Source of the DNA: a virus | DNA length: 29,479 nucleotides | IMG/VR virus record: IMGVR_UViG_3300003322_000121 | Span: 1 to 29,479 of that record | Strand: one strand, 5' to 3' | In this document: piece by piece, positions 1-29,479 of the stretch | Position numbering within the stretch: the stretch's first letter is position 1 | How the letters are laid out: the number at the start of each line of letters is the position of its first letter | The notes under the pieces: model-generated | Seen by the model: only the letters and a program-made list of their open reading frames with translations | What the model was told of the DNA's origin: nothing | Databases searched by the model: none | Made by a program: the position numbers and the translations under genes

Positions 1-2
1 GC

Positions 3-134
3 AAGTGCGCCCGCTACAAGGCCGAGCTCCCGAAGCAGTGGGCTCGGCTGTCCGACTTCTCGATGGGCATGTACTTCAACGGCCTGCAATGCGGGTTCTT
101 CGAGCACGTGCAGTACAGGGGCGGGAAGCGGTGA
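3..134 (+). CDS. Partial hypothetical phage protein (C-terminal 43 codons)
   Basis: An open frame enters from the left edge and stops at 132-134. The visible 43 residues start KCARYKAELPKQW and end VQYRGGKR, with cysteines at the first KC and in LQC. I do not recognise the family. It lies 18 bases upstream of the replication-initiator-like gene on the same strand, so it is probably the last part of an early-region gene. The start codon is outside the window. The composition (Arg, Gly and aromatic residues, no membrane segment) gives no function. Confidence 0.6.
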   Translation, partial: KCARYKAELPKQWARLSDFSMGMYFNGLQCGFFEHVQYRGGKR

Positions 135-152
135 ATAAAGGACGGCCTGCAC

Positions 153-1076
153 ATGCGTGACTACTCAAAGGTCTCCCCGCAGTTCTGGACCGGCGAGACG
201 GGCCGCGCTCTCAAGAAAGCCGGCCCTGAGGCGGTCGTCGTCGGCCTGTACCTCATGACGTGCCAGCACGCCAACATGCTCGGGCTGTACTACCTGAGCG
301 AAACGTACATCGCTGTCGACACCGGGTTGGGCTTGGAAGGGGCTTCGAAGGGGCTCCAAAGGGCCTGCGAAGCGGGGTTCTGTTCCTACGACAGGGGCTC
401 CGAAGTGGTATGGGTGCATGAGATGGCCCGCTTCCAAGTGGGTGACAGCCTCGATGCCAAGGACAACCGATGCAAGGGCATCCAACGCGAGTACGACAGC
501 CTCCCAGAAAACCCGTTCTTGCATGCCTTCTTTCAGAGGTACAGCGCCGCTTTTCACCTCACTTCTGATCGCGGCAAATCGAAGGGGCTGGCAAGGGGCT
601 CCAAAGCCCCTCCGAAGCCAGGAACAGGAACAGGAACAGGAGATAGAGCAGGAGCAGGAGCAGGAGCAAGAACACGAGCAGGAGCAGGAATTGATTCCGG
701 CGAGGCTCGCGCCATCGCCGGGCCGAAGGGCTCCGAGGTCTGGCGGTCCTACTCCGCGGCCTACGCCGAGCGCTATGGAGCGGAGCCGGTGAGGAACGCC
801 AAGGTCAACTCCCAGCTGGCGAAGCTCGTCGACCTGCTCGGCGCCGACGAAGCGCCTGCCGTCGCAGCGCACTACCTTGGCAGCCAGAACGCCCTCTACG
901 TCAACGCCGGCCATTGCACCGACCTGCTGGTGCGCGATGCGTCGAAGCTCCGCACCGAGTGGGCCACTGGCCGCAACGGGCATCGACGCGATGCCATCGA
1001 AGCCGACCGCATCAGCGCAACCGGGGCCATGTGGGGCCGGATCGCCGAAACCCTGAAAACCGAACAGGTGCAGTGA
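153..1076 (+). CDS. Phage replication initiator-like protein (replication protein O / DnaD-type role)
   Basis: A 307-residue protein. The N-terminal 130 residues (MRDYSKVSPQFWTGETG, then HANMLGLYYLSETYIA, VWVHEMARFQVGDSL and EYDSLPENPF) match a family common in early regions of proteobacterial phages and annotated as replication protein or hypothetical. Residues about 155-180 form a low-complexity Gly-Thr/Gly-Ala linker made by a hexanucleotide repeat. The C-terminal 100 residues (SYSAAYAERYG, RNAKVNSQL, LLVRDASKLRTEWATG) resemble the C-terminal module shared by many phage replication proteins. The ATG follows AAAGGA with about ten bases of spacing. The likely job is origin recognition before helicase loading. 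The family match is from memory of sequence pattern, and the exact biochemical role is inferred. Confidence 0.7.
   Translation: MRDYSKVSPQFWTGETGRALKKAGPEAVVVGLYLMTCQHANMLGLYYLSETYIAVDTGLGLEGASKGLQRACEAGFCSYDRGSEVVWVHEMARFQVGDSLDAKDNRCKGIQREYDSLPENPFLHAFFQRYSAAFHLTSDRGKSKGLARGSKAPPKPGTGTGTGDRAGAGAGARTRAGAGIDSGEARAIAGPKGSEVWRSYSAAYAERYGAEPVRNAKVNSQLAKLVDLLGADEAPAVAAHYLGSQNALYVNAGHCTDLLVRDASKLRTEWATGRNGHRRDAIEADRISATGAMWGRIAETLKTEQVQ
619..690 (+). repeat. Degenerate hexanucleotide tandem repeat (CAGGAR), 12 units, inside the replication gene
   Basis: Twelve contiguous six-base units run CAGGAA x3, CAGGAG, ATAGAG, CAGGAG x3, CAAGAA, CACGAG, CAGGAG, CAGGAA. In the gene's reading frame they encode alternating Gly-Thr then Gly-Ala with a few Asp/Arg interruptions. 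In the +1 frame they encode alternating Gln-Glu. Six-base changes keep the frame, so copy-number change would alter linker length only. Confidence 0.9.
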
Positions 1077-1648
1077 TGGACCGAACGACCGAACTCGTCC
1101 AAGCCCTCGCCGTCACGGCAGAGATTACCGGATCGAACCTCTCCGACGCCGCGGCGACGGTGATGGCTCGCGACCTGATGGCCTACCCGCACGGCCAGAT
1201 CCTCGCGGCGCTGTCGCGCTGCCGGCGCGAGCTCCGCACCCGCCTGACGCCGGCCGAGGTGCTGGCGCGCATCGACGACGGCAGGCCTGGGCCGCAAGAG
1301 GCGTGGGCCATGATCCCGCAGAACGAGGCCGATTCGGTCGTCTGGTCCGAGGAGATGGCCCAAGCCTGGGGCAAGACCCGCCACACCGACAACAAGGCCG
1401 CGCAGAAAGCGGCGTTCTGCGAGGTGTACGCGCGGCTCGTTTCAGACGCCAGAGCAGCAGGGCAGCCGCCGAAGTGGACGCCGAGCCTCGGCCACGACGC
1501 ACGGACGCGCGAATCGGCGATCACCGAAGCCGTGAAGCTCGGCCGGCTGTCCGCTGAGCACGCGGCTGACCTGCTGCCGTACACACCGAAGGCCGAACTC
1601 CTGCGGCTGGCAGGCAAGGCTGTGCAACTCATCGGGAGCGACAAGTGA
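1076..1648 (+). CDS. Conserved phage protein paired with the replication initiator (possible helicase-loader position)
   Basis: A 190-residue protein. The ATG at 1076 overlaps the upstream stop (ATGA), so it is translationally coupled to the initiator gene. The longer frame upstream of 1076 overlaps that gene and is not needed. The sequence is helical, with the patterns LSRCRRELRTRLTPAEVLARI, DGRPGPQEAWAM and LGRLSAEHAADLLPY, which I recognise as a family regularly following this type of replication gene. No Walker motif is visible, so it is not itself an ATPase. Its place matches that of lambda P or a helicase loader, but that role is inferred from order only. Confidence 0.6.
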   Translation: MDRTTELVQALAVTAEITGSNLSDAAATVMARDLMAYPHGQILAALSRCRRELRTRLTPAEVLARIDDGRPGPQEAWAMIPQNEADSVVWSEEMAQAWGKTRHTDNKAAQKAAFCEVYARLVSDARAAGQPPKWTPSLGHDARTRESAITEAVKLGRLSAEHAADLLPYTPKAELLRLAGKAVQLIGSDK

Positions 1649-2169
1649 CCGGCACGAAGGTTGGCCGCGTGAGCATCGCGCACCGGCTCATCGCCTACAT
1701 GCAGGGGCGCGAGCATGTCAGCGCGCTCGAGGTTGCGCAGGCGCTCGGCGAGGAGCGCACGGCCGTAGCAAAAGCATTCCGCCGGCTCAGGGCCTGCGGT
1801 GTCGTCGTCATCTCGAAGACCGGCAAGCATGGCGGCAGCGGCAACCCGAAGGCGCCGGTGCTGTTTTTCACGCTCACCGGCAAGGCCTACGAGACGCGCC
1901 GAGCGCCTCCGCGCGAGCCCAAGCCAGCGAAGCCGAAGGCGACGTCGAAGGCGCGCGCGCCGACTGCGGCGCAGAAGGAAGGCAAGTCGAAGATTGCTGC
2001 CAGTACGCCGCGGGCGCAGCTGGTGTATGGCGACGTCATCGTGCCGCCGACGGTCAAGGTGACGCTGTGCCCGAGCGGCCGCGACTTCCGATTCACGTGC
2101 CGGCCGGAGGAGGTGACGGGCGTCATCACGGCGGACTGGCGCGCTCGTCGCCTGCTGGAGCACATGTGA
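1645..2169 (+). CDS. Winged-helix-type DNA-binding protein with basic linker
   Basis: A 174-residue protein starting at a GTG that overlaps the upstream stop (GTGA). Residues about 8-75 (HRLIAYMQ, VSALEVAQALGEERTAVAKAFRRL, GVVVISKTG, VLFFTLTGKAYE) have the helix, recognition-helix and wing pattern of MarR/winged-HTH folds. Residues about 80-120 are a Lys/Ala/Pro-rich linker (KPAKPKATSKARAP), typical of a disordered basic tether. The C-terminal 50 residues (VTLCPSGRDFRFTCRPEEV) form a small unrecognised domain with two cysteines. A transcriptional or replication accessory role is likely. The specific target is unknown. Confidence 0.6.
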   Translation: MTGTKVGRVSIAHRLIAYMQGREHVSALEVAQALGEERTAVAKAFRRLRACGVVVISKTGKHGGSGNPKAPVLFFTLTGKAYETRRAPPREPKPAKPKATSKARAPTAAQKEGKSKIAASTPRAQLVYGDVIVPPTVKVTLCPSGRDFRFTCRPEEVTGVITADWRARRLLEHM

Positions 2170-2399
2170 GCGTATCCGTCACCAAACCGCTATCGCGCAA
2201 GCAACTGCGCGTGGTGGAGCTCGTTGCTCAAGGCCGCATGAACAAAGAAATCGCGGCCGAACTCGGCACTGGAATGGGAGGCGTCATCAGCCATCTCAAG
2301 GAGATCCAGTCCAAGGCAGGCCCAGGAGAGATCCGTGATGGCTGCGCCCGCAGTTTCGCGATCTGGTGCTGGCGGTACCTGCAGGGGGTGCGGGCGTGA
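2166..2399 (+). CDS. Small LuxR/GerE-type helix-turn-helix protein
   Basis: A 77-residue protein starting at GTG 2166, overlapping the previous stop (GTGA). The in-frame ATG farther upstream lies inside the preceding gene. Residues about 8-52 follow the GerE pattern closely: LSRKQLRVVELVAQGRMNKE, then IAAELG and VISHLKEIQSKAG. Nothing else is present: no receiver or ligand-binding domain. A stand-alone GerE domain just before the terminase genes could act as a late-gene activator, but no binding site was identified. Confidence 0.7.
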   Translation: MSVSVTKPLSRKQLRVVELVAQGRMNKEIAAELGTGMGGVISHLKEIQSKAGPGEIRDGCARSFAIWCWRYLQGVRA

Positions 2400-2761
2400 T
2401 CCTGATCCCTCTGCGCACATCCTCCGGACTCAACATGCGCGAGCACTGGACCGCGAAGGCCCGCCGCGTCAAGCGTGAGCGCACCATCGTTGGGTTGGCC
2501 CTCATGGGAAAGAAGAAGCCGGCTATCCCGTGCAGCGTGCTGCTCACCCGCGTCGCTCCGAGCAACGGGCTGGACGATGACAACCTCGTTTCAGGGCTCA
2601 AAGCCGTCCGCGATGAAGTCGCAGCGTGGATAGGTGTTGACGACAAGCTGTCGTCTCTCGTGCGCTACCGCTACGCGCAGAAGCGCGGGCCATGGGGCGT
2701 CGAGATCACGTTCGGGCCGCCGGTCAGGACGGGCGATGTCGCCGTGGAGATCGCAGCATGA
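2396..2761 (+). CDS. rusA-like: RusA-like Holliday-junction resolvase
   Basis: A 121-residue protein, GTG start at 2396 overlapping the upstream stop (GTGA). It has the RusA family hallmarks: a central LDDDNLVSGLKAVRDEVAAW segment, whose acidic DDDN cluster supplies metal ligands in RusA, followed by IGVDDKLS. N-terminal MREHWTAKARRVKRER is the usual basic region, and the length suits the family. In lambdoid phages RusA-type enzymes cut four-way junctions to resolve recombination and replication intermediates before packaging, which fits its place just ahead of the terminase. Some family members are annotated only as hypothetical. Confidence 0.75.
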   Translation: MILIPLRTSSGLNMREHWTAKARRVKRERTIVGLALMGKKKPAIPCSVLLTRVAPSNGLDDDNLVSGLKAVRDEVAAWIGVDDKLSSLVRYRYAQKRGPWGVEITFGPPVRTGDVAVEIAA

Positions 2762-2988
2762 CCTGCGCCGACTGCCAAGCCGCCCAGGCCAACCCACATC
2801 ACGCCACGTTCGCCGGCTCCTGCGACGACTGCGCAGCCCGCATGCTCGCGCACAGCCATGAGGCGAGGGAGGCAAGGTCGCTCGGCCAGGTAACGCCGTC
2901 ATATCGCCGCGCTCTCGGCAATGCGTTCGGATCGGCGTGGCGAGAAGGACATGAGCGCGTCAGGCAATGGGCGCAGCGTCTGAAGTAG
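2758..2988 (+). CDS. Small zinc-ribbon-like hypothetical protein
   Basis: A 76-residue protein, ATG at 2758 overlapping the resolvase stop (ATGA). Two cysteine pairs near the N-terminus (CADC at 3-6 and CDDC at 22-25) suggest a single structural zinc site. The rest is a basic helical tail rich in Arg and Ala (SYRRALGNAFGSAWREGHER). It is the last gene before a ten-base gap and the terminase. Its function is unknown, and such small Cys4 proteins are common in phage early regions. Confidence 0.55.
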   Translation: MTCADCQAAQANPHHATFAGSCDDCAARMLAHSHEAREARSLGQVTPSYRRALGNAFGSAWREGHERVRQWAQRLK

Positions 2989-2998
2989 GGGCACAGAG

Positions 2999-3265
2999 AT
3001 GGCAAAGGGCATGAAGACAGGAGGGCGTCAGAAAGGGACGCCGAACAAGGTGACCCGCGAGTTGCGGGAGATGGTGCTCGAGGCGCTGGACTGCGCCGGC
3101 GGCGTGAAGTACCTGACAGAGAGGGCGAACGACCCAAGAACGGCCAGCGCGTTCCTTTCGCTCGTGGGAAAGGTACTGCCAATGCAGATCACCGGATCCA
3201 ACGGCGGGCCGGTGATCGCGCGGGTTGAACTCGTCCCGATGACGAATGCAGACAGCAAGGGTTGA
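2999..3265 (+). CDS. terS: Putative small terminase subunit (DNA recognition for packaging)
   Basis: An 88-residue protein with a good AGGGG site seven bases before the ATG. The start MAKGMKTGGRQKGTPNKVTR is a basic tail common in phage proteins encoded just before the large terminase. A short helical stretch follows (ELREMVLEALDCAGGVKYL), then GKVLPMQITG, also a recurring terminase-small-subunit ending. It is shorter than the usual 150-180 residues, so it may be only a core. The large terminase overlaps its 3' end by 20 bases. Role assigned from pattern plus position. The pac or cos site would be expected near here but is not identifiable by eye. Confidence 0.6.
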   Translation: MAKGMKTGGRQKGTPNKVTRELREMVLEALDCAGGVKYLTERANDPRTASAFLSLVGKVLPMQITGSNGGPVIARVELVPMTNADSKG

Positions 3266-4553
3266 GCTTCCTCCAAAGCTGATCCCGGTTTTCTCGGGAG
3301 AAGCTGACACCCGCTGGTCCTGCGGAGGCCGCGGGAGCGCAAAGACGCGCTCGTTCGCCACTATGGCCGCGGTGTACGGCTACCGCTACGGCGCCCAAGG
3401 CATCAGCGGAATCGTCGTCTGCGCGCGCCAGTTCATGAACTCGCTGGCCGATTCGTCGCTCGAGGAGTGCAAGCGCGCGATCGAGGCTGAACCTTGGCTG
3501 AGCGCCTACTACGACGTGGGCGAGAACTACATCAAGAGCCGCGACGGCCGTATCTCGTTCGCCTTCTCAGGGCTGGATCGCAACATCCTGTCCATCAAGT
3601 CAAAGGGCCGCATCCTCGTGCTGTGGGTGGACGAGGCCGAGCCGGTCACCGATGCGGCATGGGACATCGTGATCCCGACGCTTCGTGAGGAGGGCTCGGA
3701 CTGGAACGCCGAGCTGTGGGTGACGTGGAATCCAGCGAGGAAGACGGCGCCGGTTGAATCTCGCTTCCGATACAGCAAAGATCCTCGTTGCAAGGGCGTC
3801 GAACTCAACTGGCGCGACAACCCGAAGTTTCCCGCCATCCTCGAACGCAAGCGGCTCGCGCATCTCGCAGAGCGCCCGGACACCTACGGCCACGTGTGGG
3901 AGGGTGAGTACGCCACGGTCGTGGAGGGCGCGTACTACGCCAAGTGCCTGACCGAAGCGAAGCTCCAGGGCCGTATCGGCAAGGTTGGCCCCGACCCGCT
4001 GATGACTTACAGGGCGTTCGTCGACATCGGCGGGACGGGCGCGAAGGCTGATGCGTTCTCGATGTGGATCGCACAGTTCATCGGGCTCGAAATCCGCGTG
4101 CTCGACTACTACGAGGCCGTGGGCCAGCCGCTGGCGACACACCTCGCGTGGATGAGATCCAAGGGCTACACGCCCGAGCGGTGCCAGATCTGGCTGCCCC
4201 ACGACGGCGCGACGCAGGACAAGGTGCATGACGTGTCCTATGAATCCTCGATGCGTCAGGCGGGCTACACGGTCACCGTCGTGCCGAACCAGGGCAAGGG
4301 CGCAGCGAAAGCGCGCATCGAGGCCGGGCGAAGGTTGTTCCCGTCCTGCTGGTTCGACGAGGAAAAGACCGAAGCCGGTCGCGCCGCTCTAGGCTGGTAC
4401 CACGAGAAGCGCGACGAAGACCGCGGGATCGGTCTCGGCCCTGAGCACGATTGGTCAAGTCACGCGGCAGATGCGTTCGGCCTGCTGTGCATCGCCTACG
4501 AGCCCCCGAAGGCATCCAAGCCCCTCAATATCAACAGGAGATTCGTCCGATGA
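3246..4553 (+). CDS. terL: Large terminase subunit (PBSX/Terminase_3 type ATPase-nuclease)
   Basis: A 435-residue packaging motor protein. The Walker A-like motif GGRGSAKT is at residues 27-34, Walker B LVLWVDEAE has D129 and E130, and the coupling motif VTWNP is at 159-163. The C-terminal RNase H-like nuclease shows three acidic positions: D260 in FVDIGG, D320 in LPHDG, and D402/D409 in the HDWSSHAADAFG segment. This is the normal order and length for PBSX-type large terminases, which cut concatemers and pump DNA through the portal. The ATG at 3246 overlaps the terS frame by 20 bases, while the GGRGSAKT region needs a start no later than this, so it is the natural start. Confidence 0.95.
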   Translation: MQTARVELPPKLIPVFSGEADTRWSCGGRGSAKTRSFATMAAVYGYRYGAQGISGIVVCARQFMNSLADSSLEECKRAIEAEPWLSAYYDVGENYIKSRDGRISFAFSGLDRNILSIKSKGRILVLWVDEAEPVTDAAWDIVIPTLREEGSDWNAELWVTWNPARKTAPVESRFRYSKDPRCKGVELNWRDNPKFPAILERKRLAHLAERPDTYGHVWEGEYATVVEGAYYAKCLTEAKLQGRIGKVGPDPLMTYRAFVDIGGTGAKADAFSMWIAQFIGLEIRVLDYYEAVGQPLATHLAWMRSKGYTPERCQIWLPHDGATQDKVHDVSYESSMRQAGYTVTVVPNQGKGAAKARIEAGRRLFPSCWFDEEKTEAGRAALGWYHEKRDEDRGIGLGPEHDWSSHAADAFGLLCIAYEPPKASKPLNINRRFVR

Positions 4554-4819
4554 CGACCGAAGAACGGATTGCAGACCTGCTGGCCCTTGCGGCGCCGCTG
4601 AGGGAGATGCACGACGACGACCCTGCAAAAGAGCCGCTGGGCGGGATCATCGATCAGATCAACCGCCTTCGGGAGCAGCAGGACAAGGAGCGTCGTTTGA
4701 GCCGGCCAGAGGCCCCGGAACTTTCGGTGCGAGAGAAGCTGGAAGCCGCCGGGATCAAGGTCGATAAGCGCTGGAGCGATGCGCGCTGCCATGCGGAGCT
4801 TGAGAAGGCCAAGAAATGA
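4550..4819 (+). CDS. Small HeH/SAP-like hypothetical protein between terminase and portal
   Basis: An 89-residue protein, ATG overlapping the terL stop (ATGA). The N-terminal half is acidic and helical (ERIADLLALAAPLREM), with a basic coil (INRLREQQDKERRL). The C-terminal 28 residues (VREKLEAAGIKVDKRWSDAR and LEKAKK) resemble the short helix-extended-loop-helix (HeH/LEM) motif found at the ends of many phage proteins. Located between terL and portal, it may be a packaging accessory or DNA-binding peptide, but function is not established. Confidence 0.55.
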   Translation: MTTEERIADLLALAAPLREMHDDDPAKEPLGGIIDQINRLREQQDKERRLSRPEAPELSVREKLEAAGIKVDKRWSDARCHAELEKAKK

Positions 4820-6888
4820 AGATGACCGACGAAGAGTTGCGCTCTTGGATCGAGCGCCAGGAAAGCAGGGCGAAGCGGCCAGAAGTCGCCTACGAGCAGG
4901 CGATGGCGATGGACTACTACCTTCGTCGCCCGTTCGGCAACGAGGAAGACGGCCGCTCGCAGGTCATCAGCTCCGACGTGTGGGACGTGGTGGAGGGGAT
5001 GACCCCCATCATCCTGAAGCCGTTCGTCTCGTCGTCTGATGTGGTGCAGTTCAACCCCGTCGGTCCTGAGGATGAGGAGGCCGCAAAGCAGGAGACGGAC
5101 TACCTGAACTACGTCGTCACGCAGCGCAACGACAGCTTTATCCAGTTGACCGCTCTGGCGAAAGCCGGCCTGCTGCAGAAGAACGGCATCGCGAAGTACT
5201 GGTGGGACACCACCCGTCGGGTGTCGATCAGGACGCTCGAAGGGCTGACTGACGACGAATACACGTCGATCGTCAACGACGACGAGGTGACCGTGCTCGA
5301 GCACACGTCTACGCAGGCGATGCTGATGGATATGCCCATCACGCTCCATGACGTGAAGATCCGCCGGGTGGAGAAGGAGGGCTGCGCGAAGTACAAGGTC
5401 GTTCCTCCCGAGCAGTTCCGGATCGTCGGTGACGATCCCAATCCGCAGAACTCGTCCTTCGTTCAGCACATCGAGCCGAAAACGATCTCCGACCTCCGGG
5501 AGATGGGCTACGACGTGCCAGACGACATCGCGGACACGTCGACCGAAGACCCGACGCTGGAGGCGACCTACGCCGCGCGCGCACAGAACCGTGATGCCAT
5601 GGCGACGCTCGACGATGGACGGGGGAATCCTGCAACCCGCGAGGTGTGGTTCAAAGAGACTTACGCCAGGGTCGACTATGACGGCGACGGCGTGGCCGAG
5701 CTCCGCCGGATCTGTCAGGTTGGTTCGACCATCCTCGCCAACGACGAGATCGAGGAGATCCAGTTTGTCGGCTGGACGCCTTACCAGCAGCTTTTCCAGT
5801 TCGACGGAAGGTGTCCTGCTGACGAAGCGATCGAGATCCAGGACATCAAGTCCACGCTGTGGCGGCAGAACCTCGACAACATCTACACGATCAACAACAA
5901 CCGGGTGTTCGCGGGAAACCGGGTCAACCTCGATGATCTGCTGGATAACCAGATCGCGGGCGTTGTCCGGGTGGACTCCGATGTGGTCGGCAACCAGGTG
6001 CAGGCCCTGCCAATCACGCCGCTCGGCCCGGTGATCCAGCCGGCGATCGAGTACGCGGACAGCGTGAAGGAAAACCGCACCGGCTTCACCCGCTACAACC
6101 AAGGCATGGACGCCGACAGCCTGAACAAGACGGCGACGGGCGTGCGGCTGATCCAGCAGGCGGGCAACGAGCGGGTTGCGCTGATCCAGCGCGCGATGGC
6201 AGAGCAGGCGATCAAGCCGCTGATGCTTGGGCTGCACAGGCTTTGCAGAAGCCATGCCACCAAGGCCGAGACCGTACGCCTCCGCGGCAAGTGGGTGCAG
6301 ATCGACCCTCGGACTTGGGCTCAGCGGTATGACATGACCGTCTCCGTTGGCCTCGGGACCATGGACAAGTCGATGGAGCTGCAGGCTCAACAGCAGCTGA
6401 TCGGCATGCAGACCGGGCTCGCTCAGGCGGGCATCTGCACGCCGGAGAACATGTACAACGCCGCAACCAAGTTCGTCGAACTGATGGGCGAGAAGAACGC
6501 AGACAAGTACTTCACTCACCCGCAGAAGATGCCGCCTCCTCCCGATCCGACGCAGAACCCCGAGATCATGCTGAAGATCAAGGAGGCGCAGCAGAAGGAC
6601 CGGGAGTTGGACCAGCACGATCGTGAACTGGATCAACTCGATGCCCGCTTCGGCCTCGACGCCAGGAACGCGGAGCTTGACGCGCTTGAGCGCCACCAGC
6701 GGCTGACGATGGAAGTGGCGAGCCACGAGCGCGAGATGACCGCTCCGGCGCCGACCGACCTTCAGGCAGAGCAGCAAGCCCATTCACAGGCGCTTGACAT
6801 GCGCAAGCAGGAAATGGCCGAGCGGGGCCAGGAGCACAGCCAGCAGATGGCGGAAGCCGCATTGGAGGCCGACGATGGACAAGCATGA
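4816..6888 (+). CDS. Portal protein, P22 gp1-like
   Basis: A 690-residue protein, close to the length of the P22 portal (about 725). N-terminal RRPFGNEEDGRSQVISSDV at about 37-55, then PILKPFVSSSDVVQFNPVG and LLQKNGIAKYWW are characteristic of the P22-portal family. The C-terminal 130 residues, after MPPPPDPTQNP, are charged and Gln-rich (repeats of DRELDQ and QEHSQQMAEAALE), probably a coiled barrel or tail as in long portals. Twelve copies would form the DNA channel at one capsid vertex and the docking site for terminase and then the adaptor. The start overlaps the upstream stop (ATGA). Confidence 0.92.
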   Translation: MKMTDEELRSWIERQESRAKRPEVAYEQAMAMDYYLRRPFGNEEDGRSQVISSDVWDVVEGMTPIILKPFVSSSDVVQFNPVGPEDEEAAKQETDYLNYVVTQRNDSFIQLTALAKAGLLQKNGIAKYWWDTTRRVSIRTLEGLTDDEYTSIVNDDEVTVLEHTSTQAMLMDMPITLHDVKIRRVEKEGCAKYKVVPPEQFRIVGDDPNPQNSSFVQHIEPKTISDLREMGYDVPDDIADTSTEDPTLEATYAARAQNRDAMATLDDGRGNPATREVWFKETYARVDYDGDGVAELRRICQVGSTILANDEIEEIQFVGWTPYQQLFQFDGRCPADEAIEIQDIKSTLWRQNLDNIYTINNNRVFAGNRVNLDDLLDNQIAGVVRVDSDVVGNQVQALPITPLGPVIQPAIEYADSVKENRTGFTRYNQGMDADSLNKTATGVRLIQQAGNERVALIQRAMAEQAIKPLMLGLHRLCRSHATKAETVRLRGKWVQIDPRTWAQRYDMTVSVGLGTMDKSMELQAQQQLIGMQTGLAQAGICTPENMYNAATKFVELMGEKNADKYFTHPQKMPPPPDPTQNPEIMLKIKEAQQKDRELDQHDRELDQLDARFGLDARNAELDALERHQRLTMEVASHEREMTAPAPTDLQAEQQAHSQALDMRKQEMAERGQEHSQQMAEAALEADDGQA

Positions 6889-7198
6889 AGCCGCGATGCA
6901 AAGGGGCGAAGAGGCCTCCCGCATTCTCAACAGCGAACTGTTCACCCGGGCGTTCGAGGACGTGCGAACAGCGCTCCTGAAGCAATGGGAGCAGATGCCG
7001 GTAGGCGACACGGAAGACGCTCAGGACATCCATCGCCGGCTGAAGTGCCTGCAGCAGGTCAAGACCGCTTTGGTGGAGCACATCCGCACCGGTCGGATGG
7101 CCGAGAAGGAGCTTTCCGCGATGGAGAAGGCCCGGCGCGCGGTAAGCGGCGCCATTCATCGAATGAATCCACTTGCACAGGCCAATAGGAACCGTTAA
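6875..7198 (+). CDS. Small conserved structural-region protein downstream of portal
   Basis: A 107-residue protein from ATG 6875, overlapping the end of the portal gene by 14 bases. It is all-helical and charged: AAMQRGEEASRILNSELFTR, then LLKQWEQMPVGDTEDAQDIH and a basic C-terminus. I recall similar short proteins directly after portal or before capsid genes in several phage groups, usually unnamed. It may be a head-assembly factor. No catalytic motif is visible. Confidence 0.6.
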   Translation: MDKHEAAMQRGEEASRILNSELFTRAFEDVRTALLKQWEQMPVGDTEDAQDIHRRLKCLQQVKTALVEHIRTGRMAEKELSAMEKARRAVSGAIHRMNPLAQANRNR

Positions 7199-7199
7199 T

Positions 7200-8153
7200 A
7201 TGCATGCTCAAGTCGATCAGCAACTCCAGGCGGATACGGAAGGTGCAACGCCTACCCCGGAGCCAGGAAGCGAAGACGAGGCGATTGCCCTGCTTAACCA
7301 GCGGGCACAGTCCAAAGCGGCGGACCAGGGTCAACTGACCGACGAGCCTGCAGAGGAACCGGAAGACGGGAACCAAGAAGGTGACCCCGGCGAAGGCGAC
7401 CCGCAGGAAGACCTCGACGAAGTTGAACTCGAAGGGAAGACCTATCGGCTTCCCAAGGCGGTCAAGGACGCTGTTCTTCGCAAAGCTGACTACTCCCGGC
7501 ACGTCCAGGAAGTCACCGCGCAGAAGAAGGACTACGCGCAGCGCATCGAAGCGGTCGAACTCATGGTGCAGGGCGCGCAGGAGTACGCCAAGGCTTTAGC
7601 CAAGGTGCACGAACTGGATGCCCAACTGAAGCAGTTCGAGACGGTCGACTTCGACAGGCTGGAGACCGAAGACCCGGCGAGGGCTTCCGTCTTGGCTCTG
7701 AGGCTCATGCGGCTTCAGCAGGCCCGCGAAAAAGCTGCCACCGACGCCCAGGGCGTTAGCAAGCAGCTCGCCGAGTCGAGGGCCAAGGATGTGAACGCCA
7801 AGCGGCAGGACATGTTCAAGGCACTCGCGAAGGACTTTCCGGGCGGCTGGACCGACGAGGCTGGCGCCAAGGTCACGAAGACAGCCCTTGCGCATGGCTG
7901 GACCGAGGCGGAACTCACGAGTCTTACCGACCCGCGGCTGGTGCTGATCCTTGAGAAGGCCAGGAAGTTCGACGCGATCCAAGAGGGACGCGCGAAAGCA
8001 CTGGACAAAGCCAAGGACGCACCGCCAGTGGCGAAACCGGGTGCGCCGCGCCGTGTCGATCAACGACAGGAAGCGCTGCAGCGGTTTCAGAAGACAGGCT
8101 CGCCTGATGACGCCATCGCGGTGTTTCAGGCAATGGCAGCGGCGCGACGTTGA
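7200..8153 (+). CDS. Scaffold-like head assembly protein
   Basis: A 317-residue protein. I chose ATG 7200 because AGGAACC lies upstream at suitable spacing; an in-frame ATG at 7173 would overlap the previous gene. The first 75 residues are very acidic (EEPEDGNQEGDPGEGDP). A motif LEGKTYRLPKAVKDAVLRKA with DYSRHVQEVTAQKK follows, seen in many phage scaffold or head-associated proteins; then coiled-coil sequence, and a basic Arg-rich C-terminus (APRRVDQRQEALQRF). Acidic N-terminus, long coil and basic end fit an internal scaffold that leaves before DNA packaging. The position immediately before the capsid gene supports it. No protease motif is visible. Confidence 0.75.
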   Translation: MHAQVDQQLQADTEGATPTPEPGSEDEAIALLNQRAQSKAADQGQLTDEPAEEPEDGNQEGDPGEGDPQEDLDEVELEGKTYRLPKAVKDAVLRKADYSRHVQEVTAQKKDYAQRIEAVELMVQGAQEYAKALAKVHELDAQLKQFETVDFDRLETEDPARASVLALRLMRLQQAREKAATDAQGVSKQLAESRAKDVNAKRQDMFKALAKDFPGGWTDEAGAKVTKTALAHGWTEAELTSLTDPRLVLILEKARKFDAIQEGRAKALDKAKDAPPVAKPGAPRRVDQRQEALQRFQKTGSPDDAIAVFQAMAAARR

Positions 8154-8193
8154 TAAAGGAGTCGCCTCGCTGCCATAGCGAGGTGATTCCGTG
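8154..8193 (+). promoter_or_regulatory. Hairpin in the leader of the capsid gene, with two candidate Shine-Dalgarno sites
   Basis: Between the scaffold stop and the GTG at 8191 lie AAGGAG (8156-8161), a perfect 7-bp stem-loop (CCTCGCT 8165-8171, loop gccat, AGCGAGG 8177-8183, extendable by one G-U pair) and GATTCC. The proximal site GAGG is inside the 3' arm of the stem. The distal AAGGAG is about 29 bases from the start when the RNA is open, but only about eight unpaired bases away when the stem forms. T4 gene 38 is the known precedent for such a folded spacer. Confidence 0.7.
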
Positions 8194-9141
8194 GCTGTTC
8201 CCAGCAATACGCTCCAGACCTACCAGAGCAACAACAACGCCGAAGACGTTTCGGACGTTATCTACAACGTCTCTCCCTTCGATACGCCCCTCCTCACGAT
8301 GGGCAAGAAGGGATCCGCCGAGGCCACTTACACCGAGTGGCCGATCGAGAGCTTGGCGTCTGTCGACACGTCGAACGCCAACATCGAAGGCGACGACGCC
8401 ACCACCGACCAGAGCACGACCCCGAGCCGTGTTGGCAACTACTGCCAGCTGGTGGACAAGGCGTTCCAGATCTCCACCACGCAGCAGGCGATCCGCAAGT
8501 ACGGTGTCGGCGATGAGTGGGCGCACCAGAAGGTCAAGTTCGGCCGTGCGCTGAAGAACGACATGGAGGCGATCATCTTCCTGAACCAGGCCCGCGTGGT
8601 GGGTCTGGCAGGAACGGCGCAGAAGATGCGCTCGCTGCCGTCGTGGATCACCACGAACAAGAACCGCGGCGCCTCCGGTGCGAACGGCTCGGCCACCACC
8701 GCAGCCACGGACGGCACGCAACGCGACTTCACGGAATCGCTGTTCCGCGACGTGATCGTGCAGTGCGCGACGAACGCCAACGAGATGCCGACCGTCGTCA
8801 TGGCGGGCATCACTGGCCGGGCGAATCTCTCGTCGCAGCTCTCGGGCAACACGACGAAGTTCAAGGACATGCAGGACGGGAAGCTGAACGCTTCGATCAC
8901 CGTCTACCGCTCGGACTATGGCGACCTGAAGCTGGTGCCGAACCGCCGCATGCGTGAGCGGGACATGTTCTTCCTGAACCCCGACTACATCGGCATTCGC
9001 ACGCTCGAGCCGATGCAGTTCGTCGAGCTCGCGCGCACGGGCCTGTCGCGCCGGGCGCAGATGTGGACGAACTACACGTTGGAGGTGTCCAACGAAGCCG
9101 CGCACGGCGTGCTGGCCGACCTGAACACCTCGCTGCTCTGA
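8191..9141 (+). CDS. Major capsid protein, SU10/DUF5309 family
   Basis: A 316-residue protein starting at GTG (MAVPSNTLQTYQSNNNAEDV). The N-terminal segment (VIYNVSPFDTPLLTMGKKG, ATYTEWPIESLA, IEGDDAT) and DKAFQISTTQQAIRKYG are the signature of the DUF5309/SU10-like HK97-fold capsid proteins. Later pieces (DMEAIIFL, MPTVVMAGITGR, VPNRRMRERDMFFLNPDYI) fit the P- and A-domains. It would form the icosahedral shell. It follows the scaffold and is followed by two proteins that look like shell ornaments. The leader contains an unusual hairpin that may set its high expression. Confidence 0.92.
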   Translation: MAVPSNTLQTYQSNNNAEDVSDVIYNVSPFDTPLLTMGKKGSAEATYTEWPIESLASVDTSNANIEGDDATTDQSTTPSRVGNYCQLVDKAFQISTTQQAIRKYGVGDEWAHQKVKFGRALKNDMEAIIFLNQARVVGLAGTAQKMRSLPSWITTNKNRGASGANGSATTAATDGTQRDFTESLFRDVIVQCATNANEMPTVVMAGITGRANLSSQLSGNTTKFKDMQDGKLNASITVYRSDYGDLKLVPNRRMRERDMFFLNPDYIGIRTLEPMQFVELARTGLSRRAQMWTNYTLEVSNEAAHGVLADLNTSLL

Positions 9142-9148
9142 GGCTGAC

Positions 9149-9577
9149 ATGGGTCAAAGCATCGTTCAGAACTCGGACGGCTCGGCCGGCCTGCGCGGCC
9201 CTGGCGGTGGCGCGGGAGAGATGGTCATCGTCAACTTCCCGTACACCGCCAGTTCGGTGGACCAGACGATCTTCACCGCCTCCCGGAAGTACATCGTCAA
9301 GGCCATCATGGGCCGCGTCGACGTGGCGGGGTCGGACGGCAGCGCCGTTACCGCGACCATCCGCAAGGCCGCATCAGGCACGGCGCTGACCTCTGGCACT
9401 GCGTTGCATTCGGGCACCTTCAATCTGAAGGGGACGGCGGCGACGAACCAGACGCTGACGCTCTCGACGACGGCGAGCGATCTCATCATCGCCGCCGGCG
9501 ATTCGATCGTCTGCGACTTCACCGGAACGCTCACCGCGGCGGTGGGCACGATCTCGGTTCACCTCTGCCCGGCATGA
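9149..9577 (+). CDS. Putative capsid decoration protein
   Basis: A 142-residue protein with GAGG five bases before the ATG. It is beta-rich, Thr/Ala/Gly-rich and has no membrane segment: MVIVNFPYTASSVDQTIFTA, then ASGTALTSGTALHSGTF and LIIAAGDSIVCDFTGTL, ending ISVHLCPA. Alternating short strands separated by Gly/Thr turns suggest a jellyroll or Ig-like fold. Position straight after the capsid gene is typical of decoration or head-fibre proteins. The family is not named here, and the role is inferred from fold character and order. Confidence 0.6.
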   Translation: MGQSIVQNSDGSAGLRGPGGGAGEMVIVNFPYTASSVDQTIFTASRKYIVKAIMGRVDVAGSDGSAVTATIRKAASGTALTSGTALHSGTFNLKGTAATNQTLTLSTTASDLIIAAGDSIVCDFTGTLTAAVGTISVHLCPA

Positions 9578-9810
9578 GCTACACCGTCGCGGAGGCTGTC
9601 ATGCCGCACGACAGCAACAACCTCGTACGCGGCAAGTGCAACGCGATCTATGTCGGCGTCACCGGTGACGTGACAGCCGTCATCGGCGGGGCTGCGGTTC
9701 TGTTCAAGGCCGCGCCTGTCGGGATCCTGCCGATTTCGGCTACCCGGGTGAACTCGACCGGAACCACGGCAACCAACATGGTTGCGCTGTACGGGAGCGC
9801 CTGTGGCTGA
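9574..9810 (+). CDS. Head spike-base-like small protein
   Basis: A 78-residue protein, ATG overlapping the previous stop (ATGA). The core (AIYVGVTGDVTAVIGGAAVL and FKAAPVGILPISATRVNSTG, ending MVALYGSACG) matches a small family common in tailed phages and related to the spike-base protein of the Rhodobacter gene transfer agent (RCAP_rcc01079-type). It probably binds capsid vertices or the connector and holds a fibre or spike. That link is from remembered sequence pattern. It overlaps the next gene by eight bases. Confidence 0.65.
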   Translation: MSYTVAEAVMPHDSNNLVRGKCNAIYVGVTGDVTAVIGGAAVLFKAAPVGILPISATRVNSTGTTATNMVALYGSACG

Positions 9811-10147
9811 TTCCGTCTATCTCGGCGGGATGACCAACACGACGCTTCATTACGAGGCGGACGGTACGGTAATCGTCGAGGAAAAGCAGGACTGCGAAGC
9901 CATCCTCGACGACAACCAGCGCAAGCGGGACCACCGCTTCGATGCATGGAGCCCGGAAGGGTTCGTGCAGGAAGTGGCGCAGGTTCCGGAGGTGGTCTAC
10001 CTCGCGAAGTGCCGAGAGATCGGCCAACAGCCGTTTGCCTCGCCTGACCTCGCGATGGAGCTGATCCTCGCTGACCCGCAGTACGCGAAGTTCAGCACCG
10101 CGCCGACGCTCTCGGACCCTCATATCCGCATGCGGGGCGCCCGGTGA
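9803..10147 (+). CDS. Conserved small phage protein upstream of the adaptor
   Basis: A 114-residue protein. GTG 9803 overlaps the previous stop by eight bases; an internal ATG at 9830 is the alternative and would remove nine residues. Patterns ILDDNQRKRDHR, WSPEGFVQEVAQVPEVVYL and LAMELILADPQYAKFSTAPT recur in short proteins of podoviral and SU10-like structural regions, including the ending xxDPxxxxxRTxPG-like segment. Its role is unknown. Virion or assembly factor is likely by position. Confidence 0.6.
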   Translation: MADSVYLGGMTNTTLHYEADGTVIVEEKQDCEAILDDNQRKRDHRFDAWSPEGFVQEVAQVPEVVYLAKCREIGQQPFASPDLAMELILADPQYAKFSTAPTLSDPHIRMRGAR

Positions 10148-10887
10148 GCTCCATCACGACGATCTCCGACCTGTATACGGAGATCACCCGTCTGATGGAC
10201 GGCGAAGACCCGACCGTCTCTGACCTGTCGGTGTCTTCGCTGGCGCGGATGCTCGAGCTCGCCCAGCGCAGGATCTACCGCGACGTTCGCTCACGGTGGA
10301 ACGAGCGGCCGTTCCAGGCCGTCTTGGTCTACGGGAACCTCGCCACGCTGCCTGATGATTTTCAGGAAGCGTCGATGGTGCACTTCGGGCAAGGCCCGCT
10401 GTACCCGGTGACGGAACAGGTGATCCAGGAACGCCCGAACGCGACCGGGAACGCCCGCCTGTTCGCTCACACCGGGGCGGATCTGATGTTCTGGCCTCCC
10501 GTGGCTGATGGGACGGCTGTTCAGGGCAGGTACTACGCCACCCTGCCGGACCTCACGGACGACAACCTCGCGCTCAATCGGCTGTTCCAGAACGCGGATG
10601 ACCTGTTCATCTACGCGGCCCTCGTCGAGTCCGCGCCGTTCTTCGGCGAGTCGGACAAGTTGCCGATCTGGGAAGCGAAGTACTTGCAGATCGTCGAGCG
10701 GCTGAACAAGCGCAACCACCGCTCGGCCTACGGCATCGGGCGAATCGTCATGAGGCCGTCCGCCAGGATCTGCGGCAAGGGCTCTGTGCCCATGGGTTCG
10801 AGTGGTGACAGCAGCGTCACCCTGCTTTCGGGAGATCCGCTCGTTGCGGATGTCGCTGGCGCGGCGGATATCGGAGTCGACACATGA
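10144..10887 (+). CDS. Head-to-tail adaptor (P22 gp4 / SU10 adaptor type)
   Basis: A 247-residue protein, GTG start overlapping the previous stop (GTGA). N-terminal helices (LYTEITRLMDGED, LARMLELAQRRIYRDVRSRW), then VQGRYYATLPDLTDDNLAL with LNRLFQNADDLFIYAALVES and FFGESDKLPIWEAKY. This is the typical adaptor pattern found also in T7 gp11-like proteins. Twelve copies would sit under the portal and connect to the tail hub. The last 45 residues after ICGKGS are Gly/Ser/Ala-rich and probably flexible. In this genome the five-gene fibre cassette starts directly after it. Confidence 0.8.
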   Translation: MSSITTISDLYTEITRLMDGEDPTVSDLSVSSLARMLELAQRRIYRDVRSRWNERPFQAVLVYGNLATLPDDFQEASMVHFGQGPLYPVTEQVIQERPNATGNARLFAHTGADLMFWPPVADGTAVQGRYYATLPDLTDDNLALNRLFQNADDLFIYAALVESAPFFGESDKLPIWEAKYLQIVERLNKRNHRSAYGIGRIVMRPSARICGKGSVPMGSSGDSSVTLLSGDPLVADVAGAADIGVDT

Positions 10888-12734
10888 TGCAAGGCCGGCT
10901 GTCGATCTCGACCCGCCCGGGTCAACAGATCGCTGTTCTCAAGGCCGACAACACGCCGGCCACGCTGTATTCCGACGTGGCGGGTTCGTCCACGCTTTCG
11001 TCGCACATCGTCACGACGAACGCGTACGGCTCGGTCGTCATCTACTGCTCGGGGGCTATCAGGCTCGTCTCGGTAGCGACCGGAACGGTCCTGCGGGATC
11101 AGCTCAACGTCATTCCGCTGGACCTGACGCCCGCCAACTTCTCGGGCTCGTCGGACCTCGACAAGCTCCAGCAGGCCATCAGCGCAGGCTCGGCAACTCA
11201 GGCCGTGCACTTGGTCGATGACCTCAGCGTCTCGGTGGGAGGATCGACCCTCCTCAACGCTCCGGATGCGACGCACATCCGCGGGGACGGGATCAACACG
11301 TCACTGTCAGTCACGGAAACGTCCCTGTCTGGCTCGTCGTCGATCATCGACATGAACGCCGATGGGCTGGTGGTCGAGAACCTGACCGTCGACCTGAACA
11401 AGGCCGATTCCGGGGCGACGACGACGTGCATCTTGGTCACGCCGGACCACAACGACGTCGTATTGCGCGGGCTGAAGGTCGACGCGCACGTATCGCTGCT
11501 CTCGGGCACGCAGGACCGCCCGGTATTTCTGGTCTCGGCAGCGAACACCAGCGTCGAGGGCCTGCGGTACGACTCGCTCACGGCCAAGAACTTCGGCCGC
11601 GCCTACACGCGCGACAACGCCAACACCTCGAACTCCAAGCGCATCAAGGGCACGTTCAACACGTACCAGAACGCTTGGCGGACGGTCTACACATTCAACG
11701 CGCCGAGCGGATCGATCGAAGACGTTCTGGTGTTCGGCGACACCTTCGACACCCATGCGGGGACCGTCAACAACGACCCAAGCATGGGGTCCGGGAACAA
11801 CGCCGTAGGAAACGTCGGCGTGAAGGGCGGTCGGATCATCGGCTGCCACGTGTCCGGGTTGTTTGGTGCGCTGTGGCACGTCGAGGAAAACACGGACGGA
11901 GCTCTTGCGCTTGGCAATACCGCCGTCATGCGCAACGCATCGGCGAGCGATGGTGCGTTCGAATGGCTGTCCAACAACGTCGGGACGGGCTCGCAGATCA
12001 CGCCCCTCCATCTGGCGGCGATCGGCAACGTGCTTCGCTCTACCGATGGGGTAGGGGTAGGGCACTACCTGCAGAGCAATGGGGCTGATGCGGCCCAGTG
12101 GAGCCTCGCCCTCGGCAACATCTACACCGGGTTTGATGTTGGCTTCAGGGCTGCGACCGAGACGCGCTCGGTGCTCATCAAGAACAACATCCTTCGGGGC
12201 GTGACGACGGGTCTTCGGCTGACCCGCTGCTCTCTCCTGGCGGATGGGAATCTGATCGAGGCATCCAGCGATCCCTTGCACGTGGGACGAGGCGGTTTGC
12301 TCGGGTCGGTCCACTTCGCGAACCTCTCGTCCGCAACCGCGGCGATGTCGTCATGGGGCGTCACCGATGGAGGCCCTCAAGCCTTCACCGAATGGACGTG
12401 GGAATCCGAGTTGTTCTCGGTGGCGAGCGGCACCTCCTACATCGACATGGGGCCGATGCCTCAGAAGATGTTCGGACGGATGTCCGTTGCCATGTCATTC
12501 AATGGTTCCATCTGGCGGAACATTGAGACAGACGTGTCATGGGACGGCGCCACGTTCGCCCCCGCGACGACCGGTTCGGCTGAAGTCAAGCTCTATTCTG
12601 GCGCCGGGTCTATCGCCGTACTTCCTGCAAACAACAGCGGGAACCTATCGATAAAGCTGACGAACGGAGGAGCAACGACAGCGGCCTCTGCCCGCCTACA
12701 GGTGCGCTTCCACTCCGGGCAGATGATCGTATGA
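10884..12734 (+). CDS. Beta-helix tailspike-like protein 1
   Basis: A 616-residue protein, ATG overlapping the adaptor stop (ATGATG). Residues 1-80 (RPGQQIAVLKADNTPATLYS, TTNAYGSVVIYCSGAIR) resemble the particle-binding domains of podoviral tailspikes. Residues about 90-460 show repeating short strands typical of a right-handed beta-helix (THIRGDGINTSL, NADGLVVENLTVDLN, KNNILRGVTTGLRLTRCSLL). The C-terminal 150 residues form a separate beta domain ending LQVRFHSGQMIV. This class usually binds and often cleaves surface polysaccharide. No catalytic residues can be assigned by eye. The last codons recur after the second tailspike. Confidence 0.75.
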   Translation: MMQGRLSISTRPGQQIAVLKADNTPATLYSDVAGSSTLSSHIVTTNAYGSVVIYCSGAIRLVSVATGTVLRDQLNVIPLDLTPANFSGSSDLDKLQQAISAGSATQAVHLVDDLSVSVGGSTLLNAPDATHIRGDGINTSLSVTETSLSGSSSIIDMNADGLVVENLTVDLNKADSGATTTCILVTPDHNDVVLRGLKVDAHVSLLSGTQDRPVFLVSAANTSVEGLRYDSLTAKNFGRAYTRDNANTSNSKRIKGTFNTYQNAWRTVYTFNAPSGSIEDVLVFGDTFDTHAGTVNNDPSMGSGNNAVGNVGVKGGRIIGCHVSGLFGALWHVEENTDGALALGNTAVMRNASASDGAFEWLSNNVGTGSQITPLHLAAIGNVLRSTDGVGVGHYLQSNGADAAQWSLALGNIYTGFDVGFRAATETRSVLIKNNILRGVTTGLRLTRCSLLADGNLIEASSDPLHVGRGGLLGSVHFANLSSATAAMSSWGVTDGGPQAFTEWTWESELFSVASGTSYIDMGPMPQKMFGRMSVAMSFNGSIWRNIETDVSWDGATFAPATTGSAEVKLYSGAGSIAVLPANNSGNLSIKLTNGGATTAASARLQVRFHSGQMIV

Positions 12735-15079
12735 GGACCGTACAGAGTCTCCCGGAGGCCGAGTCCCTCGACGAGGATGCGCTGCTCTATGCGCTTCGTC
12801 CGAACGGGGTCGGCGGGTATGAGGATGTCAAGGTCAAGCGCAAGCACCTTGGTTCCGGAGAAGACGCGGCCGAGGCTGTCGCAGCTGCCGCTGCCGCGCA
12901 GGCCACCGCGAACACCGCTCTGGCCGCTGCCCAGGGTGCTGTTTCAGGCCCGGCTTCTTCCTCCAACAACTCGCTCCCGCTCTGGTCGACAGACAAGACG
13001 CTAAAGAACACGACTCTGACCGGCATCCTGAAGCTGACGGCCGGCGTTGCTGACGTTGCGACTCCGGGGGCGGATCTGCTGACGCCTGACGGCGTGGAGA
13101 TCGCCTCCAACAAGACGCTCATAGCGCCTGCTGTAAGCGATCAGGTCGCAAGCGGAGCATTCGAGCAGCACGGATACGGCCGGACCATCTGGACCGACAT
13201 CCTCACCGGCACGGTCATCAACCCTCACGTGCCGACGTACCGGGCGATCACGGCCGACGTGTCGCTGACCTTCTCGCCGGCCCTGAACAACGGCGAGGAC
13301 GGCGAGCTGCTGCTCAACAACACGTCCGGCGCGGATCACGCTGTCACGGTCAACGGGGCGGGCGGCGGCTTCTATTCCAACTCGCTCGGCCAGCTCGTCT
13401 CCTCGGGCACGTTCACGATCAAGGCGGGCGACGTCCGGCGCATCGGCATCACCAAAGATCCGATCCGCTCGGTCCCGACCTTCTACGGCGAGCAGGACAA
13501 GCCGGCGCCGAACGACTACAACACGGCGGTGCAGGTCGCGTCGGCTGCAGGCACGGTCGACATCTCGAGCAACTCGAGCCTCAACGTCGCGATGACGGGC
13601 ACGCAGCAGGTGACGGGATTCACCGCGGCCCCCGCAGGCACGACCCGCTACCTGTACATGGTCGATGGCCCGAAGTTCGCGCCGGGCACGGATTTCATTG
13701 TCCAGGGCGGCTACACGCTCAACCTCGACGCGTCTGCGACTGCTACGGCGCTGGCACTGGACAACGCCGGGAAGTGGCTGCTGAGCGATGTCGCCCGGGC
13801 CGACGGCGAGCCGGTCAACGGCTTCATCACGGAGCAGCAGATTGCCGCGGCGGCCACAGTGAGCCTCGCGACGCTGCCCGGCAAGCATGTCCGGGTCACG
13901 GGCTCCTACAGCGGCAACATCACCAGCTTCGGCGCGCCCGCGGATGGCAAGACCTACATCCTGCGCTTCGTGACGAGCGGGTCTCCGACGATCGTTCACG
14001 ACCTGACGAAGATCGTGCTCCCAGGTGGGCACAACTGGGTCATCGAGGCTGGCGATCAGGCGCTGGTGCGCTACCTCACCAACCTGGGCGCGTGGCTCGT
14101 CATACCGCAGCCCATCAGCGGCCAGGCGATGGAAGGGTTCGTCGGCGCGCAGACCATCGCATCGGCTGCGACCTGCGACCTGTCGACCGTGCGCGGCCAC
14201 AGCGCCTATGTCACTGGCACGACCGGCATCACGAGCTTCGGAACGCCGACGCGCGACCTGTTCCGGATCGTGCAGTTCCAAGGCGCTTTGACCATCACGC
14301 ACGGGTCGGCGCTGCAACTACCAGGCTCGGCCAACTACACCACAGCAGCCGACGAGAGCCTGTTCGCCTACTACTCGACCGCGCTCAGCAAGTGGTACGT
14401 GTTCGGCGTGCAGCCTCGCAAAACGCGGCCCGATGGCTTCGTCTATCGGGGCGCCCTCGCGAGCATCCCGGCGGCGAGCGGGTACGTCGTCGGCGACCGG
14501 TCGATGATCGATTCGGGCTTGACCGTCAACGGCATCACGCTGCAGCCATTCGTTCTGCAAGTGACGCAACTGTCGGACGGCACGAAGGTTTGGAAGCCGC
14601 CGTTCAAGCAGACGCTCATCAGCCGTGCGGCCCTCCACGCCAGTCCGCTCGGCTCTGGCACTGCTGCAGGCACTTCGCCCAATGCGACCTGTGTGCTGCT
14701 GTCCGATGCCGGCACTTTGCCCGCCGGCCTGCTCACCGTGTCGGGCCTGCGCTTCTGGGTTGACGCCCTCGTGCTGCGCGGAACGGTGACAGCCACTGCC
14801 GACGCGACGTGCAAGGTCGGCGGCAGTGTTGTCGCGCGCGCGAACAGCATGGCGAACAACGCCAACGCTACTGGCCGCATATCGGGCGGGCTGTGGGTCA
14901 TCGACTCGAGCAACCAGATCTCAACCGGCATGCTGCCGGCCGGTGGTGTTGGCAACGCCGCGTCGAGCCTCGCGCTGACGCTCAGCGGATCAAGCGCTCA
15001 GACGGTGAGCTTTGAGATCGCCAGCGCGACCGTGAACGACACGTTCACCCTCGACTCGTACGCCTTCGGGATCGAGTGA
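12731..15079 (+). CDS. Tail fibre protein with three tandem beta repeats
   Basis: A 782-residue protein, ATG overlapping the previous stop (ATGA). Residues 1-40 (SLPEAESLDEDALLYALRPN and VKVKRKHL) form a short anchor seen in other fibre proteins, then an Ala-rich helix at 45-72. Three related repeats of about 90 residues lie at about 265-355, 366-462 and 471-562. Each goes from T(V/C)xL or TVDIS, through VTGxxxITSFGxP, a hydrophobic strand and LPGxxxxxxxAxD, to a terminal WxV or KW strand. The C-terminal 200 residues form another beta domain ending TFTLDSYAFGIE. It is probably a trimeric host-recognition fibre. Confidence 0.75.
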   Translation: MRTVQSLPEAESLDEDALLYALRPNGVGGYEDVKVKRKHLGSGEDAAEAVAAAAAAQATANTALAAAQGAVSGPASSSNNSLPLWSTDKTLKNTTLTGILKLTAGVADVATPGADLLTPDGVEIASNKTLIAPAVSDQVASGAFEQHGYGRTIWTDILTGTVINPHVPTYRAITADVSLTFSPALNNGEDGELLLNNTSGADHAVTVNGAGGGFYSNSLGQLVSSGTFTIKAGDVRRIGITKDPIRSVPTFYGEQDKPAPNDYNTAVQVASAAGTVDISSNSSLNVAMTGTQQVTGFTAAPAGTTRYLYMVDGPKFAPGTDFIVQGGYTLNLDASATATALALDNAGKWLLSDVARADGEPVNGFITEQQIAAAATVSLATLPGKHVRVTGSYSGNITSFGAPADGKTYILRFVTSGSPTIVHDLTKIVLPGGHNWVIEAGDQALVRYLTNLGAWLVIPQPISGQAMEGFVGAQTIASAATCDLSTVRGHSAYVTGTTGITSFGTPTRDLFRIVQFQGALTITHGSALQLPGSANYTTAADESLFAYYSTALSKWYVFGVQPRKTRPDGFVYRGALASIPAASGYVVGDRSMIDSGLTVNGITLQPFVLQVTQLSDGTKVWKPPFKQTLISRAALHASPLGSGTAAGTSPNATCVLLSDAGTLPAGLLTVSGLRFWVDALVLRGTVTATADATCKVGGSVVARANSMANNANATGRISGGLWVIDSSNQISTGMLPAGGVGNAASSLALTLSGSSAQTVSFEIASATVNDTFTLDSYAFGIE

Positions 15080-16170
15080 TGTCGCGCATCATCGACTTCC
15101 ACAGGCGCGTGCAGGTATTGCGCAGCGGAACGGTCATTGTGCCGCCGCCGCCTCCTCCCCCGCCACCGCCTCCCGGTCAGTACTACATCGTCGGCCAGAA
15201 GATCTACGCGCCGGGTGGCGCCGAGTTCATTCCCATGGGGATGAACTACGGGCACAACCAGCTTTATGGGGCTGCAGATCCCGTCGAGGACAAGACGATG
15301 GGGGCCAATGCCGTGCGAATCATCATGCGCGAGCGGCAGGGGCCGGTTGTGGACATCCCGGACGGTGACCCGACCGGCTCGGGGCATTTCGACCCCGCCT
15401 ACTACACGGACCTGACCGATATCGTCGTCAACGCCGCGTACGCGCAAGGGCTGGCGATCGATCTCGCGTTCGACTCGAACTGCGACATCAACTGCCACCC
15501 AGACGCCGAGTGCTTCTTCGACGGCAGCGGAACGGCGCAGAACGTCTACAACAACGCTGTGCTCAGAGCGCGGTTCAAGTCGCGCACTGTCGAGGCTGTC
15601 GACCGCTACAAGGACAAGATCGTCTTCGTCGAGAACGGCGTGGAACCAGCCAACGCGGACAGCACGATCACCGCCACGCAGATTCAGGACTTCCAAGAGG
15701 AAATGATGGACGCGATCCTTGCGATTGCGCCCAATGTCCTCTTCATCGTCGGCGGCCGGGCCTACCAGAACGGCCGCGTCGGCAGTTGCTACCGCGCCTC
15801 GTGGGCCACGAAGTACCCGAACAAGATCATCCTTACGTGTGATTTCCTGTCGGGCGCGATCACCAACGGTGGAACGGCTGGATTCGACACGCGATTCGCG
15901 AACCTCACCGGTGCTCGCACGACGTTCGGCGTGCCGGTGATCTGCCAGCAGCTGGGCGACAACATCTCCGACGACACCGCAAACGATGACCTCCTGAAGC
16001 ACGCGTTCGAGGCGCACAGGCTAGCTGGTGTCGGCGCGCTCTATTGGGAGAAGGTCACGCCTTCATCTACGTCGTTCGGCTGCTACTACACGAGCACCGG
16101 GCCGCGGGTGAAGAACAACACCCGATACACCACCTGCTCTGACGCATTTCATGCGGTAACTGGACCCTGA
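15076..16170 (+). CDS. GH5-like TIM-barrel protein with poly-proline tether
   Basis: A 364-residue protein; GTG 15076 and ATG 15079 are adjacent possible starts. Residues 1-22 may be an anchor, residues 23-33 are eleven prolines, and residues 36-364 look like a GH5/cellulase-type barrel: YYIVGQKIYAPGGAEFIPMG, GANAVRI (R81), LAIDLAFD, VFVENGVEP (candidate acid/base E190), APNVLFIVGG, PVICQQLGD and GALYWEKV. The strand-7 nucleophile glutamate of GH5 (usually in a VGEFG-like segment) appears here as Gln 291/292. Acid/base context is VEP rather than NEP. It may be a carbohydrate-binding, catalytically weak or altered barrel. Polyproline suggests an extended arm. GH5 assignment is pattern-based. 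Confidence 0.6.
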   Translation: MMSRIIDFHRRVQVLRSGTVIVPPPPPPPPPPPGQYYIVGQKIYAPGGAEFIPMGMNYGHNQLYGAADPVEDKTMGANAVRIIMRERQGPVVDIPDGDPTGSGHFDPAYYTDLTDIVVNAAYAQGLAIDLAFDSNCDINCHPDAECFFDGSGTAQNVYNNAVLRARFKSRTVEAVDRYKDKIVFVENGVEPANADSTITATQIQDFQEEMMDAILAIAPNVLFIVGGRAYQNGRVGSCYRASWATKYPNKIILTCDFLSGAITNGGTAGFDTRFANLTGARTTFGVPVICQQLGDNISDDTANDDLLKHAFEAHRLAGVGALYWEKVTPSSTSFGCYYTSTGPRVKNNTRYTTCSDAFHAVTGP

Positions 16171-16187
16171 ACGAGAAGGACTGACGA

Positions 16188-17285
16188 ATGACGACGGTAG
16201 CCGCAGGCTCATCGAGCACCTACACATTCACCGGCTCACAGAGCGTATCGGTCACGCTCGACCCGGGAGAAACCGCTCTGGTGGAGATCCGCCGGGGCGG
16301 GGTGATCATCTCCTCGCAGCAGGTGACGGGGAGCCGAACCCTCGGCCCGTACATCTCCGGGGACGTGATGAGCCTCACGGCGATTCGCGGGACGGTGGAC
16401 TACTCCGTTTCCGACGCGACCTCTGCCGCAACGGTGGCGGCGCCATCGAACCCAACGGCATGGTTCAAGTTCGACGAAGGAACCGGGACGACGGTTTCCG
16501 AGTACTTCACGACCATCTCCGCGACGGTCGGCGGCACGACGACGGGGATCTGGGGCTCTGCGCCTGGAGTCACGTTCAACGGCACGGACAACCAGATCCC
16601 GTTCACCGCGACCTCGGGGCTTCTGCGCCAGATCATGGGCCTGTCCACCCTCACGGCGGGTGTCGAGCAGTTGGTGATCTGGATGCTGATCTCTCATCCA
16701 GCTCCCATCACGGCGGGGGCGCTGTTCTGGTGGGGCCTGTCGAGCGAGACGACGATGGGCGGCTGGGGCCTGCATAGCCTCGTCTCGAACAAGCTGCTCC
16801 AGTGGCGCCAGCGTGGCGTCGGGTCGTCAGCCGTGCAGCAGGTGGCCGTCAATTCCACGCTGCGCGCCGCAGGTTTCGAGGGCTCGACCACGACGAACAC
16901 CCGCTCGGCCCTGGCGCTCGAGATCATGCGCTCCGCGGCGTACCCGGGGTATCTCGAGATCACCGGGTACAAGAAGAACGTCGCCGTCGCCGGTGCGCTG
17001 ACGCAGAACGATTGCTTCTGCCAGTCGATCATCGAGGCGCACGACTCCTCGACGGCTCTGCCGAACTACAACACATCCGGAGCCTTGACCTTCGGGGCGC
17101 AGCCGACGACGAACCAGAGCACGTTCAACTCGCGCCTTCCCTCCGGGTGGGCTCTGGCGAACGTCGGCTTCCAGCGACGAAAGACCGCCTCCCGAGGAAT
17201 CGGTGGCCGGATCGTGCGCGACATCTACACCAACTCCACCGCGGGAAGCCACTACCTGTTCCCGGCGTCGGCACTCGGAGCCTGA
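16188..17285 (+). CDS. Fibre protein with LamG/lectin-like domain
   Basis: A 365-residue protein with AAGGA seven bases upstream of the ATG. The first 60 residues (SSSTYTFTGSQSVSVTLDPG, LVEIRRGGVIISSQQV) are a compact beta domain that could attach to the virion. From about residue 90 (TAWFKFDEGTGTTVSE) the strand pattern resembles concanavalin/LamG-like sugar-binding domains: ATVGGTTTGIWGS, GVTFNGTDNQIPFT, LVIWMLI. The protein ends RDIYTNSTAGSHYLFPASAL. Carbohydrate binding is the likely role. No enzymatic motif is visible. It is probably another adhesin of the cassette. Confidence 0.55.
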   Translation: MTTVAAGSSSTYTFTGSQSVSVTLDPGETALVEIRRGGVIISSQQVTGSRTLGPYISGDVMSLTAIRGTVDYSVSDATSAATVAAPSNPTAWFKFDEGTGTTVSEYFTTISATVGGTTTGIWGSAPGVTFNGTDNQIPFTATSGLLRQIMGLSTLTAGVEQLVIWMLISHPAPITAGALFWWGLSSETTMGGWGLHSLVSNKLLQWRQRGVGSSAVQQVAVNSTLRAAGFEGSTTTNTRSALALEIMRSAAYPGYLEITGYKKNVAVAGALTQNDCFCQSIIEAHDSSTALPNYNTSGALTFGAQPTTNQSTFNSRLPSGWALANVGFQRRKTASRGIGGRIVRDIYTNSTAGSHYLFPASALGA

Positions 17286-17288
17286 ACC

Positions 17289-18398
17289 ATGGCATGGAAC
17301 ATCACCTACACGGCCTGCGTCTACCACGATCAGCCGGCAAACACGAAGTACATCGTCGATGCCAAGCCGATGGCTCACTGGCTGCTCGGAGATCACGGCT
17401 ACTTCACGAAGGACTGGAGCAAGTTCGGCGTCACCGATGCGGCTCTGGCGGTCGCCACCGCGTCATCGGCGTGGCTGACCAAGATGCAGTTGTTCCTCGG
17501 CCAGACGGGCTGGCAGGAGTTCTTGGCGCTGCGGAACAAGGGCACGAAGGTCTATTGGATGCCGGACGACCACGGATGGGGCGGCGACAACTGGGACCAT
17601 ACGGTCACTCGCGCGAACCAGAACGACACGATTGGCGCCTCCACGTCGGCAGATGTTCTGACGCACTGGACGAACGGATGCGCTGGGCACGACTTGATCC
17701 GCGCGGCCTACTTCGACAACCCGGCATCTCCGGGCGTGAACGGTGACATCCCAAAGAACATGGTCGGCACCGCGGCCGCGACGGACTACAAGATCCAGTA
17801 TTTCGTCAAGGACTTCGGCTCGGGTGGCGTGGAGGGCGGGAACCTCATCCGCACGATCACCATCGACTGCATCTCCTACAAGAACAGCCAGAGCGACACC
17901 GACAACAACCTGAAGACGATGCTCGGGCCGGTGCAGAAGCAGTGGCTCTACAACAAGATCCGCGAAGCTGTTGCCCAAGGCTTCAAGCAGATCTGGATCA
18001 TGTCGACGAAGGATCTGTTCAACGTCGACAACCTGGATGGCTGGTTCAAGTACGCCACCGAGCGCGACGAGATCCTGTCCACGATCCACGCCAACGGCTG
18101 GCCGGTGGTGTGGCACTGCGGCGACCGGCACTCACCCCACGTGGGGATCGCCTCCACGCGGGCAGGGGATGCGTACAACGCGCTTTCCCTCTGCCCGACA
18201 TCCTTCGCGGTGCCGTTCGACGTGATGACCGCCTACGCGCAGAACGTCTGGCAGATCCGCACGAACAGTCAATACGTCTTCGGGAAGATCACCGTCGACG
18301 AGTCGTCGAGCAGCGTCCGCCATTCCGTCGTCGACGCCGTGAACGGTGCTGAGCTGTACGGCGTCAATGTGCCATTCGGGTCGGGTATGCCTGCATGA
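17289..18398 (+). CDS. PhoD-like metallophosphatase in the tail-fibre cassette
   Basis: A 369-residue protein, GGAG eight bases before the ATG. PhoD-type metallophosphatase motifs occur in order: WLLGDHGYF (31-39), YWMPDDHGWGGDNWD (89-103, matching the DDHxxxxN block), LGPVQKQWL (212-220, the LGxxQxxWL block) and VVWHCGDRH (273-281, the GDxH metal site). PhoD enzymes use a binuclear metal centre to hydrolyse phosphodiesters or monoesters. Here there is no signal peptide and no fibre-like repeat, and the gene lies between a LamG-like fibre and the gp10-like hub, so a virion enzyme acting on phosphate-containing surface glycans is the best guess. Intracellular action cannot be excluded. Confidence 0.7.
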   Translation: MAWNITYTACVYHDQPANTKYIVDAKPMAHWLLGDHGYFTKDWSKFGVTDAALAVATASSAWLTKMQLFLGQTGWQEFLALRNKGTKVYWMPDDHGWGGDNWDHTVTRANQNDTIGASTSADVLTHWTNGCAGHDLIRAAYFDNPASPGVNGDIPKNMVGTAAATDYKIQYFVKDFGSGGVEGGNLIRTITIDCISYKNSQSDTDNNLKTMLGPVQKQWLYNKIREAVAQGFKQIWIMSTKDLFNVDNLDGWFKYATERDEILSTIHANGWPVVWHCGDRHSPHVGIASTRAGDAYNALSLCPTSFAVPFDVMTAYAQNVWQIRTNSQYVFGKITVDESSSSVRHSVVDAVNGAELYGVNVPFGSGMPA

Positions 18399-19753
18399 GC
18401 TTACCGTTCGTCGGCCCTAGCTACCAACTGCGGTCAAGGACCGCGGATGTTCAGCGCACGATCGGCATGGTCCCTGTGCCGATCGAGCCGGCGAACGCCC
18501 GTTCCCTGTGGACGTTCAAGGATGTCCCTGGCCTCGTTGAAGCGCACGATCTCGGCGGCCCAATCCGTGGCGCGAAGAACGTGAACGGCCGTCCGTTCGT
18601 CGTCGCCGGAAACAAGCTCTATGAGCTTACGGCCAATGGAACGGCCGTCGACAGCGGGGCCATCTCCAGCGCTTCCGGGCGGGTCGGGATGGCGTTCAAC
18701 ACCACCCAACTGGTCATATCGGACGGTCTGTTCCTGTACGTCAAGAGCCTATCCGGCGGATCCATCAAGACGATCCAGTTTCCGGGCAAGGCCGGGATCG
18801 ACTACATCAACCAGTACATCGTGTTCGTCTACCGGGACTCGCAGCAATTCGGCTGGACAGCCCTCGGTGATGCGACGGACATCGACGCGCTGGACTTCGC
18901 CTCTGCCGAGTCTTCCCCCGACAACATCGTGGGCCTGATCGTGGACCACCGCGAGCTTTTGCTTCTGGGGGCGGACTCGACAGAAGACTGGCTCAACACC
19001 GGCTCTTCAGCGGTGTTCGAGCGCAACCAGGGGGTTGCCATCGAGGACGGCGCCGCATCAGAAGCGGCAATCGCGAAGTTGGACGGTTCCGTTTACTGGC
19101 TGACGGCTTCATCCCGTGGTCAAGGGGCTGTCCTTCGGCTTCAAGGCTACCAGCCCCAACGGGTGAGCACGCAGGCGATCGAGGAGATGCTGTCGGGGCT
19201 GGATCTGAGCCAAGCAACGGCCTTCACCTACGAGGACGAGCGCTCGGCGTTCTACTGCCTGAACGTTCCAGGTCTTGAAACGACGCTCGTGTTCGATGCG
19301 TTCACCAACCAATGGCACGAGCGCGCGGAACTTGTGAACGGCGAAACCAAGCCATGGAGGGCGACGACCCATCTGTTCGCCTTCGGTCATCACCTTGTTG
19401 GGGCCGATGACGGGAAGCTGTACCGGCTTGATCCGGGCGTCTCGAACAACGCCGGGGATCCTCTGCTCAGAGAGCGGGTGATGCCGGTATCGGCTACGCC
19501 GATGCGCGACCGCGTGCACTTCAGCCGGTTTGCGCTCGATTGCGATCGAGGTACCGGAGGAACGGTGCAGATGCGCTACTCCACGGATGGCGGACGACGC
19601 TGGAGCGAGTGGAAAACGCGCCACCTCGGGGATACGGGCGTGTTCCATCGAACGGTTCAGCTTCGGAGGCTGAGCGCCGGGCGGGATCTCGTGATGCACG
19701 TCCGCTGCACGGACGATGTGCCGTTCAACCCGATCTCAGGGGTGGCGGAATGA
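18395..19753 (+). CDS. Tail hub / packaged-DNA stabilisation protein, P22 gp10-like
   Basis: A 452-residue protein, close to P22 gp10 (472). It has the family pattern: N-terminal FVGPSYQLRSRTADVQRTIG and MVPVPIEPANARSLW, then TFKDVPGLV, DGLFLYVKSL, DYINQYIVFVYRDSQQFGWT, DRVHFSRFALDCDRG and YSTDGGRRWSEWKTR. In P22 gp10 forms the hexameric hub below gp4 and closes the packaged head. The ATG overlaps the phosphatase stop (ATGA). The hub normally follows the adaptor closely, but here it lies about 7.5 kb later. Confidence 0.88.
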   Translation: MSLPFVGPSYQLRSRTADVQRTIGMVPVPIEPANARSLWTFKDVPGLVEAHDLGGPIRGAKNVNGRPFVVAGNKLYELTANGTAVDSGAISSASGRVGMAFNTTQLVISDGLFLYVKSLSGGSIKTIQFPGKAGIDYINQYIVFVYRDSQQFGWTALGDATDIDALDFASAESSPDNIVGLIVDHRELLLLGADSTEDWLNTGSSAVFERNQGVAIEDGAASEAAIAKLDGSVYWLTASSRGQGAVLRLQGYQPQRVSTQAIEEMLSGLDLSQATAFTYEDERSAFYCLNVPGLETTLVFDAFTNQWHERAELVNGETKPWRATTHLFAFGHHLVGADDGKLYRLDPGVSNNAGDPLLRERVMPVSATPMRDRVHFSRFALDCDRGTGGTVQMRYSTDGGRRWSEWKTRHLGDTGVFHRTVQLRRLSAGRDLVMHVRCTDDVPFNPISGVAE

Positions 19754-19971
19754 GCCTGAACGGTCAATCTGCACGGGTACCCATCGGCTACGCCACGCTC
19801 GGAGGGCAGCAGGTGCCGGTCTACATCGACACGTCCTGGTACACGTACCTCGTCCCATCGCTCACGCAGCAAGTTGGAGGGACATCGACGCTCTCGCAGG
19901 TCGCGGCCCAAGTTTCTGCTCTTCAGGTTGCTCTCGCCGAGCTTTCCGCTTCCATGGTGGACGTGTACTGA
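19750..19971 (+). CDS. Small tail-region hypothetical protein
   Basis: A 73-residue protein, ATG overlapping the gp10-like stop (ATGA), with the next gene overlapping its own stop. The N-terminal half is beta-like (GYATLGGQQVPVYIDTSWYT), then YLVPSLTQQVGG. The C-terminal 25 residues (VAAQVSALQVALAELSASMV) have heptad character and could form a coiled coil. Similar short proteins near phage tail genes are usually unnamed. It could be a trimerising connector. Confidence 0.55.
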   Translation: MSLNGQSARVPIGYATLGGQQVPVYIDTSWYTYLVPSLTQQVGGTSTLSQVAAQVSALQVALAELSASMVDVY

Positions 19972-20540
19972 TGCAGCACTTCATGCGCATCTCCACGGGC
20001 GTCGACACGACCCCCTTGCTTCTTTCCATCATGCGCCGGCCGGAACTGTGGAAGGAAGACACCTACCTGCGCGACTACCCGCAAGGGCCGTTCGGGGAGG
20101 TGGAGTCGATCATCCTCAGGTTCCCCCCTCGTTCAGTCCATGAGACCGAGGAGGCGATGCGCCAGCATCTATCGGGAGTGGATCAGCACGAATGCGTCGA
20201 CCAGCCCGTCTACAAGCTGCTCCCAGAAGCCAGGAGCCTTGTCATGAACCTCATGCACTACGTCGGAGGTGAGAGGCTTGGCAGGGTGATGATCAACAAG
20301 ATCAAGCCGGGCGGCGTGATCTTCCCTCATGCGGATACCCCGTCTCATGCGGAGTACTACTCCCGCTTCCATATCGTGCTCAAGAGCGAGCCCGGCGTGA
20401 TCTTCCGGTGCGCGGATGAGCGAGCCTACTTCGAACCTGGATCTGTGTTCTGGTTCAACAACAAGCTGGAGCACGAAGTGCTGAACAACAGCAACGACGA
20501 CCGGATCCACATGGTTTGTGACATCAGGACGAGCCGATGA
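19971..20540 (+). CDS. Aspartyl/asparaginyl beta-hydroxylase-like 2-oxoglutarate dioxygenase
   Basis: A 189-residue protein, ATG overlapping the previous stop. The cupin-type oxygenase motifs are present: IFPHADTP (the first His and Asp metal ligands, H-A-D), SRFHIVLKSEPGVIFRC, then the second half FEPGSVFWFNNKLEHEVLN (the distal His in LEHEV) and RIHMVCDIR, where Arg would bind 2-oxoglutarate. This order matches the Asp/Asn beta-hydroxylase (Asp_Arg_Hydrox) group. Substrate is unknown. It is coupled to a GNAT immediately downstream, so both could modify virion or host proteins. Confidence 0.75.
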   Translation: MQHFMRISTGVDTTPLLLSIMRRPELWKEDTYLRDYPQGPFGEVESIILRFPPRSVHETEEAMRQHLSGVDQHECVDQPVYKLLPEARSLVMNLMHYVGGERLGRVMINKIKPGGVIFPHADTPSHAEYYSRFHIVLKSEPGVIFRCADERAYFEPGSVFWFNNKLEHEVLNNSNDDRIHMVCDIRTSR

Positions 20541-20986
20541 GCGCCTACGCTGTTGAACGCTGGCGCGACATCAAGAGCGAAATGCTCCCGATGCTCGTCG
20601 AGCACTGGAAAGAAGTGGCGCTGAACCATGCCGACGTTCCGCTGGACATCGACGAAGAACGATATGACGGCCTGGATGCGGTGGGGGCGCTGCACATCCT
20701 GACCGTCCGCCGAGCCGGAAAGCTCATCGGCTACCACGTCGCGATCGTCAGCGGACATCTCCACTACAAGAGCACGCTGCACGGCATCACGGACGTGTAC
20801 TACATCGCTCCCGAGCATCGTCATGGGATCACCGGCATGCGCATGTTCCAGGCGGTGGAGTCGGAACTGAAGAAGCTGGGCGTCAGAAAGCTGTTCACCG
20901 CAACCAAGCTGCACATGGACCAAGGCCCGCTGTTCGAGCGCCTGGGCTATCGGCCGGTGGAACGGTTGTACGCGAAGTTGATTTGA
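20537..20986 (+). CDS. GNAT-family acetyltransferase
   Basis: A 149-residue protein, ATG overlapping the hydroxylase stop (ATGA). The GNAT core is clear: ILTVRRAGKLIGYHVAIVSG, DVYYIAPEHRHGITGMRMF (the acetyl-CoA motif A region), EVES-like VESELKKLGVRKLFTATKLH and GPLFERLGYRPVERLYAKLI. A HYKSTLHG stretch precedes the central strand, a pattern I recall in phage-encoded GNATs beside tail genes. Substrate is unknown: a small molecule, a virion protein or a host factor. The C-terminal GYRP signature confirms family membership. Confidence 0.8.
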   Translation: MSAYAVERWRDIKSEMLPMLVEHWKEVALNHADVPLDIDEERYDGLDAVGALHILTVRRAGKLIGYHVAIVSGHLHYKSTLHGITDVYYIAPEHRHGITGMRMFQAVESELKKLGVRKLFTATKLHMDQGPLFERLGYRPVERLYAKLI

Positions 20987-20996
20987 GAGGGAAAGC

Positions 20997-21971
20997 ATGG
21001 TCGCCGCAGCAATCGTAGGGTCTGCCGTTGTAGGTGGAGCGGTATCCGCCTATGGCGCCAACAAGGCCGCCGGAGCGCAGAGGGACGCAGCAAATCAGGC
21101 CGATGCGACCCAGCGCTACATGTACGACCAGACCCGCGCGGATCAGGCGCCGTACCGGGAAGCCGGCTACGGCGCGCTTTCGCGGATGTCGACGCTACTC
21201 GGGCTGAGCGGCGGGAACGAGAACTCACGGTACTTCGGCAGTCTGAACCGCCGGTTCACCGGCAAGGATCTGGCAAGCGACCCCGGATACCAGTTCGGCC
21301 TGAATCAGGGCTTGGACGCGGCGCAGAACAGCGCAGCCGCAAGGGGCGGCTTGTACTCAGGCGCAACCCTCAAGGCCCTGACCCAGTTCGGCAACGACTA
21401 CGCGACGACGAAGTTCGACGACGCCTTCAACCGCGACATGGCGCAGAAGACGAGCCAGTTCAACCGGCTCGCTTCTGTCGCAGGACTTGGGCAGACGAGC
21501 CTCGGTCAGGTGAACACCGCCGGCATGAACGCAGCGAACAACATCAGCGCCAACCAGATCGGGGCAGGGAACGCTAGGGCCGCGGGGTATCTATCGACCG
21601 CCAACGCCATCGGCAACGGCATCAACCAGGGGACGGCTTGGTGGCTCAACAGCGGGCAGACGAACCCGCTGACCAGCCCCAACGCTTCCGGGGCGTACGG
21701 GAACGTCTATGGCGATGGGGCGGGTATCGATCCCTACGGCTACCTCGGCGGCGCCGGGACGGCTGGCGACTACTCGGATGCTAGGTTGAAGACGGACATC
21801 CGCAGGGTCGGCACGACCGATGAGGGGCTGCCGATCTACATCTACCGCTACAAGGCCGGCGGCCCGTACCGCATGGGCGTGATGGCGCAGGAACTCGAGG
21901 CTGTCGATCCGGAAGCGGTGACGTACGACGCGCACGGCCTGCGCATGGTGGATTACACGAAGGTGCGGTGA
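20997..21971 (+). CDS. Ejection protein with C-terminal S74-type self-cleavage/chaperone domain
   Basis: A 324-residue protein with GAGAGGGA upstream of the ATG. The N-terminus (AAIVGSAVVGGAVSAYGANK, AAGAQRDAANQADATQRYMY) is an Ala/Gly-rich hydrophobic region typical of injected internal proteins. The centre is Ala/Asn/Gln-rich (ISANQIGAGNARAAGYLSTA). The last 65 residues form a peptidase S74-like intramolecular chaperone: SDARLKTDI has S260 with K265 five residues later, as in the endosialidase Ser-Lys cleavage pair, followed by YIYRYKAGG, MGVMAQELEAVDPEAV and MVDYTKV. S74 usually ends tailspikes. The first of three ejection-type genes. Confidence 0.7.
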   Translation: MVAAAIVGSAVVGGAVSAYGANKAAGAQRDAANQADATQRYMYDQTRADQAPYREAGYGALSRMSTLLGLSGGNENSRYFGSLNRRFTGKDLASDPGYQFGLNQGLDAAQNSAAARGGLYSGATLKALTQFGNDYATTKFDDAFNRDMAQKTSQFNRLASVAGLGQTSLGQVNTAGMNAANNISANQIGAGNARAAGYLSTANAIGNGINQGTAWWLNSGQTNPLTSPNASGAYGNVYGDGAGIDPYGYLGGAGTAGDYSDARLKTDIRRVGTTDEGLPIYIYRYKAGGPYRMGVMAQELEAVDPEAVTYDAHGLRMVDYTKVR

Positions 21972-23215
21972 TGCCGATCGATACCAGCCTGTACCAGAAC
22001 CTGCTTCGGCCCCCGAAGTCCGTCGCGGACTACCAAGCCGACATCCAGCAGGCCGAAGGCAACGCCCTGGCGCTGCAGCAGAACAAGATGAACCTCCTCG
22101 CAGCAAAGCAGGCGATGGAGGACGACCAGAGGCTTCGCGAGCTGTACGCCCGGCCTGACTTCGACCCGCTCTCTCAATCCGGCGTGAGCGACGTGATGCG
22201 CGTGTCTCCTAAGGCGGGCATGGCGCTGCAGAAGTCGATCCTCGACGCGCAGGAGGTGAAGGCCAAGACCACGAAGGCGCAAGCGGAGGCCGAGAAGGAG
22301 CAACTGCAGACCGCCATCGCCAAGCAGGCGCAGATCGCGCAGGCCGCAGGTGCTGCGGTGGATCAAGCGTCGTGGGACAGGGGCTTGCAGATCGCGCAGT
22401 CACTTGGGGTTGACATCTCGAACGTGCCGCGGCAGTTCGATCCGCGTGTTGCGGAGCAGATCCGCAATCAGGCGATGACCGGCGCGCAGCAGCTGGAACA
22501 GTACTGGAAGCAGAAGGGCTTCGACCAGCAGGAGCATTTCCACCAGGACGACGTCGCAACGACACGCCGGGGACAGGACATCACCGCGGCGACGGCTCGG
22601 CGCGGCCAGGACATGGTGGACGCAAGGTCGAGGGAGCAGAACACGCTGACCAAAGAGGCCGGCCGGTCTCAGGTTATCGACACGCCGAACGGCGTGATCA
22701 TCGTTGACAAGGGCACGGGCACCTCCAAGCCGGTTGTCGGGTCAGACGGTGTGCAGGCGCAGGGCCACAACTCGGCCATCATCCCGGCGCAGAAGATGGC
22801 TGACCAAATCGGCGCCAACATCAGCATGGCGCGCGATCTGCTGCCGAAGGCAACAGGGTCAGGGATCGGCGCGAGGGTCGACCAAGCCATGAATTTCGTT
22901 GGCAAGACCAACGAAGGCGACATCGCCGCGAGCCAACTCGAAACGCTTGCTGGTTGGCTCACCTCCAACGTGCCGCGCATGCAAGGCCCGCAGTCCGACA
23001 AGGACACGGCGCTTTACCGGCAGATGGCCGCGCAGGTCGGGGACAGGACGAAGCCGGTTTCCGTCAGGCTGAAAGCTCTCGACACGCTCGAGGGCCTCCA
23101 GCAGAAGTACGCGGAGGCCAACCACGTCATGTACCAGCCAGCAAAGAGCAAGTCCAACCTGACGCCGGCTGAGCAGGCGGAACTCGAGGCGCTGCGCAAG
23201 CGGTTCGCACGCTGA
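21971..23215 (+). CDS. Ejection/internal virion protein 2
   Basis: A 414-residue protein from ATG 21971 (TGATG overlap); GTG 21968 is a weak alternative. It is Gln/Ala-rich and helical: ADYQADIQQAEGNALALQQN, then KAKTTKAQAEAEKEQLQTAI. The region QDDVATTRRGQDITAATARR is strongly charged. The C-terminal half (GSGIGARVDQAMNFVGKTNE, LETLAGWLTSNVPRMQGPQS) is a segment I recall from podoviral DNA-ejection proteins. It probably leaves the capsid with the DNA and helps form a channel through the envelope. Assignment is from position and composition. Confidence 0.65.
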   Translation: MPIDTSLYQNLLRPPKSVADYQADIQQAEGNALALQQNKMNLLAAKQAMEDDQRLRELYARPDFDPLSQSGVSDVMRVSPKAGMALQKSILDAQEVKAKTTKAQAEAEKEQLQTAIAKQAQIAQAAGAAVDQASWDRGLQIAQSLGVDISNVPRQFDPRVAEQIRNQAMTGAQQLEQYWKQKGFDQQEHFHQDDVATTRRGQDITAATARRGQDMVDARSREQNTLTKEAGRSQVIDTPNGVIIVDKGTGTSKPVVGSDGVQAQGHNSAIIPAQKMADQIGANISMARDLLPKATGSGIGARVDQAMNFVGKTNEGDIAASQLETLAGWLTSNVPRMQGPQSDKDTALYRQMAAQVGDRTKPVSVRLKALDTLEGLQQKYAEANHVMYQPAKSKSNLTPAEQAELEALRKRFAR

Positions 23216-24837
23216 TGGACGACCTGGAAGAACTGCAGTCCCTACGCCGGCTGGCTGAGCTCGAAGCCAAGGCCGCCACCCCAGCAGGCAAGACGCTCGA
23301 CCCGGCGGCCGAGTACGACAAGCTGCGCCAGCAGGGCAGGGAACAGGACGAAGGTCTGCTCCGCTCTGCTGCTGGTATCGGGGCAACGCTCCTGAAGCCT
23401 GTTCGCTGGGCATCGGATGCCATCGTGCCGCCGAAGAACGGCGAACTGAACCCCGTCTCGTCGTACCTCAACCGCATCGACGATTCCTTGAAGTGGCTGG
23501 ACGACAGGAACAAGGACAGCGGGCGCTACACGGCCGCGAAGGTGACGGGCGACATCCTCGCGACGGCACCGGTCGGTGGGGCGCTGGCGGAAGTCGCGCA
23601 AGGCCTGAAAGCCGGGCCGGCAGTCGTCAACGCTCTGCGATCAGGGGGGTTCGAGACCGGGCTGAATCCCACGACAGCGCTCGGCAAGGTTGGCGATCTC
23701 GCTCTGCGCGCTGGCGCCGGGGCAACGACGGGAGGTGTTTCCGCTGGCTTGATCGACCCAAGTCAAGCCAAGACGGGCGCGGTCATCGGTGGCGCGCTTC
23801 CGGTCAGCGTCAAGGCGGCCGGGGCGGCGGGTAGTGCCATCGCCAACACCCTCAAGGGCGATGTGTCTCCAGAGGTGGCCGACCTTGCCATGCGCGCTAA
23901 GCAACTTGGCATCGACATACCGGCCGATCGGATCGCAAACAGCAAGCCGCTCAACGCCACCGCGGCGGCGCTGAACTACGTCCCCTTCAGTGGCCGGCAG
24001 GCGGTCGAGGCCCGCATGCAGGACCAGTTGAATCGAGCGGTGTCGCGGACGTTCGGTCAGGACTCGACGAATGTCACGCAGGCGCTACGGAAGGCAGACG
24101 ATGCGCTGGGGGCGAAGTTCGATGCGTTCCTGCAGTCCAACAAGGTCTACGTCGACAAGACCTTCCTGCACGACCTTGCAGAGTCGGCGAACCAGGCCAC
24201 GAAGGAGCTTGGCGCTGACGGCGCAGCCGTTATCAAGAACCAGGTCGATGAGATCGTTTCAAAGGCGGCGAACGGCGAAATCGACGGACAGGCGGCCTAC
24301 AACATCAAGAGGGTGCTCGACCGCATCGGCAGGCGCAACAGCCCGGAGGCCGGGTATGCGCTGGACCTGAAGCGCAAGCTGATGGACGCGCTGAACCGAT
24401 CTGTCGGGCCTGAGAGCGCTCAAGCATTCGGTGAACTGCGGAAGCGGTACGGGAACATGCTCGAGCTTCAGAAGCTGGCCACGAACGGCGCCGAGGGCGA
24501 CATCTCCATCGCGCGCCTCGCGAATCTGAAGAACATCGGCAGCGACGATCTACAGGAGTTGGCAGACATCTCGGCCCAGTTCCTGAAGCCGCGTGAGGGC
24601 CAGCACGGCGCGGCTCAGCGGGCCTTGGCCGGCGGAATCACGCTATGGCTGACGGGGCCGAAGGGGTTGGTGGCCGGGGCGACCGCGGGGAGGGCTGCGA
24701 ATGCTTTCCTCGACAGCGATCTGGCGCGCCGCGTTGCGCTCGGTCAGACGAACCCGGAACTTCTCAATCTTCTTCGAGAGACCACGCCGGTCCTTCTTCG
24801 TCCGGCGCCGGTTCTCTCGGCGGAAGGAACTCCTTGA
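23215..24837 (+). CDS. Ejection/internal virion protein 3
   Basis: A 540-residue protein, ATG overlapping the previous stop (ATGA). It has long Ala/Gly-rich helices in the first 200 residues (SAAGIGATLLKPVRWASD, GGALAEVAQGLKAGPAV, GAVIGGALPVSVKAAGAAGS), likely membrane-active, then a helical body (VDEIVSKAANGEIDGQAAY, LDRIGRRNSPEAGYALDLKR). It ends in a hydrophobic stretch (GGITLWLTGPKGLVAGA). This is typical of the largest podoviral ejection protein. Its last 74 bases overlap an antisense gene, and codons there (several CTT, CGT) are less GC-rich than in the rest. Confidence 0.65.
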   Translation: MDDLEELQSLRRLAELEAKAATPAGKTLDPAAEYDKLRQQGREQDEGLLRSAAGIGATLLKPVRWASDAIVPPKNGELNPVSSYLNRIDDSLKWLDDRNKDSGRYTAAKVTGDILATAPVGGALAEVAQGLKAGPAVVNALRSGGFETGLNPTTALGKVGDLALRAGAGATTGGVSAGLIDPSQAKTGAVIGGALPVSVKAAGAAGSAIANTLKGDVSPEVADLAMRAKQLGIDIPADRIANSKPLNATAAALNYVPFSGRQAVEARMQDQLNRAVSRTFGQDSTNVTQALRKADDALGAKFDAFLQSNKVYVDKTFLHDLAESANQATKELGADGAAVIKNQVDEIVSKAANGEIDGQAAYNIKRVLDRIGRRNSPEAGYALDLKRKLMDALNRSVGPESAQAFGELRKRYGNMLELQKLATNGAEGDISIARLANLKNIGSDDLQELADISAQFLKPREGQHGAAQRALAGGITLWLTGPKGLVAGATAGRAANAFLDSDLARRVALGQTNPELLNLLRETTPVLLRPAPVLSAEGTP

Positions 24838-24907
24838 TGAAGCCCCAGATGAACGCCCCGACGATGAGCACGACGGCCTTCAAGATCACCCAGTCGATGT
24901 AATCCAT
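24764..24907 (-). CDS. 47-residue antisense single-pass membrane protein
   Basis: The minus strand carries an ORF from 24907 to 24764. MDYIDWVILKAVVLIVGAFI begins a single transmembrane segment (about residues 6-26), followed by IKEFLPPREPAPDEEGP and an acidic end. Nearly all hydrophobic codons end in G or C, as in coding sequence here. Its ATG is preceded on the same strand by GAGGAGGT with five bases of spacing, the best Shine-Dalgarno in the window. It fills the 68-base gap between the last ejection gene and the tailspike and overlaps the ejection gene's end. In P22 this place holds immI with superinfection-exclusion genes, so exclusion or signalling is possible but unproven. Confidence 0.6.
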   Translation of the reverse strand: MDYIDWVILKAVVLIVGAFIWGFIKEFLPPREPAPDEEGPAWSLEED

Positions 24908-27188
24908 GGCCTACCTCCTCGAAAACATCCCCGTCCGCCATCTCGACAACAACGGCAACCCGATCTCCGGCGTTCGTCTGTACACCTACGCGGCCGGCAC
25001 GACGACCAATCTTGCCACATACACCGACGCCACCGGCGCAACTGTGCTGCCGAATCCGATCGTCGCGGACTCACAGGGCTACTTCCCGCAGATCTGGGGC
25101 GGATCGGCGGCCTACAAGTTCGTGGCCAAGAAGCAGGACGGCACGATCGTATGGCAGCGCGACAACGTTCGCGCGGCAATCGCCGACATGCTGGGAGAGC
25201 TCGCGTCCACATCCGTCGGGAAGGGGGCTGCGCTCGTCGGGTTCAGGCTCAACACGGTTTCCGGCGCCCTGCGCAACCTGAACGACCGCCAACTTGAGAA
25301 TCTCTCAATACTCGACTTCGCAGGCGCAGATCCGACCGGACAGAATGACATCTCTGCCGCGCTTCAGGCTGCGATAGATCGTGCCGCAAGCCTGTCGTCA
25401 AGTTTGTTCCAGACGCCTGGGATTGGCATCTATTTCCCGATCCTCCAATCCACGGCTACGGACGGCTATAGCGGGACGTACTACATCAACGCAAACGTGA
25501 CGGTTCCGTCGACGCTTGACGGACTTGGCCTGTACGGACACCCCGGTAAAGGTCCGCGCCTGGTGTTCGGGCCGAGCGGCAAGATCACCGTCGGCGGCGT
25601 AGATGCGGCAGATCCGACACATCGGTTCGTCATGGCGCATCTGATGTGCGTTGCACAAGACGACACCAGAACCGACACGAAGTGTCTTGAACTGCAGACC
25701 TGCAGCGCCGTTCAAATCTACGGCTGCATATTCAGTGGGTTCAATATCGCGATCGACGCCTATCGCGTCACGCGATCGGTGATCAGGGATAACCACTTCT
25801 ATAACTCCGCGCGCACGACGAACGCCGCCACTGCCGCCATTCGACTTGGCGGGACATCTGCCGGGCGCTGCGCTGGCGTTCATATCGTGCATAACGAGTT
25901 CATCGGCAACGCCGCTGAGCCGAGCATGGTCGCGGCGCAGGTGTTGGTGAATGCGGTAGATGGCTTGTACCTCGATACGAACCACTACACCCAGCAAGTC
26001 GACGCTTTGCGGGTCGAGCCGTTGGGAACGTCGGTCGCGAACTTCATCAGCGACATCAAGGCGGACAACGAGTACTACGACAACCCGGCCACTGATGGGC
26101 GCAACGTAGCCATTACTGGGACGGTGGCCGCGGGCGGCACGTACCAGAATATCGAGTTCACTGGATGCCTTTTCCGCGGCGCGCTCTCGGCGAAGAACTG
26201 CATTCGTGTGGACATCGCGGATGCCGGCGGCTTCAGCTCTGGCGGCAAGCGGGTAGAAAACATCCGCATCAACGGCGGAACGCTCAGGCAGGCGAATGAC
26301 ACTGCGCTTCTCGCGCTTGGGAACTCTGCTGGAAAGCTGGAGGTGTACGGCCTCTCGGTGCAGGGCGCCATTCTCGAGCGGAACAACTCTGCCGGTACGG
26401 CTGCAGCCTCATGCGCTTCAGTGCAAGTCGAGGGCTTCACTTGGCTCGGGAACACCGTGCTACCGGACACGGTTGCATCGACAAACCTTGTCTCCGTCAA
26501 CCTCTCGCTTGCGGAGTCCGGTAAACCATCATTCACCTACGGACGCAATGACTACTCCAAAGCGAACAACACAGGCGATGCTTACAACCTGACCTCAACC
26601 GTCGGGGCGCAGGTATCAGGCGGTGGCGACATCTTCCCTGGCGCCGGGTTGGACATCGATCAGGTTTACAAGACATCGACGACCGGGAAAAGCCCGAAGA
26701 TCATCTGGCAGATGTTCATCTCTGGAGACGGGCAGCTAGGCCAAGTGAAAGCACTCACGCAGGGCTGCAGCACTTCGGGCACCGCTGGTTCCGTGCGCGC
26801 GATCTATGAGAACCGCGCGGGCTTCTACCGTGAATCTGCCGGCAATCTGGCGCTCACTGGAGCTTCTGAAATATTCGCGCACTCCGTCATCACCGGCCAC
26901 AGCACGCCGGTGACGTTGACACGTCTTACAGGCCCCGCCTGGGCGGCCACCACTGCGCTGACCGCGGGCGATCGCGTCGTTTCGGGTGGCCGCATGTATC
27001 TCGCCATGACGAACGGCACCACGGGCGGATCGGATCCCACACACACCGCTGGCGTCGTAACGAATGGGTCTGTTGATCTTGGGTACGTCGCGGACGAGGC
27101 TCCGAATACGGTTGCCATCGTCGTTTGTGGTCAAGGGTCGACGGACATGAGCTGGTCTTCATGGGTTCAAGCCATAGTCACGCCATGA
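24906..27188 (+). CDS. Tailspike 2, beta-helix, P22-type head-binding N-terminus
   Basis: A 760-residue protein. Residues about 8-95 (IPVRHLDNNGNPISGVRLYT, AAGTTTNLATYTDATG, GYFPQIWGGSAAYKFVAKKQ) form a head-binding domain like those of podoviral tailspikes. Residues about 130-560 show beta-helix repeats (IYGCIFSGFNIAIDAYRVTR, VIRDNHFYN, VHIVHNEFIGN, VENIRINGGTL). The C-terminal 90 residues (WAATTALTAGDRVVSGGRMY, LAMTNGTTGGSD) look like a separate carbohydrate-binding module, ending WVQAIVTP. No clear Shine-Dalgarno precedes the ATG at 24906. The trailing bases after its stop carry a remnant of another spike's last codons. Confidence 0.8.
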   Translation: MAYLLENIPVRHLDNNGNPISGVRLYTYAAGTTTNLATYTDATGATVLPNPIVADSQGYFPQIWGGSAAYKFVAKKQDGTIVWQRDNVRAAIADMLGELASTSVGKGAALVGFRLNTVSGALRNLNDRQLENLSILDFAGADPTGQNDISAALQAAIDRAASLSSSLFQTPGIGIYFPILQSTATDGYSGTYYINANVTVPSTLDGLGLYGHPGKGPRLVFGPSGKITVGGVDAADPTHRFVMAHLMCVAQDDTRTDTKCLELQTCSAVQIYGCIFSGFNIAIDAYRVTRSVIRDNHFYNSARTTNAATAAIRLGGTSAGRCAGVHIVHNEFIGNAAEPSMVAAQVLVNAVDGLYLDTNHYTQQVDALRVEPLGTSVANFISDIKADNEYYDNPATDGRNVAITGTVAAGGTYQNIEFTGCLFRGALSAKNCIRVDIADAGGFSSGGKRVENIRINGGTLRQANDTALLALGNSAGKLEVYGLSVQGAILERNNSAGTAAASCASVQVEGFTWLGNTVLPDTVASTNLVSVNLSLAESGKPSFTYGRNDYSKANNTGDAYNLTSTVGAQVSGGGDIFPGAGLDIDQVYKTSTTGKSPKIIWQMFISGDGQLGQVKALTQGCSTSGTAGSVRAIYENRAGFYRESAGNLALTGASEIFAHSVITGHSTPVTLTRLTGPAWAATTALTAGDRVVSGGRMYLAMTNGTTGGSDPTHTAGVVTNGSVDLGYVADEAPNTVAIVVCGQGSTDMSWSSWVQAIVTP

Positions 27189-27216
27189 ACAGGTGCGCTT
27201 TCACTCAGGACAGATG
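27189..27216 (+). repeat. Vestigial C-terminal codons of a tailspike (near copy of 12698-12725)
   Basis: 28 bases immediately after the tailspike 2 stop match 12698-12725, near the 3' end of tailspike 1, at 25 positions. In the frame of the copy both read QVRFHSGQM, and all three mismatches are third-codon synonymous (TTC/TTT, TCC/TCA, GGG/GGA). The segment is out of frame with the current tailspike 2. It therefore looks like the end of an earlier tail protein left behind after replacement of the coding sequence upstream. Confidence 0.85.
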
Positions 27217-27219
27217 GTG

Positions 27220-27429
27220 ATGGAAGAACGACACGAGACGCTCGTAGCAGTCACAAAGGGCGCCTCGGTGTGGGCCGCCGTAGGGATCACGTCATGGAGC
27301 GAAGCCGCAGCGGCGGCTGCTTTCTGCTACACGGTGATCCTGATCTGCGAATGGGTATGGAAGCGGCTCCTCCGGCCGATGCTTGAGCGGCGCGGGGTCA
27401 TCGCGCCGAAGGCGAAAGCCGAGGAGTAG
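27220..27429 (+). CDS. Holin-like small membrane protein
   Basis: A 69-residue protein from ATG 27220, with AGGA nine bases upstream; GTG 27193 and ATG 27214 in the same frame would add the remnant codons of the old tail protein. N-terminal EERHETLVAVTKGASVWAA, then one clear hydrophobic segment about residues 27-46 (SEAAAAAAFCYTVILICEWV), and a basic C-terminal tail (KRLLRPMLERRGVIAPKAKA). One or two membrane passes with a charged tail and position before the endolysin fit a class II holin or antiholin. The homologous family could not be confirmed. Confidence 0.6.
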   Translation: MEERHETLVAVTKGASVWAAVGITSWSEAAAAAAFCYTVILICEWVWKRLLRPMLERRGVIAPKAKAEE

Positions 27430-27432
27430 CCG

Positions 27433-27657
27433 ATGGATCGCCGCCGAGTGCCGAAGTCCCATGCGCTGCTGGTGGACGAGATCAACGCGCTCGACCAGCC
27501 AGACAAGATGCTGCTGTCCCTTCGCTTCGAACACAGCATTCTTGACCTCGACATCCTGGCCCGGATGCTGACGCTCGCCGGCTACCCGATGACCGAAGCG
27601 CAGGCCGAGCGGCAACTGAACAGCGCGCTGGCGCAGGTGATGGGAGAGCTCCGGTGA
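27433..27657 (+). CDS. Small conserved protein between holin and endolysin
   Basis: A 74-residue protein with GAGGAG six bases upstream of ATG 27433. It is helical and soluble: KSHALLVDEINALDQPDKM, LLSLRFEHSILDLDILARML, TEAQAERQLNSALAQVMGEL. The middle resembles, at low level, the helix-turn-helix of sigma-factor region 4 (LRF then a short helix then a second helix), but the spacing is not convincing. Its stop overlaps the endolysin GTG start. The function is unknown. Confidence 0.6.
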   Translation: MDRRRVPKSHALLVDEINALDQPDKMLLSLRFEHSILDLDILARMLTLAGYPMTEAQAERQLNSALAQVMGELR

Positions 27658-28094
27658 ACCTAAGTCCGCACTTCACGCTTGACGAGATGCTCGTCACCAC
27701 GCACAGGGAGATCGACAACAGCCATCCTCCTGCCGAGGTGGTCGAGGCGCTGAAGCGCACGGCGCGCGGCCTTGAGACGGTGCGAGCTCGCCTCGGCGGG
27801 ATGCCGATCATCATCACCTCTGGATGGCGGTGCCCTGAGCTCAACGCAGCCGTTGGCGGGCAGAAGACGAGCCAGCACCTGATCGGCGAGGCCGTGGACT
27901 TCCTCTGTCCACGCTTCGGCCGCCCGCTGGACATCGCCTACGCGATCCGCGACACGGCCGAGATCGACTTCGACCAGGTAATCGCCGAGTTCACCAGCCG
28001 CGACAACGGCGGATGGGTCCACATCAGCTTCAGCCGCCACCCGCGCCGACAGGCTTTCCGCATCGAGCGGGCCGGCGCCATGCCCCTGCATTGA
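27654..28094 (+). CDS. Endolysin, M15-type D-Ala-D-Ala peptidase
   Basis: A 146-residue protein, GTG 27654 overlapping the previous stop (GTGA). It has the M15A zinc-peptidase signature: TSGWRCPELNAAVGGQKTS, then SQHLIGEAVDF with zinc ligands H75 and D82, and WVHISF with H123. The N-terminal LSPHFTLDEML segment is the usual start of M15-type phage endolysins. It would cleave peptidoglycan stem peptides after holin action. No signal peptide or wall-binding domain is present, so it should depend on a holin. The length is normal for a Gram-negative phage endolysin. Confidence 0.9.
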   Translation: MNLSPHFTLDEMLVTTHREIDNSHPPAEVVEALKRTARGLETVRARLGGMPIIITSGWRCPELNAAVGGQKTSQHLIGEAVDFLCPRFGRPLDIAYAIRDTAEIDFDQVIAEFTSRDNGGWVHISFSRHPRRQAFRIERAGAMPLH

Positions 28095-28096
28095 CC

Positions 28097-28306
28097 ATGA
28101 AGCTGATCCCCGAATGGCGCCGCGCCTGGCGCATGTTCAGCGTGCAGATGATGGCCGCCGCAGCCGCTTTCCCAGCGCTGTGGGCGAGCCTGCCTGACGA
28201 GGCGAAGGCGGCGTTGCCGCACGGCGTGCAGGTCTGGATCCCCACCGTGCTGCTGGTGTGCGGGATCGTGGGGCGGCTGGTCAAGCAGCCGAAGGTGAGC
28301 GGGTGA
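28097..28306 (+). CDS. Second holin-like two-TM protein
   Basis: A 69-residue protein starting two bases after the endolysin stop. After KLIPEWRRAWRMFSVQM, a hydrophobic segment lies at about 15-31 (MMAAAAAFPALWASL), then a turn with DEAKAALPHGV and a second segment about 46-61 (VWIPTVLLVCGIVGRLV), with a basic end. I recall this MKLIPxWRxAWRxFS-type protein in lysis regions of many proteobacterial phages, annotated as holin or lysis protein. No Rz/Rz1-like spanin was found in the window. It could be the true holin, with the 27220 product as its partner. Confidence 0.65.
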   Translation: MKLIPEWRRAWRMFSVQMMAAAAAFPALWASLPDEAKAALPHGVQVWIPTVLLVCGIVGRLVKQPKVSG

Positions 28307-28317
28307 TGGCGGCCGGC

Positions 28318-28334
28318 GCCGGCATTTCACCGGC
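28318..28334 (+). terminator. Possible weak terminator hairpin after the lysis genes
   Basis: GCCGG, a seven-base loop and CCGGC form a short GC-rich hairpin 12 bases after the last rightward stop. There is no U-rich tract, so Rho-independent termination is doubtful. Confidence 0.3.
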
Positions 28335-28440
28335 TCGGGGACCAACCGCGCTCCCTATGCGGCCCGTAGGGTGAGGGCGCCTCGCGGCAGCCGGTGTTCG
28401 CGGGAATGAGTGCCCGCAGGACGTTACGCCGCCACGTGTC

Positions 28441-28452
28441 CGCTACGTAGCG
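28441..28452. promoter_or_regulatory. 12-bp perfect palindrome
   Basis: CGCTACGTAGCG is identical to its reverse complement, with no loop. Perfect palindromes of this length can be operator half-site pairs for dimeric regulators or a methylation/restriction target. No second copy was noticed nearby. Confidence 0.4.
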
Positions 28453-28512
28453 ATTGCGGCGCTTGACGCCGGCCCATACCTCAGCTTCTGGCCCTCACGA
28501 CTGCTCCCATCC

Positions 28513-28528
28513 GGCTTCGTCAGAAGCC
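28513..28528. terminator. Perfect 6-bp stem-loop (GGCTTC-gtca-GAAGCC)
   Basis: A tight tetraloop hairpin. Only two thymines follow it on the + strand, so terminator activity is uncertain. It could also form on the minus strand. Confidence 0.35.
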
Positions 28529-28573
28529 TTGCGGCAGAGCTTCCGGCTCACGCGGCGGGAGCATGCGTGAGGA

Positions 28574-28590
28574 GGCCGCTTACGGCGGCC
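28574..28590. terminator. GC-rich stem-loop (GGCCGC-ttacg-GCGGCC)
   Basis: A perfect 6-bp GC stem with a five-base loop, followed on the + strand by agtcgttt. This is the best terminator candidate of the region, although the T tract is short. Confidence 0.4.
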
Positions 28591-28685
28591 AGTCGTTTGG
28601 TATGGATCGGTCAACCTACCCCAAGCCCCGTCTTGGCGGGACGCGCAATTGTCGCTGTTCCTCGGCCACGAAGAAAGACCCGCCC

Positions 28686-28741
28686 GCCGGCCCCCGCTGG
28701 GCGCCCGGGAGGAAGTGGGCGCCGGGAGGTTTGGGGCCGGC
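28686..28741. repeat. Nested inverted repeat
   Basis: The outer arms GCCGGCCCC (28686-28694) and GGGGCCGGC (28733-28741) are perfectly complementary. Inside, GGCGCCC (28700-28706) pairs with GGGCGCC (28717-28723) across a ten-base loop. RNA from either strand could fold into a long two-tier hairpin just downstream of the minus-strand genes' 3' end. Confidence 0.6.
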
Positions 28742-28795
28742 ACCGCTAGCGCGGCAGCATGGGCGGCAAGGCGGGCAGGATAGCCGGGCAGGGCG

Positions 28796-29101
28796 CTATG
28801 CTGTGCCGACGCTGTGTGACGTAGTGCGGCTCACCGCTGCTTCAAGCAGGTCGTCACGAGTTTCAGGATCGCCCGGCAGCCAGTGCGCGCCATCATCGCC
28901 TGTGGACTGCGACGCAAAGCACTGCAGGCAGAAGGCGCCGAGACCTGACTCAACCCATGTCGTCATCGTCTCGTTGTTGAACGCATGCACGAGCCGCGAG
29001 CAGGCGACGCAATGCACGTTGGTTCGCGCCAGCGGGTGATCGTCTGGCAAGCAATCGGTGATGTGGCTATGGATCAGCGGCTCGTGTGGATCGGTGTTCA
29101 T
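28796..29101 (-). CDS. Minus-strand Cys4 (zinc-ribbon-like) hypothetical protein
   Basis: A 101-residue protein read leftward from ATG 29101 (MNTDPHEPLIHSHITDCLPD). A CVAC pair at residues 31-34 and a CLQC pair at 58-61 suggest a structural zinc site, with WVESGLGAFCLQC between. The C-terminus is acidic and Thr/Ser-rich. The start overlaps the stop of the upstream minus-strand gene (ATGA), so they form a coupled pair. I do not recognise a function. Composition of the longer frame upstream of this ATG is shadow-like and was not used. Confidence 0.65.
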   Translation of the reverse strand: MNTDPHEPLIHSHITDCLPDDHPLARTNVHCVACSRLVHAFNNETMTTWVESGLGAFCLQCFASQSTGDDGAHWLPGDPETRDDLLEAAVSRTTSHSVGTA

Positions 29102-29322
29102 GACGGCTTCTTGCGATCGACCTCGCGCCAGTTGCTCGGGTTGTGCTGCGTGACCTCCTCCGCGCTCTCCGGAAGGTCGCGCCATTCGATCGTGTCGAGC
29201 AGCGGCTGCGCCTGATCGCCGTAGCGCTCGCGGGCGGTCTGCTCGCTCATGCGGTAGCGGGTGGGGCGCAGCTTCCCCGCGTCGTCGGGGATGAGCCAGC
29301 GGTAGAAGGCGGTGGGCTTCAT
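29098..29322 (-). CDS. Minus-strand small conserved phage protein (MKPTxFYRWLIPDD type)
   Basis: A 74-residue protein from ATG 29322. A GTG farther out (29355) would add eleven residues with no support. The N-terminus MKPTAFYRWLIPDDAGKLRP and the block RYRMSEQTARERYGDQAQPL match a small hypothetical family I recall from proteobacterial (notably Comamonadaceae-like) phages and prophages. No catalytic motif is visible. It is the first gene of a leftward pair that reads away from the attachment site. No clear Shine-Dalgarno precedes ATG 29322 on the minus strand, so it could be leaderless or weakly translated. Confidence 0.6.
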   Translation of the reverse strand: MKPTAFYRWLIPDDAGKLRPTRYRMSEQTARERYGDQAQPLLDTIEWRDLPESAEEVTQHNPSNWREVDRKKPS

Positions 29323-29454
29323 GGGGTGGAGTGTGCCGAACCCGCGCCACCCCACGCCGGGATGTGCCGTAGGCGTGCCAAGATCATGCCGATTTCGGGC
29401 GTTTTCGCTTCGCTAAGTCGTTGATTTGTAAGACCTGCGCGGTGCGGGAACGTT

Positions 29455-29479
29455 TTGTGATTCTGGTTGTCGTGGGTTC
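29455..29479 (+). other. Partial tRNA-His (3' part), probable attachment-site core
   Basis: The last 25 bases align part by part with the 3' half of bacterial tRNA-His: anticodon loop TTGTGAT with GTG anticodon (29455-29461), stem strand TCTGG, variable loop TTGTC, T-stem GTGGG and the start of the TTC loop. The bases before 29455 (ACGTT) do not pair with TCTGG, so the 5' half is absent and this is not an intact gene. Such 3' tRNA fragments are typical att cores of tRNA-integrating phages. The fragment continues past the window edge. Confidence 0.8.

Follow-up and report, generated by a model that had tools for sequence, protein, structure and literature searches.

The window analysed here, a stretch of 29,479 nucleotides (positions 1 to 29,479 of the IMG/VR virus record IMGVR_UViG_3300003322_000121), includes a 47-codon minus-strand frame between the gene for the last DNA-ejection protein and that for the tailspike (Table 1). 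Apart from this frame, the convincing genes, from 153 to 28306, all lie on the + strand; an earlier note made from the sequence alone had observed this for positions 3 to 28306. The arrangement raises the question of whether so small a frame is a gene at all and, if so, what its product would do at this position. The earlier note proposed a real gene for a small membrane protein, possibly a superinfection-exclusion or lysogenic-conversion factor.

Table 1. Features of the window around the minus-strand frame
Feature	Positions	Strand	Basis and remarks
Predicted small membrane protein gene	24764–24907	−	47 codons; ATG start at 24907–24905, TGA stop ending at 24764; kept in 76/78 relatives, with third-position substitutions
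Shine-Dalgarno sequence GAGGAGGT	24913–24920	−	5 nt ahead of the ATG; read on the + strand, part of tailspike codons 3–5
Predicted helix, residues 3–27, containing the membrane-spanning segment	24827–24901	−	AlphaFold2 and hydropathy of 2.37
74-nt overlap with the 3′ end of the ejection gene	24764–24837	−	Encodes an acidic, proline-rich C-terminal tail found in some members only
Last DNA-ejection protein gene (540 aa)	23215–24837	+	PHROG 26400 'DNA ejection protein', E 2.8e-36, and alignment of relatives; convergent partner in all relatives
Tailspike/tail-fibre gene	24906–27188	+	Start codon within CCATGG (24904–24909) common to the small gene; no recognisable Shine-Dalgarno of its own
Upstream ejection-module gene with S74 chaperone domain	20997–21971	+	PHROG 598 'DNA ejection', E 7e-41; Pfam PF13884
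Second upstream ejection-module gene	21968–23215	+	PHROG 33352 (unknown function)

The minus-strand frame in the window

The frame encodes a protein of 47 residues, MDYIDWVILKAVVLIVGAFIWGFIKEFLPPREPAPDEEGPAWSLEED. Since the window includes 168 minus-strand frames of at least 30 aa, a chance antisense ORF held open by GC-rich composition must be considered. Just 7 of these frames have a strong Shine-Dalgarno sequence and, among the 8 starts so preceded, only that at 24907 is followed by a segment with membrane-helix hydropathy (2.37, the next value being 1.63). The ribosome-binding sequence that the earlier note had placed five bases before the ATG is confirmed, and the transmembrane helix which it called clear agrees both with this hydropathy and with the AlphaFold2 prediction, a single helix with pLDDT above 90 across the first 20 residues. 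Its remark on G/C-ending codons also holds: outside the overlap with the ejection gene, the GC contents of codon positions 1, 2 and 3 are 0.48/0.26/0.96, a coding pattern for a 64% GC genome, and inside it they are 0.75/0.50/0.54. The C-terminal tail of the window copy is among the longer ones of its family.

A single CCATGG palindrome holds the ATG codons of both the tailspike gene (24906) and the small gene (24907). The two genes therefore stand back to back, with the antisense Shine-Dalgarno sequence inside codons 3–5 of the tailspike. Codon-position bias, the promoter and Shine-Dalgarno evidence, and the conservation described below refute the chance reading as far as sequence allows, and we consider it barely credible. 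The frame is almost certainly a real gene; the earlier claim of a small membrane-protein gene is strongly supported, conservation placing it beyond chance.

Conservation and selection of the small protein

Searches with so small a protein are nearly blind. Used as a tblastn query against phage records, the 47-aa protein gave only chance matches (E 1–10) and two 30–32-aa relatives gave none; the sole IMG/VR match of the 47-aa protein, at L002, was rejected as a chance C-terminal peptide at an unrelated locus. Relatives were therefore gathered through the ejection gene, and this collection (14 IMG/VR loci first, 76 by profile and 6 in bacterial genomes) was made without reference to the small frame. 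A minus-strand ORF of 30–60 aa occupies the same place in 13 of the first 14 loci, and L012 has one of 28 aa. Overall, the small protein is present in the slot at 76 of the 78 loci containing the 3′ end of the ejection gene, is convergent with that gene and usually overlaps the stop codon of that gene. This number includes two loci counted from their HMM matches, L093 because its ejection frame is broken and L071 because its start codon is apparently ATA after AGGAG, together with a few members below 15 bits accepted partly on position; a few contigs are near copies of one another, giving about 73 distinct sequences. The earlier note had named lack of conservation in relatives as the outcome that would speak against the frame, and the frame proves to be conserved. 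Elsewhere in the ejection-selected loci we found no convincing match to the family, the best outside the slot reaching 11.0 bits (L090) and 7.7 bits. In the two loci without the family, other hydrophobic minus-strand frames face the ejection gene. That of L101 lies in the slot, encodes a different protein of 62 aa and has TAGGAT exactly 6 nt ahead of its ATG, which fits replacement by an analogue.

Members of the family are 27–52 residues long (median 30) and are predicted to be single-helix membrane proteins. Their consensus is M-[DE]-[YF]-x-[DE]-[FY]-x-x-[WIL]-K, followed by about 14 hydrophobic residues and [YW]-G-[FI]-x-x-G-[LIF]-T-G-R. The C-terminal flank of the helix is the more basic in 53 members and the N-terminal flank in 6 (P 3e-8), from which an orientation with the N-terminus out and the C-terminus in is predicted. 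Identity between small proteins increases with that between the ejection proteins (Spearman 0.27, over non-independent pairs) and drops off faster, which could reflect fast divergence or exchange. This correlation does not by itself show matching specificity.

Selection was assessed on DNA alignments of pairs picked by ejection-protein identity, with the overlap excluded because there the end of the ejection protein partly dictates how well the C-terminal TGR is conserved. Substitutions at the first, second and third codon positions of the minus frame amount to 200, 182 and 381, respectively, over 731 sites each (chi-square P 2e-21); between the window and its partner L085 the corresponding differences are 5, 4 and 15 (P 0.003). 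Such a third-position bias implies selection on the protein and not on DNA or antisense RNA alone, and these counts show the small frame to be conserved and under purifying selection. They replace a dN/dS of 0.11, which is biased because the pairs used for it were picked by protein identity.

These data bear on the proposal that the transcript matters rather than the protein, prophage minus-strand transcription interfering with, or ending, any leaky late transcription where the ejection gene ends. The two genes overlap convergently at nearly all loci, which would suit this, as would a terminator-like hairpin on the + strand no more than 90 nt past the start codon of the small gene, present at 36 of 77 loci and in 0 of 77 control stretches. 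However, the window has no + strand terminator, and the third-position bias, the dN/dS value (from protein-identity pairs) and the conserved helix show selection on the protein, so that we regard this proposal as improbable.

Neither PHROGs nor Pfam, NCBIfam or PADLOC has an entry for the family, the best single weak matches in PHROGs, NCBIfam and PADLOC having E values of 0.008–0.03, and no earlier description was found in the open-licence literature: it is an undescribed family of small proteins. Gene finders usually pass over antisense frames of 30 codons, which explains how a gene carried almost throughout the group escaped the family libraries searched. It was not found in phages BcepC6B, BPP-1, EBPR podovirus 2, Sulfitobacter pCB2047-A, RHph_Y1_10, Mae-JY35, KLEP18-1, ppBeUSDA76-2 and PAE2, nor in the examined stretches of P22, Sf6 and MW202713.

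Expression signals and carriers

A TAnnnT hexamer ending exactly 6 nt before the start codon occurs in 18 of 73 distinct upstream regions, where 0.76 would be expected from its frequency at other positions (P 7e-20). This is the spacing of a -10 box that would place the transcript start on the start codon and generate a leaderless mRNA; lambda cI, when transcribed from PRM, is a known example of a prophage message without a leader. When gaps of 5–8 nt are counted, 26 members are of the TAnnnT type and none of these has a Shine-Dalgarno sequence, which is found in another 26 (Fisher P 3.5e-7). The window copy belongs to the Shine-Dalgarno type, and a search for a sigma-70 promoter upstream of it, where it would sit inside the tailspike gene, recognised none.

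An integrase gene is present in 24 of 33 records and an S24-type repressor in 17 of 33, and the absence of these genes elsewhere may reflect fragmentary records; most carrier phages thus look temperate. Among bacteria, the family is carried by three Pseudomonas, Noviherbaspirillum humi, a Polaromonas MAG and another Pseudomonadota MAG, and its profile has one match in each of these six host genomes. Culturable relatives include the prophages of Pseudomonas siliginis SWRI31 and Pseudomonas sp. GM21. A profile scan of 399 Pseudomonas and 399 Burkholderiales genomes identified 4 copies, 3 in known carriers and a new one, L118, which likewise faces an ejection gene. No unlinked match was found among these 798 sampled genomes, with at most 18 candidates scored per genome, a depth at which weak unlinked copies could have escaped.

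Two alternatives can be judged in this light. A membrane protein for lysogenic conversion, directed at the envelope, transport or host fitness instead, might merely occupy the usual cargo slot, for in P22-like phages the stretch from the last ejection gene to the tailspike does house cargo (PMC10883804; P22 map). Such cargo usually varies between phages, whereas a single family fills the slot here. Since every copy found, also in the genomes sampled, lay beside the ejection gene, a general conversion role is less likely than exclusion; we consider it distinctly improbable. The second alternative is a role in the lytic cycle rather than in the lysogen, where the protein might help to time lysis, protect the membrane or handle ejection proteins. 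Near-universal conservation is more in keeping with a core than with an accessory function, and linkage to the ejection gene could mean that ejection proteins are handled before packaging. On the other hand, the gene and the late operon lie on opposite strands, many relatives have their own sigma-70-like promoter box, and holin-like and endolysin genes are already present on the + strand of the window. A lytic role appears unlikely.

A candidate exclusion protein and its counterparts

The small gene is strictly linked to the ejection gene, its predicted product is a membrane protein, its carriers look temperate and the promoter-like boxes of relatives are of the prophage type. Together these features make a role like that of P22 SieA the best single explanation: a prophage-expressed inner-membrane protein that may keep out the DNA of phages whose ejection proteins are similar. 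By analogy with P22, we give this reading about an even chance. The small gene would encode a minimal inner-membrane protein that crosses the membrane once. Its transcription would run counter to the late genes, and the prophage would make the protein while these are silent. The protein would insert with its short acidic N-terminus outside and its basic C-terminus inside. The small helix would then pack against the inner-membrane part of the ejection proteins that an incoming phage injects, provided that its ejection apparatus is related, and stop the DNA conduit from assembling or opening, so that the second genome is kept out. On induction, late + strand transcription would cross the small gene in antisense and may turn it down.

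Counted in favour of exclusion were a slot and orientation identical to those of P22 sieA, the substitute hydrophobic frame of L101, and the mutual exclusion between promoter-like box and Shine-Dalgarno sequence. Counted against it were near-universality, unusual for an accessory exclusion gene (sieA itself occurs in only 22 of 66 P22-like phages; PMC10883804), the lack of any sequence relation to SieA, which is larger and has several helices, the lack of a recognised promoter for the window copy, and the fact that membrane-active toxins and regulators, too, look like a 30-residue membrane helix. Near-universality is a mild argument for a core rather than an accessory role. Among the marks of accessory 'moron' genes, sporadic presence in related phages is not seen in this family; as to opposed orientation with an own promoter, the window copy is opposed in orientation with no promoter recognised, and the box occurs in 18 of 73 members of the family.

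More broadly, and only tentatively, this near-universal family of about 30 residues, often expressed from leaderless prophage transcripts, might provide a large group of temperate podoviruses with its cognate factor for self-exclusion. The ejection conduit would be inhibited by a minimal protein of one helix, and the convergent slot would serve generally for such inhibitors, being filled in other phages by unrelated membrane proteins. The more distant phages EBPR podovirus 2 and Sulfitobacter pCB2047-A do have unrelated hydrophobic ORFs in the slot. Hydrophobic minus-strand ORFs occupy 4 of 10 slots and 14 of 142 control gene ends (P 0.02) in a test that misses P22's own sieA, and the idea that every such phage carries some membrane ORF there is weakly supported. 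If the small protein excludes by jamming ejection proteins, it would offer a probe of very small size for the passage of DNA through the inner membrane in short-tailed phages, an open question even for P22. A practical rule is to inspect the opposite strand directly past the last ejection gene.

Type I toxins such as TisB, Ldr and Fst are also proteins of about 30 residues with one hydrophobic helix. The family could consist of membrane-active peptides of the type I toxin or abortive-infection kind, which would damage or depolarise the membrane once the late + strand transcript no longer held them in check by antisense, or when superinfection by another phage disturbed their balance. Its size, single helix and charged ends resemble those of TisB- and Ldr-like toxins, and the late transcript is naturally antisense to the small gene. 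Yet none of 14 members matches a Pfam toxin family up to E 10, PADLOC has no such family, and a constitutive leaderless promoter without an antitoxin would burden the lysogen. Linkage to one phage gene would also be unexpected for a general toxin, type I toxins occupying free-standing loci with an antitoxin RNA. We consider a toxin unlikely.

HK97 gp15 and similar proteins are exclusion proteins that block injection (cited in PMC10883804). The small protein would resemble gp15, if the exclusion model is right, in being prophage-encoded and blocking DNA entry; gp15 belongs to other phage types and other gene positions.

The closest counterpart in arrangement is found in P22 (NC_002371), where sieA lies on the minus strand, convergent with ejection gene 16 and 22 bp past its stop codon, and adjoins immI proper (mnt, arc, ant). 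The immI analogy of the earlier note thus holds for position, while the superinfection-exclusion gene of the slot is sieA, with immI proper alongside. SieA is an inner-membrane protein that blocks DNA delivery, and mutations that escape it map to the C-terminal regions of the ejection proteins gp16 and gp20 (PMC10883804). It occurs as types A, B and C, of which two, merely 24% identical, act alike, and its authors found it hard to see how interaction with such diverse ejection proteins persists (PMC10883804).

The family is not homologous to SieA by sequence: hhalign of the family alignment with P22 SieA (type A) gave a probability of 0.9% over 19 columns, and the conserved, cytoplasmic C-terminal motif FxRYPxEAxxFNK of SieA is absent from every member in the alignment. 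P22 SieA has 164 aa and several predicted helices, whereas members of this family have one helix in 27–52 residues, often have a leaderless start and are nearly universal in their group (SieA is found in a third of P22-like phages; PMC10883804). The two nevertheless share the slot between the last ejection gene and the tailspike gene, convergent orientation on the opposite strand, a membrane protein as product (predicted here), temperate short-tailed phages as carriers, and a promoter of their own, represented here by the promoter-like box of many relatives.

Start codons of the antisense gene and of a relative

The start codons of the tailspike gene and of the antisense gene for the small membrane protein are both held in one CCATGG palindrome (window 24904-24909). 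The antisense start has a perfect Shine-Dalgarno sequence, and none is recognisable for the tailspike start. In L071, a related locus, the family member seems to be opened by ATA, which is rare as a start codon.

Two loci without the family

In L101, the slot is taken by a hydrophobic ORF that differs from the family; here TAGGAT ends exactly 6 nt 5′ of the ATG. L090 carries a longer ORF facing the ejection gene, together with a short one that is possibly a relative.

Coordinates of the features discussed
Feature	Location	Strand	Remarks
Family member	L071:4337-4432	minus	apparent ATA start preceded by AGGAG
62-aa hydrophobic ORF	L101:3931-4119	minus	same convergent slot
282-aa ORF	L090:6332-7180	minus	C-terminal membrane segment
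41-aa candidate relative	L090:2759-2884	minus	11 bits; faces gene other than ejection gene
Late genes with cellulase (GH5) and PhoD-like phosphatase domains	window 15076-18398		
Aspartyl/asparaginyl beta-hydroxylase-like gene, then GNAT acetyltransferase gene	window 19851-20986		PF05118, E 4e-15 (hydroxylase-like gene)
Two separate holin-like genes, one each side of M15 peptidase endolysin	window 27193-28306		PHROG 21780; PHROG 1356/DUF7940
Small hydrophobic ORF	L124:20795-20998	minus	EBPR podovirus 2
Small hydrophobic ORF	L123:36803-37033	+	Sulfitobacter phage pCB2047-A
Small hydrophobic ORF	L125:33630-33824	minus	Bradyrhizobium phage ppBeUSDA76-2

Further window genes and other phages

The cellulase and phosphatase domains, lying amid structural genes, are an unusual cargo. 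The hydroxylase-like and acetyltransferase pair is bordered by the stabilisation-protein gene on one side and by the ejection genes on the other. In the three other phages of the table, unrelated and unannotated small hydrophobic ORFs are found convergent with a late ejection-like gene.
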